The translations under genes were made by a program, and so were the position numbers. Below the pieces are notes generated by a model. It did no database searches. It was given only the letters and a program-made list of their open reading frames with translations, and was not told the DNA's origin. Shown one piece after another: positions 1 through 64,000 of a stretch of 64,000 bases of DNA. The stretch is from Erysipelotrichaceae bacterium (GTDB taxonomy: Bacteria > Bacillota_I > Bacilli_A > Erysipelotrichales > Erysipelotrichaceae). The stretch's first letter is position 1. Every line of letters starts with the position of its first letter. The stretch lies in NCBI GenBank assembly GCA_022772735.1, contig JALEZD010000023.1, positions 1 to 64,000 on the forward strand. Direction: 5' to 3'.

Positions 1-100
1 CTCTCCTGTTTCCTCTACTTTATTTTACCATTAAAAAAGTAGATAAGACCTTTTGTTTGAGAGAACAGGATTTCTTATCTACCTCGTTAGTATATCAATT
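1..100 (-). promoter_or_regulatory. Leader with hairpin for a gene beyond the left edge
   Basis: Read leftward, a 10-bp inverted repeat (GTAGATAAGA at plus 73-82 and its complement at 39-48) is followed directly by a run of six T, as in an intrinsic terminator with a 24-nt loop. Downstream lie a TAAAAT box and a purine-rich AGGAGAG at the very edge that would suit a ribosome binding site. The loop also contains a segment complementary to the AACAGG next to that site. It could be a terminator, an attenuator, or the end of a truncated element; the gene it would serve is outside the window. Confidence 0.35.
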
Positions 101-138
101 TTTTTTGCGCTTGACTATACTTCTTTGTCAACAGGCTG

Positions 139-162
139 AAAAGAAGCATAAGCTTCTTTTTA
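139..162. terminator. Bidirectional terminator
   Basis: Nine-bp stem AAAAGAAGC/GCTTCTTTT with a 4-nt loop and T-rich flank on either strand. It overlaps the stop codon of the leftward gene that ends here. Confidence 0.7.
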
Positions 163-666
163 ACTTCCTGAATATATATTGTTTAGTTTTAACCATTCTA
201 TAATATCAGTTATATTTAATGGATTTTTTTCATCATAAATTAATGAATTGTTTATTATAATTTCTCCATTTTCTACTTTGACAGAAACAAGGGCAGGATA
301 TTTATTTATTCCCCATTTTTGTAATTCACTCAAATAATTGGCATTGTTTATATATGATGTAACATCTACATATTCAATTATGTTGGTAATTGAAATACCA
401 CCGTTTTGATTTTTAACACCTGTAAATACAGAATCATATAAATAGATACAATTTTTATCCTCTGGTGAACAAAAGAAATAATAATGATATGTATTATCTC
501 CTGTACTAAGTGTGTACTCTTTTAAATTATTTAAGGTTATATAAAAACCAGTAATAGTTACATTATTTGTATTTTTATTTTTTGGTTCAAAAATTTTGTA
601 TGCAGAAAGTGCAATACTAGAAATTAATATTAATAGCATAAAGCTAATTGCAATTCTTTTTAACAT
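160..666 (-). CDS. Membrane-anchored thioredoxin-fold-like protein
   Basis: 168 residues. One hydrophobic segment at residues 5-22 with a short basic N-terminus suggests a membrane anchor with the rest outside the cell. The exported part has a beta-rich region with a C-x6-C pair (about residues 66-73) and a later KYPALVSV segment that resembles the cis-proline strand of thioredoxin-like proteins. There is no CxxC, so a classical oxidoreductase is not supported; the bacteriocin-transport-accessory type of thioredoxin-like protein is the nearest resemblance I can suggest. An AGGGTGA sequence precedes the ATG. It is separated by a terminator from the nagA pair upstream, so it is probably its own unit. 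Function unknown. Confidence 0.6.
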   Translation of the reverse strand: MLKRIAISFMLLILISSIALSAYKIFEPKNKNTNNVTITGFYITLNNLKEYTLSTGDNTYHYYFFCSPEDKNCIYLYDSVFTGVKNQNGGISITNIIEYVDVTSYINNANYLSELQKWGINKYPALVSVKVENGEIIINNSLIYDEKNPLNITDIIEWLKLNNIYSGS

Positions 667-716
667 AAAATCACCCTGTATAATAATCTAACATTAAATA
701 ACACATAATGCAAAAT

Positions 717-739
717 AAAAACCACATAAAGTGATTTTT
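717..739 (-). terminator. Terminator of the nagA-membrane protein unit
   Basis: On the minus strand a stem of about eight pairs (AAAATCAC against GTGGTTTT) is followed by TTTTTATTTT. It overlaps the stop codon of the membrane protein gene. Confidence 0.55.
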
Positions 740-1232
740 ATTTGATTTTTGTAAATGCAATGAAATTTATATATGCGAAATATATTGAACCAATTGAAAT
801 TATCGTATTAGCAATCATTATATTTAAATCTACTTTTGATATAATACCATTTACAATAATTAAAATTCCTAAAATAAGATAAAGTATTGAAAGGTACAGA
901 CATTTATTTTTATTTCCTTGTTCAACAATTAAATCTATGTGACTAACTTTTTTTATGGCTTTCATGTTTTTAAAAGTTGTTAGTGAAGGTAAAAACTTGC
1001 TTCTATATGTATATTCTAATGCAATTAGAAATAATGCAACAATAACACAAGAAACAAAAATATTTTTTACGAAATTTGCAAATAACACAAATAAAATTAT
1101 AGATAGAATATATCTATTTGAAAATAATCTATATTTTTTTTCGTCTTTATCTTGAATCAAATAACCAGTATTTGTTTTAGAGTTTACAAGAATTTTTCTT
1201 CCTTTTTCGTCTTTATGCAATTTTTCAATCAT
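738..1232 (-). CDS. Small multi-pass membrane protein, unknown function
   Basis: 164 residues. A soluble N-terminal stretch of about 38 residues rich in K, D and E precedes four hydrophobic segments at about residues 40-57, 58-75, 110-128 and 135-158. No family was recognised. The ATG lies 1 bp past the end of the nagA-like gene on the same strand, with only a weak purine-rich stretch as ribosome binding site, so translational coupling is likely. Its place behind nagA suggests co-expression with amino-sugar catabolism but gives no mechanism. Confidence 0.65.
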   Translation of the reverse strand: MIEKLHKDEKGRKILVNSKTNTGYLIQDKDEKKYRLFSNRYILSIILFVLFANFVKNIFVSCVIVALFLIALEYTYRSKFLPSLTTFKNMKAIKKVSHIDLIVEQGNKNKCLYLSILYLILGILIIVNGIISKVDLNIMIANTIISIGSIYFAYINFIAFTKIK

Positions 1233-1233
1233 A

Positions 1234-2379
1234 TTATTTCTCTAATTGTGCTAAACCTTTAACGTATGTTTGAACTACTGAATAATCATCGTTTAATACA
1301 ACTAAATCAGCATCATATCCTGTACATATTTTTCCAATATGATCGTCTAATCCAAGTAATGTAGCAGGGTTTATAGTGCATGAATTAATTGCTGCTTCAA
1401 CATCAACATCACAATACTCGATTAGGTTTCTAAGTCCTTCATTCATTTTCATTGTTGAGCCTGCAAGACTTTTTGATTTTGTTAGATGTGCACTACCATC
1501 TGGATATATTTCTATTTCGTTACCGCCAAATAAGAATTTAGTTCCAACTGCAAACCCTTTTGCCATCAATCCATCTGAAACCATAACAACTTTATCTCTA
1601 CCTTTTAATTGGAATAAAATATTTAATGCTTCAGGTGTACTATGGTTGCAGTCACAAATTGCTTCACCAAATATATTTTTAATTCTAAAAGCAGAACCAA
1701 CAAGACCTATTTTTCTATGGTTAAATGGTGACATTCCATTATAAATATGAGTCATTGATTTTACTCCATTTGCGACAGCCATCTGAGCTTGTTCAAATGT
1801 TGCGCCAGAATGTCCCATACTAACAACAACACCATTTTTAACTAAATGTCTTGTCAATTCGAAATTTTTATCATGTTCAGGGGCTAGTGTTATGTATTTT
1901 ATTAGTCCTTCAGCATCTTTTTGGTATTGTTCAAATTCTTCAACTGTTCCTTTTATTATATGTTCTTCAGGTTGAGCTCCTTTATATACCATATCTAAAT
2001 ATGGACCTTCAAAGTGAACACCCAGTATTCTTGCACCTTCATAGCCATTTCTTACAACTTTAGCAACATTTTTTAAAGCATTACTTAAAACAGTATGACT
2101 TTGTGTTATTGTTGTCGCAAGGATTCCAGTAACACCTTCTTCAACAATATTTTTTGTCCAATTTCTTAGACCTTCTTCTTCAGCATCATTTGTATCAAAA
2201 CCATATGCACCATGTGTATGTATATCGATAAATCCTGGAACTATTTTTTTATTTCCATAATTTACATCTGCTTCTTTTTCATCATATTCGTATATTCTTT
2301 CGATTTTTCCATCTACAACTTCTATTGCAGCAGGTATAAATTGAGATGCTATCCAAACTTTTTTACTTTTAATAATCAT
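1234..2379 (-). CDS. nagA: N-acetylglucosamine/galactosamine-6-phosphate deacetylase
   Basis: 381 residues, usual length for the family. Amidohydrolase-fold metalloenzyme removing acetate from N-acetyl-hexosamine 6-phosphates in the cytoplasm. Visible motifs are HTHGAYG near residue 55, VHFEGPY near 125, MGHSGAT near 190, THIYNGM near 210 and MVSDGL near 270, all characteristic of NagA/AgaA. The start is placed five codons inside the longest frame because GGAGG then sits 8 nt ahead of this ATG and overlaps the upstream candidates. It is divergent from an AgaS-type isomerase and near a mannose-class PTS, so GalNAc-6-phosphate (AgaA role) is at least as likely as GlcNAc-6-phosphate. Family assignment is firm; substrate is inference. 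Confidence 0.93.
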   Translation of the reverse strand: MIIKSKKVWIASQFIPAAIEVVDGKIERIYEYDEKEADVNYGNKKIVPGFIDIHTHGAYGFDTNDAEEEGLRNWTKNIVEEGVTGILATTITQSHTVLSNALKNVAKVVRNGYEGARILGVHFEGPYLDMVYKGAQPEEHIIKGTVEEFEQYQKDAEGLIKYITLAPEHDKNFELTRHLVKNGVVVSMGHSGATFEQAQMAVANGVKSMTHIYNGMSPFNHRKIGLVGSAFRIKNIFGEAICDCNHSTPEALNILFQLKGRDKVVMVSDGLMAKGFAVGTKFLFGGNEIEIYPDGSAHLTKSKSLAGSTMKMNEGLRNLIEYCDVDVEAAINSCTINPATLLGLDDHIGKICTGYDADLVVLNDDYSVVQTYVKGLAQLEK

Positions 2380-2426
2380 TCTCATTTCCTCCATATATAT
2401 TATATGATAATATATTTCACTATGAC

Positions 2427-2437
2427 TTGCACTTTTT
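2427..2437. promoter_or_regulatory. Candidate operator, shared 11-mer
   Basis: TTGCACTTTTT here is the exact reverse complement of AAAAAGTGCAA at 5381-5391, in the other divergent intergenic region of the sugar locus. The AraC-family regulator encoded between the two is the obvious candidate reader. Binding is inferred. Confidence 0.4.
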
Positions 2438-2468
2438 AGTATTTAGTTTATTTATTTTAATTAAAATA

Positions 2469-2496
2469 TTGAAATGAAATATTCTAATGATAAAAT
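2469..2496 (+). promoter_or_regulatory. Promoter of agaS unit
   Basis: TTGAAA and TAAAAT separated by 16 nt, about 30 nt before the agaS start; sigma-A type. The GGAGG ribosome binding site at 2511-2515 follows. Confidence 0.5.
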
Positions 2497-2523
2497 AACC
2501 TAGGAAGATATGGAGGATAGTGT

Positions 2524-3696
2524 ATGATTTTTAATATGAATGAAGATTATTTGAATAAAAAAAGTGGAATATATACAACTAGAGAAATTCATCAACAACC
2601 TGCAACTTGGGAGAAAACATATAACCAAATAGTTGAATTGAAAGATGAAATTAAAGAATTTATTGATAAAGTTATTAAATGTGATGATTTTGATGTTATT
2701 TTAACTGGAGCAGGGACTAGCGAGTTTGTAGGTAATTCATTATTTTCTTATTTAAATAAAAAATTGAATTACAAAGTTAAATCTTATGCGACAACAGACA
2801 TTACTGCATCTCCAGAGAATTATATCTCTAAAGATAAACCTACATTGCTTATTAGTTTTGGAAGAAGTGGTAATTCTCCTGAATCAATTGGAGCTTTGGA
2901 TTCTGCTGAAGCAGTGAGTGATAATATTTATCATTTATTTGTAACTTGTAATAAAAATGGTGCATTAAGTAAAAGAGCACTAAATAATAAAAAATGTTTG
3001 GCAATAAATTTAACTGATGAAACACATGATCAATCATTCGCAATGACTTCAAGTTTTACAAATATGTATTTAGCGGTTCTTCTTGTGTTTAATATTGATA
3101 ATATTAAGGAAATAAAAAATGAAATCAGTGTTATAATGACAAATGCTACTGTATTGGTTAATGAAAGATTTGATTATTTCAAAAAAGTTGTTGATGAATA
3201 TGATTTTGATAGAATTGTATACCTTGGAAGTAATACTTTAAAAGGTATAGCTCAAGAGTCAGCATTAAAGATGTTAGAACTTACTGCTGGTAAAGTTGTA
3301 ACAATGTATGATACTCCTTTAGGTTTTAGACATGGTCCAAAATCGATTGTTGATGATAAAACATTGACTGTAATTTTCTTAAGTGATTTTGAATATACAA
3401 GAAAATATGAAATAGATTTACTTAAGGAAATGAGTTTACAAAGAAAAGGGAATAAGATTTTAGTAATAAGCAATAAAAAATATGACGGTGTAAATAATTT
3501 AGCTGATTTTTATTATACATTTGATAGCTCTTACTTAGATAATGTGTTTGTAGGTTTAGATTATATTGTTTGTGCTCAACTTATTGCATTATTTAAATCA
3601 TTATCTTTAGACATTACACCAGATAATCCTTGTCCAACTGGAGAAGTGAATAGAGTAGTAAAAGGGGTAACTTTATACCCATATGAAAGAGGTTAA
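2524..3696 (+). CDS. agaS: AgaS-type SIS-domain sugar-phosphate isomerase/deaminase
   Basis: 390 residues with two SIS domains (about 50-200 and 215-370). The N-terminal TTREIHQQPATWEKT and the GAGTSEFVG loop are typical of AgaS, as are FGRSGNSPES and GFRHGPKS. AgaS acts in the cytoplasm on galactosamine-6-phosphate, releasing ammonia and giving tagatose-6-phosphate. GGAGG lies 8 nt before the ATG. The EIIA gene starts 1 bp after the stop, and the deacetylase is divergent upstream, which matches the aga-type pathway. A GlmS-like isomerase is the alternative, but the glutaminase domain is absent. Confidence 0.9.
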   Translation: MIFNMNEDYLNKKSGIYTTREIHQQPATWEKTYNQIVELKDEIKEFIDKVIKCDDFDVILTGAGTSEFVGNSLFSYLNKKLNYKVKSYATTDITASPENYISKDKPTLLISFGRSGNSPESIGALDSAEAVSDNIYHLFVTCNKNGALSKRALNNKKCLAINLTDETHDQSFAMTSSFTNMYLAVLLVFNIDNIKEIKNEISVIMTNATVLVNERFDYFKKVVDEYDFDRIVYLGSNTLKGIAQESALKMLELTAGKVVTMYDTPLGFRHGPKSIVDDKTLTVIFLSDFEYTRKYEIDLLKEMSLQRKGNKILVISNKKYDGVNNLADFYYTFDSSYLDNVFVGLDYIVCAQLIALFKSLSLDITPDNPCPTGEVNRVVKGVTLYPYERG

Positions 3697-3697
3697 T

Positions 3698-4126
3698 ATG
3701 ATAGGAATTATTGTTACAGGTCACGGAAATTTTGCGAGTGGAGTTTCAAGCTCTGTTAAGCTTATAGCAGGTCTTCCTGAAAAGTATGAACAAGTTGATT
3801 TTCTTGAAGAGCATGGAATTGAAGAATTATCTAAAAATATTGAAGCTGCAATTAACAAATTAAATGATTGTGAAGGTATAATTATTTTTACAGATTTAGT
3901 TGGTGGTTCTCCATTTAAAGCAAGTGTGGAATTATCAATGAAATATAAAAATATTGCAGTATTAGGTGGAACAAATCTTGGTATGTTGATTGAAACATCA
4001 ATGGCAAGAAATTTTATTGAAGATTTGGATACACTATGCAATAGTGCTATTTCAACAGGTAAAGATCAATTAATTAGATATGAATTTGTTGAAAGAGTTG
4101 AAATAGAATCAGAAGATGGAATTTAA
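3698..4126 (+). CDS. agaF: PTS mannose-class EIIA component
   Basis: 142 residues of the EIIA-Man fold. His9 in the N-terminal VTGHGNFA motif is the expected site phosphorylated by HPr, and FTDLVGGSPF is the second conserved motif. It would pass phosphate to the IIB protein encoded 1.4 kb downstream. I start it at the ATG 1 bp after the agaS stop, where AGAGG provides a ribosome binding site, rather than five codons upstream inside agaS. EIIA is split from IIBCD by the divergent regulator, an arrangement unlike the contiguous agaVWEF order. Confidence 0.9.
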   Translation: MIGIIVTGHGNFASGVSSSVKLIAGLPEKYEQVDFLEEHGIEELSKNIEAAINKLNDCEGIIIFTDLVGGSPFKASVELSMKYKNIAVLGGTNLGMLIETSMARNFIEDLDTLCNSAISTGKDQLIRYEFVERVEIESEDGI

Positions 4127-4146
4127 AAAGCACACAAGTGCTTTTT
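4125..4146. terminator. Bidirectional terminator between EIIA and AraC genes
   Basis: Nine-bp stem AAAAAGCAC/GTGCTTTTT with ACAA loop, between convergent genes. Confidence 0.8.
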
Positions 4147-4147
4147 T

Positions 4148-5296
4148 TTAACCATAAATTTTCCTTGCATATTCACTTGGGGTTATTCCATACCTTTTAG
4201 TAAATTTCCTAGAAAAATAATGTATGGATGTAAAACCAAGTTTTGCACTAATATCACTTATAGTGTTTTCTCCTTTTTTAATTAACACTCTACTTAGTGA
4301 AAGTTTTTGCTCATTAATATAATGCTTTGGAGCTACATTTAAATTATTGTTAAAAAGATTTTGTAAAGAACTTCTACTTATTGAAAAGTGTGAACATATC
4401 TGATCAACAGGTAATGGCTCATAAAGATGACTATTTATATACGATAAAATTTCTTCTAGCAGCATATTTTCAAAATGTTGATTAATTAAAGTTGTTGGCT
4501 TGGGTGTAGATTTTAATTCGTCAAGCTGTAATAATTTTACAATAAACACTTGTAAATAACTTATCAATAAATCATTTCTGAATTCGAAATCGGTATCTGT
4601 ATTTTTAGAAATCATTTCTAGAATACCAACTAGTTCTCTAGTACAATGAAATATTCTGTTAAACAAATTTGTATGAGAAATTCCACTACATTCAAAAATA
4701 ATTGTAATATATGAACAAGACTCATTAGAAGTTACTTCTTGTGTATGAAATTGACCGGGGTAGTAAATCATACATGTGTTTTCAGTTAATTCATATTTTT
4801 TTCCTTCAACTTCAGTAACAAGTGTTCCATGATCTACATATGTTAATTCAAATAAGTGATGCCTTTCACCGTTAAATTTATAATTCGGACTTTTAACTGC
4901 ATAGTATAAAGCTTCAATTTCTTTAACGATTATTGAACTGTTAATATTCTTAAATACAAAAGGTTTATCTAATTGTAATTTTTTTTCTGATGAGGTTTTA
5001 GGTACATATATGTTGTATAAAGCAACATTAGACATTGGCAAAATTGCAAAATATATATTTTTATTTATTGAAATTGTTCTATGAATCGCAAATAGTTTGA
5101 AACTTTCATCTAAAATAACTAAAATTGCCATTCCTTCAACAAGTTCAATAACAATATTTTCATCATATGAAGTTAAATAATCTGTAGATTTTTCCTCGAT
5201 AATTTCTCTTCTTTTTATAAAGTTATTACTATCGAAAAATTCATTTATTATATTTCCATATTTTAAATAGTTTGCACTAGTTGTTTTATTGTACAT
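4148..5296 (-). CDS. AraC-family transcriptional regulator
   Basis: 382 residues. A cupin-like ligand domain (about residues 140-220, with FELTYVDHGTL and YYPGQFHTQE) is followed by a C-terminal AraC DNA-binding domain with two helix-turn-helix units (about 280-380); ISDISAKLGFTS followed by YFSRKFTKRYGITPSEY is diagnostic. About 120 N-terminal residues are not recognised. The start is 19 codons inside the longest frame because AGAGGTG lies just ahead of this ATG. It sits inside the sugar locus, divergent from PTS IIBCD, so it probably activates the locus in response to an amino sugar. Candidate operators are the shared 11-mers. Confidence 0.88.
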   Translation of the reverse strand: MYNKTTSANYLKYGNIINEFFDSNNFIKRREIIEEKSTDYLTSYDENIVIELVEGMAILVILDESFKLFAIHRTISINKNIYFAILPMSNVALYNIYVPKTSSEKKLQLDKPFVFKNINSSIIVKEIEALYYAVKSPNYKFNGERHHLFELTYVDHGTLVTEVEGKKYELTENTCMIYYPGQFHTQEVTSNESCSYITIIFECSGISHTNLFNRIFHCTRELVGILEMISKNTDTDFEFRNDLLISYLQVFIVKLLQLDELKSTPKPTTLINQHFENMLLEEILSYINSHLYEPLPVDQICSHFSISRSSLQNLFNNNLNVAPKHYINEQKLSLSRVLIKKGENTISDISAKLGFTSIHYFSRKFTKRYGITPSEYARKIYG

Positions 5297-5380
5297 ATTA
5301 CACCTCTTTTTACATAAATATTCTATAACATAATTTTCACATAATCTACACAATTCAACTTGAAAAAAATTTTCTCAATT

Positions 5381-5391
5381 AAAAAGTGCAA
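5381..5391. promoter_or_regulatory. Candidate operator, shared 11-mer
   Basis: AAAAAGTGCAA occurs here between the AraC gene and PTS IIB and, inverted, at 2427-2437 between nagA and agaS. Two exact copies in the two divergent control regions of one pathway suggest a regulator site. Confidence 0.4.
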
Positions 5392-5446
5392 ACAAAAAAA
5401 TAAAAAATCTAAAGAAAATGTAATACAAAACAATTAATATTTAAAT

Positions 5447-5474
5447 AGGAAAGCGTTTACCCCTATAGGTAAAT
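5447..5474 (+). promoter_or_regulatory. cre-like site and adjacent inverted repeat before PTS genes
   Basis: AGGAAAGCGTTTACC at 5447-5461 matches the CcpA cre consensus at most positions, including the central AAGCGTTT. It runs into TTTACC (5456-5461) paired with GGTAAA (5468-5473). Catabolite repression of the PTS operon is the natural reading. The ribosome binding site AAGGAG follows before the IIB start. Confidence 0.5.
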
Positions 5475-5501
5475 GAAATCCAAAGAAGGGAAGGAGATAC
5501 A

Positions 5502-5978
5502 ATGCCAAATATAGTTTTAACAAGAATTGACAATCGTTTAATTCATGGCCAAGTTGCAACACAATGGTGTGGTAGTATTGGTGCAAATCTAATTCTTGTT
5601 GCAAATGATGATGTTGCAGCTAATACATTTAGACAAGGTCTAATGGATATGGCAGCTCCTAGTTACGCTCAAACTCGTTATTGGACAATTGAGAAAACTA
5701 TAAGCACAATTCACAAGGCATCAGATGCACAAAAAATCTTCTTGGTTTGTGAAAATCCGACTGACGTTTTAAAGTTGGTTGAAGGTGGAGTTCCAATTAA
5801 AAAGTTAAATATTGGAAATATGCATATGGCTGAAGGAAAACGTCAAGTAGCGACAACTGTAGCAGTAGATGATAAAGATGTTGCTGCATTTGCAAAACTG
5901 CAAGAACTTGGTGTTGAACTTGAAATTAGAAAAGTTCCACAAGAAGGCGCAGAAGATGTATCAAAATTATTTAGATAA
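5502..5978 (+). CDS. agaV: PTS mannose-class EIIB component
   Basis: 158 residues, full length. N-terminal TRIDNRLIHGQVATQW contains His15, the residue phosphorylated by EIIA in this family. It hands phosphate to the sugar bound in the IIC/IID membrane complex. AAGGAG lies at good spacing before ATG. First gene of a IIB-IIC-IID unit behind a cre-like site. By neighbourhood (AgaS, deacetylase) the sugar is probably GalNAc or a related amino sugar; the sequence alone does not decide it. Confidence 0.92.
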   Translation: MPNIVLTRIDNRLIHGQVATQWCGSIGANLILVANDDVAANTFRQGLMDMAAPSYAQTRYWTIEKTISTIHKASDAQKIFLVCENPTDVLKLVEGGVPIKKLNIGNMHMAEGKRQVATTVAVDDKDVAAFAKLQELGVELEIRKVPQEGAEDVSKLFR

Positions 5979-6006
5979 TTTTTTATAAGGAAAGGGGTAT
6001 TATCTA

Positions 6007-6795
6007 ATGGAAATTATTTTACTAGCTATCGTAACATTTATTTTTGCGATAGACCAATTTTCATTAACTGAATTATTATACCGTCCGATTATTGCTTGTC
6101 CTGTTATTGGTGCCATTTTGGGTGATTTAAACACAGGACTTGTAGTTGGTGGTACTTATGAGCTAATGATGATTGGTAACATGCCTGTTGGAGGGGCACA
6201 ACCACCAAATGCTGTTTTAGGTGGAATCGTTGCAATGATTTTCTCTGTAAAACTTGGATTCTCAGTTGAACAAGCATTAGGAGCATCAATCGTATTTGCT
6301 GTTTTTGGTCAATACGCTGTAACAACAACATTTGCTTTAATGTCTGGTATTATGGCAAGCGCTGATAAAGCTGCTGAAAATGCTGATCCTAAAGGAATTG
6401 TTAGAGTTAACTTTATTTCTATGTTAATTTTAGGCTCTCTATTTGCGTTATTCGCTGTTCTTGCTTATGTAGGTGGAGAAGCAATGGGAGAACAATTACA
6501 AAGACTATCTGAAGAATATCAATGGTTCATGGTTGGTCTTGGTGCTGCTGGTGGAATGATGCGTTATGTAGGTTTCGCTATTCTATTAAAAATTATGTTA
6601 GCTAATGATATGTGGGGAATTTATTTTGCTGGATTTGCAGCTGCTGCAATTTTAGGAAATATTGAAGCTACATCAGGGGCAACATTATTATTAGTTGCAT
6701 TCATCGGTGTTGCAATTGCATTATATGATTTCAATATTAATGTAAAAATTAATAACTTAGGCAATGGAAATGGAGGTATGAGCGATGGCATCTAA
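6007..6795 (+). CDS. agaW: PTS mannose-class EIIC component
   Basis: 262 residues, polytopic membrane protein of the EIIC-Man/Sor family. PIIACPVIGAILGDLNTGLVV-type and GGTYELMMIGNMPVGGAQPPN segments near residues 25-65 are conserved. Together with IID it forms the sugar channel in the cytoplasmic membrane. The preceding GGAAAGGGG serves as ribosome binding site, and its 3' end overlaps the IID gene by 11 bp, so the two are translationally coupled. Confidence 0.92.
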   Translation: MEIILLAIVTFIFAIDQFSLTELLYRPIIACPVIGAILGDLNTGLVVGGTYELMMIGNMPVGGAQPPNAVLGGIVAMIFSVKLGFSVEQALGASIVFAVFGQYAVTTTFALMSGIMASADKAAENADPKGIVRVNFISMLILGSLFALFAVLAYVGGEAMGEQLQRLSEEYQWFMVGLGAAGGMMRYVGFAILLKIMLANDMWGIYFAGFAAAAILGNIEATSGATLLLVAFIGVAIALYDFNINVKINNLGNGNGGMSDGI

Positions 6796-7645
6796 TCTAA
6801 CACATTATACAGATTTAAAACCAGCTAGACCTCTTGATAAAGCAACATTAGGTAAGATGGTATGGCTTTCAACTATGTTACAAGCATCTTTCAACTATGA
6901 AAGAATGCAAGCTGCAGGTTGGTTATGGGGTATTTTACCAGGACTTGAAAAAATTCATACAAATAAAGAAGATTTGAGTGCTTCAATGGGGCATAACTTA
7001 GAGTTCTTTAATACTCACCCATTCTTAGTAACATTTGTTATGGGTATCGTATTATCATTAGAACAACAAAAAGCAGATATTAATACAATTCGTGCAGTAA
7101 GAGTTGCTGCAATGGGACCTTTAGGTGGAATTGGAGATGCATTATTCTGGTTTACACTTGTTCCAATTACAGCAGGTATTACTGCAGGTATGGCTATATC
7201 TGGTAATATTGCAGGACCAATTTTATACTTCTTAATTACATTTGGTGTTCAAATGGGATTACGTTACTGGTTAATGTATTGGTCATATTCATTAGGTACA
7301 TCAGCAATTACAGTTTTAACAAAAAATGCAAAAGAGTTTACTCATGCAGCTAGTATGTTAGGAGTATTTGTTGTTGGTGCTTTAACTTGTAACTATGGTG
7401 GTACAAAATTAGGAATTGTTGTTCCAAACGGTGATTCACCAATTGATGTTCAAAAATTATTAAATGGAATTCTTCCAGCATTAATTCCATTAGGATTAAC
7501 TTTAATGTGCTATGTATTAATTAAGAAAAAAGGTTGGACACCAATCAAATGTATCATATTGTTATTAGCTATTGGTATTGTTGGAGCTATATTCGGTATT
7601 TGGGGAACAGCTTCATTAATCTCTGTACCTTGGATTGCACAATAA
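6785..7645 (+). CDS. agaE: PTS mannose-class EIID component
   Basis: 286 residues, IID family. LQASFNYERMQAAGW near residues 32-46 and VRVAAMGPLGGIGDALFW near 105-122 are the family signatures; the C-terminal half is hydrophobic. It partners IIC in the membrane. GGAGG lies 8 nt before the ATG, inside the end of the IIC gene. A strong terminator follows, so it closes the PTS operon. Confidence 0.93.
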   Translation: MASNLTHYTDLKPARPLDKATLGKMVWLSTMLQASFNYERMQAAGWLWGILPGLEKIHTNKEDLSASMGHNLEFFNTHPFLVTFVMGIVLSLEQQKADINTIRAVRVAAMGPLGGIGDALFWFTLVPITAGITAGMAISGNIAGPILYFLITFGVQMGLRYWLMYWSYSLGTSAITVLTKNAKEFTHAASMLGVFVVGALTCNYGGTKLGIVVPNGDSPIDVQKLLNGILPALIPLGLTLMCYVLIKKKGWTPIKCIILLLAIGIVGAIFGIWGTASLISVPWIAQ

Positions 7646-7661
7646 TTTAAAAATAATAATC

Positions 7662-7686
7662 AAAACACGCCTTAAAAGCGTGTTTT
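7662..7686 (+). terminator. Terminator of PTS operon
   Basis: Nine-bp stem AAAACACGC/GCGTGTTTT with 7-nt loop and trailing T-rich tract. Confidence 0.8.
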
Positions 7687-7714
7687 ATTATATAATTATT
7701 TTAGGAGAAATTTT

Positions 7715-8365
7715 ATGGGTAGATATTCAGGATATATTGTTGCATTTGTTATATTATTGGTTATTATGACATTTTTTATAAGTTTTTTGAAAAGAAAAAA
7801 ATATTTGGAATTAATTAAACTTTTGGAGATAAAAAAGTTTGATGAGTTTCACTTAGAAGTTAAAAAACTTTATACAAAAATATTATTTCCTCCGTTTAAT
7901 CTTGATTACATGGAATTAAATGCTTTTATTTTAGAAAATAATTCAAAAGAAATTCAAAAGAGTTTTGATAGTTTTGATAAAAAAAATCTAAATAAAAAAC
8001 AAAAAGAAATAGTATTCATGATGGCTTTTAATTATTACATTAATCTTGAGGAATATAACAAAGCAAAAAAATATATAGATTTAATAAATAATTTAGACAA
8101 TGTGCAAATGAAAAAAGAAGCAAATAGAATATATGATATATATGCTTTAAAAGGATATAAATATTTGGATGAAATGCTTGATGAAATATCTATGATGGAT
8201 GATACCTATAAAGGAGTTAATGAATTTTTAATATCTTTGATGTATAAAAATAAAAATGATATTGAAAATAGTGAAAAATATAGAAAATTATCTGAAAAGC
8301 ATATGAAGCTTTTAGATAGAAAAATAAGTAATAATAAAGAAAAAGAAAAGAAAAAAACGATATAA
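7715..8365 (+). CDS. Membrane-anchored helical (TPR-like) protein, unknown
   Basis: 216 residues. One transmembrane helix at about residues 7-25 is followed by a lysine-rich, mostly helical cytoplasmic part with alternating aromatic and acidic pairs, such as AFNYYINLEEYNKAKKYIDL, that resembles a degenerate TPR scaffold. The C-terminus is strongly basic. Lies after the PTS terminator with its own AGGAGA ribosome binding site. No enzyme motif was seen and no family recognised; a link to the sugar pathway is not shown. Confidence 0.6.
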   Translation: MGRYSGYIVAFVILLVIMTFFISFLKRKKYLELIKLLEIKKFDEFHLEVKKLYTKILFPPFNLDYMELNAFILENNSKEIQKSFDSFDKKNLNKKQKEIVFMMAFNYYINLEEYNKAKKYIDLINNLDNVQMKKEANRIYDIYALKGYKYLDEMLDEISMMDDTYKGVNEFLISLMYKNKNDIENSEKYRKLSEKHMKLLDRKISNNKEKEKKKTI

Positions 8366-8413
8366 AAAAATACCCCATACAGCTATTGTAAGGGGTAATT
8401 TTTTATATCGTTT
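8355..8413. terminator. Long bidirectional hairpin between convergent genes
   Basis: An imperfect 59-bp inverted repeat. The outer AAACGATATAAAAAA pairs with TTTTTTATATCGTTT, then TACCCC with GGGGTA, and TACA with TGTA around a 5-nt loop. It contains the stop codons of both flanking genes and can terminate in either direction. Confidence 0.8.
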
Positions 8414-9734
8414 ACTTGTTTAATTTTTCTTGATGAGATGCATACAAATATTCATCAATTGTATTTTTAATTCTATCAAGAATTAAATCATGAGGATTAT
8501 TTTTTAATATATTTTCTCTTACCTTTGTATATTGAATAGGCATAAATTGACTTAATAAGTTTAAAGGAACACCATCCTTTAAATTTTCTAATAAAATATT
8601 TTTTGCGTTTATAACTTTTTCTAAAGGCATATAGTATCTTGATCTATCAGAGAATGAATATTTTCTTTTAAGTGCTATTTCATTTTCACTTCCATGATAA
8701 TGTTTAGAAAAATATTTTGGATTTTCAAGCATTGCTTCATCAAGTACTTCCATAAAGTTACTTTGTTTTACATTAGTGTTTTTATATAATTCTTTTTCAA
8801 TAAATGAAAGTGCAAACAATGCTTCACGCATCGCAAATGTTAATCCAGGACCAACTTTTAATATTCCTACACCATCTTCAACAAGTTCTCTAAGTTTAAT
8901 TTTTGTTTGATAATCAGTAGAATGTCCTTCAAACACAAGATTTGGATATTCTGAAATAGAAGCCATAAGTTCTTTAGCTTTTTCTCTATCGTATTCAGTA
9001 CAACCTGAATCTTTTTCTTCTACTCCAGGTTGAACTACAACACCAATTACTTCTTGCCAAGCATCATTAAGATTTTCATTTTCAAATGCTTGTTTGAATG
9101 CTTCTACTGTTTTTCTAAAGTCTTCAACTTTTGTAACTTGTACACCTGTATCAACAATATCTTGAGAGCCACCAGGAATTGGAACTTCACTTCCAACAAT
9201 ATATACTGGATGAATTGCATTAGGGTTTAATTTTTTATACTCTTTAAATGCTTCTTCGGCAACTTTTGCAAGTCTTGCACCTCTTTTTGCGATAATTTCA
9301 TCGCTTAATCTTGCATTTTTATCATCACTATTTACTTTCATGCTTGTATCAATATGTATTTTGCTAAATCCAGCTAATACATATTGGCGAATTAATTCTT
9401 CAGCCTCAAGCATAGCCTTATCTTCATCGTAAGATGTAAATGTTAGTGGTCCTAGGTGATCACCACCTAAAATAATGTATTCCTTTTTTAGTCCAACTTC
9501 TTTAGCTAAATCATATACAAATTGCACAAAATCTTTTGGTTTCATACCAGTATATCCACCATATTGATCAACTTGGTTTGCAGTTGCTTCTATTAATAGT
9601 ATAGAATTTGTTTCTTTTGCTTTTTGCATACAAGCTTCTAAAACATATGGATTTGCAGTACATGCAGAGTAAATACCAACAGGTATATTTTGTTTTTGTA
9701 ATTTTATAATATTTTTTAATGGATGATTATTCAT
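8412..9734 (-). CDS. gatZ: GatZ/KbaZ-family tagatose-phosphate pathway protein
   Basis: 440 residues, usual length. SACTANPYVLEA, EATANQVDQYGGYTGM and GGDHLGP near the N-terminus identify the GatZ/KbaZ family. In enterobacteria this protein is the subunit required for full activity of the GatY/KbaY tagatose-1,6-bisphosphate aldolase. Neither that partner nor a tagatose-6-phosphate kinase is encoded in this window. Some stand-alone family members are reported to epimerise hexose 6-phosphates at C4, which would turn the AgaS product tagatose-6-phosphate into fructose-6-phosphate. GGAGG precedes the ATG. The family is firm; the reaction is open. Confidence 0.88.
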   Translation of the reverse strand: MNNHPLKNIIKLQKQNIPVGIYSACTANPYVLEACMQKAKETNSILLIEATANQVDQYGGYTGMKPKDFVQFVYDLAKEVGLKKEYIILGGDHLGPLTFTSYDEDKAMLEAEELIRQYVLAGFSKIHIDTSMKVNSDDKNARLSDEIIAKRGARLAKVAEEAFKEYKKLNPNAIHPVYIVGSEVPIPGGSQDIVDTGVQVTKVEDFRKTVEAFKQAFENENLNDAWQEVIGVVVQPGVEEKDSGCTEYDREKAKELMASISEYPNLVFEGHSTDYQTKIKLRELVEDGVGILKVGPGLTFAMREALFALSFIEKELYKNTNVKQSNFMEVLDEAMLENPKYFSKHYHGSENEIALKRKYSFSDRSRYYMPLEKVINAKNILLENLKDGVPLNLLSQFMPIQYTKVRENILKNNPHDLILDRIKNTIDEYLYASHQEKLNK

Positions 9735-9843
9735 GTTTTACCTCCAGTATTATTTTATCATTTAATTAGTTTAATATTTATTATTCAATTTGTACTTTTT
9801 ATTAAAAGTAGGTAATTATCTGTATTTTTTAAATAAAGTGATG

Positions 9844-9852
9844 TGATATAAT
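9844..9852 (+). promoter_or_regulatory. Extended -10 promoter of dnaD
   Basis: TGATATAAT, an extended -10, lies about 35 nt before the dnaD start. No convincing -35 is visible. Confidence 0.5.
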
Positions 9853-9887
9853 GGCATAATGAAACAAAATTAGGGAGGTAGATAATA

Positions 9888-10415
9888 ATGAAGTGGTATA
9901 CACAAAAATATGTAAATAGAAGAGATTGGATTTTAGATAATCTTGAGTTTTTAAAACTATCTCCAAGTGAAACTGCAATTGTTTTGTTGATTGATTTTTT
10001 TAATACAAATAATATTGATATTTCTATTGAATTATTAAGTAAAAAAACTGCTTTATCACTAGAAGAAGTTAACAAAGTTTTAGGGGTGTTATTCGCAAAG
10101 AAATATCTTATTATTGAGGCAAAAAACAAGAAAGCTAAATTTAATTTAAATAATTTATTTGAAATAGATGTTGCACAGACTGAATTTGTACTTGACAGCT
10201 CATTGTTTCAAATATTTGAGAATGAATTTAAAAGACCACTAAATCATAATGAAATGGAAAAGGTTAGTGATTGGGCAAGATTTAAAGATAAATCACTAAT
10301 TTTAAATGCATTAAAGGAAGCATCAATTTATAAAAAACTTTCAATTTCTTATATTGAAAAAGTTTTAAAGACTTTAGAAGAAAAACGAAATAAGGAGTTT
10401 TTAAATAATGATTGA
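9888..10415 (+). CDS. dnaD: DnaD-like replication initiation/helicase-loading protein
   Basis: 175 residues, shorter than B. subtilis DnaD. An N-terminal winged-helix region (about 1-95) is followed by a DnaD/DnaB_2-type helical domain (about 100-165) with FENEFKRPLNHNEMEKVSDW. The protein takes part in loading the replicative helicase at origins and during restart. GGGAGG precedes ATG. It overlaps nth by 8 bp, the same gene pair as in Bacillus, which supports the call. Confidence 0.87.
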   Translation: MKWYTQKYVNRRDWILDNLEFLKLSPSETAIVLLIDFFNTNNIDISIELLSKKTALSLEEVNKVLGVLFAKKYLIIEAKNKKAKFNLNNLFEIDVAQTEFVLDSSLFQIFENEFKRPLNHNEMEKVSDWARFKDKSLILNALKEASIYKKLSISYIEKVLKTLEEKRNKEFLNND

Positions 10416-11043
10416 TACAAATTATATTTTAGATGAATTGGAAATTATGTTTCCAAATGCAGAGTGTGAACTTGTTCATAAAAATGCTTATGAACTTGCG
10501 GTTGCAGTTGCTTTATCAGCACAAACAACTGATATTTCTGTAAACAAAATAACTCCTAAATTATTTAAGAGTTATCCAACTCCATATGATTTAGCTAGTG
10601 CTGACATAAAAGAAATTGAAAATCATATAAAAAGTATTGGGCTTTATAGAAACAAAGCAAAAAATATCAAAGGATTGGCTCAATGTCTAATTGATTTATA
10701 TGGTGGAGAAGTTCCAAAAGAAATGGATGAGTTAATATTATTGCCTGGTGTTGGTAGAAAAACTGCCAATGTAATTATGAGTGTTTGTTTTAATATTCCA
10801 GCAATTGCTGTTGATACCCATGTTGAAAGAGTTTCTAAAAGACTTGGGTTAGCATTTAAAAACGATTCTGTTTTAGTTGTTGAAAAAAAATTACAGAAAA
10901 AAATTAAAAAAGATAGATGGAATAAAGCTCATCATCTATTTATTTTTTTTGGTAGATATAAATGTACTGCAAGAAATCCCAAATGTGATGGATGTCCTTT
11001 TTATGATTTTTGCAAGTACATAAAAATGATAAAAAAGGAGTAA
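10408..11043 (+). CDS. nth: Endonuclease III (DNA glycosylase/AP lyase)
   Basis: 211 residues. Removes oxidised pyrimidines and cleaves at abasic sites. The helix-hairpin-helix LPGVGRKTANVI carries the catalytic lysine, VDTHVERVSKRLGL the catalytic aspartate, and the C-terminal C-x6-C-x2-C-x5-C (CTARNPKCDGCPFYDFC) the 4Fe-4S cluster ligands. All key residues are intact. Coupled to dnaD by overlap; the ABC exporter gene begins 2 bp later. Confidence 0.96.
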   Translation: MIDTNYILDELEIMFPNAECELVHKNAYELAVAVALSAQTTDISVNKITPKLFKSYPTPYDLASADIKEIENHIKSIGLYRNKAKNIKGLAQCLIDLYGGEVPKEMDELILLPGVGRKTANVIMSVCFNIPAIAVDTHVERVSKRLGLAFKNDSVLVVEKKLQKKIKKDRWNKAHHLFIFFGRYKCTARNPKCDGCPFYDFCKYIKMIKKE

Positions 11044-11045
11044 CT

Positions 11046-12773
11046 ATGTTAAAAGATATTATTAAATATATAAGCAAAAATAAACTTAGTTATTTATTGG
11101 TTACAATAAGTTTATTGATAGAATATTCTATACTTTTAGTACCAACAAAAATAATTCAGTTTATTGTAGATGAAATTACAAACGGGACATTAGATTTTAA
11201 TAAATTGATGCTTAGTTTGTTCATATTATTAGTATCAACTGTAATTGCATATTTTGCAGGGTATTATTGGATTTATAAACTTTATACCATGTCAAATACA
11301 TTTTTATTTGAACTTCGTTTAAAAATGTTTGAAAAGTTTTTAAATATGAGACAATCATTTTATTCAAAATTTAAAACAGGAGATATGCTTACAAGATTTA
11401 CAAATGATGGAAAAGATTATCAAGTTATTTTAGGGTATGGTGCAACAAATTTTTTATTTGCAATAGCATATATTATATTTGTATTACCCGCAATGTTTGC
11501 AATATCTATTAAAATATCTCTTATTGCAAGTATGCCAATAATTATTGGTGGAATAATAATTTATAATTCTGGTAAAAAATATGATAGTATCGCTGAAAAA
11601 GAAAGAGAGGCACTTTCTAATTTAAGTAACGAAGTTTTAGAAATGGTTGAAGGTGTACGAGTTATTAGAGCATATAGTAATTCACAAACGGCATACAAAA
11701 TTTTTAAAGAAAAAACAAATTCATTAAGAAAAATGAACAATAACCTAGCATTTTATAGTGCTGTTTTTGCAAAGTTTCCCAATATATTATCAGGATTATG
11801 TATGGTAATTGTTGTTTATTTTGGAGCATATAGCCTCTTTAAAGGTGAATTAAGTTTAGGTCAACTTATTGCAATACAGCTATATTCACTAATGTTATTG
11901 GCTCCAATGTGGATTTTAACAGAATTTATTTTAGTTTATAAAATGGCTAAAGTATCTCACCAAAGAATCAATGAACTTTTAAATACTAGTGATGATTTAA
12001 GTGAGGATGGAATTGTTGAAATACAATCAATAAATACTATAAAGTTTAAGAATTACAGCTTTAAATATAATTCAAAGTTACCATTATCACTTGAAAATAT
12101 TAATTTCACTTTAAATAAAGGTGAAACATTAGGTATTATTGGAAAAACAGGAAGTGGAAAAACAAGTTTAATTAGACAGCTTTTAGTACAGTTCCCTATA
12201 GGTGATGGAGAAATTTTAATTAATGAAATTCCATTAGAGAAATATAAAAGAAGTAGTGTTGAAAAACTTATATCATATGTACCACAAGAACATTTTTTGT
12301 TTTCTAAAAGCGTTTTAGAAAATATAAAAATTGGAAAAGAAGATGCAAGTGAAGAAGAAATTAATTCAGCAATAAAGTCTGCAGCATTTGATAGTGATAT
12401 AGAAAACTTAAGTGAAGGAATGAATACATTAGTTGGAGAAAAAGGTGTTTCTATTTCTGGTGGACAAAAGCAAAGAATATTAATAGCTAGAGCATTTTTA
12501 AAAAATTCTGATTTATTAATTTTAGATGATTCTTTATCTGCAGTTGATGCAAAAACAGAACAAAAAATTATTAGCGAACTTATTAAGCTTAGAAGTGATA
12601 AAACAAATATTATTGTTACACATAGATTAAGTGCTATAAAAAATGCAAATAAAGTTATTGTTATGGATAATGGTAATATTGTTGAATATGGGACACCTGA
12701 TGAATTGTTTGATAAAAAAGGGTGGTATTATGAACAGTATATTCGCCAAGATTTAGAAGGTGGTGAAAGATAA
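11046..12773 (+). CDS. ABC exporter half-transporter, degenerate-site subunit (YheI/BmrC-like)
   Basis: 575 residues: six-helix membrane domain (about 15-300) and C-terminal ATPase. Walker A is GKTGSGKTS, the signature is SGGQKQR, and Walker B ends LILDDSLSAVD, with Asp where catalytic Glu is usual. That substitution marks the non-catalytic site of heterodimeric exporters, and the second subunit has the consensus Glu. AAGGAG precedes this ATG, which I prefer to one 12 codons upstream inside nth. The next gene overlaps by one base (TAATG). Multidrug or lipid export is likely by family; the substrate is unknown. Confidence 0.9.
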   Translation: MLKDIIKYISKNKLSYLLVTISLLIEYSILLVPTKIIQFIVDEITNGTLDFNKLMLSLFILLVSTVIAYFAGYYWIYKLYTMSNTFLFELRLKMFEKFLNMRQSFYSKFKTGDMLTRFTNDGKDYQVILGYGATNFLFAIAYIIFVLPAMFAISIKISLIASMPIIIGGIIIYNSGKKYDSIAEKEREALSNLSNEVLEMVEGVRVIRAYSNSQTAYKIFKEKTNSLRKMNNNLAFYSAVFAKFPNILSGLCMVIVVYFGAYSLFKGELSLGQLIAIQLYSLMLLAPMWILTEFILVYKMAKVSHQRINELLNTSDDLSEDGIVEIQSINTIKFKNYSFKYNSKLPLSLENINFTLNKGETLGIIGKTGSGKTSLIRQLLVQFPIGDGEILINEIPLEKYKRSSVEKLISYVPQEHFLFSKSVLENIKIGKEDASEEEINSAIKSAAFDSDIENLSEGMNTLVGEKGVSISGGQKQRILIARAFLKNSDLLILDDSLSAVDAKTEQKIISELIKLRSDKTNIIVTHRLSAIKNANKVIVMDNGNIVEYGTPDELFDKKGWYYEQYIRQDLEGGER

Positions 12774-14527
12774 TGCAAATAATAATTAGATTAGTTAAAC
12801 AAATTGGAAAATATAAATTTAGTTTTTTCTTTGCGATAATTGGACTTACTTTAGCTACAGTTGGAAATTTATATACCCCATTAATAATTAGAAATATTAT
12901 TGATAATATAATTACTCCTTCATTTAAAAGTGGATATTTTGATATGAATTCATTAAACAAAAATGTTTTATTGTTTGTTGTATTAGTGTTTTTGTCAGAA
13001 ATTATTGGTTTTATTTCTAAATATGCATTAGATTTTATTGCGAATAAAGTTGGTCAAGATTTAAGAGATAAATCATTTGAAGTTATGCAAAAATTACCTG
13101 TTTCATATTTCAGTGATAAACCAGCAGGGAAAATATCGACATTAATTGTTAATTATACAGAAACACTTAGGGCACAATTTTATATAAAAGTTTTACAAGC
13201 ATTTAGTAACTTATTGCCATTAGTTATAATACTTGTAATACTTTATAGATTAAATAAGGTTGTTGCATTATTAATGTTACTTTTATTACCATTAATTGTT
13301 ATATGGCAAAGAATTTATAGTAAATTAAGCAAAAAAAATGTAGATATTTTTTATGAAGCACAAAGTGAAATGAATAGCCAAGTTGCAGAAATAATGAATT
13401 CTAGCTCAACTGTACAACTTTATCAACAAATTGATAATACAAGAAACAGATTTAAAGATGTACTTTTAAAATTAATGAATTCTGATAATAAAACAGTAAA
13501 AATTGATGCAAGTTTATCATGGACATTATCAGATGTATTAAATAGATTAGTTTTATTTGCAATATTATTATATGTTGGTCTTAAATATTTAGGTGGTGTG
13601 GAAGCAGTAAGTGCTGGATTGCTTTTAGTTTATACAACATATATGGAAAGAATTTTTGAAAGATTTAATTTCTTTGTAAGACTTCTTCCAGATATCCAAA
13701 GATCTTTATCGACAGGTAAGTTAGTTTTTGAATTTTTAGATACTCAATTGGAAGAAGAGATTGATAATAAAATTCTAATTACAGATGGTAATGTTGAGTT
13801 TAAAAATGTTAGTTTTGAATATGTAGAAAATACACCTGTTTTAAATGATATTTCATTTAAAGCAAATAAAGGAGAAACAATTGCACTTGTAGGACATACA
13901 GGTTCTGGTAAAAGTTCTATAATTAATCTATTGTTTAGGTTTTATGATTTAAAAAGTGGTGAAATATTAATAGATGGTCAAAATATACAAAATTATAGCA
14001 GAGAAAGTATAAGAAAAAATATGGGTATTGTTTTACAAGAACCTTATATATTTTCAGGTACGGTATCTTCAAATATTAGCATGAATGTTTCAAGTATAAC
14101 AAAAGAGGAAACAATTCAAGCACTTGAAAAAGTTGGTGGAAAGTTTATCATTGATAAGCTTGATAATGGAATAGACAGCATTGTTAGTGAAAGAGGATCA
14201 ACATTTTCTAGTGGTGAAAGACAACTAATATCATTTGCAAGAGCACTAGCTGCAAATCCAAAAATACTAATATTAGATGAAGCAACATCGCATATTGATA
14301 CAGAAACAGAAGAAATTATTTCATACGCAATGAATGTTCTTAAAAAGGGAAGGACAACATTTATAATTGCCCATAGATTATCAACAATTTCTGATGCAGA
14401 TAAAATTATTGTTTTAGATAAGGGAAAAATTGTTGAAATTGGCAATCATCAAGAACTAATGAATAAAAATGGTTACTACGCACATTTATATAAATCTTCT
14501 ACAAAAATAAATATAAAAAACGGATGA
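12773..14527 (+). CDS. ABC exporter half-transporter, catalytic-site subunit (YheH/BmrD-like)
   Basis: 584 residues with the same layout as its partner. Walker A is GHTGSGKSS, Walker B ends LILDEATSHID with the catalytic Glu present, and the signature is the altered FSSGERQ. In heterodimers, the altered signature here and the Asp Walker B in the partner fall in the same composite site, leaving one active site. An extracellular insert of about 20 residues lies between helices 1 and 2. Translationally coupled to its partner and closed by a terminator. Confidence 0.9.
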   Translation: MQIIIRLVKQIGKYKFSFFFAIIGLTLATVGNLYTPLIIRNIIDNIITPSFKSGYFDMNSLNKNVLLFVVLVFLSEIIGFISKYALDFIANKVGQDLRDKSFEVMQKLPVSYFSDKPAGKISTLIVNYTETLRAQFYIKVLQAFSNLLPLVIILVILYRLNKVVALLMLLLLPLIVIWQRIYSKLSKKNVDIFYEAQSEMNSQVAEIMNSSSTVQLYQQIDNTRNRFKDVLLKLMNSDNKTVKIDASLSWTLSDVLNRLVLFAILLYVGLKYLGGVEAVSAGLLLVYTTYMERIFERFNFFVRLLPDIQRSLSTGKLVFEFLDTQLEEEIDNKILITDGNVEFKNVSFEYVENTPVLNDISFKANKGETIALVGHTGSGKSSIINLLFRFYDLKSGEILIDGQNIQNYSRESIRKNMGIVLQEPYIFSGTVSSNISMNVSSITKEETIQALEKVGGKFIIDKLDNGIDSIVSERGSTFSSGERQLISFARALAANPKILILDEATSHIDTETEEIISYAMNVLKKGRTTFIIAHRLSTISDADKIIVLDKGKIVEIGNHQELMNKNGYYAHLYKSSTKINIKNG

Positions 14528-14560
14528 TTTTCTGGTTAAACAGAATTCATCCATTTTTTT
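14522..14560. terminator. Terminator after ABC exporter
   Basis: Stem GGATGATTTTCTG against CAGAATTCATCC with one unpaired base and a 6-nt loop, followed by seven T; lies between convergent genes. Confidence 0.75.
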
Positions 14561-17291
14561 AATTTGCAGTATATATTGTTATTTCAATACTTATATTTGA
14601 AATTTGTGATTGAGTTGTTGGAATAGATTGATTATTAGCAACAACACCATTAACTTTAATTTCGTTTGTATTAGCTTTAGAAGGATCTACATATGTTGAA
14701 ACATTGGCTTTTAAACCATTTGTTTTTAACCAATTCTCTATATCTTGTTGGTTTGCTTGATTACTTGGAACATTAATGGTTATTGAAGAGTCAGCAACTG
14801 TTACATTTTGACATATCTCATTTGAAGCAGTTCCTAAATTTTCATATGCATAATAACCACATACTGATAAGGTTGAACCAGGAGGGGCATCTACTCCTTG
14901 TGAGAAATGTTCTCCTTCACTTGTAACTTCAGCAATAACATTTCCATTGTTTATGACTTTTGCCTTATATCTTATTGGACCAAATAACCATGTATAATCG
15001 AACATTCTTTTTCCATAGGCTTCAAGCCAAGTACCACCAACATCAATTCCTAAATCCATTGTATCAGGAGCAACCTGCAGCTTTGAGGAATCAGGATAAG
15101 CAGCCCAACTCATATTTATTGTTCCATTTTCTAAATTTGCAGAAAAGCTTGATAAATTTTCTACATTCGCAGTTTCTGGATTTTCTAATTTGTTAAATTC
15201 ATCTTTTATTAATCCAGTTGCAACAAATGAACCATCCATGCCTTCAATTGTTGCAGCATATGGGAATGTTGCGACAATATGGCTTATGTTGCTTATTCCA
15301 TCTGGTCTTGCAATTTCTGTTGGTTTGTTTTCACTACTCAATGAATCAAGAATTAAGCTACTTATATTTCCAGGTATATTTAGTTTTGATTTTTCAGAAT
15401 TAAAGTATGTATTTTTATCTTTTACACCTTTTTCATAACCAACCCAAACAGATGTTGTATAGTCATTTGTTTCAAATACCATCCATTTGTCTTTAGCAGC
15501 ACCTTGAGGAATATTGTATTGTAAACCATCACTACCCCAGTCAGTTGTTCCGGTTTTTCCATAAACAGGATAATCTCGTTTTAAAATTTGCATGTAGTTT
15601 GTATAGGGACCATTAACAGCAGCATACATTAGGCTTGTAGTAAGATATGCAGCTTGTGGAGAAATAACTTGTTTAGGTTCATATTTTGGTTCAATAGGAT
15701 CATCACCATTTGTGAATTCAATTTTTTTAATTGTATGTGGTTTTATATAATTTCCTGCATTTGCAAGTGTTGCATGCGCACCAGCAAGTTCTAAAGCACT
15801 TGCAGTATAATTTGAACCACCGATAGCAAATCCAATATCAAAATTTTCATTTGTAACTTTAGAAAAACCTAAATTTTGTAGATATTCAACTACTTTTGCT
15901 CTACCAATTTTATCTACAACATCTTGCAATGTTTGAATTGCAGGGGTATTTAGCGATTGTCCTAAAGCATATTCTAAATATACTTGTCCAGCATATTTGT
16001 TATTTGCATTTTTTATAACTTTGGTAGTTCCTTTATACACTATTGGTTTATCTGTAACAACATGGCTTGTTGCCCAACCAAGATTTTCAAAAGCGAGTGC
16101 ATACGATAAGAATGGTTTTACAGACGATCCGGGTTGTTTAAATTGTTCAGTAGCATGGTTCAGTAGTAAACTTCCACCTCTACCATAATTTCTACCACCA
16201 CCAACAGCAACAATTTCGCCAGTTTTGTTGTTGACTGAAATCATTGCAATTTCCATCAATTCATCTGGAAAAACAACTTTTTCTTGTCCATCTGCTTGAA
16301 TAGAATCCATCATTTTTTGAACAGCAGGATTCATGCTTGTATAAATATTCATTGCAACAAGAGTTGGATCTAATCCAGTTAACTCTTTTGCCTCATTAAC
16401 AACAGTATCAATATATGATTGATATTCATACTCTTGAGAGCCAGTTCCCTTTGCTTTGTCTGGGTTAACTAGTATATCCTCAACTTTTATAGATTTAATC
16501 AAATCACCTTCTGTTTTACTTAGATATCCATGACGAACCATCATATTGATTACAGTATTTCTTCTTTTTGTTGCGTAATCTAAATATTTAAATGGGTTGT
16601 ATGCAGTTGGTCTATTAATTATTCCAGATAAAATTGCTGATTCTGCAACATTTAGTTCATTCGCAGATTTACCAAAATAATAATATGATGCTTTTTCAAT
16701 ACCTCTTATATTTCCTGAACCACCAAAATTCATTTTGTTTAAATACAATTCTAATATTTCTTTTTTATTTAAACTTTTATCTAATTCAAGTGATAAAGCT
16801 ATTTCTTGTACTTTTCTTTCAATACTTTTTGCAGCTCCAATACCTGCTTCATCATCAGTAAAAAATGATAGTTTGATTAGCTGCATGGTCATAGTTGATC
16901 CACCTTGAGCAAATCTCATAGCTTTGATATTTTCAATCATTGCTTTTGCAAATCTTGCGACATCAAAACCTGGATGTTCAAAAAATCTTGAATCTTCAAT
17001 TGAAACGAATGCATCTACAAGTGATTCTGGAAGTTGGTTATATTTTATGTTTGTTCTAATTTGAACACCAACGTCCGCAATCAAGTTATTGTCTTTATCA
17101 TATATTTTACTTGATTCTTTAGAAACCAAGTTTGACATTTCTAAAGAAGGTTTGGTTTTTAACATTTTATTTAAAACAACTAGGCCCACAGTAGAACCAA
17201 TGAGTCCAATGGTAAGAATTAGTATAACAACAATAGTCCAAATGGCTTTTTTATTTATTTTTCTATTAGCCTTTCTCTTTCTTTTTGTCAT
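14559..17291 (-). CDS. pbp1A: Bifunctional class A penicillin-binding protein (PBP1A-type)
   Basis: 910 residues. A basic cytoplasmic tail and one membrane helix (about 13-38) precede a GT51 transglycosylase domain (EDSRFFEHPGFD, GGSTMTMQL, KKEILELYLNKMNFG) and a transpeptidase domain with GSSVKPF (SxxK), SLN (SxN) and GKTGTT (KTG). The C-terminus ends in a PASTA-like domain (about 830-905). It polymerises and cross-links peptidoglycan, which shows the organism has a cell wall. AGGAGG precedes the ATG. It lies 9 bp behind recU, the conserved Bacilli pairing, and GpsB, a known regulator of class A PBPs, is encoded next door. Confidence 0.95.
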   Translation of the reverse strand: MTKRKRKANRKINKKAIWTIVVILILTIGLIGSTVGLVVLNKMLKTKPSLEMSNLVSKESSKIYDKDNNLIADVGVQIRTNIKYNQLPESLVDAFVSIEDSRFFEHPGFDVARFAKAMIENIKAMRFAQGGSTMTMQLIKLSFFTDDEAGIGAAKSIERKVQEIALSLELDKSLNKKEILELYLNKMNFGGSGNIRGIEKASYYYFGKSANELNVAESAILSGIINRPTAYNPFKYLDYATKRRNTVINMMVRHGYLSKTEGDLIKSIKVEDILVNPDKAKGTGSQEYEYQSYIDTVVNEAKELTGLDPTLVAMNIYTSMNPAVQKMMDSIQADGQEKVVFPDELMEIAMISVNNKTGEIVAVGGGRNYGRGGSLLLNHATEQFKQPGSSVKPFLSYALAFENLGWATSHVVTDKPIVYKGTTKVIKNANNKYAGQVYLEYALGQSLNTPAIQTLQDVVDKIGRAKVVEYLQNLGFSKVTNENFDIGFAIGGSNYTASALELAGAHATLANAGNYIKPHTIKKIEFTNGDDPIEPKYEPKQVISPQAAYLTTSLMYAAVNGPYTNYMQILKRDYPVYGKTGTTDWGSDGLQYNIPQGAAKDKWMVFETNDYTTSVWVGYEKGVKDKNTYFNSEKSKLNIPGNISSLILDSLSSENKPTEIARPDGISNISHIVATFPYAATIEGMDGSFVATGLIKDEFNKLENPETANVENLSSFSANLENGTINMSWAAYPDSSKLQVAPDTMDLGIDVGGTWLEAYGKRMFDYTWLFGPIRYKAKVINNGNVIAEVTSEGEHFSQGVDAPPGSTLSVCGYYAYENLGTASNEICQNVTVADSSITINVPSNQANQQDIENWLKTNGLKANVSTYVDPSKANTNEIKVNGVVANNQSIPTTQSQISNISIEITIYTAN

Positions 17292-17300
17292 TTTTTCCTC

Positions 17301-17870
17301 CTAAAAGTATAATTCATCAACTATTTTTAAATAGTTTACAGGATTAATAAGATTATAAGGTATAACTCTACATTTTTCATCAAACCAACTAAATGGAATT
17401 GATTTTCTTGTATTTTCCTTATTTTCATAAAACTTGATAATATCTTTTGCTAAAACAAAAAAAGTTTTATCATAGTTTATAAATCTAATTATAACAAATG
17501 TAATAGCACCGTGCTGTAATACATTTTTAAGATGTTCAATTTGATGTTTATGTATTGAGTTTAAAGGGAATGATTTTCCTCTACATTCTTTTGCTTCAAA
17601 ATCAATTGCACAAGACTTATATACACCGTTGTAATCTGTTGTACTTTGTAATTTGAAGTATGCCTCAGTAATTTTTGCAGCACTTCGTTTTGGATAATCT
17701 ACATGTACAATTTGAATGGGTGTAGGTTTTTTATGAATATTTGCTATATTAAAATCTAAATAGTATTGATTTGTTTTATTTAAATCATTTTCTAAGTTCA
17801 TTCCTCTATTTGCACTAGAAATTTTACTTTCATTTAATTTTTGTTTTTTTCCATTAGGATAATTTATCAT
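17301..17870 (-). CDS. recU: Holliday junction resolvase RecU
   Basis: 189 residues. NRGMNLENDLNKTNQYY is the N-terminal family motif; STTDYNGVYKSCAIDFEAKEC carries the Asp, Glu and Lys of the nuclease site. RecU cuts four-way junctions during recombination and chromosome segregation. GGTGA lies before the ATG. First gene of the recU-pbp unit and divergent from gpsB, as in Bacillus. Confidence 0.94.
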   Translation of the reverse strand: MINYPNGKKQKLNESKISSANRGMNLENDLNKTNQYYLDFNIANIHKKPTPIQIVHVDYPKRSAAKITEAYFKLQSTTDYNGVYKSCAIDFEAKECRGKSFPLNSIHKHQIEHLKNVLQHGAITFVIIRFINYDKTFFVLAKDIIKFYENKENTRKSIPFSWFDEKCRVIPYNLINPVNYLKIVDELYF

Positions 17871-17970
17871 ATTTTCACCATAATTAATTATACATTTTAA
17901 GTTTTAAATAGGGAAGTTTTATTGATTTTTACCTTTTTGTTTGTAATAATATTTGTTAGGTGGTGATTAT

Positions 17971-18285
17971 ATGTCAAATAAATTAAATCTTGAAGTACAG
18001 ACTCTTTTAGATAAGCAATTTAATATTGATTTTAAAGGATATAGTGCTAAAGAGGTAGATGGCTTTTTAGATTTGGTCATTGAAGATTACCAAACTTATC
18101 AGGCAATACTTGTCGATTTGAATCATAAAATTTCAGAATTAGAGCGTACCAATGCATCTTTGCGTGCAAAACTTATTGAAGCAGAGGGTAGAGCTAGAGT
18201 TTATGATGATGGTTCATCAACAAGTAATGTGGATATAATAAAGCGTCTTTCAAGATTAGAACAAGAAGTTTTTAATAAAAGATAA
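17971..18285 (+). CDS. gpsB: Cell division regulator GpsB (DivIVA family)
   Basis: 104 residues. The DivIVA-type N-terminal domain shows LDKQFNIDFKGYSAKEVDGFLDLVIEDY (split here as the first 45 residues), followed by a coiled coil and a short C-terminal helix. GpsB links PBP1 and the division machinery at the membrane. AGGTGGTGA before this ATG decides the start over an in-frame TTG six codons upstream. It is followed at once by rnpB, the usual Bacilli order. Confidence 0.93.
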   Translation: MSNKLNLEVQTLLDKQFNIDFKGYSAKEVDGFLDLVIEDYQTYQAILVDLNHKISELERTNASLRAKLIEAEGRARVYDDGSSTSNVDIIKRLSRLEQEVFNKR

Positions 18286-18289
18286 AATT

Positions 18290-18645
18290 TTACACTCAGG
18301 CAATCGCTGGTAATTTTTATTATTAGAGGAAAGTCCATGCTCGCACAATCTGCGATGATTGTAGTGTTTGTGCCAATCTAAAAAATAAGGTTGGGCAGTT
18401 TATAACTGACGGCGGAATTTTATTTCTAAGGTTTAAAACTATGAAATAAATCCCTAAGGTGTCACAGTGACGAAGTCAACTTGGAAACTTGTTGAGTGGA
18501 ACGAGATAAACCCCACAAGCGAGAAACCCAAATTTGGTAGGGGAACTAGTTATATCAAAATGAAGATATCGCTAGATACAATATATGTATAGATAAATGA
18601 TTGCCACCTAGTAATAGGGACAGAACATGGCTTATCGAGTGTGCT
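18290..18645 (+). ncRNA. rnpB: RNase P RNA
   Basis: The catalytic RNA of the tRNA 5'-processing enzyme. Conserved blocks are visible in order: GAGGAAAGTCCATGCTCGCAC near 18326 (CR I), the GAAACCCAAATTTGGTAGGGGAA region near 18520, and GGGACAGAACATGGCTTAT near 18617. The ends ACACTC and GAGTGT pair as helix P1. Length of about 355 nt is normal. Exact ends are estimates. Confidence 0.93.
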
Positions 18646-18646
18646 A

Positions 18647-18676
18647 AATATAAGGAATCATTTGATTCCTTATATT
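18647..18676 (+). terminator. Hairpin after rnpB
   Basis: AATATAAGGAATCA pairs with TGATTCCTTATATT around a very short loop. The T-tract is weak, so it may act as an RNA 3' stem as much as a terminator. Confidence 0.55.
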
Positions 18677-18694
18677 GTTTATAGGAGAAAAAAC

Positions 18695-19288
18695 ATGAAT
18701 TTACCAAATAGATTAACTGTATTTAGAATATTATTAATTCCAATTGTTATATTAGTATATTTATTTCCATATTCACAATTTAACATTAACATGCCTGTTT
18801 ATTACGTTGTGAATATGCCGATTTCCTCTGTTAATTTAATTGTTCTTTTGATTTTTGCTGTAGCATCATTTACAGATTTTTTAGATGGATATATCGCAAG
18901 AAAAAACCATTTGATTACAACTTTTGGTAAGTTTGCAGACCCAATTGCTGATAAACTATTAGTTAATACTCTGTTTATATTATTTGCATATAGAAATTTA
19001 ATTCCCGTTGTTGCAGTTATTATTATGATTTCAAGAGATACAATTGTTGATGGCTGTAGAATGATCGCCTCAAGCAGTGGAAAAGTTGTTGCAGCAGGAT
19101 ATTTGGGAAAATTAAAAACAGTCCTGCAAATGGTTTCTATTGTATTAATATTATTAAATAACATTCCATTTGAATATTATAGATTACCAATTTCAAATGT
19201 AATGGTATGGTTTTCAACATTTGTTAGTTTTGCAAGTGGAATATCATATTTTAATCAAATGAAAGAATATATATTTGAAAGTAAATAG
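18695..19288 (+). CDS. pgsA: CDP-diacylglycerol-glycerol-3-phosphate 3-phosphatidyltransferase
   Basis: 197 residues, polytopic. The CDP-alcohol phosphotransferase motif D-G-x2-A-R-x8-G-x3-D-x3-D is intact in DFLDGYIARKNHL and TFGKFADPIADK. It makes phosphatidylglycerol phosphate, the first step to phosphatidylglycerol. AGGAGA precedes this ATG; a longer frame from within rnpB is not credible. pgsA before recA is the standard Bacilli order. Confidence 0.95.
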   Translation: MNLPNRLTVFRILLIPIVILVYLFPYSQFNINMPVYYVVNMPISSVNLIVLLIFAVASFTDFLDGYIARKNHLITTFGKFADPIADKLLVNTLFILFAYRNLIPVVAVIIMISRDTIVDGCRMIASSSGKVVAAGYLGKLKTVLQMVSIVLILLNNIPFEYYRLPISNVMVWFSTFVSFASGISYFNQMKEYIFESK

Positions 19289-19332
19289 GGAAATAAAAAT
19301 TAGTAACTATATTTAGTTTAATGGAGGATATT

Positions 19333-20340
19333 ATGAGTGAAAAAATGAAAGAAAGTGAAAAAGATTTATTGCTTAAAGAAGCATTAAAGAGCATTGAAAG
19401 AAGTTATGGTAAAGGAAGCATAATGAAGCTTGGAGAAAAAGCAAATGTTGATATTGATGCTGTTTCAAGTGGTTCATTAGCGCTTGATTATGCTTTAGGA
19501 ATAGGGGGTTACCCAAAAGGAAGAATTATCGAGGTTTTTGGTCCAGAATCAAGTGGTAAGACCACAATTGCTTTACACGCAATTGCAGAAGCTCAAAAAG
19601 CAGGTGGGAGAGCTGCGTTTATTGATGCAGAAAATGCTATCGATCCTCAATATGCTAAATCTTTAGGCGTAGATATTGACGAGTTAATTTTATCTCAACC
19701 TGATTCAGGTGAACAAGCTTTAGAAATTGCAGAAGCACTTATAAAAAGTGGGGCAATAGATGTTATTGTTATTGATTCAGTTGCTGCACTAGTCCCACAA
19801 GCTGAATTACAAGGTGAAATGTCTGATGCTAATGTTGGACTTCAAGCACGATTAATGTCAAAAGCAATGAGAAAGTTAGCTGGTGCAATTAATAGAACAA
19901 ATTGTATTGCAATTTTTATTAACCAGTTAAGAGAAAAAGTTGGAGTAATGTTTGGAAGCCCTGAAACTACAACAGGAGGAAGAGCATTAAAATTTTATAG
20001 CACTATTCGTCTTGATGTAAGACGAGGAGAAGCAATAAAAAATGGTGTAGATATTGTTGGTAATAAAGTTACTGTAAAAGTTGTAAAAAATAAAGTTGCT
20101 CCACCATTTAAAAATGCAATTATTGAAATTGCATATGGAGAAGGAATATCTCATATTGCAGAGGTTATTGAGCTTGGGGTTGAACATGAAATAATTCAAA
20201 AAGCTGGTGCTTGGTTTTCATATAATGGTGAAAAAATTGGTCAAGGTAGAGAAGCAGTTAAAGCTTATTTAAAATCTAATCCAGAAATCGATTTAGAAAT
20301 TACAGAAAAAATAAAAGAAAAATTATTTGGAAGTAAATAA
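19333..20340 (+). CDS. recA: Recombinase RecA
   Basis: 335 residues. Walker A is GPESSGKTT near residue 65; [27 protein letters not shown] is the strongly conserved L2/core stretch. It drives homologous strand exchange and the SOS co-protease reaction. GGAGG lies 5 nt before this ATG, four codons inside the longest frame. No GAAC-N4-GTTC LexA box is seen in the 44 bp after pgsA, so it may be read through from pgsA. Confidence 0.97.
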
Positions 20341-20360
20341 TTGTTTTATATAAAGTCGCT

Positions 20361-20393
20361 AGAATCACGACTATAAAATAAAGATTCTTTTTT
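20361..20393 (+). terminator. Possible recA terminator
   Basis: AGAATC pairs with GATTCT across a 16-nt loop, followed by six T. An alternative AGTCG/CGACT hairpin overlaps it. Moderate support only. Confidence 0.4.
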
Positions 20394-20446
20394 ATTTATA
20401 ATTTATTAAAAAATAATGTCTTAAATCAATATTAGTAATTTTTCAC

Positions 20447-20475
20447 TTTACTTTTAATTGTTATTGAGATAGAAT
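20447..20475 (+). promoter_or_regulatory. tRNA-His promoter
   Basis: TTTACT and TAGAAT at 17-nt spacing, ending 13 nt before the tRNA. Confidence 0.5.
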
Positions 20476-20488
20476 AGTAAATGCTTAT

Positions 20489-20567
20489 GGCGGTCGTGGT
20501 GAAGTTGGTCAACACACTAGATTGTGGCTCTAGCATTTCGCGGGTTCGAGTCCCGTCGATCGCCCCA
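20489..20567 (+). tRNA. tRNA-His (GTG)
   Basis: Complete cloverleaf with the extra 5' G opposite C73 that is typical of tRNA-His. The acceptor GCGGTCG pairs with CGATCGC, the anticodon stem CTAGA/TCTAG encloses loop TTGTGGC giving anticodon GTG, the T-arm is GCGGGTTCGAGTCCCGT, and CCA is encoded. Confidence 0.96.
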
Positions 20568-20579
20568 TTTATAGATATT

Positions 20580-20603
20580 AAAAAATCCTAGTCGGATTTT
20601 TTT
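20580..20603. terminator. Terminator after tRNA-His
   Basis: AAAAATCC/GGATTTTT stem with 5-nt loop and T-tract; it also serves the convergent gene on the minus strand. Confidence 0.75.
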
Positions 20604-21327
20604 ATTTTTTATACAAGTCATTTATATACTCAACTATTTTTGAATTTTTATACAATTTAGACTCATTAGATGAATCGTATGAATTTGAGTTTGCATAAAT
20701 GTCAATTTTTCCTATTTTTGATATTACAGTCAAATATTCTAAAGAACTATTATCTATCGCAAATGTGATTGAATACGGTATTTTATTACTTGATGGATGC
20801 TCTAAATTATATCCTTTGTTATCATTTATAGAAATTATTCTTGAATTTTCTACTAATAGATCTTCAATTAATACATTTTGATTAGTTAATAGACTTCCAT
20901 GTAAATTAACTCTTTGTCCACTTATCAAAGTATTTCCAGACAAAGATAGGATATCAGCTGCAATTGTAAATGATGTTTGATTTGTTTTTAATTGTAAGTG
21001 TGGTGAATCAACAAGGCTTGCTTTGTCAAATAACATATTTTTATAAAAAGGTGAACCCTTAGGTATTTTCCCTTGGATGTCTGTATATTTGCCAAGTATT
21101 TCATCTTTAAATGTGTATACATCTTCATTAACAAAAATTTTAGGTATTTTTATTACATTTATATCTTCTTCTTTTAATAAATGTCTACTGCTTATGTTAT
21201 GTGAGGCAACATATATTTCTTGTAATTCAATTTTCTTATCAATATATATTTTTGAAAAAGTAATGTTTATAAAAGTTGATAAAACAAATAGTAGTATAAG
21301 AATAATTAATTTTAAATAAGTTTTCAT
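20602..21327 (-). CDS. SAF-domain protein, CpaB/RcpC-like
   Basis: 241 residues. One N-terminal membrane helix (about 5-24), then a SAF-type segment (about 37-98) with YVASHNISSRHLLKEEDINVIKIP and GKYTDIQGKIPKGSPF (each quoted in part) that resembles the N-terminal region of CpaB-type Flp pilus assembly proteins. The remainder is beta-rich with no recognised motif. No other pilus gene lies in this window. It is divergent from the giant surface protein, so a role in the same envelope structure is possible but unproven. AAGGAG precedes the ATG. Confidence 0.65.
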   Translation of the reverse strand: MKTYLKLIILILLFVLSTFINITFSKIYIDKKIELQEIYVASHNISSRHLLKEEDINVIKIPKIFVNEDVYTFKDEILGKYTDIQGKIPKGSPFYKNMLFDKASLVDSPHLQLKTNQTSFTIAADILSLSGNTLISGQRVNLHGSLLTNQNVLIEDLLVENSRIISINDNKGYNLEHPSSNKIPYSITFAIDNSSLEYLTVISKIGKIDIYANSNSYDSSNESKLYKNSKIVEYINDLYKK

Positions 21328-21367
21328 TTTTTATTTCTCCTTAATAAATATTTAATTATCTAAGATT

Positions 21368-21399
21368 AAAAACCTAAATCTATTATTTAGGTTTTTTTT
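21368..21399 (+). terminator. Terminator-like hairpin before the giant surface protein
   Basis: AAAAACCTAAAT pairs exactly with ATTTAGGTTTTT around a 5-nt loop, followed by more T. It sits between two divergent genes, only about 40 nt before the downstream ATG, where no upstream plus-strand gene needs terminating. An attenuator is one explanation. Confidence 0.6.
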
Positions 21400-21437
21400 A
21401 TTTACTAACAATAAATTATTAAAGGAGGTTAATTTAT

Positions 21438-24400
21438 ATGAAAAAAATAGTAAAAATTTTTTTATTTATTTCTATTCTTTTGAGTTTAAGTAGTATACAA
21501 AACCTAGTTGCAGAAGAAGATAAAATTGAATATGAGGAAGTCATTTATGAAAATATTAAAAATGAAGATTTAAATATAACAGATAATTATAAAGAAATAA
21601 AAGAAAAAAATGATGACATAACAGATGACTCTATAGTAAGTGATGAGACAATAAATGAAGATATAATTTTAGAAAATGAAAATTTAGAAGAATTAGATAG
21701 TAATACAGTTGAAAATGATAACTTGTTTTATGAAGAAATAGATTCTAATGCTGATGCAAGTGACATATCTTTGTTAGAAAATGATATTAATGAAAATATT
21801 GAATTAAATCCAATTTTAGATAGTAATGTAATAGATGAAAATAGTATAGAAGAAAAAAATGAGGTATCTGTAGATGAAAACAAAGAAGAAAATCCTGAAT
21901 TATTCATCGAAAAAGATAAAAATGAATATGAAATAAATGTTTTTGAACAATTTGATGAAAAAAGTGAAATAGAGAAAATAATTGATGAACAAAATACTCA
22001 GTATAAACAATTAAAGGAATACATTTTAGATAATAATGAAATATTAAATATATTAAATGGTAATGAAAAACCATTCAAAAAAATAAAAAGTCAGTATAGA
22101 AGTAGTGAAGATTTTGTTGAATGTTATATTAACAATTTTGAACTTATAAAAACCTATGATGGGACTGCACCATTTGATATTAATGATGATAAGGGGAATG
22201 ATAGTAGTTTTGATAATAAAATAGTTAGAAGTTTTGATAAAGTAGTATATAGAACAGCTTATAGTACACTTAGTAAAAATATTTTAGATACGTCAATGAG
22301 TGGTCGTTTTTATTTAAAAGCTATATTGCCAGTATCTAGTAAAATTGCTAGTTTTGATATTAAAGCAATGGAATGGATAGAAAATTTAACTGTTGATATT
22401 CAAGAAGATTATAGTGTATTAGAAGGTTATATAGATGTTGAAAATCAAGTTGTTTCTCCAAGAGTTGGAGTTATAAACTGGGTTATTTCTATTAATCAAG
22501 CATTTAATAATACAACAATACTTGCGCCAACCTTTTATATTGGACTTAACGATAAAAATTACTTGAGTGTTGTTGGAGAAAATTTAAGGGTAAGTGCTAA
22601 ACCTAATATAAACGCAAAAATAAACTATGAAGGAATTTTTGATGATAAACAATTATTTTCCATTGTTTTAGAATTGTATTCAGATGTTAAAGGAAAGGGA
22701 ATAAAAGGACAAGAAATTTTAAATGATAATGAGAGTATTTCTTTTAAGTTATTTCCTAATGACAATCATAAAATAATTGATTATAAGGTAAATGATAATT
22801 CAACAAGTACATTTTTAAAAAATGAGATATATGGAAAGTTAGCACCTATTTCTGGTAAGAATAGTTCAGATTTTAATATGGTGTTTAACAGTGGTGAAAT
22901 TAATATTGTAGATAATTTTGTTACAATAAATAATTTTAAATTTGATAATTTATATAACAAGGTTACAAATAACTCTAATAAAAATAATTCTTTACAAGGA
23001 TTTGATTACGATGATGATAGATATCCGTTTGGTTCATACGTTTTTTTAAGCGATATACCTGATAATATAATCAATAATAAATTTTACACATTTAAGATTA
23101 CTGACTTGATTGCTAAAGACAAATTAGGAGAAGAAATATTAGAAACAAATATTGATGATAATATTGCGGGGTATACACTTGGAAAACCAGAAGGAGGAGG
23201 AAGTGGTGGAGGTGGAGGACCTGCACAGTTTTTGACAATTAATGTAATAAATTCTAGCACAAAAGAGAGATTTACATTAATTGGTAAAGATGCAACAAGA
23301 AATATACCTCCAGATTATTATGTTTATCCAAATGATTTGGTTTCAATTAGCCAAGGTGCAATGATGTATAAAAACTTTGATAGAGCTTATATGAAACAAT
23401 ATTTAGGATTTATAAAATTTGATACAAACTTTTTTGAAGTGTTAAAAAATGATGAACAGTTTTCTAATCCAATACCTAATAACAACCTAAGAAATTTACA
23501 ATTTAATTGGGTATGTAAAGAAAATAAAAATGGTTGGAATAGTGAAGAAGAAATGTATAATACACATATTGATGATATAAAAAATCAAAATGGTTTTAAA
23601 TTGTATAATGATGTAAACTCTGCAATAAACGATGGATGCAAGGTGATTGGATTTTTTAGTGTAAGTGAATTTGTTAATCCTAATTATAATATTAGCTTTG
23701 ATGCATTTGGAACATATCCTGCAATAAGAGTAAAAAAAGATGTATTAATTGATAAGAGTACAAATAAGTTATTAGAAAAAGATAATCCAAAAAGAGTTGG
23801 AGTTATTTTAGGAGAATTAGAAGGTATAGATTTTGATGGGAACATTTATAAAAGATACAATGTTTTTAATTCACTAGGTGATGATTTAGATATGTATAAA
23901 AATCATAAAGATATTAAATTGGGTTTTATTAAAGCTAAATATGATAAAAATGGAATTATATCTATTTCAAGTAGTAGCAATGCAATTGGTAATAGAAATG
24001 GAAATTGGACACATGCTGCAAGTTTAGTTGGAGGAGCGTTTTTTGTGAAAGATTATAATACCTATATAAATACCCACATTTCACAAAAAATAAATGATAC
24101 TACGAATAAAGAGGTATTTAATCTTGATATGAATCAATATAATGTGTATTTTGATATTGAATCAGGAACATCTTTAGATACTATGGTTAATATTACTGAT
24201 GATTTTGAAATTATACAAAGAATACCAAGTACCATCAAACCATTTAAAAATGATAGTAATATAGAAAAGAAATGGAACATAGTATATGATGGAGAAATAA
24301 TTAATGATAATAGTCAGGATGGTATAAATATTAACAATTATTCGACAAACTTTTTAACATCTAAAACTTGTTTAAATATTCCAAACAATATTATTAGATA

Positions 24401-26069
24401 TGAAGTTGAAGAAAAAATCGATGGAGAATATACAGAGATAATTTGGAAAATATACAATTATCCTGTATCGTACAAACTGCCTAAAATACATTTTGCAGGA
24501 AAAATAGATGAAAATATTGGTAATAATCAAAATATTGTTTTAAACAGTATTATTAAATCAAAAAATATGCTTAGTACAAATGTAGATAACATAGGATTAA
24601 AAACAATACGAATTGGTGGAGCAACAATTAGTAAAGTAGCAAATCCAATTATTAGAAATAATAAGCCAATAAAATTTAACATTGAGTTTTCAAATCAAAC
24701 AATATTTTTTGATAGTAGTGAAAATATTGATGCGATTATTTACGATGATTTAGATAGCAATAATGTTTTAGGTAATTATTTTTTAAACAATATTGATTTA
24801 ATTTCAGAAATATATAATAAGGATAAAAATAGTAGCCCTAAAATAAGATTTATTTATTCAAATGTTAAAAAGGATTTAAACTTAGATAGTTTGAATAGTA
24901 TATTAGATATTAATAATTATGAATTTATTGATTTGAGTTTAACTAAAAATAACGATATATATTATATTGATGATGATTCAATTGGTAATATTAAAAATAT
25001 ACTGAAAAATGAAAAAATTAGGGAAATTGCATTTTGTTTTGAAAATATTGGATATAATTCTAAATTTTCATTATCTTATGAATATGATTGGAATGATAAA
25101 AATGAAAAGATTATTAAGGAAAATAATTTAACAGTTGAAAATATAGCATATTTAAAAGTATTTTCAAATATCAATCAAGTTACATTTGATAAGGCAATAT
25201 CTTATCCAAATATTTTAAAAGAAATAACTAAAATAAATGATAAAAAAAGTGAGGATATTAATGGATTAAATAACTCTTTAGTAAAAGAAAACGACATAAT
25301 AGAATATAAAATAAACTTTATTAATACTAAAAATGAAAATGTAAAAGTTACAATTTTTGATAAGATACCTACTGGCACACAAATTATTGAAACTTCTATA
25401 AGTGATGGCGGGATTTATGATAAAAAAAGCAATAATATAAAATGGGAATTTTCAAATGTTAAACCAAATATGATGAAAAGTGTCTTATTTAGTGTAAAAG
25501 TAATTGATGATAACACCATAACTATAGAAAATAGAGGCAGAATAAAATTTGATGATGATCCATTTATAGAAACAAATGTTATTATCAATCCTAAAATTAA
25601 ACTTTCTGCATATAAAGATAGTAATGTAAAAAATGGAAGTATTGTAAATGATAAAGATAAAATTGAATATTATATAAAGATTAAAAATGAAAGTAATTTT
25701 GATATTGAAAATATAAAAGTTAAAGATAAAATACCAAAAAATACATTGTTCCATAAAGTTAATAATGGATATTTTATGGAAAATTTAAATGAAGTTTATT
25801 TTGATATACCATTAATAAAATCAAATGAAGAAATAACAGTTTCTTTTGTTGTTGTCGTGGATAGTAATAATAAAAGTGTTGAAATTGAAAATAGTGCACA
25901 TTATGGAATTGAAATTCCAAATAAAAAAACAAATACAATTTATCATTACACAAATAATAAAGTAATTAAATACGATGTTGTAGAAACAGGAAACAAATCT
26001 ATATTATTAATTTATATAATTACTATATTTATTTCAGGTATTGGCATGTATTTTGTAAATAAAAAATAA
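21438..26069 (+). CDS. Giant secreted surface protein with DUF11-like repeats
   Basis: 1543 residues. A signal peptide (about 1-26) is followed by an acidic, low-complexity stretch to about residue 190, long Asn/Asp/Ser-rich beta-type regions, and a glycine linker near residue 585. Two tandem DUF11-like domains lie at about 1282-1395 and 1400-1500, each starting with an IEYKI- or IEYYIKI-type strand and containing a DKIP segment. The C-terminus is VVETG, a 17-residue hydrophobic helix and NKK, the layout of a sortase signal with a non-LPxTG motif. AAAGGAGG precedes the ATG. Probably a wall-attached or membrane-attached adhesin or structural protein; the ligand is unknown. No sortase gene is in the window. 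Confidence 0.85.
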   Translation: MKKIVKIFLFISILLSLSSIQNLVAEEDKIEYEEVIYENIKNEDLNITDNYKEIKEKNDDITDDSIVSDETINEDIILENENLEELDSNTVENDNLFYEEIDSNADASDISLLENDINENIELNPILDSNVIDENSIEEKNEVSVDENKEENPELFIEKDKNEYEINVFEQFDEKSEIEKIIDEQNTQYKQLKEYILDNNEILNILNGNEKPFKKIKSQYRSSEDFVECYINNFELIKTYDGTAPFDINDDKGNDSSFDNKIVRSFDKVVYRTAYSTLSKNILDTSMSGRFYLKAILPVSSKIASFDIKAMEWIENLTVDIQEDYSVLEGYIDVENQVVSPRVGVINWVISINQAFNNTTILAPTFYIGLNDKNYLSVVGENLRVSAKPNINAKINYEGIFDDKQLFSIVLELYSDVKGKGIKGQEILNDNESISFKLFPNDNHKIIDYKVNDNSTSTFLKNEIYGKLAPISGKNSSDFNMVFNSGEINIVDNFVTINNFKFDNLYNKVTNNSNKNNSLQGFDYDDDRYPFGSYVFLSDIPDNIINNKFYTFKITDLIAKDKLGEEILETNIDDNIAGYTLGKPEGGGSGGGGGPAQFLTINVINSSTKERFTLIGKDATRNIPPDYYVYPNDLVSISQGAMMYKNFDRAYMKQYLGFIKFDTNFFEVLKNDEQFSNPIPNNNLRNLQFNWVCKENKNGWNSEEEMYNTHIDDIKNQNGFKLYNDVNSAINDGCKVIGFFSVSEFVNPNYNISFDAFGTYPAIRVKKDVLIDKSTNKLLEKDNPKRVGVILGELEGIDFDGNIYKRYNVFNSLGDDLDMYKNHKDIKLGFIKAKYDKNGIISISSSSNAIGNRNGNWTHAASLVGGAFFVKDYNTYINTHISQKINDTTNKEVFNLDMNQYNVYFDIESGTSLDTMVNITDDFEIIQRIPSTIKPFKNDSNIEKKWNIVYDGEIINDNSQDGININNYSTNFLTSKTCLNIPNNIIRYEVEEKIDGEYTEIIWKIYNYPVSYKLPKIHFAGKIDENIGNNQNIVLNSIIKSKNMLSTNVDNIGLKTIRIGGATISKVANPIIRNNKPIKFNIEFSNQTIFFDSSENIDAIIYDDLDSNNVLGNYFLNNIDLISEIYNKDKNSSPKIRFIYSNVKKDLNLDSLNSILDINNYEFIDLSLTKNNDIYYIDDDSIGNIKNILKNEKIREIAFCFENIGYNSKFSLSYEYDWNDKNEKIIKENNLTVENIAYLKVFSNINQVTFDKAISYPNILKEITKINDKKSEDINGLNNSLVKENDIIEYKINFINTKNENVKVTIFDKIPTGTQIIETSISDGGIYDKKSNNIKWEFSNVKPNMMKSVLFSVKVIDDNTITIENRGRIKFDDDPFIETNVIINPKIKLSAYKDSNVKNGSIVNDKDKIEYYIKIKNESNFDIENIKVKDKIPKNTLFHKVNNGYFMENLNEVYFDIPLIKSNEEITVSFVVVVDSNNKSVEIENSAHYGIEIPNKKTNTIYHYTNNKVIKYDVVETGNKSILLIYIITIFISGIGMYFVNKK

Positions 26070-26138
26070 TTTGTTTTAAAAACTATATCATATAGTTATA
26101 TAGAACATGTAAAAATGTATCAATTTAATGGTATAATA

Positions 26139-26147
26139 GCCTAGTTT
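26139..26147 (+). promoter_or_regulatory. Extended -10 promoter of degV unit
   Basis: TGGTATAAT lies 15 nt before the DegV start codon; no clear -35 is seen. Confidence 0.45.
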
Positions 26148-26161
26148 AAGGAGAAATATTT

Positions 26162-26995
26162 ATGAGCAAGATTGCAATAATGCTTGATTCATCTGCGGAT
26201 TTAAGTGTAAGTGAAGCTAAAGAACTAGGCTATTATGTTGTTAGAATGCCATTAGAAATAAATGGGAAACAATATATTGAAGAAATAGATGTAAGTGATA
26301 AAGAAGTTTCTAATTTAATGAAAGAAGGGAATGTTGTTAAAACATCTCAACCTAAATTAGGAGATATAATTGATATGTGGGAAAATCTTCTTAAAACACA
26401 TGATGAGATTATTTTTATACCATTATCTAGTGGTTTAAGTGGTACATATCAAAGTGCAAAAATGGCTAGTTTAGAATTTAATGATAAAGTTACAGTAATT
26501 GATGCAAAAAGTGCGTGTTGTCCAATACAAAAATTAGCCAAATATACAAAAGATATGATTGATTTAGGATATTCAAGTAAAGAAATAAAAAATAAAATTG
26601 AAGATAGCAATATGTTTTGTGCTTTAATTCCAGATGATTTAGCTTATTTAAAAAGAGGTGGTCGTATTTCAAGTGCAGCAGCAGCGATTGCGAATGTTTT
26701 AAAGATTGTTCCAATTTTAAAAGTTGATAACGGAATAATTGATGTTTTAGGAAAAGTTAGAACAAAAAGAAAAGCAATACAATTTGCGATTGAAAGTGTA
26801 ATGAATGTTGATAATATAGATGATTATGAGTTTATTTTTACTGCTGCAGATGTTACAAATGTAGATGATTATGTAATTGAATTTGAAAATGAACTAAAAA
26901 GAAAGGTTACAATTGGGAATATTAAATCTATAATTATGGCTCATACTGGACCTGGCACAATTGGCTTTGCAAGAGTAAAAAAAGTAAAATATTAA
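26162..26995 (+). CDS. DegV family fatty-acid-binding protein
   Basis: 277 residues, full length. MLDSSADLS at the N-terminus, KTSQPKLGD near 60, PLSSGLSGTYQSA near 85 and LKRGGRISSAAA near 160 are DegV signatures. Family members (FakB) bind a fatty acid and present it to the FakA kinase for phosphorylation; no fakA is in this window. The next gene begins 1 bp after the stop, so the two are co-transcribed. Confidence 0.92.
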   Translation: MSKIAIMLDSSADLSVSEAKELGYYVVRMPLEINGKQYIEEIDVSDKEVSNLMKEGNVVKTSQPKLGDIIDMWENLLKTHDEIIFIPLSSGLSGTYQSAKMASLEFNDKVTVIDAKSACCPIQKLAKYTKDMIDLGYSSKEIKNKIEDSNMFCALIPDDLAYLKRGGRISSAAAAIANVLKIVPILKVDNGIIDVLGKVRTKRKAIQFAIESVMNVDNIDDYEFIFTAADVTNVDDYVIEFENELKRKVTIGNIKSIIMAHTGPGTIGFARVKKVKY

Positions 26996-26996
26996 T

Positions 26997-27680
26997 ATGG
27001 AAATTTATATAAATAATCATTTATTTGAAGTTCAAGTTGAAAGAAAAAGAATAAAAAATTTATATTTGAGATTTATATCTAGCTCAAAAATAAAAATAAA
27101 TTGTAACTATAATTTTGATGATAATTATATAAAAAAATTTATTGAAGCTAAAGCTTCTTGGATAATAAAAACTAGTAATATGCTTAAGGTTAAAGAAAAT
27201 GATGGTTATCAAGTAATAAGTGATAAAGTTTATTTTTTGGGATATAAAAATGACATAAAAATTTATATTGCTGATAAAAATAACCTGATTTACAAAAACA
27301 ATACTTTCAATTTTTATCTTAAAAAAAATAATCACAAAATAATAGAAAAGTTATTTATAAAATTTTTTGAAGATTATTTTATTGAGTATATTAATAAAAA
27401 TAGAAGTAAATATGATTTTATTTTGGAAAATTATGGTATTAACAATTACCCACATATTAAAATAAAAAAACTTAGAGGCAGATGGGGATATTGTATTCCA
27501 AGTAAAAATGAAATTACACTAAATTATAGATTGGCTCACTATCCAATTGAATGCTTTGATTATGTATTACTACATGAATATATTCATTTAATAGAACCAA
27601 ATCACTCTAATTTGTTTTATGATATTGTTAGAAAGTATATGCCTGATTATAAGAAATATGTTGAAATATTAAAGTATTAG
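26997..27680 (+). CDS. YgjP-like zinc metallopeptidase domain protein
   Basis: 227 residues. The C-terminal half has RGRWGYCIPSKNEITLNYRL, HEYIH (HExxH zinc site) and a third ligand region EPNHSNLF, matching the YgjP/DUF45 family. The N-terminal half is basic and not recognised. It is soluble, with no signal peptide. In some bacteria the gene accompanies restriction or housekeeping genes; the substrate is unknown. Closely spaced after degV and 12 bp before mscS. Confidence 0.87.
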   Translation: MEIYINNHLFEVQVERKRIKNLYLRFISSSKIKINCNYNFDDNYIKKFIEAKASWIIKTSNMLKVKENDGYQVISDKVYFLGYKNDIKIYIADKNNLIYKNNTFNFYLKKNNHKIIEKLFIKFFEDYFIEYINKNRSKYDFILENYGINNYPHIKIKKLRGRWGYCIPSKNEITLNYRLAHYPIECFDYVLLHEYIHLIEPNHSNLFYDIVRKYMPDYKKYVEILKY

Positions 27681-27692
27681 GAGAATAAGAAT

Positions 27693-28550
27693 ATGGAAGA
27701 AATATTAAATTATGGAAATAATATTTTTAACGGAGGGTTAATAGAGTTTGTTTTAAAAACTGTATTAATTTTAGTTGTTTCTACAATAGTTTTAAAGATT
27801 GTTGAAAAATATATTTCAAAAGCAATAGCGAACAGTAATAAATCTACAAAAACTGTTGCTCCATTATTTGTGAATTCTTTAAGAACTATATTTTATGGTC
27901 TTGCATTTTTTATGATTTTGTCTGATATTATTCCACTTAGCTCGATTGGAAAGACAATACTAGGTGCTTCTTCTTTGTTGGCAGTTATTTTTGGTTTAGC
28001 TGCTCAAGAAACTTTAGGTAATTTTATTGCTGGCATTATATTGTCTATATATCAACCATTTCATGTTGGAGATATGATAATTATAAAAGATAAAAATGTT
28101 TCAGGAGTTGTTAAAACTATAGGTTTTAGACATACTATTGTTAGAACAATTGAAAATGTTGATGTAGTAATTCCTAATAGCATAATGAATACATCAATAA
28201 TAGAAAATAGAGATATGAGTGAAAAAAGCTATAGAAATGCTTTGAATATTGATATTAGTTATGATAGTGACATTGAAGTTGCTAAAAAAATTATTATTGA
28301 AAATATAATGAATCATCCACAACTTACTGATGCAAGAAATTCAAAACAGAAAAAAAATAATGAACCATTAGCTATAGTTTATTGTACAAATTTAAAAGAC
28401 TTTTCAGTGGAATTAAGAGCTATTTTCTATACAAAAGATTTTTCTTCAGGATTTTCTATGTGTTCTGATTTAAGACAAAGTATAAAGAATGATTTTGCAA
28501 AAAATGGAGTTGTTATTCCATATCCAACAAGAGTTTTAAAAAATATGTAA
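27693..28550 (+). CDS. mscS: Small-conductance mechanosensitive channel MscS
   Basis: 285 residues. Three N-terminal membrane helices, the third being the pore helix with GASSLLAVIFGLAAQETLGN, then the beta domain (GDMIIIKDKNVSGVV, VVIPNSIM) and the C-terminal alpha/beta vestibule. It opens on hypo-osmotic membrane tension to release solutes. TAGGAG precedes the ATG. Last gene of the degV unit. Confidence 0.93.
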   Translation: MEEILNYGNNIFNGGLIEFVLKTVLILVVSTIVLKIVEKYISKAIANSNKSTKTVAPLFVNSLRTIFYGLAFFMILSDIIPLSSIGKTILGASSLLAVIFGLAAQETLGNFIAGIILSIYQPFHVGDMIIIKDKNVSGVVKTIGFRHTIVRTIENVDVVIPNSIMNTSIIENRDMSEKSYRNALNIDISYDSDIEVAKKIIIENIMNHPQLTDARNSKQKKNNEPLAIVYCTNLKDFSVELRAIFYTKDFSSGFSMCSDLRQSIKNDFAKNGVVIPYPTRVLKNM

Positions 28551-28641
28551 ATTATATTGATTTCACTTATATTTCACTTGAAAATAAAATATAATCGTTT
28601 ACAATATAATTATAAAGTATTAAGAAACGGAGTGAATTATC

Positions 28642-28746
28642 ATGAGAAGGGTTTTAATAGCTATTTTTGTTGTATCAAAATGGCAATACTTGATAAAAAA
28701 TGATATTTTCACTTGTGTTTATAAAAACTTAATATGTGCTTTTTAG
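28642..28746 (+). CDS. Candidate 34-residue leader peptide
   Basis: A short frame with ATG preceded by GGAG at 9-nt spacing. It encodes a hydrophobic, basic peptide beginning MRRVLIAIFVVS and ending NLICAF. Its stop codon (TAG) overlaps the first base of a strong terminator hairpin, and an inverted repeat TATCAA/TTGATA (28673-28695) lies within it. This geometry resembles leader peptides that control antibiotic- or translation-responsive genes by attenuation. Expression is not shown by sequence alone. Confidence 0.5.
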   Translation: MRRVLIAIFVVSKWQYLIKNDIFTCVYKNLICAF

Positions 28747-28772
28747 GTGGTCACTGTGTGCCCATCTTTTTT
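28746..28772 (+). terminator. Leader terminator upstream of ankyrin/EF-G unit
   Basis: GGTGGTCAC pairs with GTGCCCATC (eight of nine, one wobble) around loop TGT and is followed by six T. It lies between a leader ORF and the ankyrin gene start at 28803, so read-through would be needed unless a promoter lies in the 30 bp between. Confidence 0.75.
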
Positions 28773-28802
28773 GTTTCATTTGTTTGAAAAGGAGGAATAA
28801 TT

Positions 28803-29471
28803 ATGGATCAAACAAATAAGGAATTTTTTGTAGCAGCAGCAAGTGGAGATTTTGCGAAGGTTTGCGCAATGATCTCAAAAGGTGCGAATGTTAACGTCAC
28901 AAATGGTGAAGGAAGAACAGCACTTATGAGAGCAAGTAAAAGAGGGTATGAAGACATCGTTAGATTTTTAATTGATAATGGTGCTGATACTCATGCTAGA
29001 GATGTAAACAATAAAACAGCACTTATGGGAGCTGCAAAAAAAGGTCATTTAAATATTGTTAAACTTATAGTTGAAGCAGGTGGAAATGTAAATGCACATG
29101 ATAATAAAGGTAGAACATCTGTTTTAAGAGCGTCATTTTTAGGAAGAAGTGACGTTGTAGAATATTTAATTTCAAAAGGTGCAGATATTAATAAACCTGA
29201 CTGTGAAGGAAGAACCTGCTTAATGGAAGCAGTTAATGGATATAAGTTAGATATAATAGAATTGTTGATTAAAAATAACGCAAATATAAATGCGATTGAT
29301 AATAGAGGTTGTACAGCACTTATGAGAGCTGCTTATAGTGGATATCCAAATCTTGTTAAATACTTATTAGATAATAATGCAGATAAAGAAATTTTAGATA
29401 ATGAAGGAAATAAGGCAATTCATTATGTTAGAAAAGAAAATTTAATAGATTTAAAGGATATGTTGAAATAG
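28803..29471 (+). CDS. Ankyrin-repeat protein
   Basis: 222 residues, made of six or seven consecutive ankyrin repeats of 33 residues; the recurring core is GRTALMRAS, G-x3-IVxxLI, x-NGADxNAxD. There is no signal peptide, membrane helix or catalytic domain, so it is a cytoplasmic protein-binding scaffold. AAGGAGG precedes the ATG. The EF-G paralogue gene starts 9 bp after its stop, with its ribosome binding site over the stop codon, so the two are tightly coupled. The partner is unknown; the EF-G paralogue or the ribosome are the obvious candidates. Confidence 0.92.
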   Translation: MDQTNKEFFVAAASGDFAKVCAMISKGANVNVTNGEGRTALMRASKRGYEDIVRFLIDNGADTHARDVNNKTALMGAAKKGHLNIVKLIVEAGGNVNAHDNKGRTSVLRASFLGRSDVVEYLISKGADINKPDCEGRTCLMEAVNGYKLDIIELLIKNNANINAIDNRGCTALMRAAYSGYPNLVKYLLDNNADKEILDNEGNKAIHYVRKENLIDLKDMLK

Positions 29472-29480
29472 GTGGAAATT

Positions 29481-31556
29481 ATGAGAGATTATTTAGCAAA
29501 CGAAGTTAGAAATATAGTTTTATTAGGACACAGTGGTTCTGGGAAAACAAGCGTTGTAGAATCTGCACTTTATTTTACAAAAGTTACAGATAGAATGGGC
29601 AATACGAAAAATGGAACAAGCACTTTAGATTATGATGTTGAAGAAATAAAAAGAGAACAATCTGTTTATCTAGCAACATCACCAATTGAATGGAAAAAGT
29701 GTAAGATAAATTTTATTGATACTCCAGGATATATTGATTATGAAGGAGAAATTCAAGCAGGGCTTTCTGTCGGAGATAATGCACTTATAGTTGTTAGTGC
29801 TAAAGATGGTGTTGAAGCTGGAACTGAAAAAGCTTGGAAAGAAGTAAACAAAAGAAAATTACCAACAATATTTTTTATTAATAAAATTGATGAAGAAAAT
29901 GCATCTTTTGAAACTACATATGATAGTTTAAGAAGTAACTTTGGAAAAACTGTAATTCCGTTTGAGGTTCCAATAATTGAAAATAAACAGGTTGTTGGCT
30001 CAGTAAATATATTGAGAAATAAAGCTTGGTATTACAATGATAGAGAAACACCAAAAGAAGTTCCAGATGAACTAAAAGATATAGTAAGTGAATATTATAA
30101 TCAAATTGCAGAAGCAATCGCAATGACTTGTGATGAACTTATGGATAAGTTCTTCAGTGGAGAAACATTTAGTGAAAATGAGTTAGCTAAAGGATTAAGA
30201 ATTGGGGTTAGAAATGGTGATATAAGACCAGTTTATTGTGGCTCAGCAATTAATCAAACAGGAATTGAAAGATTAATGGATTTAATTACAGAATACTTCC
30301 CAAGTTATGCAGAAAAAGGTCAAATAGATGCATTAGGTGTTAATAATGAATCTGTAAGTTTAGAAACAAATGAAAATGAAAGTTTATCAGTTTTTATTTT
30401 TAAAACTATTGTAGATCCATTTGTTGGGAAGATTTCATTTATTAAGGTTATGTCTGGAGTACTTAACACTGACTCTCAAGTTTACAATACTAAAAAAGAA
30501 GTGATGGAAAAAATAAATCAAGTATATGTTATTAATGGTAAATATCAAGTTGGTGTTGGAAAGTTGTTTACTGGTGATATTGGTGCAGTTGTTAAACTTC
30601 AAAGCAGTGAAACAAATGATACACTTTGTTCAAAAGATAAACCTGTAAAATTTGAAGGCATTAATTTTCCTAAACCTATGCTTGGAGTGGCAGTTTGGCC
30701 AAAAACTAAAGCAGATGAAGATAAAATGAGTTTTGGAATACAAAGAATATGTGAAGAAGATTTATCTATAAAATTTGTTAAAAATAGAGAAACTAAAGAG
30801 CAAGTTTTATATGGATTGGGTGATCAACACATTGATGTTATTTTAAATAAATTAAAATCTAAGTATAAAGTTGAAGTAACAACATCAACACCTACAGTTC
30901 AATATCGTGAAACTATTACTACAAAATCCGAAGCACAAGGTAAACATAAAAAACAAAGTGGTGGTGCTGGACAATATGGTGATGTTTGGATTAGATTTGA
31001 ACCATGTGATAGCGAAGATATGGTTTTTGAAGAAGAAGTTTTTGGAGGAGCAGTTCCAAAACAATATTTCCCTGCAACAGAAGCTGGTTTAAGAGAGTGT
31101 ATGGAAAAAGGGGTTTTAGCAGGATATAAAGTTGTTGGAGTAAAATGTACACTTTATGATGGATCGTATCACGATGTAGATTCAAAAGAAATAGCATTTA
31201 AAGCTGCCGCAAGACTTGCATATAAAGCAGGAATGCCAAAAGCTAAACCTATTATTCTTGAACCAATTGGAAAGGTTGAAGTTATAGCGCCTGAAACATA
31301 TACAGGAGTTATTATTGGAGATTTTAATAAACGCCGTGGATTAATAATGGGAATGGAAATGATTGATGAAAAAGATCAAAAAATAGAAGCAGAAGTTCCT
31401 ATGGCTGAAATGGGTGTGTATGCTACTGAACTTAGAAGTATTACTCAGGGTAGAGGAAGTTTTATTTTGAAATTTGATAGATATGAACCTGCACCAATGC
31501 ATATCCAAGAAAAAGTAATTAAACAATCTAATAGATTATCAAAAGAAGAAGATTAA
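29481..31556 (+). CDS. EF-G paralogue (translational GTPase)
   Basis: 691 residues with the five-domain EF-G layout. P-loop is GHSGSGKTS, G3 is DTPGYID, G4 is NKID, and domain IV has SGGAGQYGDVWIRF. Canonical EF-G has DTPGH with a catalytic histidine; here it is tyrosine, and the DWMEQEQERGITI region is changed to YDVEEIKREQSV. These traits place it with the second, non-canonical EF-G group of bacteria rather than the main factor, which should be encoded elsewhere. AGGTGG sets this ATG over a GTG three codons upstream. Role unknown; ribosome rescue, protection or recycling are possibilities. Confidence 0.85.
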   Translation: MRDYLANEVRNIVLLGHSGSGKTSVVESALYFTKVTDRMGNTKNGTSTLDYDVEEIKREQSVYLATSPIEWKKCKINFIDTPGYIDYEGEIQAGLSVGDNALIVVSAKDGVEAGTEKAWKEVNKRKLPTIFFINKIDEENASFETTYDSLRSNFGKTVIPFEVPIIENKQVVGSVNILRNKAWYYNDRETPKEVPDELKDIVSEYYNQIAEAIAMTCDELMDKFFSGETFSENELAKGLRIGVRNGDIRPVYCGSAINQTGIERLMDLITEYFPSYAEKGQIDALGVNNESVSLETNENESLSVFIFKTIVDPFVGKISFIKVMSGVLNTDSQVYNTKKEVMEKINQVYVINGKYQVGVGKLFTGDIGAVVKLQSSETNDTLCSKDKPVKFEGINFPKPMLGVAVWPKTKADEDKMSFGIQRICEEDLSIKFVKNRETKEQVLYGLGDQHIDVILNKLKSKYKVEVTTSTPTVQYRETITTKSEAQGKHKKQSGGAGQYGDVWIRFEPCDSEDMVFEEEVFGGAVPKQYFPATEAGLRECMEKGVLAGYKVVGVKCTLYDGSYHDVDSKEIAFKAAARLAYKAGMPKAKPIILEPIGKVEVIAPETYTGVIIGDFNKRRGLIMGMEMIDEKDQKIEAEVPMAEMGVYATELRSITQGRGSFILKFDRYEPAPMHIQEKVIKQSNRLSKEED

Positions 31557-31563
31557 TGAAGTA

Positions 31564-31594
31564 CCTCCATAATCTGAACATGGATTATGGAGGT
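31564..31594. other. Strong hairpin without T-tract
   Basis: CCTCCATAATC pairs exactly with GATTATGGAGG around an 8-nt loop, directly after the EF-G paralogue. It lacks a run of T. The 3' arm contains GGAGG, so it could hide a ribosome binding site for the short frame that follows. Confidence 0.5.
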
Positions 31595-31596
31595 GT

Positions 31597-31728
31597 ATTG
31601 GAAATAGTGAAATAAGTGAACTGGTTGTAGATAACTACACAACACATCAACACAAGCTAATATTATTACTAATTCAATATATTATTACTTCTTTATTAAC
31701 TATTTTATTATTAAAGAAAAATAGATAA
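31597..31728 (+). other. Possible small membrane peptide frame or gene remnant
   Basis: An open frame of 43 codons with a hydrophobic helix near the end (LILLLIQYIITSLLTILLL) and a KKNR tail looks like a small membrane protein. However, it has no ATG, GTG or TTG; only ATT or CTG are available, and GGAGG lies just 3 nt before the ATT. It may be a remnant, a peptide with a rare start, or chance in AT-rich DNA. Confidence 0.25.
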
Positions 31729-31733
31729 TAAAA

Positions 31734-31770
31734 AAACTGTGATGTCAATAATTTATTCACAGTTTTTATT
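31734..31770. terminator. Bidirectional terminator
   Basis: AAAAACTGTGA pairs with TCACAGTTTTT over a 14-nt loop, with T-rich flanks on both strands; it lies between the EF-G paralogue and the convergent deaminase gene. Confidence 0.75.
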
Positions 31771-31776
31771 TTATTT

Positions 31777-32787
31777 TTATTTATTTTCTTCAACAAATTT
31801 ATCAACTTGTTTTAGATAATTCTCTTTTTCTTCATCACTTATCCATGCAATATTGAATGAATTTTTTACAAGTTTAACAATATCTTCTTTATCTAAATCC
31901 ATTTTCTTTGCCAGTTCATAAAGATCATTAGAGATATAGCTTTGGAAATATGCTGGATCATCAGAATTTACAGTAACTAAAGCCCCTTTATCTAAAAGAT
32001 ATTTTATTTCTTTGCCTTTCATATCAGATGTTACAAAGCTGTTTGAAACAGGGCAACAAGTAAAACCAATTTTATTTTTAATCGCAAATTCTACAAGTTC
32101 TTCATTTTCAACAATGTTTGTTCCATGATCAATTCTTTCAACTTTTATTTTGTACAAACAATCTTCTATATGATTTATAGAATTTTTTTGGTCAATATCA
32201 CAATGCATTGTAATATGATAGCCATCTTCTTTTGCAAGTGCAAAAACTTTTTCAAATTTTAAAGGAGGGTTATCTCTTTCATCAGAATCTAAACCAATAC
32301 CCAAAATCTTATCTCTGTAAGGTTTTGCCATGTTATAGTGTTCTAACGCTGATTCTGCGCTCATATCTCTTAAAAAGCACATAATTAGGTTTGCTTTAAT
32401 ACCATAGTTTGATGCTTCACTTACAGCTTTATAATAACCATTGATTACTGTTTCAAATGGGATATTTCTAGATGTGTGAGCTTGTGGATCAAAAAATAAT
32501 TCAACATATTTTACATTATTTTCTTTTGCTTTTTTTAAATATTCAATAGCCAAATTATAAAAATCGCTTTCATCTTGTAGAACATTCATTGCAGGGTAAT
32601 ATACTGCAAGAAATGATGTTAAATCATTAAATTCGTAGCTTTTTTTAACTTCTTCAATCGTTGTTTGTCCAATATCAATATTATTCTTTTTTGAAAGTTT
32701 AAGCTTTAAATCTGGCTCTAAAGAACCTTCAAGATGTAGATGTAGTTCCGCTTTAGGGATGTTGTAGATAAAGTCTTTTAAATTCAT
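31777..32787 (-). CDS. Adenine deaminase (adenosine deaminase family)
   Basis: 336 residues. Metal ligands and catalytic residues are visible in HLHLEGS, the MHCDID region, RIDHGTN and VNSDDPAYF. ELFFDPQAHTSR and GIGLDSDERDNPPLKF resemble the adenine-deaminase branch (Aah1/ADE type) more than true adenosine deaminases, although HAGE is replaced by HCDI here. Likely reaction: adenine to hypoxanthine plus ammonia. GGAGG lies 5 nt before this ATG; the longer frame runs back through the riboswitch and is rejected. Adenosine as substrate cannot be excluded. Controlled by a purine riboswitch. Confidence 0.85.
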   Translation of the reverse strand: MNLKDFIYNIPKAELHLHLEGSLEPDLKLKLSKKNNIDIGQTTIEEVKKSYEFNDLTSFLAVYYPAMNVLQDESDFYNLAIEYLKKAKENNVKYVELFFDPQAHTSRNIPFETVINGYYKAVSEASNYGIKANLIMCFLRDMSAESALEHYNMAKPYRDKILGIGLDSDERDNPPLKFEKVFALAKEDGYHITMHCDIDQKNSINHIEDCLYKIKVERIDHGTNIVENEELVEFAIKNKIGFTCCPVSNSFVTSDMKGKEIKYLLDKGALVTVNSDDPAYFQSYISNDLYELAKKMDLDKEDIVKLVKNSFNIAWISDEEKENYLKQVDKFVEENK

Positions 32788-32837
32788 ATTTTCCTCCATT
32801 CTATTAATCGCCCAAATAAAAATGGAAAAATAAAAAA

Positions 32838-32909
32838 ACCATAATTGTTGATTCATTTACGGTGAATCAGTAGAGACTACCTAACCATATTATAGGTATT
32901 AAATTTGGT
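32838..32909 (-). promoter_or_regulatory. Purine riboswitch, guanine class
   Basis: Minus-strand RNA folds as the purine aptamer: P1 ACCAAATT/AATTATGGT with one bulged A, J1/2 UAAU, P2 ACCUA/UAGGU with loop AAUAUGG, J2/3 UCUCUAC, P3 UGAUUC/GAAUCA with loop containing CCGUAAA, and J3/1 AC. The specificity base (position 74) is C, which means guanine or hypoxanthine. The 3' strand of P1 runs straight into seven U, so ligand binding could itself form a terminator. Confidence 0.88.
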
Positions 32910-32924
32910 GATTAATATATGTAT

Positions 32925-32952
32925 ATTATAAGATAAATTTATAGTTAATCAA
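32925..32952 (-). promoter_or_regulatory. Promoter of riboswitch-deaminase transcript
   Basis: On the minus strand TTGATT and TATAAT at 16-nt spacing, just upstream of the aptamer; the -35 overlaps the end of the methyltransferase gene. Confidence 0.65.
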
Positions 32953-33433
32953 TATTATTTTCGTGATTAAGTAACCATTCTTTTTTACTTAATCCACCAG
33001 CATATCCTGTAAGTTTTCCATTTGTTCCAATAACTCTATGGCATGGAATTATTATTGAAATTGGATTTTTTGATATTGCATTTGCGACAGCACGAAAAGA
33101 TGTCTTTTTATTAAACATTTTATTGTATTCAATAGTAATGTCTTTATAAGTACATTTACCATGAACAGTTTTAAGTATATTCCAAATATCATTTTGATAA
33201 GATGTTCCAATGGGTTTTAAATTAATTTCAAAGTTGATGAAATCTTTATTAAAATAAGAATTTAACCAATTTTTTGTATAAATTATTGTTTTGTTATTAC
33301 TGTCTTTTAATAATTCAGTTTTTATTTTATATTTAAAGTATTTTTGATTCTCAAAATACAAGCCAATTAAACTGTCATCATCCACAACAATCAACATTTT
33401 TCCAAGGGGACTATCATAATAATCATAAAACAT
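32945..33433 (-). CDS. ogt: Methylated-DNA-protein-cysteine methyltransferase
   Basis: 162 residues. The active-site motif IIPCHRVIG near residue 130, then LTGYAGGLSKKEWLL, are diagnostic. The protein transfers methyl groups from O6-methylguanine to its own cysteine and is consumed. The wing helix YKDITIEYN is also visible. Divergent from the glycolipid cluster. Confidence 0.95.
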   Translation of the reverse strand: MFYDYYDSPLGKMLIVVDDDSLIGLYFENQKYFKYKIKTELLKDSNNKTIIYTKNWLNSYFNKDFINFEINLKPIGTSYQNDIWNILKTVHGKCTYKDITIEYNKMFNKKTSFRAVANAISKNPISIIIPCHRVIGTNGKLTGYAGGLSKKEWLLNHENNID

Positions 33434-33506
33434 AAATTTACCTTCCTTTATATTAAATATAAATCAAATAGTGTAAAATATAAATAGTTTGAATGGAGGT
33501 AATTAA

Positions 33507-34517
33507 ATGAAGATTTTACTTTATTTTGAAAGTGAAGAATTAATTCAAACATCAGGGATAGGAAGAGCATTTAAACATCAACAAAAGGCCTTAGAACTTG
33601 CGGGGGTAGAATATACAACTGATCCATGGTCAGATGATTATGATATATTACATATTAATACTTATGGATTTAATTCAGATGCAATAATAAAAAAGACTAG
33701 AAATATGGGTAAAAAAGTAATTTACCATGCACATTCAACTGAAGAAGATTTTAAAAATTCTTTTGTTTTATCAAATCAAATTGCACCAATATTTAAAAAA
33801 CATATTGTTTCACTTTATTCAAAGGCTGATGCAATAATAACACCAACACCATATTCAAAATCAATTTTACAATCATATGGAATAAATTTACCAATTTATG
33901 ATGTAAGCAATGGAATAGATTTAAACAGATTTAAATATGATGAAGAGAAAATAAAAGCATACAGAAAGTATTTTAGTCTTTCTAAAGATGATAAAGTTAT
34001 TTTATCAGTAGGACTATTTTTTGAAAGAAAAGGTCTATTAGATTTTATTGAAATCGCAAAAAAACTTCCAGAATATAAGTTTATTTGGTTTGGAAACACT
34101 CCATTAATAAGTGTTCCAAAAAATATTAGAGATGCACTAGAAGATATACCAAATAATTTAATATTACCTGGATATGTTAAAGGACCGATTATTGAAGGTG
34201 CATATTTAGATGCAGACTGTTTCTTTTTTCCATCATATGAAGAAACAGAAGGTATCGTTGTTTTAGAAGCTCTTGCGAGTGGGCAACAAGTCCTTGTAAG
34301 AGACATAGGTGTTTTTAATCCATGGTTAAAAAATGGTGAAAATTGTTATAAAGGAAATAATAATGAAGAATTTATTTCATTAATACATGATATTGTAAAC
34401 AAAAAAATTCCACACACAGGATTAAATGGAATAAAAACTGCAAATGAAAGAAGTATTGAAAATGTAGGTGAATCTTTAAAAGGGGTTTACTTAGAAGTTT
34501 TAAATACAAGGGAATAG
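33507..34517 (+). CDS. GT4 glycosyltransferase, glycolipid (LafB/CpoA/BgsA-like)
   Basis: 336 residues. LLYFESEELIQTSGIGRAFKHQQKAL-type N-terminus, YDILHINTYG, HAHSTEEDFKNSF and PTPYSKSIL closely follow the processive diacylglycerol glycosyltransferases (LafB/CpoA/BgsA) that add the second sugar to monoglucosyl-diacylglycerol. The E-x7-E nucleotide-sugar motif is in EETEGIVVLEAL. It is a peripheral membrane protein of GT-B fold. First of a cluster with a flippase-like membrane protein and a LafA-like enzyme. GGAGG precedes the ATG. Confidence 0.88.
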   Translation: MKILLYFESEELIQTSGIGRAFKHQQKALELAGVEYTTDPWSDDYDILHINTYGFNSDAIIKKTRNMGKKVIYHAHSTEEDFKNSFVLSNQIAPIFKKHIVSLYSKADAIITPTPYSKSILQSYGINLPIYDVSNGIDLNRFKYDEEKIKAYRKYFSLSKDDKVILSVGLFFERKGLLDFIEIAKKLPEYKFIWFGNTPLISVPKNIRDALEDIPNNLILPGYVKGPIIEGAYLDADCFFFPSYEETEGIVVLEALASGQQVLVRDIGVFNPWLKNGENCYKGNNNEEFISLIHDIVNKKIPHTGLNGIKTANERSIENVGESLKGVYLEVLNTRE

Positions 34518-34532
34518 TAGTATAATAATTGT

Positions 34533-35582
34533 ATGATTAATAAAATAAAAAAACTTTTTCAAAGTTATATTTTTAATATAGCTTTAATTATATTCATAAC
34601 TTTATTAGTGTTATATCTAACGCTAAAAGACTCATTTAGTGATGTTGTCAAGATTTTATCAAATGCGAATATATATTGGGTTTTATCAACTATTATAATC
34701 TCAATATTTATACAATTTGTTATTGGAGAGGGTTTATTTTTACTAACCAAATTGTCTAATCCACATTATACAAGAAGAGATGGAGCTATAAATGCATTTG
34801 TAGCCAGTTTTTTTCATGGAATAACTCCAAGTGCATCAGGAGGGCAATTTGCACAAGTTTATATTTTTAAAAAGCAGGGTGTCGGATTAAGTGATTCTGC
34901 AAGTGTTTTATGGATGGACTTTATAATTTATCAAAGTACGATGATAGCTTTAGTATTGTTTTTAATAATTATAAGATTTGCATATTTTAAAGCGAATTTT
35001 TCTGATTTATTTTATTTAGTGATTGTTGGTTTTCTTGTGAATAGTGCAGTAATTATAGGATTATGGGCATTAGTTAAATTTCCAAGAGTATATAGATTTA
35101 TAACAACTAAAGGAATAAAACTTGCTTTTAAATTAAAAATTATAAAAAATCAAAATGAAGCACTAGAAAAATTAAATCTTCAATTAAATAGATTTGAAAA
35201 AGAAACAAAAAGATTAAAAGAACATAAACTATTAATACTAAAAGTTGTTATTGTTAATTTATTTAGATTACTTCTTTATTATTCACTACCTTATTTTTGT
35301 GCAAAGGCACTTAATTTAGAAGTGAATTTTGGACTTTTAATTGATATAATTGCATTATCATCATATGTATCTATGATTAATGCATTTATACCAATACCTG
35401 GAGCCAGTGGAGGCACAGAAGCAACTTTTATGTATCTTTTCTCACACATATTTGGTGGAGTTACGACAAGTGGTTTAATGATATTATGGAGATTTGTTAC
35501 ATATTATTTAATAATGTTGATTGGTGGAGTTGTATTTATAATAGCCAAGAATTTGCCAGATAAAATTACAGAAAGGGAATAA
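34533..35582 (+). CDS. Flippase-like/LPG-synthase-type membrane protein (PF03706 family)
   Basis: 349 residues with about eight membrane helices. VASFFHGITPSASGGQFAQ and the PIPGASGGTEATF segment near residue 290 are typical of the lysylphosphatidylglycerol synthase membrane domain/UPF0104 family. The soluble aminoacyl-transferase domain of MprF is absent. Standing between two glycolipid glycosyltransferases, it may help translocate or organise glycolipids or lipoteichoic acid anchors. Its stop is 2 bp before the next start. Confidence 0.85.
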   Translation: MINKIKKLFQSYIFNIALIIFITLLVLYLTLKDSFSDVVKILSNANIYWVLSTIIISIFIQFVIGEGLFLLTKLSNPHYTRRDGAINAFVASFFHGITPSASGGQFAQVYIFKKQGVGLSDSASVLWMDFIIYQSTMIALVLFLIIIRFAYFKANFSDLFYLVIVGFLVNSAVIIGLWALVKFPRVYRFITTKGIKLAFKLKIIKNQNEALEKLNLQLNRFEKETKRLKEHKLLILKVVIVNLFRLLLYYSLPYFCAKALNLEVNFGLLIDIIALSSYVSMINAFIPIPGASGGTEATFMYLFSHIFGGVTTSGLMILWRFVTYYLIMLIGGVVFIIAKNLPDKITERE

Positions 35583-35584
35583 TT

Positions 35585-37576
35585 ATGAGGATTGGACTTT
35601 TTACAGACACATATTTACCTGAAATAAACGGAGTTGTAAGCAGTGTTCATACACTTGAAAAAGAATTGATTAAACAAGGACATGAAGTTTATGTAATAAC
35701 TACTAAACCTGACTTTCAAAAGGCAGAGTTAGAAGGTAATATTCTAAGATTACCTGGTATTGAACTGAAATTTTTATATGGATATGTTTTGACTACTCCA
35801 TTCCATATTAGTGCATTTAATACTATTAAATCATTAAAATTAGATATAATTCATGCACATACAGAATTTAGTATTGGTATTTTCGCAAGAATTTGTTCAA
35901 GACTTTTAAGTATACCTTTAGTAAGTACATATCATACAACATATGAAGATTATACTCATTATGTTAATTTTATTGATTCAAAAGTAGTAGATAATGTTGC
36001 TAAAGCGTTAGTTGCTAGATTGAGTAAGTTATATGGTGATTCAAGTGTAGAGGTTATATCTCCAAGCCAAAAAACAAAAGATATGCTTATTGGTTATGAT
36101 ATAAATAGAAATATTCATGTTATTCCAACTGGATTAGATATAAAAAAATTTAATATCAAAAATACAAGTGATACTCAAATTAAAGAAATAAGAAAAAGTT
36201 ATAATATAAAAGATGATGAAATATTAGTAACTTATATTGGAAGAATTGCAGGAGAAAAAAGTATTGATTTTGTTATTAGAGGTTTTAAATATGTTAAAGA
36301 AAAAAATATTAAGGCAAAACTTTTGATAATTGGAGTTGGTCCAAAAAACGAAGAAGAAAATTTAAAGAAACTATCTGTTGATTTAGGCATAGATGATATT
36401 GTTATATTTGGTGGTAAAAAACCAGCAAGTGAAGTTCCACACTATTATCATAGTTCTGATGTATTTGTGTCTGCTAGTTTATCTGAAACTCAAGGAATGA
36501 CCTTTATAGAAGCACTTGCAAGTGGACTTCCAGTTTTTGCAAGACATGATGCTGTATTAGATGAAATAGTTTATGAAGGAAAAACAGGATTTTATTTTGA
36601 TACAGAAGAAGAATTATCAGAAAAACTTCAAAAGTATATTTCATTAAGCAATGATGAAAAAAATAAGATAAGTTTAAATGCTATTAAACAAATCGAGCCA
36701 TATGATTGTGAAGTTTTTGCTAAAAAAGTATTTAAGGTTTATGAACAGGCTATTTCTACATACAAAAATATGTATGTAATTGATGAAGTTAGAGTTAAAG
36801 ATGATCATGTTGTAATAATAGTTGAATCACCTAGTGGTGAAGAATTTAAACTTATTGTAACAAATGATACATATACTAACGAAGGATTAAGAAAAGAACA
36901 AAAAGTTAGTGAAGAAAAAATTGAGCAATTAAAAAAAGAAGAATGTGCAGTAAAAGCATATCAAGGATGTATAAATAAAATAGCTAGCAGAGATAGAACA
37001 AGAAAAGAAATATATGATTTTATTACAAATAATTTCGAATGTGATATAAAGCAAGTAAATGATATTGTAGAAAAACTTGAAGAAAGAGGATATATAGATG
37101 ACTACAGATATGCAAAAAACTATATTGAATTAATGAAAGCTGCTTTGCAAGGTGAAGGTAAAATAGTTTCAGGGTTAAAGAAAAAAGGTATTTCTTATGA
37201 TTTAATTGAAGATATTTTAGAGCATAATAGCGATGATGAATTAGAACATGCTATAAAGTGGGCAAATAAGGTGAAAAGCTCAATCAGAGACACATCGGTG
37301 AAGATGAAAAAGAACAATTTGTATAAAAAAATGATTGTTCAAGGATATAGTAATGATATTATTGTTAAAGCTATGGAGCATATAAGTTTTGTTGAAGATG
37401 AAAACTGTGAAATCGAAAATTTAAGAAATGCAGCTTATAAAACAAAAAAAAGATACCAGAATAAATATGAAGGTACTAAATTAAGAAATTCAATTTTTAA
37501 ATATTTAGCAAGTGTGGGATATAGAGTTGAAGACATTTATGTAGTTTTAGATGAAATGGAGTGGAATGATGAGTAA
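35585..37576 (+). CDS. Fusion: GT4 diacylglycerol glucosyltransferase (LafA/BgsB-like) and RecX
   Basis: 663 residues in one continuous frame. Residues 1 to about 392 are a complete GT-B enzyme with MRIGLFTDTYLPEINGVVSS, HTEFSIGIFARI, STYHTTYEDYTHY and SETQGMTFIEAL, like enzymes glucosylating diacylglycerol. From about 397 the rest is a full RecX: the N-terminal beta segment (YVIDEVRVKDDHVV), then three-helix repeats with RDRTRKEIYDFI, VEKLEERGYIDDYRYAKNY and LKKKGISYDLIEDIL. RecX modulates RecA filaments. No stop, frameshift or internal ribosome binding site stands out at the junction. yhaM overlaps the 3' end by 8 bp. An unusual pairing of lipid synthesis and recombination control. Confidence 0.85.
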   Translation: MRIGLFTDTYLPEINGVVSSVHTLEKELIKQGHEVYVITTKPDFQKAELEGNILRLPGIELKFLYGYVLTTPFHISAFNTIKSLKLDIIHAHTEFSIGIFARICSRLLSIPLVSTYHTTYEDYTHYVNFIDSKVVDNVAKALVARLSKLYGDSSVEVISPSQKTKDMLIGYDINRNIHVIPTGLDIKKFNIKNTSDTQIKEIRKSYNIKDDEILVTYIGRIAGEKSIDFVIRGFKYVKEKNIKAKLLIIGVGPKNEEENLKKLSVDLGIDDIVIFGGKKPASEVPHYYHSSDVFVSASLSETQGMTFIEALASGLPVFARHDAVLDEIVYEGKTGFYFDTEEELSEKLQKYISLSNDEKNKISLNAIKQIEPYDCEVFAKKVFKVYEQAISTYKNMYVIDEVRVKDDHVVIIVESPSGEEFKLIVTNDTYTNEGLRKEQKVSEEKIEQLKKEECAVKAYQGCINKIASRDRTRKEIYDFITNNFECDIKQVNDIVEKLEERGYIDDYRYAKNYIELMKAALQGEGKIVSGLKKKGISYDLIEDILEHNSDDELEHAIKWANKVKSSIRDTSVKMKKNNLYKKMIVQGYSNDIIVKAMEHISFVEDENCEIENLRNAAYKTKKRYQNKYEGTKLRNSIFKYLASVGYRVEDIYVVLDEMEWNDE

Positions 37577-38507
37577 ACTAATTAATGATTTTGTTAGTAA
37601 GGATGTAATTAACCAACCATTATTTATAAAAGGTGTATTAAAGGGTGCAACCGACAAAGGTGCACCATATTTAACAATAACATTACAAGATAAAAGTGGA
37701 AGTATATCAAGTAAACTTTGGAATGTATTACCTACACAGGAAGAAATTGCACAAGTTGGGAAAATAATAAATGTTAGTGGAGATGTTATTGATTATAATA
37801 ATACTTTACAATTACGAATTAGAAATATTGAAGAAGTTGATATGTCATTAATTGATATGAACGATTTTATTATAAAATCTGATGTTCCAATTGATGATTT
37901 AAAAATTAAAATTAATGACACAATTCATTCAATAAAAAATAATATTTATAGAGATATTATTAAAAATCTTTATTCACTTTATGGAGATGATTTTTATAGT
38001 TATCCTGCAGCTTCAAAAATACATCATAGTTTTATGGGAGGACTTGCAGTTCATGTTTGTGGAATGATAGATTTAGCCAACGAAGTTTGTAAGTTATATC
38101 CTCAACTTAATAGAGACTTGCTTATTTCAGGAGTTTTAGCTCATGATATTGGTAAAATGGTAGAATTTAGTGGACCTATAACTACTGAATATACTTTAGA
38201 GGGTAAATTAATTGGGCATATTTCAATTGTTCAAGGACAAATAATGGAAATATCTAAAAGATTAAATGTTCAAGATAGTGAAGAATCTATTCTTTTAAGA
38301 CATATGGTGTTAAGTCATCATGGTCATTTAGAATATGGGTCTCCTGTACTTCCAATGGTTCAAGAAGCGGAAGTTTTATATTTTATTGATAATCTTGACG
38401 CAAGATTAAATAGTTTAGATACTTTATTAAAACCGATTAAACCGGGTAGTTTTTCACCGAAGGTTTTCTCGCTAGAAAATAGATCGTTTTATAAACCAAA
38501 AGAGTAA
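37569..38507 (+). CDS. yhaM: 3'-5' exoribonuclease YhaM family (OB fold plus HD domain)
   Basis: 312 residues. N-terminal OB-type nucleic acid domain (about 15-95, TITLQDKSGSISSKLW), then an HD phosphohydrolase domain with KIHHSFMGGLAVHV, LAHDIGKM and LSHHGHLEYGSP. Degrades RNA and possibly single-stranded DNA from the 3' end. GGAG precedes this ATG, inside the end of the fusion gene. yhaM close to prsA and hit recalls the Bacillus neighbourhood. Confidence 0.93.
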   Translation: MSKLINDFVSKDVINQPLFIKGVLKGATDKGAPYLTITLQDKSGSISSKLWNVLPTQEEIAQVGKIINVSGDVIDYNNTLQLRIRNIEEVDMSLIDMNDFIIKSDVPIDDLKIKINDTIHSIKNNIYRDIIKNLYSLYGDDFYSYPAASKIHHSFMGGLAVHVCGMIDLANEVCKLYPQLNRDLLISGVLAHDIGKMVEFSGPITTEYTLEGKLIGHISIVQGQIMEISKRLNVQDSEESILLRHMVLSHHGHLEYGSPVLPMVQEAEVLYFIDNLDARLNSLDTLLKPIKPGSFSPKVFSLENRSFYKPKE

Positions 38508-38513
38508 AATTAA

Positions 38514-38541
38514 AACCTTAGAAGGGTTAACTTCTAAGGTT
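38514..38541. terminator. Terminator between yhaM and hit
   Basis: AACCTTAGAAG pairs exactly with CTTCTAAGGTT around a 6-nt loop, between convergent genes. Confidence 0.75.
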
Positions 38542-38932
38542 ATTTTAATATTTCATGTATTTTAGCTAAATCAAAAGGCTTTTTTCTATTAAATGATATA
38601 TCAATTTCATCATTTTCATCATACCTTGGAATTAAATGGAAATGCAGGTGAAAAACAGTTTGTCCAGCAATTTCATTAGTATTATTTAAAATATTAAAAC
38701 CTTTTGAATTTAATATTTTTTTATATTTATTACTTAAAATTTTAATTACATTCATACATCTATTTATTGTTTGTAAATCTGCATCTAAAAAATTGTCATA
38801 ATGTTTCTTAGGTAGTATTAATGTATGACCATCACAAACTTGAGATATATCAAGTATTGCAAGAACATATTCATCTTCATAAACTTTATAACTAGGTATT
38901 TCATTATTTATTATTTTACAAAATATACACAT
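38540..38932 (-). CDS. hit: HIT family nucleotide-binding protein
   Basis: 130 residues. The histidine triad FHLHFHLIPR lies near the C-terminus and CIFCKIINNEIPSYKVYED at the N-terminus, as in Hit/HinT hydrolases acting on AMP-linked substrates. GAGGTGA lies before this ATG, three codons inside the longest frame. It follows two PrsA-like genes on the same strand but is separated by a perfect palindromic terminator. Confidence 0.93.
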   Translation of the reverse strand: MCIFCKIINNEIPSYKVYEDEYVLAILDISQVCDGHTLILPKKHYDNFLDADLQTINRCMNVIKILSNKYKKILNSKGFNILNNTNEIAGQTVFHLHFHLIPRYDENDEIDISFNRKKPFDLAKIHEILK

Positions 38933-38967
38933 ATTTATCACCTCAATAAAATTATAGTCTAGAAATA

Positions 38968-38997
38968 AAAATAATACGAGAATTCTCGTATTATTTT
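38968..38997. terminator. Perfect 30-bp palindromic terminator
   Basis: Fifteen-base arms meet with no spacer at GAATTC; AATAATACGAG mirrors CTCGTATTATT, with T-tracts on both strands. It ends the PrsA-like pair. Confidence 0.75.
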
Positions 38998-39842
38998 GTT
39001 AGATAACCACTGTAATTAGATGTAAATGCATCATATAAGTCTTTATCATAAATTTTAAATTTATGTTTGTTGAAATAAAATTTATCTGCTTCATCACTTA
39101 TTTTAGAATATGTAACAAATTCATCAACAATTTGTGCTTTAATATTTTCAACATCTGTATCAACAACTTTTATAACATAAGTTAATGTTCCATCTGCAGA
39201 TGGTATTACAGCAAAATCATCATTTGATGAAGCTGTATTTAATATAGCTTTAACTTCACTTGTAAAGTTGCTTTCAGTTGTAACAATTTGAGGTTCTCCT
39301 GAAGTGGTAGAATTGTATGCTGTACCAACTTCTGCAGGATTTACACCATTTTTAAGTTCCACAAGTGCAGCATTTGCTGAATCAGTATCACTAAATGTCA
39401 ATACAATTGCTTGTTTAGGATTGTATAAACTTACAAGTGTTTGATAGTTATCATAAATATATTTTTTTGTTAATTCTTTCAATTTTTCTGCATAGATAAT
39501 TGATGATTTTAATGCTTCTTCATCTTTGTGTCCATACATTTTTATAATTGTTTCCCAAGAATCACCATAGCTTGATTTATACTGATTAATTTGATCTTCA
39601 ACTAATTTATTCATTTCTTCAGTAGTTTCAACTTCTAAATCAAGAATTTTCTCAGTTGCATCACCCAATACAAAGTAGCTACCATAATTTGCCATTAAAT
39701 CTTTATAAATTGAACCTTTAGTAATTTGGGTATCACCAATTTTAACTATTGATTGATTTTTATCTTTAATATTTGTATATGCATCACTACATCCAACTAA
39801 AATTAATAGGGAAGATGCAATCATAATTAAATATTTTTTCAT
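38991..39842 (-). CDS. PrsA/SurA-like lipoprotein without a clear parvulin domain
   Basis: 283 residues. Signal peptide with lipobox LVGC; Cys18 would be lipidated. A helical SurA_N/PrsA-type region (about 30-150) holds IVKIGDTQITKGSIYKDL. The middle part (about 150-235) sits where a parvulin domain is expected, but the characteristic histidines and GGxLG motif are missing. It may be a foldase-like chaperone without isomerase activity. Located 12 bp after a PrsA paralogue with an intact parvulin domain, so the two may work together at the outer face of the membrane. Confidence 0.75.
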   Translation of the reverse strand: MKKYLIMIASSLLILVGCSDAYTNIKDKNQSIVKIGDTQITKGSIYKDLMANYGSYFVLGDATEKILDLEVETTEEMNKLVEDQINQYKSSYGDSWETIIKMYGHKDEEALKSSIIYAEKLKELTKKYIYDNYQTLVSLYNPKQAIVLTFSDTDSANAALVELKNGVNPAEVGTAYNSTTSGEPQIVTTESNFTSEVKAILNTASSNDDFAVIPSADGTLTYVIKVVDTDVENIKAQIVDEFVTYSKISDEADKFYFNKHKFKIYDKDLYDAFTSNYSGYLTK

Positions 39843-39854
39843 GTTATATCCTCC

Positions 39855-40832
39855 TTATTTATTTAAACCTAAATATTCTTTTAATTGTGATTCAAGTTCT
39901 TGATTTTCACCAAAGTCAATACCAAGTTCTTCAGCTTTTTGCCAGATAGCTTTTGGTTGAAGAGTTCCATCATATTTGTTTAAATCAGAAATAAATTCCT
40001 TGTAAGTTTTTAGTGTTTCTAAATTTGTTGAATCAACCTTAATTAAATGATAACCGTATGTAGTTTGAACCCAATCACTCATTTCTCCTTCATTTAAAGC
40101 TAGTGTAGCTTCTAAAAATTCTGGAACAAATGATGTAGAAGAGGTTACATATCCTAAACTACCTCCATTACTTGCACTAGTATCTTCTGAGTATTGTTTT
40201 GCAACTTCTTCAAAACTTGTACCACTATCAAGTGCTTTTTTTACTTCTTCCATTTTTGCTAATTCTTCTGCAGTTGGTTTTGTTGAATCTGCAATTTTAA
40301 CTAGAATATGACTAACTAGTCTAGGTTTATTTTCTTCAACATATTTGTTTATTACTGCATTAACTTCATCAGAATTTGAATTGATATAATCTTGATAAAT
40401 TTGATTTACTTTTTGTGATTGAATTAAAAATTCAGGTAAATCTTCTATTTTTGTATATCCAACTTGTCTAAGTGCGTTTAATATTTGTGTTTCATAAGTT
40501 GCACCATAAGTTTGTTGGAAATTTGAAATGATATTTTGTGCATTTAAATTTGCATTGGTTTTCATTTCTTCAGTTGTTTCAATAGATTTATCTGCAACAG
40601 TTTTTTGTATTTTTGCAAATAAAATGTTCATTCCATATTTGTCGTATAATTTTTCATATAATTCATCAGCGCTAACATTTGTTTGATCAAGAGAGTATAC
40701 AATATCTTGACCATTTACTTTTTTACCAGCAACAATATTTTTTGAAGTTTCATAACCATAAAATACAGTTACTCCTAAAAAAATGATTGCTAGTAAAAAG
40801 ACAAACCAGTATTTTTTTAAAAAATCTGTCAT
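39855..40832 (-). CDS. prsA: PrsA-type peptidyl-prolyl isomerase
   Basis: 325 residues. An uncleaved-looking N-terminal membrane helix (about 8-27) replaces the lipobox usual in PrsA. A helical chaperone region is followed by a parvulin domain (about 170-265) with VSHILVKI, AKQYSEDTSASNGGSLGYV, FVPEFLEA and TTYGYHLIKV. It assists folding of secreted proteins outside the cell. First of a two-gene unit with the degenerate PrsA-like lipoprotein. Confidence 0.9.
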   Translation of the reverse strand: MTDFLKKYWFVFLLAIIFLGVTVFYGYETSKNIVAGKKVNGQDIVYSLDQTNVSADELYEKLYDKYGMNILFAKIQKTVADKSIETTEEMKTNANLNAQNIISNFQQTYGATYETQILNALRQVGYTKIEDLPEFLIQSQKVNQIYQDYINSNSDEVNAVINKYVEENKPRLVSHILVKIADSTKPTAEELAKMEEVKKALDSGTSFEEVAKQYSEDTSASNGGSLGYVTSSTSFVPEFLEATLALNEGEMSDWVQTTYGYHLIKVDSTNLETLKTYKEFISDLNKYDGTLQPKAIWQKAEELGIDFGENQELESQLKEYLGLNK

Positions 40833-40960
40833 AATTCCTCCTTGGATAGCTTACCTATTATATGATATTTAAAAAACATTTGCAATTTTGTAATCTGAAA
40901 ATTATGTGAACAAATTGACTTTTGTTAGAGATAGTATGAACACCTAATTTGTGCAGTATA

Positions 40961-40969
40961 TGTTATAAT
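40961..40969 (+). promoter_or_regulatory. Extended -10 promoter of suf operon
   Basis: TGTTATAAT lies about 40 nt before sufC. No clear -35 or iron-regulator site was seen in the 178-bp gap. Confidence 0.45.
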
Positions 40970-41010
40970 TTCACTATGTTATTAAATTATGATGTGAAAG
41001 GTGTGTATAT

Positions 41011-41826
41011 ATGAGTAAATTAGTCATCAAAGATTTATATGTTGAAATAGATGGAAAAGAAATTTTAAAAGGGATTAATTTGACAGTTAATTCAAATGAA
41101 ATTCATGCATTAATGGGACCAAATGGAAATGGTAAAAGCACATTACTTGCAGCAATTATGGGACATCCTAAATATATTATTACTAAAGGTTCTATTTATT
41201 TCAATGATGAAGATGTTTTAAATATGAGCATTGATGAAAGAAGTAGAGCAGGTATATTTTTAGCTATGCAATATCCTCAAGAAATTCCAGGGGTAACTAA
41301 CAGTGATTTTTTAAGGGCTGCATTAAACGCTAGAAGCGAAAAACCAGTTTCTTTATTTAGTTTTATAAAGCAAATGGAAAATGCTATAAGTGAATTAGAA
41401 ATGAAACCAGATTTAGCTCATAGGTTTTTAAATGAAGGATTTTCTGGTGGTGAAAAGAAAAGAAATGAAATAGTTCAAATGAAACTTCTTAAACCGGAAA
41501 TTGCAATGTTAGATGAAATAGATAGTGGATTAGATGTAGATGCTTTAAAAGTCGTTGCTAAAAATGTTGTGGATATGCAAAAAGAAAGTGGTTTAGGATT
41601 AATAGTTGTTTCACACTATGAAAGATTTTATGAACTTGTTAAACCAACCCATGCACATGTTCTTATTGATGGAAAAATCATTGTTGAAGGTGATGGAGAA
41701 TTGGTTAGAAAAATTGATACAGAAGGATATGATTGGATTTATAAACAATATTCAATTAAACCTGTTAAGGAAGAAAAGAAAGTTATTACATCACTTGGTT
41801 CATGTGCAACTGCAAAAAGAGGTTAA
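41011..41826 (+). CDS. sufC: Fe-S cluster assembly ATPase SufC
   Basis: 271 residues. ABC-type ATPase with Walker A GPNGNGKSTLL, signature FSGGEKKRNE and Walker B AMLDEIDSGLD, the exact SufC pattern. The C-terminal tail after IYKQY is about 30 residues and ends with a cysteine (GSCATAKRG). Works with SufB and SufD as the cluster scaffold. First gene of a five-gene suf operon plus one; sufD starts 2 bp after the stop. Confidence 0.96.
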   Translation: MSKLVIKDLYVEIDGKEILKGINLTVNSNEIHALMGPNGNGKSTLLAAIMGHPKYIITKGSIYFNDEDVLNMSIDERSRAGIFLAMQYPQEIPGVTNSDFLRAALNARSEKPVSLFSFIKQMENAISELEMKPDLAHRFLNEGFSGGEKKRNEIVQMKLLKPEIAMLDEIDSGLDVDALKVVAKNVVDMQKESGLGLIVVSHYERFYELVKPTHAHVLIDGKIIVEGDGELVRKIDTEGYDWIYKQYSIKPVKEEKKVITSLGSCATAKRG

Positions 41827-41828
41827 AT

Positions 41829-42635
41829 ATGAAAATAAGTGCGATAGATAATTTTATTGAATTTGAATCTGGTTATCAAGAAATTGAAATAGATTCAAAA
41901 AATGAAGTTAATTTAAATTTAAAAGGTTTAAACAAATCAAATGTGTTTTTGAAAATTGTTGACGCAAAAAAAATAAATATTAACTATGAAGGTTTATCTG
42001 GAAGTGATGTTACATTACTTATATGGAATGAATCAAAAAATGATTTAGATTTTATTGAAAAATATAAATTATTAAATGACAGTAATTTAAAATTGGCATA
42101 TGGTGATTTAGGTGCTTCAGGATTTATAAGAGATACTTTTGTTGATTTAAGTGGTAAAGGCTCAAGTGCGTTAGTTAAAAGTGCTTCACTTGTTAAAAGT
42201 AGAAAACATTATAATATTTGTGTTTTATCAAGTGTTCCTTATACATCAGGGGATATTGAAAATTATAGTGTTGTACTTGAAAATGGTGATTATAAGATGG
42301 ATGCAACTGGTAAAATTGCTAAAGGGGCTTATAAATCAAGTTCTCATCAAACATCAAGAGCACTTTGTTTAAGTGATAAACAAACTTCTTTTATTCAACC
42401 TAATTTGATGATTGATGAAAATGATGTTTTAGCCAGTCATGCAACAAGTCTTGGAAGAATTGATGAAAGCCAAATGGTTTATATGCAATCTAGAGGTCTA
42501 AGAATAAATGAAATAATGGCACTTATAAGTTTTGGTTATTTATTACCAATTGCTGATATGATTGAAAATGACCAAATGAGAGATAAATTAAAACAGTCAA
42601 TCGAAAGTAAGGTGTCTAACGAATGTTTGATGTAG
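41829..42635 (+). CDS. sufD: Fe-S cluster assembly protein SufD (short form)
   Basis: 268 residues, far shorter than the roughly 420-440 of E. coli or Bacillus SufD. The conserved C-terminal core is intact, with ASHATSLGRIDESQMVYMQSRGL and a right-handed beta-helix-like middle, but the helical N-terminal domain is missing or reduced. It pairs with SufB in the SufBC2D complex. The start is the ATG just after the sufC stop. It overlaps sufS by 13 bp. Confidence 0.85.
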   Translation: MKISAIDNFIEFESGYQEIEIDSKNEVNLNLKGLNKSNVFLKIVDAKKININYEGLSGSDVTLLIWNESKNDLDFIEKYKLLNDSNLKLAYGDLGASGFIRDTFVDLSGKGSSALVKSASLVKSRKHYNICVLSSVPYTSGDIENYSVVLENGDYKMDATGKIAKGAYKSSSHQTSRALCLSDKQTSFIQPNLMIDENDVLASHATSLGRIDESQMVYMQSRGLRINEIMALISFGYLLPIADMIENDQMRDKLKQSIESKVSNECLM

Positions 42636-43837
42636 ATAAAATTAGAAGTGATTTTCCAATGTTTCAAAATAATGATTTTATTTATTTTGATAATGGTGCA
42701 ACCACTTTTAAACCACGACAAGTAATTGATGAAATATTAAAATATTATGAATTTAATACAACTAATGTTCATAGAGGTGATTATGATATTAGTTTTAAAG
42801 TTTCAAAAGCGTATGATGATACTAGAAATGTTGTGGGTAAATTTATTAACTGTGAAAGTGATGAAGTTGTTTTTACAAGTGGAACTACCCATTCACTTAA
42901 TCAAGCTGCAAATTATTTGAAACAAATTTTAAATGAAGGGGATATTGTATTAACTACACTTATTGAACATGCTTCAAATATTCTTCCATTATTTGAAGCT
43001 TGTAAACTTAAAAAAGCGACTATTAAATACATAGATGTTGATAGTGAAGGATATATCAGTTTTGATAGCTTAAAAAGTTTGATGAGTGAAAAAGTTAAAG
43101 CCGTTAGTATATCTCATGTTTCAAATGTTTTAGGGTGTATTCAACCGATAAAGGAAATTTCCAAGATAGTCCATAGCTATAATTCAATTTTAATTGTTGA
43201 TGGTGCACAAAGTACTCCTCATATAAAAATTGATGTAAAAGATTTAGATGTTGATATGTTTAGCTTTAGCGCTCATAAAATGTGTGGTCCAAATGGTATA
43301 GGCGTTTTATATGCAAAAAAATCTATTTTAGAAAAAATGGAGCCAATATTTTATGGTGGTGGAAGTAATGCTAGATTTTCTAAATGTTGCGATATAGTTT
43401 TAAAAGATTATCCGGAAAAGTTTGAATCTGGCACACCAAATATTGAGGGTGTTTTAGCTTTATCAAAGGCTATACAATATTTAGAAAATTTGGGTATGGA
43501 AAATATTCATAAAAGAGAAGTTGAATTAAAAGAATATTTTATTAAAAAATTAAAAGAATTGGATAATATTGAAATTTATAATCCAAATACTAAATCTTCA
43601 ATAGTTTCGTTCAATGTTAAAAATGTATTTGCACAAGATGCTGCAAGTTATTTGGGTAATAAAAATATATGTGTTAGAAGTGGAAATCATTGTGCAAAGT
43701 TATTATTTGAAATAATAGGAGTTAACGAGAGTATTAGAGCTTCTTTGTATTTTTACAATACATTTGATGAAATTGATAGATTTGTAAATATTGTTAAAGA
43801 AATTTCTATTGATAGTGTTATAGATATATTTTTTTAG
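42623..43837 (+). CDS. sufS: Cysteine desulfurase SufS
   Basis: 404 residues. PLP-dependent enzyme taking sulfur from cysteine. YFDNGATTFKP at the N-terminus, the PLP lysine in FSAHKMCGPNGIG and the active-site cysteine in VRSGNHCAK mark it as class II (SufS). Passes persulfide to SufU, encoded next. AAGGTG lies before the ATG within the end of sufD. Confidence 0.95.
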   Translation: MFDVDKIRSDFPMFQNNDFIYFDNGATTFKPRQVIDEILKYYEFNTTNVHRGDYDISFKVSKAYDDTRNVVGKFINCESDEVVFTSGTTHSLNQAANYLKQILNEGDIVLTTLIEHASNILPLFEACKLKKATIKYIDVDSEGYISFDSLKSLMSEKVKAVSISHVSNVLGCIQPIKEISKIVHSYNSILIVDGAQSTPHIKIDVKDLDVDMFSFSAHKMCGPNGIGVLYAKKSILEKMEPIFYGGGSNARFSKCCDIVLKDYPEKFESGTPNIEGVLALSKAIQYLENLGMENIHKREVELKEYFIKKLKELDNIEIYNPNTKSSIVSFNVKNVFAQDAASYLGNKNICVRSGNHCAKLLFEIIGVNESIRASLYFYNTFDEIDRFVNIVKEISIDSVIDIFF

Positions 43838-43845
43838 GAGGTTTT

Positions 43846-44295
43846 ATGAGTAGTATGTTTGATAATCCTGCAATATTAAGAGAACTTATAATGGATCACT
43901 ATAAGTTTCCAAGAAATAAAGGGTTAGTATTGTTAGATAATTATAAAAATGTTCATATGGCAAGTGATTCTTGCATTGATGATATAACTGTAGAATCTTT
44001 AATTGAAAATGGAGTTATTAAAGATATCAAATTTGATGGAGTTGGTTGTACTATTTCAACAGCATCAACTTCTATGATGAGTGAATTATTAATAAATAAG
44101 ACAGTAACTCAAGCTAAAGAAATAATTGAAAATTATTTTAATATGGTTGAGGATAAACCTTACAATCCAGATATACTACAAGAAGCAATTTCTATGAAAA
44201 ATGTTTATAAACAAGCAAATAGAATAAAATGTGCAACAATAGGTTGGAAAGCTATTAGAAAAATGATTCTAGAAAGTGAGAATAATAATGAGTGA
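43846..44295 (+). CDS. sufU: SufU sulfur transfer protein
   Basis: 149 residues. Zinc/sulfur site residues are in [15 protein letters not shown] and [11 protein letters not shown], the three-cysteine one-aspartate SufU pattern with its family-typical insert. Receives sulfur from SufS. AGGAGG precedes the ATG; it overlaps sufB by 8 bp. Confidence 0.94.
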
Positions 44296-45688
44296 AGATG
44301 TAATTAATAGCCAAGATAATTACAAATATGGCTTTAAAGATAAAGATGTAAGTATATATAAAACTAATAAAGGTTTAAATGAAGATGTTGTAAGAGAAAT
44401 ATCAAAAATAAAAAATGAACCAGAATGGATGCTTGAATTTAGGTTAAAAGCATTAAAAAAGTTTTTAGAATCTCCACTTCAAGATTGGGGACCTGATTTA
44501 AGTGGAATTAATTTTGATGATTATACATATTATATTAAGCCAAGTGATGAAGTTGAAAAGAGTTGGGATGATGTTCCTGAAACAATAAAGGAAACTTTTG
44601 ATAGATTAGGTATTCCTGAAGCTGAAAGAGAATTTTTAGCTGGAGTTTCTACTCAATATGAATCTGAGGTTGTTTATCATAGCATGCTTAAAGAAGTTGA
44701 AGATAAAGGTGTAATATTTTTAGATACTGATACAGCTTTAAAACAACAACCTGAATTATTCAAAAAATATTTTGCGAGTGTTATTCCTTATACTGACAAT
44801 AAATTTGCAGCTTTAAATAGTGCAGTTTGGTCAGGTGGTTCTTTCATATATGTTCCAAAAGGTGTTAAACTTGATAAACCACTTCAATCATATTTTAGGA
44901 TAAATAGTGAAAGAATGGGACAATTTGAAAGAACATTAATTATTGTTGATGAGGGTGCAGACGTAAATTATGTTGAAGGATGTACAGCACCAATTTATTC
45001 AAAAGATAGCTTACATGCAGCTGTAGTAGAAATATATGTTCATCCCAATGCTAAATGTAGATACAGTACAGTTCAAAATTGGAGTGACAATATTATAAAT
45101 CTAGTTACAAAAAGAGCTTATGTTGAAAAACATGGTTTAATGGAATGGATTGATGGAAATATTGGTTCAAGCATTAATATGAAATATCCTGCGTGTATAT
45201 TAGCAGGTGAATATGCAAGAGGTATGTGTATTTCTATTGCTGTTGCTGCAAAAAATCAAAAACAAGATGCTGGTGCCAAAATGATTCATTTAGCTCCTCA
45301 TACATCAAGTACAATTATTTCTAAATCAGTCGCAAGAAATGGTGGAGAAGTTAATTACAGAGGAATTGTAAAATATAGTGATAAAGCTTCTTATTCTCAA
45401 AGTAAAATTGAATGTGATACTTTACTTTTAGATAATATTAGTAGAAGTGATACATTACCAACAAATATCGGTTCAAATAGCACTAGTACAATTGAACATG
45501 AAGCAACTGTAAGTAAAGTTTCTGAGGAAGAATTATTTTATTTGATGTCAAGAGGTTTAACAAAATCTGAGGCTATGGAAATGATTATTTTAGGTTTCTT
45601 AGAACCTTTTACCAGAGAATTACCAATGGAATATGCAGTCGAATTAAATCAATTATTAAAACTTGATATGGAGGGAAGTATTGGATAA
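44288..45688 (+). CDS. sufB: Fe-S cluster assembly protein SufB
   Basis: 466 residues, full length. [31 protein letters not shown] and [19 protein letters not shown] are strongly conserved SufB blocks; [21 protein letters not shown] is the C-terminal motif. Main scaffold for cluster assembly. The start is the ATG four codons inside the longest frame, just within the end of sufU. Confidence 0.96.
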
Positions 45689-46199
45689 AGCTTTATTTAG
45701 AAAAATAATGCTTAATAAAAGAAATTCTTTAGAAAATAGAGTTAAATATGATGAAATAATTTTTAATAAGTTAATTTCTTTTATTGATAAATATGAAAAT
45801 ATTGCAAGTTATTATAGTTTTAATAGTGAAGTAGATACTTTAAAGATTAATAGTTGGATTCTTTCTCAAAATAAAAATTTATATTTGCCTAAAGTTACTA
45901 ATGGTGTTATAAACTTTTATAAAATAGATAATCTAAATGATGTTTCGCTGGGTTGTTTTAATGTGTTAGAGCCAAATAGTAATATAATTGTATCTTCAGA
46001 TGAAATAGATTGTATGATTATACCTTTACTAGCCTATAACAAAGATTTTTATCGTATGGGTTATGGTAAAGGATATTATGATAAATATTTAAAAGATTAT
46101 GATGGTTTTAAACTAGGTATTGCATATAATATTCAATACGCAAATGATTTAATTGTAGAATCACATGATGAAAAACTAGATTTTGTTATAACAAATTAA
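45681..46199 (+). CDS. 5-formyltetrahydrofolate cyclo-ligase
   Basis: 172 residues if begun at TTG, which GGAGG precedes by 6-7 nt within the end of sufB; an ATG nine codons further on is the alternative. [10 protein letters not shown] near the N-terminus and [12 protein letters not shown] near the C-terminus are the family motifs. Converts 5-formyl-THF to methenyl-THF using ATP. Coupled to the suf operon by overlap; a strong terminator follows. Confidence 0.9.
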
Positions 46200-46201
46200 T
46201 T

Positions 46202-46258
46202 AAGAAACATGATAGAGTTATAAATTAATAATTCTATATTATGTTTCTTTTTTTTTTG
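46202..46258 (+). terminator. Terminator of suf operon
   Basis: AAGAAACAT pairs with ATGTTTCTT, with an inner ATAGA/TCTAT, followed by a run of about ten T. Confidence 0.8.
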
Positions 46259-46465
46259 CATAAAAAGACAAAGTAAATATATTTTTTTGTAATAATCAGT
46301 AAAGTTTTCTTAAGATTTATAAACTAAATAGTATGTGTAATTTATAAATGATAAAATACGATTACTGAGATATATGAAGGGAATAAAGGTTTAAAAAAAT
46401 CAGTAACCCAGGGGAATAATCTATAAGAAAGTAAATATTTTTTTACTATGTATAAGGAGATAGGT

Positions 46466-47377
46466 ATGATAATAAAAAAAATAAAACTTTTACTACTGGC
46501 AATAATCTTAGGAGGATGTATGGATTCAAAACTCTGGTTTGGAATGAAAACTGCAGATGTAAAACTAGGAACAGGAGATAAGGGATGTAGGAATGTAGAA
46601 AAATACCTCTATGAAAGATATGGAGAAGAATTTGTATGTGACTATGCAGGATATACTACATCACATGGAACAGGAATTCCAGAATATTATGGTGAAGAGT
46701 ATACGATTTATCCAAAAAAGTATGAAAATCAGACTTATTGGGATAATACTTTTGTAGTACTAGGAAGAATGTATGATGATGGACCGTATACATATAGAGA
46801 TGGGTATTTTGGGGTATATGGAAGAGAGAAATATAGACAATATGTTGAAGATATATTAAAACCACTATTTGATGGTAAAGAATATTATGTAGGTGTAAGA
46901 CCATTTAGAGATGTATTTGCAAATGAGATAACAAAAGATACAAAAATAAGTGAATTATTTGATAAGACACTATACTCAGAAGATAAACCTTACATGATAC
47001 ATACAATTTGGGTAATGGATAGTGATTATAACAGTATAGAGAGTGTAGATGAAATTAATTTAGAAATTGCAAGAGTTTTAAAAAAGCATAAACTACTTGG
47101 TAAAGTAAATGTTTATACAATATTTGATGATAAGAAAAATACATTTTTAGAACATAAGAATTACTATTTAGAGAAGATCTTAACGGGTGAAGAATATAAA
47201 AAACATTATGACGAAAAATCAGAATATCATAGAAGCTATATGAATGATTTATTAATGGAAACACAAAACTGGGATTTAATGTTAAGTAGAACAGCATCAT
47301 ATCGAGTAAAAGTAGACAATAATTCAGATAATAAAAATGAAATAAAAATATATGTAAGTAATGTAGAGGTAGAATAA
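46466..47377 (+). CDS. Unknown lipoprotein
   Basis: 303 residues. Signal peptide with lipobox ILGGC; Cys18 would be lipidated. The mature part is rich in Tyr, Asp and Lys, with tyrosine-rich stretches such as KYEYY-like repeats around 60-120, and a second alpha/beta part. No family recognised. AAGGAGA lies before this ATG, six codons inside the longest frame. It stands alone between two terminated or promoter-bearing units, with a broken 11-codon frame (47379-47414) behind it, which suggests a recent or decaying insertion. Function not assignable. Confidence 0.75.
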   Translation: MIIKKIKLLLLAIILGGCMDSKLWFGMKTADVKLGTGDKGCRNVEKYLYERYGEEFVCDYAGYTTSHGTGIPEYYGEEYTIYPKKYENQTYWDNTFVVLGRMYDDGPYTYRDGYFGVYGREKYRQYVEDILKPLFDGKEYYVGVRPFRDVFANEITKDTKISELFDKTLYSEDKPYMIHTIWVMDSDYNSIESVDEINLEIARVLKKHKLLGKVNVYTIFDDKKNTFLEHKNYYLEKILTGEEYKKHYDEKSEYHRSYMNDLLMETQNWDLMLSRTASYRVKVDNNSDNKNEIKIYVSNVEVE

Positions 47378-47440
47378 AATGGATAATAAGTTAAAAAAGA
47401 AGTTGTCGTTATAAGTTTAAACAATAAAAATTATATTTAA

Positions 47441-47460
47441 ATATGTGCACATATGTGCAC
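47441..47460. repeat. Tandem 10-mer forming a 16-bp palindrome
   Basis: ATATGTGCAC occurs twice in a row; together they contain the perfect palindrome GTGCACATATGTGCAC. It lies 80 bp before priA, close to TATAAT-like boxes, as an operator would. The cognate regulator is unknown. Confidence 0.55.
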
Positions 47461-47540
47461 TATTTATTTTTATACATTGAGATTATGTATAATTTTTTTA
47501 CTATATATATGATAAAATAACGATACATGGAGGAAATTAA

Positions 47541-49700
47541 ATGTATCTTGTAAATTGTTGGATAGAGCACTCAAATCTTAAAGTTAATAAAACTTTTTCA
47601 TACATAAATGATTTTTATATTGAAAAAGGAATTAGAGTTAGAGTTAATTTCAACAGAAAAGATGTAATTGGATTTGTAGATGACTGCATAAAAATAACTG
47701 ATTTAGAAAAACTTGAAGAAAATTTAGGATATTCACTTAAATATATTAATTGCGTTGTTGATGAAAAAAGTGTATTGACTGAAGAACTTTTCGAACTTGG
47801 AAAATGGTTATCAAATCAAACGTTAACTCCTACAATTTCGTGTTTTAAAACAATGTTGCCAAAAAAAATAAAACCAATAAGTAATAGTGGCAATGCAGTA
47901 AAAATAAAAGTTGTAAAAAGCAAAGACTTGAATGGAAAACTAACATTAAAACAACAAAAAGCCTATGATTTTTTAAAGTTCAATGAAAATATTACATTAA
48001 ATGAATTTAGAAATATTTTTAAAAGTGTAGTTAAATCTTTATTAGAAAAAAATGCTATTGAAATATATGAAGTAGAAAAAGAAAATAGTGTTAAATTAAA
48101 AAATTATAATATGAGTGATGATTTGATTTTAACAAAAGAACAAAAAAATGCTTTTGATAATATTTTAAAATCTGAAAATAATATTGTTTTATTAAATGGT
48201 GTAACAGGAAGTGGAAAAACTGAAATTTATTTACAACTAGCAAGAGAAATAATAAACCAAAATAAACAAGTTTTATTTTTAGTTCCAGAAATATCATTAA
48301 CACCGCAAATGGTACAAAGAGTAAAATCACGATTTTTTAATGATGTTGCAATTTATCATTCTGGATTAAATGATCAAGAGAAATATGAGGAATATAAAAA
48401 AGTTTTAAATAATAAAGTTAAAATTGTTATTGGTACAAGAAGTGCAATATTTATGCCTTTTTCTAATTTGGGACTTATAATTATGGATGAAGAACATGAT
48501 TTAAGTTATAAACAAGATAATACACCACAATATCACTGTAGAGATATAGCAATTAAAAGGGCAGAAAATTTTGGATGTAAAGTTCTTTTAGGTAGTGCAA
48601 CTCCATCTTTAGAAAGTTATGCACGAGCATTAAAAGGTGTATATAAACTTGTAGAATTAAATAGTAGAATTAATAATAAAATGCCTAAAATTAAAACTGT
48701 TAATATTACAAAAGAAATGAAAAATAATAAAAATTATATTATTAGTGAAGTTCTCAAAGAAAAAATTCAAGATAGATTAAATAACAATAAACAAGTAATT
48801 TTACTACTTAATAGAAGAGGGTTTAATACATTTAGCAGATGTCAAAATTGTAATAATGTAATAATGTGCCCACATTGTGATATTTCAATGAGTTACCACA
48901 GAGATATAAAAATGTTAAAATGCCATATTTGTAATACAACCATGCCTTATCCTAAAGTTTGCCCTAAATGTAATAGTGTAGATAGCTACTCTAGTTTTGG
49001 GTTTGGTACACAAAGATTAGAGGAAGAAGTAAAAAGTATTTTTAAAAATGCAAAAGTTTTAAGAATGGATGCAGATACAACTTCAAAAAAGAATTCTCAT
49101 GAACATATTTTAGAATCGTTTTCCAAACATGAGGCAGATATACTTCTTGGAACACAAATGATTTCAAAAGGATTAGATTATCCTAGTGTTACTCTTGTGG
49201 GAATTTTAAATGCAGATGCTGGATTAAACAGGGTAGATTATAGAAGTCAAGAAATAATCTATGATATTTTAACTCAGGCATCTGGACGAAGTGGTAGAAG
49301 TGATGAAGAAGGAGAAGTAATTATTCAAGTTTTTGATGAGGATAATTATGTGATAAAATCTGTTTTAAAACAAGATTATAAAACATTTTTCAATAGGGAA
49401 ATGATGTATCGTAAAGCAGGAGGATATCCACCATATAACTATTTGATTTCTGTTGTTTTTAGTGGCAGAAAAAAAGAAGTTATTAATAATGAAGCATATA
49501 ATTTTAAAGAAAAACTAATAGGAAATTTTAATATTTTAGGCCCATCAGAATTATTAAAAATAAACGATCAATATAGATTTAGAATAATTCTTAAAGGAAA
49601 AAATATAGATGAAATGAGAGAAAATATACAAAAACTTTTAAATGAAAATACATTCATGTGTAGTTTAAAAATTGATGTAAATCCGCTTGTTTTAGATTAG
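47541..49700 (+). CDS. priA: Primosomal replication restart helicase PriA
   Basis: 719 residues. N-terminal DNA-binding domain, helicase core with GVTGSGKTE (Walker A) and IMDEEHD (Walker B), two zinc modules in CQNCNNVIMCPHC and CHICNTTMPYPKVCPKC, and SGRSGRSDEEGEV motif. Reloads the replisome at stalled forks. GGAGG precedes the ATG. Starts a long operon; in Bacillus def and fmt lie between priA and rsmB, and here they are absent. Confidence 0.95.
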   Translation: MYLVNCWIEHSNLKVNKTFSYINDFYIEKGIRVRVNFNRKDVIGFVDDCIKITDLEKLEENLGYSLKYINCVVDEKSVLTEELFELGKWLSNQTLTPTISCFKTMLPKKIKPISNSGNAVKIKVVKSKDLNGKLTLKQQKAYDFLKFNENITLNEFRNIFKSVVKSLLEKNAIEIYEVEKENSVKLKNYNMSDDLILTKEQKNAFDNILKSENNIVLLNGVTGSGKTEIYLQLAREIINQNKQVLFLVPEISLTPQMVQRVKSRFFNDVAIYHSGLNDQEKYEEYKKVLNNKVKIVIGTRSAIFMPFSNLGLIIMDEEHDLSYKQDNTPQYHCRDIAIKRAENFGCKVLLGSATPSLESYARALKGVYKLVELNSRINNKMPKIKTVNITKEMKNNKNYIISEVLKEKIQDRLNNNKQVILLLNRRGFNTFSRCQNCNNVIMCPHCDISMSYHRDIKMLKCHICNTTMPYPKVCPKCNSVDSYSSFGFGTQRLEEEVKSIFKNAKVLRMDADTTSKKNSHEHILESFSKHEADILLGTQMISKGLDYPSVTLVGILNADAGLNRVDYRSQEIIYDILTQASGRSGRSDEEGEVIIQVFDEDNYVIKSVLKQDYKTFFNREMMYRKAGGYPPYNYLISVVFSGRKKEVINNEAYNFKEKLIGNFNILGPSELLKINDQYRFRIILKGKNIDEMRENIQKLLNENTFMCSLKIDVNPLVLD

Positions 49701-49708
49701 GAGATAGT

Positions 49709-50908
49709 ATGAGTGCAAGAAAAATAGCATATGAAATATTGAAGGATGTATTTCTTAACAATAGCTATTCAGGTTTATTGTTAAGAAATAACTTAAATGA
49801 ATGTAATGAAAAAGATAAATCATTAATTACTCAAATTGTATATGGAACAATAAGAAATTATAGACTTTTAAGTTTTCAATATTCTAATTTAATAAGAAAA
49901 AAAGTATCAAAAGAAATTGATATTTTACTTTCCATGAGTATATATCAGCTATTTATGATGGATAAAATACCAAATTATGCAGTTGTTAATGAAGCAGTAA
50001 GTCTTACAAACAATAAATCTTTTGTTAATGCAATATTAAGAAAAGTAATAAAACAAGGTTTTAAACAAACTGATAATTTATCAATTAAATATAGTTTACC
50101 TGATTTTATAATTAATTTATGGAAATCACATTATGGCGAAAATATTTGTGTTAAGATTGCAGAAAATTTATTAAAAGAGTCAAAAGTTTATGGAAGAATT
50201 AATAGCTTAAAGACAAATAAGGAAGAACTATCAAAAGATAAAAAAATAAAATTTATTGATGATTTTTGCTTTGAATATGATGGCAACTTAATTTTGAGTC
50301 AATATTTTAAAGATGGGAAAGTTATTATTCAAGACTATTCTAGCCAACAGGTTTGTAAATACCTTGAATTAAAAGAAAATTTATATGTATTAGATTTATG
50401 TGCTGCACCAGGAACAAAAACATCACAAATTGCAATGATGATGAATAATACAGGGAAAATTGTTGCGGTTGATATACATGAACATAGAGTTAAGTTAATT
50501 GAAGGTTTGATAGAAAAACTAAATATAAAAAATGTTGATTGTGTAGTGTGTGATGCTAAAAATGTGGATAATGACATAAAATTTGATAGAATATTAGTTG
50601 ACGCTCCATGTTCAGGGATTGGAGTTTTAAAAGGTAAACCAGACATTAAATTGAAGTTAAATCCAGAAGATTTGGATGAAATAGTAAAAATTCAAAAAGA
50701 AATATTAAACTCTTGTAAAAATAAATTAAATGTAAATGGTATACTTGTTTATAGTACCTGTACTTTAAATAAAAAGGAAAACGAAAGACAAATTGAGTTA
50801 TTTGTAAAAGAAAACCCAAATTTTGAATTGATTGAACAAAGATGTATTTTCCCATTTGAGTTTGATAGTGATGGTTTTTATATTGCAAAACTTATAAAGA
50901 AAGAGTGA
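49709..50908 (+). CDS. rsmB: 16S rRNA (cytosine-967-C5) methyltransferase RsmB
   Basis: 399 residues. An N-terminal NusB-like RNA-binding domain (about 1-120) is followed by a Rossmann methyltransferase with LDLCAAPGTKTSQIA, DAPCSGIGVLKGKPDIK (motif IV cysteine) and YSTCTLNKKENE (motif VI catalytic cysteine). Modifies helix 31 of 16S rRNA. Its TGA stop overlaps the next start. Confidence 0.94.
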   Translation: MSARKIAYEILKDVFLNNSYSGLLLRNNLNECNEKDKSLITQIVYGTIRNYRLLSFQYSNLIRKKVSKEIDILLSMSIYQLFMMDKIPNYAVVNEAVSLTNNKSFVNAILRKVIKQGFKQTDNLSIKYSLPDFIINLWKSHYGENICVKIAENLLKESKVYGRINSLKTNKEELSKDKKIKFIDDFCFEYDGNLILSQYFKDGKVIIQDYSSQQVCKYLELKENLYVLDLCAAPGTKTSQIAMMMNNTGKIVAVDIHEHRVKLIEGLIEKLNIKNVDCVVCDAKNVDNDIKFDRILVDAPCSGIGVLKGKPDIKLKLNPEDLDEIVKIQKEILNSCKNKLNVNGILVYSTCTLNKKENERQIELFVKENPNFELIEQRCIFPFEFDSDGFYIAKLIKKE

Positions 50909-51951
50909 TGAAAATGCAATCAATTTACGATTTTACATATGAAAAATTACAAGAAATGTTTATCAATAATGGAATGAAAAAATATAGGAGTGAGCAATGT
51001 TTCAACTGGATTTATAGAAAAATGGTTGATAGTTTTGAACAGATGAGTGATCTAGGTAAAGAAAACATAGAATTTCTAAAGAATAATTTTTATATAGATA
51101 CTTTAACTTTAGTATCAAAACAAGTCGCAAAAGATAAAACTACAAAATATTTATTTAAATTAAAAGATGGTTATACTATTGAAACAGTTTTAATGCATTT
51201 TTCTTTTGGGAAAAGTGTATGTGTTACAAGTCAAGTAGGATGTAATATGGGATGTAAGTTTTGTGCATCTGGATTACTAAAAAAACAAAGAAATTTAACA
51301 AGTGGTGAAATTGTTGCTCAAATTGCATATGTAAATAAAGAATTACAAAAAGAAAATGAAAGAGTAAGAAATATTGTTGTTATGGGGATTGGAGAACCAT
51401 TTGATAATTATGAAAATGTAATGGATTTTTGTAAAACTGTAAATCATGACAAAGGTTTTGCTATTGGTGCAAGACATATAACAATAAGCACATGTGGCGT
51501 TGTACCTAAAATTTATCAATTTGCAGATGAAAAGGTTCAATATAATCTTGCAATATCACTTCATGCTCCAACAGATAAACAAAGAAGTGAAATAATGCCA
51601 ATTAATAAAAGTTATTCTTTAGAAAAGTTAATGAATGCTTTAAAATATTACAGTGATAAGAATAACAGACGCTTAACTTTTGAATACATATTATTAAAAG
51701 GTGTTAATGATACTTATGAAGATGCAATAAATTTATCAAAACTTTTAAAAGGGACAAATTCATATGTGAATTTAATTCCATACAATGAGGTGGATGAGCA
51801 CGGTTTTAAAACAAGTGATGATAAAAGCTCATTAAAATTTTATGATTATTTAATGAAAAATAATGTTAAAGCAACATTAAGAACAAAACACGGGGATGAT
51901 ATTGATGCTGCATGTGGGCAGCTAAGGGCAAAGCACGAAAGGGCTCAATAA
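50908..51951 (+). CDS. rlmN: Dual-specificity rRNA/tRNA methyltransferase RlmN
   Basis: 347 residues. Radical SAM motif C-x3-C-x2-C in CNMGCKFCASG, GIGEPFDNYENV, and the methyl-carrying cysteine region near AACGQLRAK at the C-terminus. Methylates C2 of A2503 in 23S rRNA. I choose the ATG overlapping the rsmB stop (TGATG); a GTG one codon earlier is equally readable. Confidence 0.95.
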   Translation: MKMQSIYDFTYEKLQEMFINNGMKKYRSEQCFNWIYRKMVDSFEQMSDLGKENIEFLKNNFYIDTLTLVSKQVAKDKTTKYLFKLKDGYTIETVLMHFSFGKSVCVTSQVGCNMGCKFCASGLLKKQRNLTSGEIVAQIAYVNKELQKENERVRNIVVMGIGEPFDNYENVMDFCKTVNHDKGFAIGARHITISTCGVVPKIYQFADEKVQYNLAISLHAPTDKQRSEIMPINKSYSLEKLMNALKYYSDKNNRRLTFEYILLKGVNDTYEDAINLSKLLKGTNSYVNLIPYNEVDEHGFKTSDDKSSLKFYDYLMKNNVKATLRTKHGDDIDAACGQLRAKHERAQ

Positions 51952-52701
51952 ATGAGATATTACGGTGTTACCGATAGAGGATTAGTTCGAAAAAGCAATC
52001 AAGATAATTATTTAATCTCTACAAATATTTGTGGAGATGTTTTAGCTATTGTTTGTGATGGTATTGGTGGTGCACTAGCAGGAGATGTTGCTAGTAAAAT
52101 GGCAATTGATTATTTTTCTGAAATATTTAGCACTAATACAGGTTTTAACGATATAGAAGAAGCTCGAACATGGATTAGATATCATATTTCAAGATGTAAT
52201 GAAAAAATATATTTAAAAGCTACTAATTCTACAATCTATAAAGGCATGGGGACTACATTTTCAGCAATTCTCATAAGTAAAGTAGGTAAATTAATTATTA
52301 ATATAGGTGATAGTAGAGTTTATGCTGTAAATAAAAATGGAGTATTAAAGAAAATGACACAAGATCATACTTTAGTACAAGATATGGTAAAACATGGTGA
52401 AATAACTGAACAAGAGGCATTAAATCATCCAAAAAGGCATGTGTTAACTAATGCCATGGGTGTATGGAGCAATGTTAGAGTTGATATTGATTATGTTAAT
52501 GAAACTTTGATGGAAGTTTTGATTTGCAGTGATGGTTTATATGGTTATATTAATCCTTCACTTATTGAAGATGTGATGCTTAGTTTTGAACTTACTACTG
52601 CATTAAAAGCAAGAAGATTATTAAATTATGCTTTAAAAGCAGGTGGATATGACAACATTACCATCATAATTATTGAACTAAAGGTGGGTGACAACAAATG
52701 A
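51952..52701 (+). CDS. stp: PP2C-type Ser/Thr phosphatase (Stp/PrpC)
   Basis: 249 residues. Metal-binding motifs are in VTDRGLVRKSNQDNYL, VCDGIGGALAGDVAS, GDSRVY and GGYDNITIIII. Removes phosphates placed by the partner kinase PrkC, whose gene overlaps by 4 bp. Starts right at the rlmN stop. Confidence 0.95.
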   Translation: MRYYGVTDRGLVRKSNQDNYLISTNICGDVLAIVCDGIGGALAGDVASKMAIDYFSEIFSTNTGFNDIEEARTWIRYHISRCNEKIYLKATNSTIYKGMGTTFSAILISKVGKLIINIGDSRVYAVNKNGVLKKMTQDHTLVQDMVKHGEITEQEALNHPKRHVLTNAMGVWSNVRVDIDYVNETLMEVLICSDGLYGYINPSLIEDVMLSFELTTALKARRLLNYALKAGGYDNITIIIIELKVGDNK

Positions 52702-54374
52702 GTAATAACATGATTTCAGATAGATATAAAGTAGTAAAACACATCGGTCAAGGTGGAATGGCAGATGTATTTGTTGGAATTGATACAATTTTAAATAGAG
52801 AGGTTGCTATAAAGCTTTTACGAGGTGAATTAAGTAATGATCCTGTATCTGTTTTAAGGTTTAAAAGAGAAGCACATGCTTCTACATCTTTATCACATCC
52901 TAATATTGTAGATATATACGATATTGGTGAATACAAAGGTCACCATTTTATAGTGATGGAATATATAAAGGGAAATACATTAAAACAGTTAATTAGTAAA
53001 AGAGGGGCACTTTGTAAGGAAGAAGCTGTAGATATTATGAAACAGCTTGTAAGCGCAACAATTGAAGCTCATAAAAGAGGTATTATACACAGAGATATAA
53101 AACCGCAAAATGTTTTGATTAAAAATGATGGAACAATTAAGATGGTGGATTTTGGAATTGCACTTGCACAAGATGCATTGCAACTAACTCAGAGTGATTC
53201 AATAATGGGAAGTGTTCATTATCTAGCTCCTGAACTTGCTAAAGGTGAACAAGCCAGCAAACAAAGTGATATTTATGCACTTGGAATAGTTTTTTTTGAA
53301 CTTTTAACTGGTGATGTACCCTTCAAAGCTGATCAAGCAATTCAAGTAGCATTAATGCATATGAGAAATGATGTTCCAGATGTTAAAACGATTGATCCAT
53401 CACTTCCTCAATCAATAGAAAATATAATTATTAGAGCTACTGCTAAAAATAAAGGATTTAGATATCAAAATGCAGAAGATATGCTAAATGATTTAAAAAC
53501 TTGTTTATCTATTGATAGGGTAAATGAAAAAAAGAATGTATTTAGTTTTCCATTAGAAAATGAAAATACAATAAATGAAAATGATGTAAAAAAACCTTCT
53601 ATAAGAAAAGCAAAGAAAAAGAAAAAAAGCTTTGATTTTACTTGGTTGATAGTTTCTTTAGTTACAATATTTTTGTTTGCTGGAATATATTTTCTGCTAA
53701 CTCTTAGTGGGATAATTAACTTTAAAAAAGAAGTTATTGTTGTACCAGATATTTTAGGATTAGATGTTACAAGTGCTAAAGTTGCCCTTGAAAATGCTTC
53801 GTTAGAACTTGATAGTAACAATATAGTTTATGAATTAACTGAAAGTACCCCTAAAGGTAAAATAGTATCAGTTGAGCCATCAATTTCAAGTGAAGTTGAT
53901 AAAGGGACATTGGTAAAAATAAAAGTTTCAAGTGGTATAGCTTCATATATAGGTGATTATACAGGTAGAAGATTAAGTGAAGTGAAAAAAGAATTGGCAC
54001 CATATACAAACTTTAATATTCTTTTACAAGAAGAAGAGGTTGAAAATGTGGCGCCAGGTACAATAATTAGGCAAGAATTACTAACACCAAATTCAGTATA
54101 TAATCCAGAAGTGTTGACAGATATTAGATTTGTTTATGCAAAATATAAAACAATAACTATTCCTTGGGAAATAAATGGAATGAATATTGAAGATGCTACA
54201 AAGCTTTTACAAGATTTAGGAGCCGATGTGTTACTTAGCCCACTAGATACTTCTACGATGAGTGATGAAGAAAAAGCCAATTTAAAAACAGGAGTTGTTA
54301 TACAAACTACCCCTGCAGCTGGAACAAGCTATACACAAAAAGATGATTCAATGGTGGTGATTTATTATTACTAA
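52698..54374 (+). CDS. prkC: PASTA-domain Ser/Thr kinase PrkC
   Basis: 558 residues. Cytoplasmic kinase with GQGGMADVFVG (P-loop), VAIKLL (lysine), HRDIKPQNVLI (catalytic loop) and DFGIA; one membrane helix at about 317-338; then three extracellular PASTA domains (about 345-410, 413-475, 480-556). Senses cell-wall fragments and phosphorylates division and metabolic targets, among them GpsB in related bacteria. Coupled to stp. Confidence 0.95.
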   Translation: MSNNMISDRYKVVKHIGQGGMADVFVGIDTILNREVAIKLLRGELSNDPVSVLRFKREAHASTSLSHPNIVDIYDIGEYKGHHFIVMEYIKGNTLKQLISKRGALCKEEAVDIMKQLVSATIEAHKRGIIHRDIKPQNVLIKNDGTIKMVDFGIALAQDALQLTQSDSIMGSVHYLAPELAKGEQASKQSDIYALGIVFFELLTGDVPFKADQAIQVALMHMRNDVPDVKTIDPSLPQSIENIIIRATAKNKGFRYQNAEDMLNDLKTCLSIDRVNEKKNVFSFPLENENTINENDVKKPSIRKAKKKKKSFDFTWLIVSLVTIFLFAGIYFLLTLSGIINFKKEVIVVPDILGLDVTSAKVALENASLELDSNNIVYELTESTPKGKIVSVEPSISSEVDKGTLVKIKVSSGIASYIGDYTGRRLSEVKKELAPYTNFNILLQEEEVENVAPGTIIRQELLTPNSVYNPEVLTDIRFVYAKYKTITIPWEINGMNIEDATKLLQDLGADVLLSPLDTSTMSDEEKANLKTGVVIQTTPAAGTSYTQKDDSMVVIYYY

Positions 54375-54375
54375 A

Positions 54376-55212
54376 ATGCGTGTTATTAAGATTATATCCA
54401 ATAAATATACAGTTATGGATAAAGACGGAAATAGGTTTTCTGCAATCCCAATGGGGAAGTTAAGAAAATCTTTTTCACCTGTTGTAGGAGATTTTGTTGA
54501 AGTTATTAAGCGTGATAATGATTTATCTATTGAAAAGATATATGATAGATTAAATTATATGGTAAGACCATTAATAGCTAATGTTGATCAAGCATTAATA
54601 ATTATGAGTACAAGAAATCCTGATTTTAGTACTGCACTTGTTGATAGATTATCATTTTTAATTAATCATGCAGGTATAAAACCAATTTTATGTGTTAGCA
54701 AGATGGATTTAATAGATGATGAAATTAAAACTTTAATAGAGTTATATAAGTATTCAAACATGGATGTTGTATTATTAAATAGTGTAGAGGATTTAAAACC
54801 AATTTTGCGAGGTAAAATATCAGTTTTAACAGGTCAAAGTGGTGCTGGTAAAAGTACATTATTAAATAGACTGAATCCAGAATTTATGCTTAAAACACAA
54901 GAGATAAGCAAGGCTTTAGGAAGAGGAAAACATACAACAAGACATAGTGAATTATATGAAGTATGTGATGGATTTGTTGTTGATACACCAGGGTTTAGTT
55001 CTTTAGATTTTTCAAATATGACGCTTACTGATTTAAAAAATAGTGTTTTAGCTTTTAAAAATTATAGTTGTAAATTTAGAGATTGTTTTCATATAAATGA
55101 ACCAGGTTGTATGATTAAAACTGCAGTTGAAAAGGGAGAAATCCCTAAAAGCTTATATGAAAATTATATAGATGTTGTGAAAATTATTAAAGACAGAAAG
55201 GAAAAATACTAA
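54376..55212 (+). CDS. rsgA: Ribosome small subunit biogenesis GTPase RsgA
   Basis: 278 residues. OB fold at the N-terminus, circularly permuted GTPase with KMDL (G4) before GQSGAGKSTLLN (G1), TTRHSEL (G2) and DTPGFSSLD (G3), then a zinc module in CKFRDCFHINEPGC. Acts in late 30S maturation. Starts 1 bp after prkC; its stop overlaps the next start. Confidence 0.96.
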   Translation: MRVIKIISNKYTVMDKDGNRFSAIPMGKLRKSFSPVVGDFVEVIKRDNDLSIEKIYDRLNYMVRPLIANVDQALIIMSTRNPDFSTALVDRLSFLINHAGIKPILCVSKMDLIDDEIKTLIELYKYSNMDVVLLNSVEDLKPILRGKISVLTGQSGAGKSTLLNRLNPEFMLKTQEISKALGRGKHTTRHSELYEVCDGFVVDTPGFSSLDFSNMTLTDLKNSVLAFKNYSCKFRDCFHINEPGCMIKTAVEKGEIPKSLYENYIDVVKIIKDRKEKY

Positions 55213-55856
55213 TGATTATTGCACCTTCAGTATTGTCACTTGATTATAGTGATACAAAAACACAATTAGAAAAATTAAAAGTTTCTAAGGCAACATGGTT
55301 ACATTTTGATGTAATGGATGGACATTTTGTGAATAATTTAAGTTTTGGTCCACATGTTTTAAATACAATGAAAAAGGGATTGGATTTGTTTTATGATGTT
55401 CATCTAATGGTTAGTGATCCAAGGTTTTTTTCAAAATCTTTTATTGATAATGGTGCAGATGGAATTACTTTCCACTATGAGGTAATGAAAGATGAAAATG
55501 ATATTTTAGAATTGATAGATTATATTAAGTCTAGAGGTAAAAAAGTAGGGATTTCTATAAAACCTAAAACAGATGTAGAGGTTTTAAGACCAATTTTAAA
55601 ATATTTAGACTTAGTTTTAATAATGTCAGTTGAGCCAGGTTTTGGAGGACAAGCGTTTATCGAAGAATCTGTTGGCAGAATTAGACAACTTAAAAAAATG
55701 ATAACTGATGAAAATTTATCTGTGCTAATTGAAGTTGATGGGGGAATTAATGAGGAAACAGGTAAAATTTGTAAAGAAGCAGGAGCAGATGTTCTTGTTG
55801 CAGGAAGTTATATTTTTAAAAATGATATTGAAAAGGCGATAGAAAGTTTATGTTAA
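55212..55856 (+). CDS. rpe: Ribulose-phosphate 3-epimerase
   Basis: 214 residues, TIM barrel. APSVLSLDYSD, HFDVMDGHFVNNLSFGP, MSVEPGFGGQAF and VDGGI are the conserved blocks with the two metal-binding aspartates. Pentose phosphate pathway enzyme. Coupled to rsgA by TAATG overlap. Confidence 0.96.
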   Translation: MIIAPSVLSLDYSDTKTQLEKLKVSKATWLHFDVMDGHFVNNLSFGPHVLNTMKKGLDLFYDVHLMVSDPRFFSKSFIDNGADGITFHYEVMKDENDILELIDYIKSRGKKVGISIKPKTDVEVLRPILKYLDLVLIMSVEPGFGGQAFIEESVGRIRQLKKMITDENLSVLIEVDGGINEETGKICKEAGADVLVAGSYIFKNDIEKAIESLC

Positions 55857-56461
55857 AAAATAAAGTTATTTTGGCATGTAAGCTAACAGATAATATTCCG
55901 TTGATTGATGCAGATTATATAGGTGTTGATAAAGGAGCATTATTTTTAGCGAAAAACAAAATAATGATGGAAAGAGCAATTGGTGATTTTGATTCTGTTG
56001 AAGAAAGTGACTTAAAACTTATTGATAAATATTGTTATAAACTTATTAAATTAAATCCTATTAAGGATTTAAGTGATAGTGAAGCTGCAATTAATCTTGC
56101 AAAAGAATTAGGATATGAAGAAATAATTCTTTTAGGTGGATTAGGAAAAAGACAAGATCATAGTTATGTTAATTTAAAACTTTTGATAAAAGAAGAAGGC
56201 AGATTAAGTATTATTGATACAAAAAATTATTTAAGAATCTTTAAAAAAGGAAATTACACAATAAAAAAACATGGATATAAATACATATCATTTTTTTCAA
56301 TAAAAGATAGTGTTATAACAATTGAAAAAATGAAATATCCAGTTCTTAATAGAGTGTTTAAAGAAGAAGATTTATTTGGTTTATCAAATGAAATTTTAGA
56401 TGAAGAGGGTAATTTAATAGTTCATCAAGGTGTAATACTTTGTATTCAATCCAATGATTAA
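55850..56461 (+). CDS. thiN: Thiamine pyrophosphokinase
   Basis: 203 residues. AIGDFDSVEESDL, KDLSDSEAAI and LGGLGKRQDHSYVN motifs fit the TPK family, which makes thiamine diphosphate from thiamine and ATP. Overlaps rpe by 7 bp. Last gene of the priA operon before a terminator. Confidence 0.93.
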   Translation: MLKNKVILACKLTDNIPLIDADYIGVDKGALFLAKNKIMMERAIGDFDSVEESDLKLIDKYCYKLIKLNPIKDLSDSEAAINLAKELGYEEIILLGGLGKRQDHSYVNLKLLIKEEGRLSIIDTKNYLRIFKKGNYTIKKHGYKYISFFSIKDSVITIEKMKYPVLNRVFKEEDLFGLSNEILDEEGNLIVHQGVILCIQSND

Positions 56462-56462
56462 G

Positions 56463-56482
56463 CTAGCAAACGCTAGTTTTTT
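56463..56482 (+). terminator. Terminator of priA-thiN operon
   Basis: CTAGC/GCTAG stem with a short A-rich loop followed by six T. Confidence 0.7.
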
Positions 56483-56499
56483 AATTATAATTTAATAAA

Positions 56500-56528
56500 T
56501 AAAAAACTACCCTAATTAGGATAGTTAT
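56500..56528 (-). terminator. Terminator of rpmB
   Basis: On the minus strand AACTATCCTAA pairs with TTAGGGTAGTT (one mismatch) and continues into a run of T. Confidence 0.7.
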
Positions 56529-56719
56529 TATTTAGCAGCTTGGGCTTTTAAAGTTTTTAATGCTCTTGCACTTAAACGTACACGCATAGGTTTTCCATCA
56601 ACATATACTGTAGCCTTTTGTAAGTTTACATTCCATTTACGGCGAGTTGCGCGCAATGAATGTGAGCGTCTATTTCCTGATAATGCTTTTTTTCCGGTTA
56701 CTGCACAAACTTTGGACAT
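56528..56719 (-). CDS. rpmB: 50S ribosomal protein L28
   Basis: 63 residues. [18 protein letters not shown] and [11 protein letters not shown] are typical of L28. GGAGG lies 8 nt ahead of this ATG; a GTG one codon earlier is less well placed. No CxxC zinc motif is present, so this is a zinc-independent form. Opposed to the priA operon, as in Bacillus. Confidence 0.96.
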
Positions 56720-56744
56720 CACGTAACCCTCCTCTCTTTTTTAT

Positions 56745-56795
56745 TGCTCGTAAACTATAGCATGAATTTTTATTGTTTGCAAGTAATTACGAGCA
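56745..56795 (-). promoter_or_regulatory. rpmB promoter flanked by a 9-bp inverted repeat
   Basis: On the minus strand TTGCAA and TATAGT at 17-nt spacing (plus 56777-56782 and 56754-56759). TGCTCGTAA at 56745-56753 and TTACGAGCA at 56787-56795 bracket the promoter exactly. Confidence 0.6.
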
Positions 56796-56861
56796 TAAAA
56801 TTCTTTTTTATATAATTTATATGTGTTAAAATATCTATGATATTGAAAGGGTGATTTTTTA

Positions 56862-58106
56862 GTGGATAAACAAATATACGCAGCATTAGAAATATCCGAA
56901 CATGAAGTTAGACTTGTTATTGGTGAATTTTTCAATACACGTTTTAATATTATAAAAGTTGAAAGAGTTTCATGCAATGCTTTTAATGGAACAAATGTAA
57001 TAAAGGAAGAAATTATTAAAAGTGTAAAAAAGGCTGTAGAAAATGCTTCTAAATCAATTGGAGCAAACATAGAAAAAGTTATACTTGCGATTCCATCTAT
57101 AAATTTTAAAAGACTGCCTTTAAAAGTTAGAGTTGAAGTTGAAGGTGTGGTTGCAATTGAAGATGTTAAAGAAGCAGTAAAAAAGGCAACTAGTACAAAA
57201 ATTGATAATAACTTAGCTTTAATTCAAGCTGTTTGTATAAAATATACTGTAAATGGTATTAGCTCAAGAAGAATTCCAATTAATGAAAGATGTAATGAGC
57301 TTTTAGTTAATATTGATTTGCTTTGTGCTGATAGAAAAGTTGCATTTGATATAGTTTCAAGTGTAACAGAAGCAAATCTTGAAATAATGGATATATATTT
57401 AGACACATATGCAACATGTAAAGAGGCTGCACTATTTGAACAAACTGTAGACCAAAATGTAATATTGCTTAAAGTTGAAAATAACAATACTACCTTGTCT
57501 CTATTGTCTCAAGGTAAAATACATTCAATTGATAGAATAAATATGGGACTTTCAAATATTGTTGAAAGTTTAATTGATAAATATGAATTTCCAATTGATG
57601 CAGCAGTTAATTTGGTAAAATATAATGCACGAATGAACTTAAAAACATATTCTAAAAATCCAATTTATATTTGGTCAAAGAATAATGAAACAAAAACTAT
57701 AAATGAAATGGAATTATGTGATACAATAAAACAGAGTGTTGAACAATGGTTGGATTTAGTAAGTTCTATGTGTCAACCTATCTTGCAAGTTAGTAAGCCA
57801 ACTGTTATTATTACAGGCGAAGGTGGAGAAATGCAGGGGTTAGATAACTTATTATCTGATAAGTTAAACATAGAAGTGAAAAGCTATTCACCTGAAACCT
57901 TAGGGGGTAGAAGAAGTAGTTTGACTAGTACACTTGGTTTGTTTTATGCTTATAAAGACCAACAAGTAATAACTGGTAATAGTTCAAATAGTGTCAACAT
58001 GGATCAATTTGAAAAAACTATTACATACAAAAATGGTAATAAATCCAATCCAGAGGAATCTATTACTAAAAAATTAAAAGGAATGCTTTTTGAAGCGAGG
58101 AAGTAG
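56862..58106 (+). CDS. ftsA: FtsA-like cell division protein, degenerate nucleotide site
   Basis: 414 residues beginning at GTG, with AAAGGGTGA ahead of it. The actin-like fold is recognisable from overall pattern, the VIITGEGGEMQGLDNLL segment and a C-terminal amphipathic tail (TKKLKGMLFEARK) like the FtsA membrane anchor. The usual phosphate-binding motifs are altered: the first DIGTS-type motif reads LEISEHEV (about residues 8-16), and DIGGGTT reads KVENNNTT (about 204-211). It may be a membrane tether that no longer hydrolyses ATP. ftsZ follows 14 bp later. Confidence 0.85.
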   Translation: MDKQIYAALEISEHEVRLVIGEFFNTRFNIIKVERVSCNAFNGTNVIKEEIIKSVKKAVENASKSIGANIEKVILAIPSINFKRLPLKVRVEVEGVVAIEDVKEAVKKATSTKIDNNLALIQAVCIKYTVNGISSRRIPINERCNELLVNIDLLCADRKVAFDIVSSVTEANLEIMDIYLDTYATCKEAALFEQTVDQNVILLKVENNNTTLSLLSQGKIHSIDRINMGLSNIVESLIDKYEFPIDAAVNLVKYNARMNLKTYSKNPIYIWSKNNETKTINEMELCDTIKQSVEQWLDLVSSMCQPILQVSKPTVIITGEGGEMQGLDNLLSDKLNIEVKSYSPETLGGRRSSLTSTLGLFYAYKDQQVITGNSSNSVNMDQFEKTITYKNGNKSNPEESITKKLKGMLFEARK

Positions 58107-58120
58107 AGAGGGAAAGAGCA

Positions 58121-59179
58121 ATGGCAGAATTATCTTACAATCAAGTAGCAAAAATCAAAGTGTTTGGAATAGGTGGAGCAGGAAATAATGCGGTAAATCG
58201 TATGGCTCAAGAAGGTGTCCAAGGGGTTGATTTTTATGTTGCAAATACAGACTTACAGGCATTAGATGTTTCTCCTGTTACAAACAAAATAACTTTGGGA
58301 AAAGATGGACTAGGAGCTGGTGGTATTCCAGATAATGGAAGAAAAGCAGCTGTTGAAAGTGAAGACGATATCAGAAAAGCAATGGAAGGTGCTGATATGG
58401 TATTCTTAACTGCTGGTTTAGGTGGAGGTACAGGAACAGGAGCTTCTCCTTTATTTGCAAAAATCGCAAAAGAAATGGGAGCATTAACTGTTGGTATTGT
58501 TACAAAACCATTTAGTTTTGAAGGAAAAAGAAGAATGATTCAAGCTGAAGCTGGTCTTGAACAGTTAAAAGAATATGTTGATAGCTTAATTATTGTTTCT
58601 AATAATAGAGTTTTAGAAGTTATTGGACATATTCCATTTGAAGAAGCATTTAAAGAAGCAGACAATATTTTAAGACAAGGTGTACAAACAATTACTGACT
58701 TGATTGCAGTACCTGCATTAATTAACTTAGACTTTGCAGATGTTAGAAGTATTATGGAAGATCAAGGATCTGCCCTTATCGGTATTGGTATGTCTCAAGG
58801 AGATAATAAAGCTCAAGAAGCTGCTCAAAAAGCTATTCAATCTCCACTTCTTGAAGCGCAAATTTCAGGTGCAAAAAGTGCGATTGTTAATGTTACTGGT
58901 GGAGCATCTATTTCTGTGTATGATGCAAGTGAAGCTGTTGAATATGTAAGAGAAGCTGCTGGCAATGATGTTGATATTATATTTGGTGTAGCTATTAATG
59001 ATAAAATTGGTGATGCAATTATTGTTACAGTAATCGCAACTGGATTTGAATTGCCAAAATCTAAAATGATTGAAACTTCAAATGAGAAAGTTAGCTCTGT
59101 TTCAAATACACCGTCTAAACCAGATGTTGTTTTAGATGATGAAGATTCAACAATTCCTGATTTTTTCAAACAAAGATAA
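58121..59179 (+). CDS. ftsZ: Cell division protein FtsZ
   Basis: 352 residues. Tubulin signature GGGTGTG near residue 105 with GIGGAGNNAVNRM at the N-terminus and NLDFADV synergy region. The short linker and the C-terminal peptide IPDFFKQR provide the FtsA-binding tail. Forms the division ring. Co-transcribed with the FtsA-like gene outside a dcw cluster. Confidence 0.97.
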   Translation: MAELSYNQVAKIKVFGIGGAGNNAVNRMAQEGVQGVDFYVANTDLQALDVSPVTNKITLGKDGLGAGGIPDNGRKAAVESEDDIRKAMEGADMVFLTAGLGGGTGTGASPLFAKIAKEMGALTVGIVTKPFSFEGKRRMIQAEAGLEQLKEYVDSLIIVSNNRVLEVIGHIPFEEAFKEADNILRQGVQTITDLIAVPALINLDFADVRSIMEDQGSALIGIGMSQGDNKAQEAAQKAIQSPLLEAQISGAKSAIVNVTGGASISVYDASEAVEYVREAAGNDVDIIFGVAINDKIGDAIIVTVIATGFELPKSKMIETSNEKVSSVSNTPSKPDVVLDDEDSTIPDFFKQR

Positions 59180-59185
59180 CAAGTT

Positions 59186-59211
59186 AGGTCATTTATAAAA
59201 TGACCTTTTTT
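59186..59211 (+). terminator. Terminator of ftsAZ
   Basis: AGGTCATTT/AAATGACCT stem with 3-nt loop and T-tract. Confidence 0.85.
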
Positions 59212-59225
59212 ATTAGAGGTGAACT

Positions 59226-59780
59226 ATGGATGAAATAAATAAAATGTTGAGTGGTGGGTGGTATGACGCTAATAACGATGAATATTTAATAAATAAAAGA
59301 TTAGAAACATCGAATTTATGTTTTAATTTGAATAATATACCTCCTAAAGATGTATTGACACGAAATAATATCCTAAAGAAAATTATTAGAAATATTGGTG
59401 ATAACTTTGTAATATTAAGCCCATTTTATTGTGATTATGGTTTTAATATTGAAATTGGAAAAGATGTATTTATTAATTTAAATTGCTATTTTATGGATTG
59501 TGGGAAAATAAAAATAGGCAATAATGTATTTATAGGACCATCTTGTGGATTTTATACAGCAATTCATCCTATAAACTTTAACGAAAGAAATAAAGGTTTA
59601 GAGATGGCTAAAGGTATTACAATAAAAGACAATGTCTGGATAGGTGCCAATGTTACAATTTTACCAGGAGTTACTATAGGAAGTAATTGTGTAATTGGTG
59701 CAGGAAGTGTTGTTTCAAAAAGCATTGAAGATAACAGTATTGCAGTTGGAAATCCATGCAAGATTATTAAAAAGATATGA
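59226..59780 (+). CDS. maa: Maltose/galactoside O-acetyltransferase family protein
   Basis: 184 residues. N-terminal Mac domain (MLSGGWYDANNDEYL) and left-handed beta-helix hexapeptide repeats with FYTAIHPINF (catalytic histidine) and GANVTILPGVTIGSNCVIGAGSVV. Transfers acetyl from acetyl-CoA to a sugar. Overlaps the next gene by 4 bp. Confidence 0.9.
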   Translation: MDEINKMLSGGWYDANNDEYLINKRLETSNLCFNLNNIPPKDVLTRNNILKKIIRNIGDNFVILSPFYCDYGFNIEIGKDVFINLNCYFMDCGKIKIGNNVFIGPSCGFYTAIHPINFNERNKGLEMAKGITIKDNVWIGANVTILPGVTIGSNCVIGAGSVVSKSIEDNSIAVGNPCKIIKKI

Positions 59781-60028
59781 TAAAGTTTATTGTTATTACA
59801 AATTTACTTATATTTATTTTAATGGGAATCGATAAATTTTTGGCAGTAAAAAATTTATCTAGAATTCCAGAAAAATATTTGCTTCTAATTGGGTTGATTA
59901 GTGGTTTTGGTGGAATATTATCCATGTTTATCTTTAGACATAAAACTAGAAAAACCAAGTTTTTAATAGTATTTATTTTAGGATTGATTTTTAATATTTT
60001 TATAATTAGTAAAGTTGGGTTATTATGA
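59777..60028 (+). CDS. DUF1294 small membrane protein
   Basis: 83 residues. GIDKFLAVKNLSRIPEKYLLLIGLISGFGG and the HKTRKTKF segment are the DUF1294 pattern; two to three membrane helices. Function unknown in the family. Overlaps both neighbours by 4 bp, so the three genes form one unit. Confidence 0.85.
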   Translation: MIKFIVITNLLIFILMGIDKFLAVKNLSRIPEKYLLLIGLISGFGGILSMFIFRHKTRKTKFLIVFILGLIFNIFIISKVGLL

Positions 60029-60660
60029 ATAAAAAATTTTTATTTTTGATTTATGCATTATGTATATTAGCAGGTTTTTTAAATATTTCTACTATTTTAA
60101 TTTTTTCTGTAAATTCTAGTCATTACACGGGAAATATTACAAAACTTGTTTTGAATTTTTATAATCATAAATATGAAATGTTTTTTTATATTTTAGGTTC
60201 TTTTATAACTTTTATGTTTGGTGGAATAATTTGTGGCATTTTGTTTCATGAAAAACAATTTAAATCTATGAAAAGATATGGATTGTTACTGGTGATATTA
60301 GGAAGTGTTTATATGTTAATATTATTTTTCAAAAATAGTATATTAACTTTATTTTATACAACATTTTTGTTAGGTTTACAAAATGGAATGTACATGTTTT
60401 ATAAACATATTTTAATTAGAACAACACATTTTACGGGTTATTTAAGTGATATGGGTTTTAGTATTGGAAGAATATTTATGGGACATAAAGAGGATATAGA
60501 TTTATTAAAATTTTATTTAATAAGCATTCTTTCTTTTATAACTGGTTGTATTATTGCATTTAATTTGGTAAGTTCAATAAAAACAAATGTTTTTTATATT
60601 AGTTCTATTTCATATGTTATTCTAGGAATATATTATTTAGTTTTTATAAAAAACAATTAA
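60025..60660 (+). CDS. DUF1275 (YoaK family) membrane protein
   Basis: 211 residues with six hydrophobic segments. SSHYTGNITKL in the first third and GLQNGMYMF in the middle match the YoaK/DUF1275 family. The function of this family is not established. Last gene of the maa unit; no terminator is visible before the T-box promoter. Confidence 0.82.
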   Translation: MNKKFLFLIYALCILAGFLNISTILIFSVNSSHYTGNITKLVLNFYNHKYEMFFYILGSFITFMFGGIICGILFHEKQFKSMKRYGLLLVILGSVYMLILFFKNSILTLFYTTFLLGLQNGMYMFYKHILIRTTHFTGYLSDMGFSIGRIFMGHKEDIDLLKFYLISILSFITGCIIAFNLVSSIKTNVFYISSISYVILGIYYLVFIKNN

Positions 60661-60680
60661 AAATTTTATAATAAAAATAT

Positions 60681-60709
60681 TTGACAAAAATATTTTTAAA
60701 AGATATATT
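60681..60709 (+). promoter_or_regulatory. Promoter of met operon
   Basis: TTGACA and TATATT with 17-nt spacing, a near-consensus sigma-A promoter directly ahead of the T-box leader. Confidence 0.8.
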
Positions 60710-60715
60710 ATTTTC

Positions 60716-60963
60716 AAGAGCTATGAAAAGAAAAGTAGTTTAATTGAATTATCTTAGAGAGTTCCGTTTGCTGAAAAGGAATATAATGAAATTAAATGAA
60801 AATGGTCTTGGAGCTTCATACCGAGGGAAACTTAGGCTATGACGTGTGTGCCCGTTAAAGCACTAGAGTATGTTTGTACTCAATGAGGTAACTTCAGTGA
60901 TGAGGTTATAAGTTAAGGTGGTAACACGAGTTAATAGCTTGTCCTTTGTGGGCAGGTTTTTTT
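60716..60963 (+). promoter_or_regulatory. T-box leader, methionine specifier
   Basis: The conserved T-box AAGGTGGTAACACG is at 60915-60928, followed by a terminator (CTTGTCC/GGGCAGG plus seven T, 60938-60963). The AGAGAG start of stem I is at 60756. The likely specifier is ATG at 60839-60841, followed by A and, further on, the GTTA usual after stem I. Uncharged tRNA-Met would favour antitermination into metNIQ. Confidence 0.9.
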
Positions 60964-60980
60964 GTTTCTAGGAGGTAAAT

Positions 60981-62003
60981 ATGATTAAACTAACAAATAT
61001 AAAAAAAACATTCAATACTAAACAAAAACAAATTCATGCGATTAAAGATGTTAGTTTAGATATTGATGACGGGGAAATATTTGGTATTGTAGGATATTCG
61101 GGCGCAGGAAAGAGTACATTAATTAGAATAATCAACCAACTAGAAAAACAAACATCAGGGAATGTAATTATAGATGGTGTAGATATTACTACCTTAAGTG
61201 AAAAAGAACTTAGAAAAAAAAGGCAAAGTATTGGAATGATATTTCAACACTTTAATCTTCTTTGGTCAAGAACAGTAGCTCAAAATATTGAATTACCATT
61301 AGAAATTGCCAAAATTGATAAAGAAACAAGAAAACAAAGAGTTGCTCAACTTATTAATCTTGTAGGATTACAAGGTAGAGAAAATTCATACCCAAGTGAA
61401 TTATCAGGTGGTCAAAAACAAAGGGTAGGTATCGCAAGAGCTTTAGCAAACAATCCTACTATACTTCTTTGCGATGAGGCAACAAGTGCATTGGATCCAG
61501 AAACTACAGATTCTATACTTGATTTACTTAGTGATATAAATGAGAGATTAAATTTAACTATTGTAATGATTACTCATCAAATGGAAGTTGTACAAAGAAT
61601 ATGTCAAAGAGTTGCGATAATGAGTGATGGAGAAGTTGTAGAAATTGGTAGTGTTAAAGAAGTTTTTGAACATCCTAAAGAAGAAATAACAAAAAAGTTT
61701 GTACAAAATGTTGATAGTGGTAAAAATATAACTAAAATTCAAAATGATTTGAAAAAAAGTTATCCAAATGGTGAAATATTAAGATTGACTTTTAGTGGAG
61801 GCAATTCTGACAAACCAATTATTGCAGATGCAATTAGACTTACAAATTTACCGATAAGTATTTTGGATAGTAATGTTTCACATACTAAATCAGGAATGAT
61901 AGGTTTTACATATATACATATTTCTGAAGGAAGTGAAGAAGATTTTAATAAATTTGTTAATTATCTTGTAAAAAATTATGTGAAAGTTGAGGTGGTAAAA
62001 TGA
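60981..62003 (+). CDS. metN: Methionine ABC transporter ATPase MetN
   Basis: 340 residues. Walker A GYSGAGKSTLI, Q-loop, signature LSGGQKQRVGIARAL and Walker B LLCDEATSALD; the C-terminal NIL regulatory domain (about 265-340) is typical of MetN and allows inhibition by intracellular methionine. AGGAGG precedes the ATG. Overlaps metI by 4 bp. Confidence 0.96.
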   Translation: MIKLTNIKKTFNTKQKQIHAIKDVSLDIDDGEIFGIVGYSGAGKSTLIRIINQLEKQTSGNVIIDGVDITTLSEKELRKKRQSIGMIFQHFNLLWSRTVAQNIELPLEIAKIDKETRKQRVAQLINLVGLQGRENSYPSELSGGQKQRVGIARALANNPTILLCDEATSALDPETTDSILDLLSDINERLNLTIVMITHQMEVVQRICQRVAIMSDGEVVEIGSVKEVFEHPKEEITKKFVQNVDSGKNITKIQNDLKKSYPNGEILRLTFSGGNSDKPIIADAIRLTNLPISILDSNVSHTKSGMIGFTYIHISEGSEEDFNKFVNYLVKNYVKVEVVK

Positions 62004-62653
62004 ATGGAATAAATAGTCAACAATTGATTGAAGCATTTAATGAAACTATATACATGTCCTTTGTATCTTTGGTTATTGCAAGCTTATTAGGACTTTTAAT
62101 TGGAATTTTGCTTTATTGTACTTCAAGTGGAGGGCTTTATCAAAACAAATTTCTAAACAGATTTGTTGATATGATAGTAAATATTTTAAGAGCAATTCCA
62201 TTTATTATACTGATGTTCATTGTTATGCCATTCACTAAATTTTTTGTTGGAAGTATACTAGGTGCTTCTGCAGCATTACCAGCATTAATCATTTCTGCAA
62301 TTCCTTTTTATGCAAGGTTAAGTGTAATTGCTTTTATGGAAGTAAATAAAGGTACCATAGAAGCTAGTAAGGCAATGGGTGCAAGTAAATTTCAAATTAT
62401 TTATAAAATATTATTGCCAGAAAGCCTTCCTGCTTTAATTTCAGGAATAGCAGTAACTGGAATATCACTCATATCATATACAGCAATGGCAGGTGCTATT
62501 GGCTCTGGAGGACTTGGCAATTTAGCGTATATGTATGGATGGGTTAGAAGAAATGATGCAATACTTTATTCATCAACATTAATTATTGTAATTCTTGTAT
62601 TTGTAATTCAAGGATTAGGTGATTATATAGTTAAAAAGATTGATAAACGATAG
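62000..62653 (+). CDS. metI: Methionine ABC transporter permease MetI
   Basis: 217 residues, five membrane helices. EAsKAMGASKFQIIYKILLPE carries the EAA loop contacting MetN, and TAMAGAIGSGGLGNLAYMYG is a MetI signature. Forms the membrane channel. Confidence 0.95.
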   Translation: MNGINSQQLIEAFNETIYMSFVSLVIASLLGLLIGILLYCTSSGGLYQNKFLNRFVDMIVNILRAIPFIILMFIVMPFTKFFVGSILGASAALPALIISAIPFYARLSVIAFMEVNKGTIEASKAMGASKFQIIYKILLPESLPALISGIAVTGISLISYTAMAGAIGSGGLGNLAYMYGWVRRNDAILYSSTLIIVILVFVIQGLGDYIVKKIDKR

Positions 62654-62665
62654 GAGAGAAAGAAA

Positions 62666-63520
62666 ATGAAAAAATTATTTAGATTATTAGCAAGCTTAAT
62701 TTTAGCTTCATCACTTGTTGCTTGTGGAAGTAAAAAACAAGAAACAACTTCAAATGATACTAGCTCAGAAACAAAAACTGTAGAAAAATTAAAGGTTTCT
62801 GCAACATTAGATCCACATTCAACTATTTTGGAATTCGCAAAACCAATTCTTTTAGAAAAATATAACATAGAATTAGAAATAGAAGTTTTAGATGATTATT
62901 ATGTGTTTAATAAAGCTTTAGATGCAAAAGAAGTTGATGCAAATTATTTCCAACATGTTCCATTTTTTAATGGTGAAGTAGAAGCAAATGGATATAAAAT
63001 ATCTAATGTTGCAGGAATACATATTGAACCATTTGGTTTTTATTCAAAAACAGTTAAAAGTATTGATGAAATTCAAGAAGGTGCAAAAGTTGTGATTTCA
63101 AATTCTGTTGCGGATCATGGAAGAATATTAGCTATTTTAGAAAAAGCAGGACTTATTAAACTTAAAGAGGGTACAGATGTTTTAAATGCAACTTCTGCAG
63201 ATATTGAAGAAAATGCAAAAAATCTACAATTTATTGAAGTTAAACCTGAACTTTTAACATCAGCATATGAAAATAATGAAGGAGATTTAATTGCAATTAA
63301 TGGAAACTATGCAATTCAAGCAAAATTAAACCCTGTAAAAGATGCAGTAATACTTGAACAAGCTGACTCTACAAATCCATATGTAAATATTATTGCTGTT
63401 CAGGAAGGGACACAGGAAGATTCTAAAATCAAAGCATTAGTTGAAGTTTTAAAATCAGATGAAGTAAAAGAGTTTATTAAAACTACATGGACTGATGGTT
63501 CAGTAATTCCAGCAGAATAA
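62666..63520 (+). CDS. metQ: Methionine-binding lipoprotein MetQ
   Basis: 284 residues. Lipobox LVACG with Cys20; NlpA/MetQ fold with DPHSTILEFAKPIL, NYFQHVPFF and IHIEPFGFYSKT. Captures methionine outside the membrane and delivers it to MetNI. AGGAGAG precedes the ATG and a terminator follows. Confidence 0.95.
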   Translation: MKKLFRLLASLILASSLVACGSKKQETTSNDTSSETKTVEKLKVSATLDPHSTILEFAKPILLEKYNIELEIEVLDDYYVFNKALDAKEVDANYFQHVPFFNGEVEANGYKISNVAGIHIEPFGFYSKTVKSIDEIQEGAKVVISNSVADHGRILAILEKAGLIKLKEGTDVLNATSADIEENAKNLQFIEVKPELLTSAYENNEGDLIAINGNYAIQAKLNPVKDAVILEQADSTNPYVNIIAVQEGTQEDSKIKALVEVLKSDEVKEFIKTTWTDGSVIPAE

Positions 63521-63547
63521 AAACGTTGCAAAATGCAATGTTTTTTT
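63521..63547 (+). terminator. Terminator of metNIQ
   Basis: ACGTTGCA/TGCAATGT stem with one wobble pair and a run of seven T. Confidence 0.8.
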
Positions 63548-63576
63548 ATTAATATGTATATCTAGAGGATAAATGT

Positions 63577-64000
63577 ATGTATAAATTTAAAAATGATTAT
63601 AATAGAGTATGTCACAAAAATATTTTGAATAGATTAAATTTAGAATATGAAAATAATTATGTAGGTTATGGAAATGATATTATTTGTGAAAGTGCAAAAG
63701 ATAAAATTAAGAAATTATTACAAAAAGATGTAGATATACATTTTTTAGTAGGTGGTACACAAACAAATAAAATTATTATTTCATCAATTTTAAAACCTTA
63801 TGAAGGTGTAATAAGTGTAAAAAGTGGACATATTGCAACTCATGAAACAGGTGCAATTGAAAGTAGCGGGCATAAGGTTTTAGAGTTAAAAGGTATTGAT
63901 GGGAAAATTGATGTTTTAAAATTAGATGAGTATTTAAAAGAATATCATATACAAACAAATAAAGAACATATTGTAAAACCAGGAATGGTTTATTTATCAA
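63577..64000 (+). CDS. Threonine aldolase-like PLP enzyme (partial)
   Basis: The first 141 codons of a gene cut by the right edge. FKNDYNRVCHKNIL and YGNDIICESAKDKIKKLL at the start, then HFLVGGTQTNKIIIS and SGHIATHETGAIESSGHKVL, match low-specificity L-threonine aldolases and related beta-eliminating lyases, which split threonine to glycine and acetaldehyde. AGAGGA lies before this ATG; an ATG 4 nt earlier is in another frame and stops at once. The PLP lysine lies beyond the window. Confidence 0.85.
   Translation, partial: MYKFKNDYNRVCHKNILNRLNLEYENNYVGYGNDIICESAKDKIKKLLQKDVDIHFLVGGTQTNKIIISSILKPYEGVISVKSGHIATHETGAIESSGHKVLELKGIDGKIDVLKLDEYLKEYHIQTNKEHIVKPGMVYLS

Follow-up and report, generated by a model that had tools for sequence, protein, structure and literature searches.

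RecX is encoded as the tail of a glycolipid glycosyltransferase-like protein in most RecX-bearing Erysipelotrichales

The fused gene and its neighbourhood

RecX restrains the DNA-repair recombinase RecA. In the window, by which we mean the whole 64,000-nucleotide stretch of Erysipelotrichaceae DNA that was analysed, the recX sequence occupies the 3' part of a gene that begins as a glycosyltransferase. The features on which the analysis rests are as follows.

19321-20340, forward strand: recA, the expected partner of RecX, on the same contig (PF00154, 457.8 bits)
33507-34517, forward strand: second glycolipid glycosyltransferase, IagA/BgsA (LafB) family (502 bits against a curated cut-off of 460)
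34533-35582, forward strand: flippase-like membrane protein (LPG_synthase_TM, TIGR00374), directly upstream of the fusion and a conserved neighbour
35585-37576, forward strand: fused gene of 663 amino acids, GT4 glycolipid synthase-like domain plus RecX, recurring in relatives
35585-36766, forward strand: glycosyltransferase domain, residues 1-394, monoglucosyldiacylglycerol synthase/LafA-like with a GT-B fold (NCBIfam NF049988; fold)
36485-36511, forward strand: E301-x7-E309 motif (EX7E) of GT4 retaining glycosyltransferases, both glutamates invariant in 53 fused proteins
36767-36772, forward strand: junction, residues 395-396, predicted to lack a linker (AlphaFold2 model; Y386-V397 spacing)
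36773-37576, forward strand: RecX domain, residues 397-663, with the C-terminal extension of Firmicutes RecX (NCBIfam NF010733; profile match to 3e3v)
37551-38507, forward strand: YhaM-like 3'-5' exoribonuclease gene overlapping the end of the fusion, with a likely start at ATG 37566 or 37569

The initial annotation read positions 35585-37576 as a single frame joining a complete LafA/BgsB-like enzyme to a complete RecX, with boundaries at residues 392 and 397, and both ORF analysis (one unbroken frame of 663 codons) and family matches agree with it. Residues 1-394 match Pfam GT4 families above their cut-offs and align with nearly the complete NF049988 model for alpha-monoglucosyldiacylglycerol synthase; because the score of 286 bits falls below the curated cut-off of 400, the substrate of this glycosyltransferase (GT) is not certain. 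The LafB/BgsA-type partner expected of a LafA/AlMGS enzyme is encoded nearby (33507-34517, 502 bits).

Residues 397-663 match NF010733 (PRK14135, Firmicutes RecX) over nearly the full length of that family, and we refer to this half as a RecX-domain protein rather than an equivalog because its 142 bits lie below the cut-off of 240. Homology covers the three-helix repeats, both by profile and by PF02631 (27.3 bits against a cut-off of 26 in a search of the window's genome), and a RecX profile built from relatives recovers the solved RecX chains 3e3v (E 1e-24), 3d5l (4e-19) and 3c1d (2e-7). The core residues D506, L531, G535, G587 and G645 are the same as in free RecX. A RecX would be expected as a separate polypeptide of ~150-270 residues; here the frame specifies 663. 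The identity of the C-terminal half rests on sequence: in a fold search with the whole chain, the top 50 matches were GT structures only, among them the GT4 enzymes BshA/MshA/PimB'. An AlphaFold2 model of the full chain (pLDDT 89.6, pTM 0.71) predicts a last GT helix at residues 375-394, two intervening residues and a first RecX strand at 397-404, forming a compact junction with pLDDT of about 90, with the placement of the domains relative to each other less certain than the domains themselves. The annotated boundaries fit this predicted helix and strand.

recA lies 15 kb upstream of the fusion in the same window, as expected of a genome with RecX, and genome searches of the 27-contig draft found no second recX, free or otherwise. 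Additional weak RecX matches in two relatives (G027 and G045) are short fragments. Of 19 genomes examined for recA, 17 had it; G016 and G056 yielded no candidates at all, even for recA, and were left out as unreadable. Between recA and the fusion, positions 21438-26069 encode a secreted protein of surface type, 1543 residues long and carrying a membrane anchor at its C terminus. At the other end of the fusion, the conserved EMEW terminus of the RecX half (37551-37576) appears to serve also as the ribosome site of yhaM: GGAG at 37558-37561 precedes the likely yhaM start, and the codon for E659 is GAG in 22 of 26 relatives, as compared with 24% GAG overall.

Distribution and origin of the fusion

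Fusions were counted by taking each RecX profile match and measuring the open frame that contains it. A frame of at least 600 amino acids was found in 118 of 140 RecX-bearing genomes of the same family and in 40 of 42 from the sister family of the order, with several of the genomes that lack such a frame having it cut by contig ends. Outside the order, RecX is separate in each of the 94 genomes from the class, and no RecX frame exceeds 317 amino acids, in line with the earlier statement that RecX is normally free. The genomes among the matches listed in a phylum-wide search all belong to the same class, and a search of a plasmid collection for the fusion gave no match.

In total, over 150 further genomes carry the fused frame, with identities of roughly 35-70%. 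The window's genome is a draft of 27 contigs, and an assembly or sequencing artefact, such as a lost stop codon or a missed frameshift, could in principle create a joined frame; given this recurrence we assign that explanation a negligible probability, and regard the frame as neither the product of chance nor of a stop lost in assembly. The initial annotation had named a sequencing error, or relatives that always have two genes, as grounds for rejecting the fusion, and neither applies. Judged from sequence comparison, this is a genuine and ancient join, and Erysipelotrichales mostly produce their sole RecX as the C-terminal part of a protein that resembles a membrane glycolipid enzyme.

A plausible precursor of this arrangement is found in family f8, which belongs to the same class and lies outside the order. 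There the gene order is flippase-GT-recX-yhaM, with GT and recX as separate genes that overlap by about 23 bases, and in five of five cases compared (L061, L072, L101, L105 and L106) recX begins at a GTG in the +1 frame, preceded by GGAGG and 22 nt ahead of the final base of the GT stop codon. This overlapping pair presumably represents the ancestral state, and one frameshift within the overlap would yield the fusion, which thus seems to derive from two overlapping genes that merged. The suggestion in the initial annotation of an accident of adjacent genes is to this extent upheld, as regards origin.

In the fused genes the former recX start and its ribosome site are gone. Across 58 of them, in-frame starts backed by a Shine-Dalgarno sequence were found at 3 of 1860 junction codons versus 72 of 20052 control codons, so that such starts are no commoner at the junction than elsewhere within the genes; the scan gives no support to an internal translation start that releases free RecX. 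At the GT start, 44 of 50 fused genes have a Shine-Dalgarno match, and the gene of the window is among the six without a clear one. Across both families, 57 of 58 fused proteins share exactly the same spacing from the conserved Y386 to V397. Because the internal start is gone and the junction has the same length in 57 of 58 proteins, RecX should be made only as part of the fusion. Release of free RecX after translation, by cutting of the chain near residues 395-405, is the processing raised by the initial annotation; it would be compatible with the variable junction sequence among relatives, but we consider it improbable given that no conserved cleavage motif was seen at the junction, that junction length is constant (57/58) and that the predicted passage from helix to strand is compact (pLDDT about 90).

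The GT tree places the fused sequences in a manner compatible with one gain and about four separations. The RecX tree resolves less; taken alone it weakly puts the sister family among families other than the window's (support 85), so that two independent fusions may have occurred. Against this, a single RecX clade for the order was not rejected (p-AU 0.50), and the junction spacing is shared by both families in 57 of 58 proteins.

Separation of the halves and the probable location of RecX

Several lineages have since undone the fusion. In one genus (g32) GT and recX are again two overlapping frames, and other breaks are found in G122 and G065, with RecX eroded in the latter; G034 retains GT and lacks RecX. 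In parts of four genera (g3, g23, g26 and g31) the GT half is absent and RecX stands alone ahead of yhaM, while in two loci (L053, 4296-5618; L050, 4261-5418) an intact RecX is fused to what is left of the GT N terminus, shortened and decayed. Because some lineages have re-split the genes or dispensed with either the enzyme half or RecX, the two functions can exist apart. Most of the genomes without GT are also without a clear LafB, which supports the assignment of the GT half to the LafB pathway; the same is true of a few fused genomes, in which the GT product may differ.

Other arrangements were seen around these loci. In five GT-less loci (L043-L046 and L054; g5, g23 and g26) a gene of ~190 amino acids lies directly upstream of recX and encodes a HAD-family hydrolase where tested. 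In genome G138 (L110, 4000-5277) the GT is replaced by an N-terminal extension of RecX consisting of three similar repeats (ERAASAAREIGAPISQSIGRIYSNVRKG type). In genome G201 (L121, 3777-5615) a related GT is fused to what by eye is an apparent DedA/SNARE-associated-type membrane domain and adjoins a LafB homologue; recX is free in that genome.

Within the genus, the GT half has a dN/dS of 0.18-0.22 and the RecX half one of 0.14-0.23, indicating that both are kept as proteins, under similar purifying selection. Between families the RecX half changes faster than the GT half, as judged by dN; dN/dS values of distant pairs were saturated and left out. This faster change, together with scores below the curated cut-offs, could be taken to mean that the RecX half has given up control of RecA and now serves the enzyme, for instance in dimerisation or in sensing of lipid or nucleic acid. 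We find this very hard to credit, as the RecX core residues match those of free RecX, GT-less genomes keep the same RecX, and the domain is the only RecX in a genome with an intact recA.

We think it likely that the protein is an ancient bifunctional one with two independently working domains and with RecX probably at the membrane. From its family and neighbourhood, the N-terminal domain would be the first enzyme of a glycolipid pathway of the lipoteichoic-acid anchor type, transferring glucose onto diacylglycerol on the cytosolic side of the membrane, with the LafB/BgsA-type enzyme encoded two genes upstream acting after it. The C-terminal domain would be the cell's only RecX and would restrain RecA filaments, as its homology, single copy and the presence of recA suggest. 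Comparison among genomes supports a history in which GT and recX were adjacent before Erysipelotrichales diversified, read in different frames and sharing about 23 bases, until a small indel in the overlap placed them in one frame and recX subsequently lost its own ribosome site. Since then RecX would mostly have been made as the tail of the enzyme, and hence at the membrane and in a fixed 1:1 ratio with it. The two domains probably act independently, as certain lineages have detached one from the other or lost one of them. The model enzyme AlMGS is monotopic and resides on the cytosolic face of the membrane (PMC6506492), and because of this we infer a membrane location for both halves, with RecX probably held there. 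E. coli RecX bearing an N-terminal mNeonGreen still inhibits RecA (PMC9252578), and since a large N-terminal tag leaves this inhibition intact the fused RecX can plausibly work.

A stronger reading is that the fusion couples the two functions, either because RecX has to be positioned at the membrane or because the amount or activity of RecX must keep step with glycolipid synthesis, linking membrane state to RecA-dependent repair. Long retention in two families with a fixed junction length, the predicted run of a helix straight into a RecX strand with no linker, and the single RecX of the cell would all fit such coupling, yet we hold it to be unlikely. The GT half has been lost and RecX kept in g3, g23, g26, g31, L050 and L053; RecX has been lost or eroded and GT kept in G034 and G065; the genes of g32 are re-split and overlapping; no conserved regulatory element was seen; and a fixed junction length can follow from a single origin together with the cost of indels. 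The tie of membrane lipid synthesis to DNA damage raised by the initial annotation found no support, and the repeated separation and independent loss of the halves argue against any such link being obligate. Membrane-based control of RecA in Erysipelotrichales, in which RecX would be kept at the cytosolic face and membrane lipid synthesis would govern how abundant it is or how readily it reaches RecA, is likewise unlikely.

Comparison with known systems

Earlier work portrays RecX as a small, soluble regulator of RecA that is dispersed in the cell until damage occurs, and the Firmicutes RecX proteins previously listed are free proteins of 212-272 residues that lack a conserved gene context (PMC3527212). 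In the literature searched, which left most subscription journals outside it, we found no description of a RecX-glycosyltransferase fusion. An order in which RecX is mostly the tail of a probable membrane enzyme provides a natural experiment as to whether RecX must diffuse freely to control RecA. It also illustrates cleanly how a frameshift can fuse two overlapping genes, with both the unfused state resembling the ancestor and the later fissions still to be seen. There is also a practical consequence, in that genomes whose fused protein is named as a glycosyltransferase can appear to be without recX.

The fusion resembles Firmicutes RecX (YfhG of B. subtilis; PRK14135) in its full-length homology, including the C-terminal extension, in its single copy and in the presence of recA, but differs from these free proteins of 212-272 residues (PMC3527212) in forming residues 397-663 of another enzyme and in scoring below the equivalog cut-off. 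With alpha-monoglucosyldiacylglycerol synthase/LafA/BgsB (GT4; Acholeplasma AlMGS) it shares a whole-length match (residues 1-391), the EX7E motif and adjoining LafB/BgsA-type and flippase-like genes; unlike those enzymes it bears a RecX domain, and it reaches 286 bits against the cut-off of 400. The lafA-like/recX pair of f8 has the same gene order, flippase-GT-recX-yhaM, but specifies two proteins, with recX having its own GGAGG and GTG start. As in mNeonGreen-RecX (PMC9252578), a large domain sits on the N terminus of RecX, an addition that is tolerated in that construct, which in contrast to the fusion is artificial, soluble and made with E. coli RecX. The protein described here is a new architecture of known families, and not a new kind of system.
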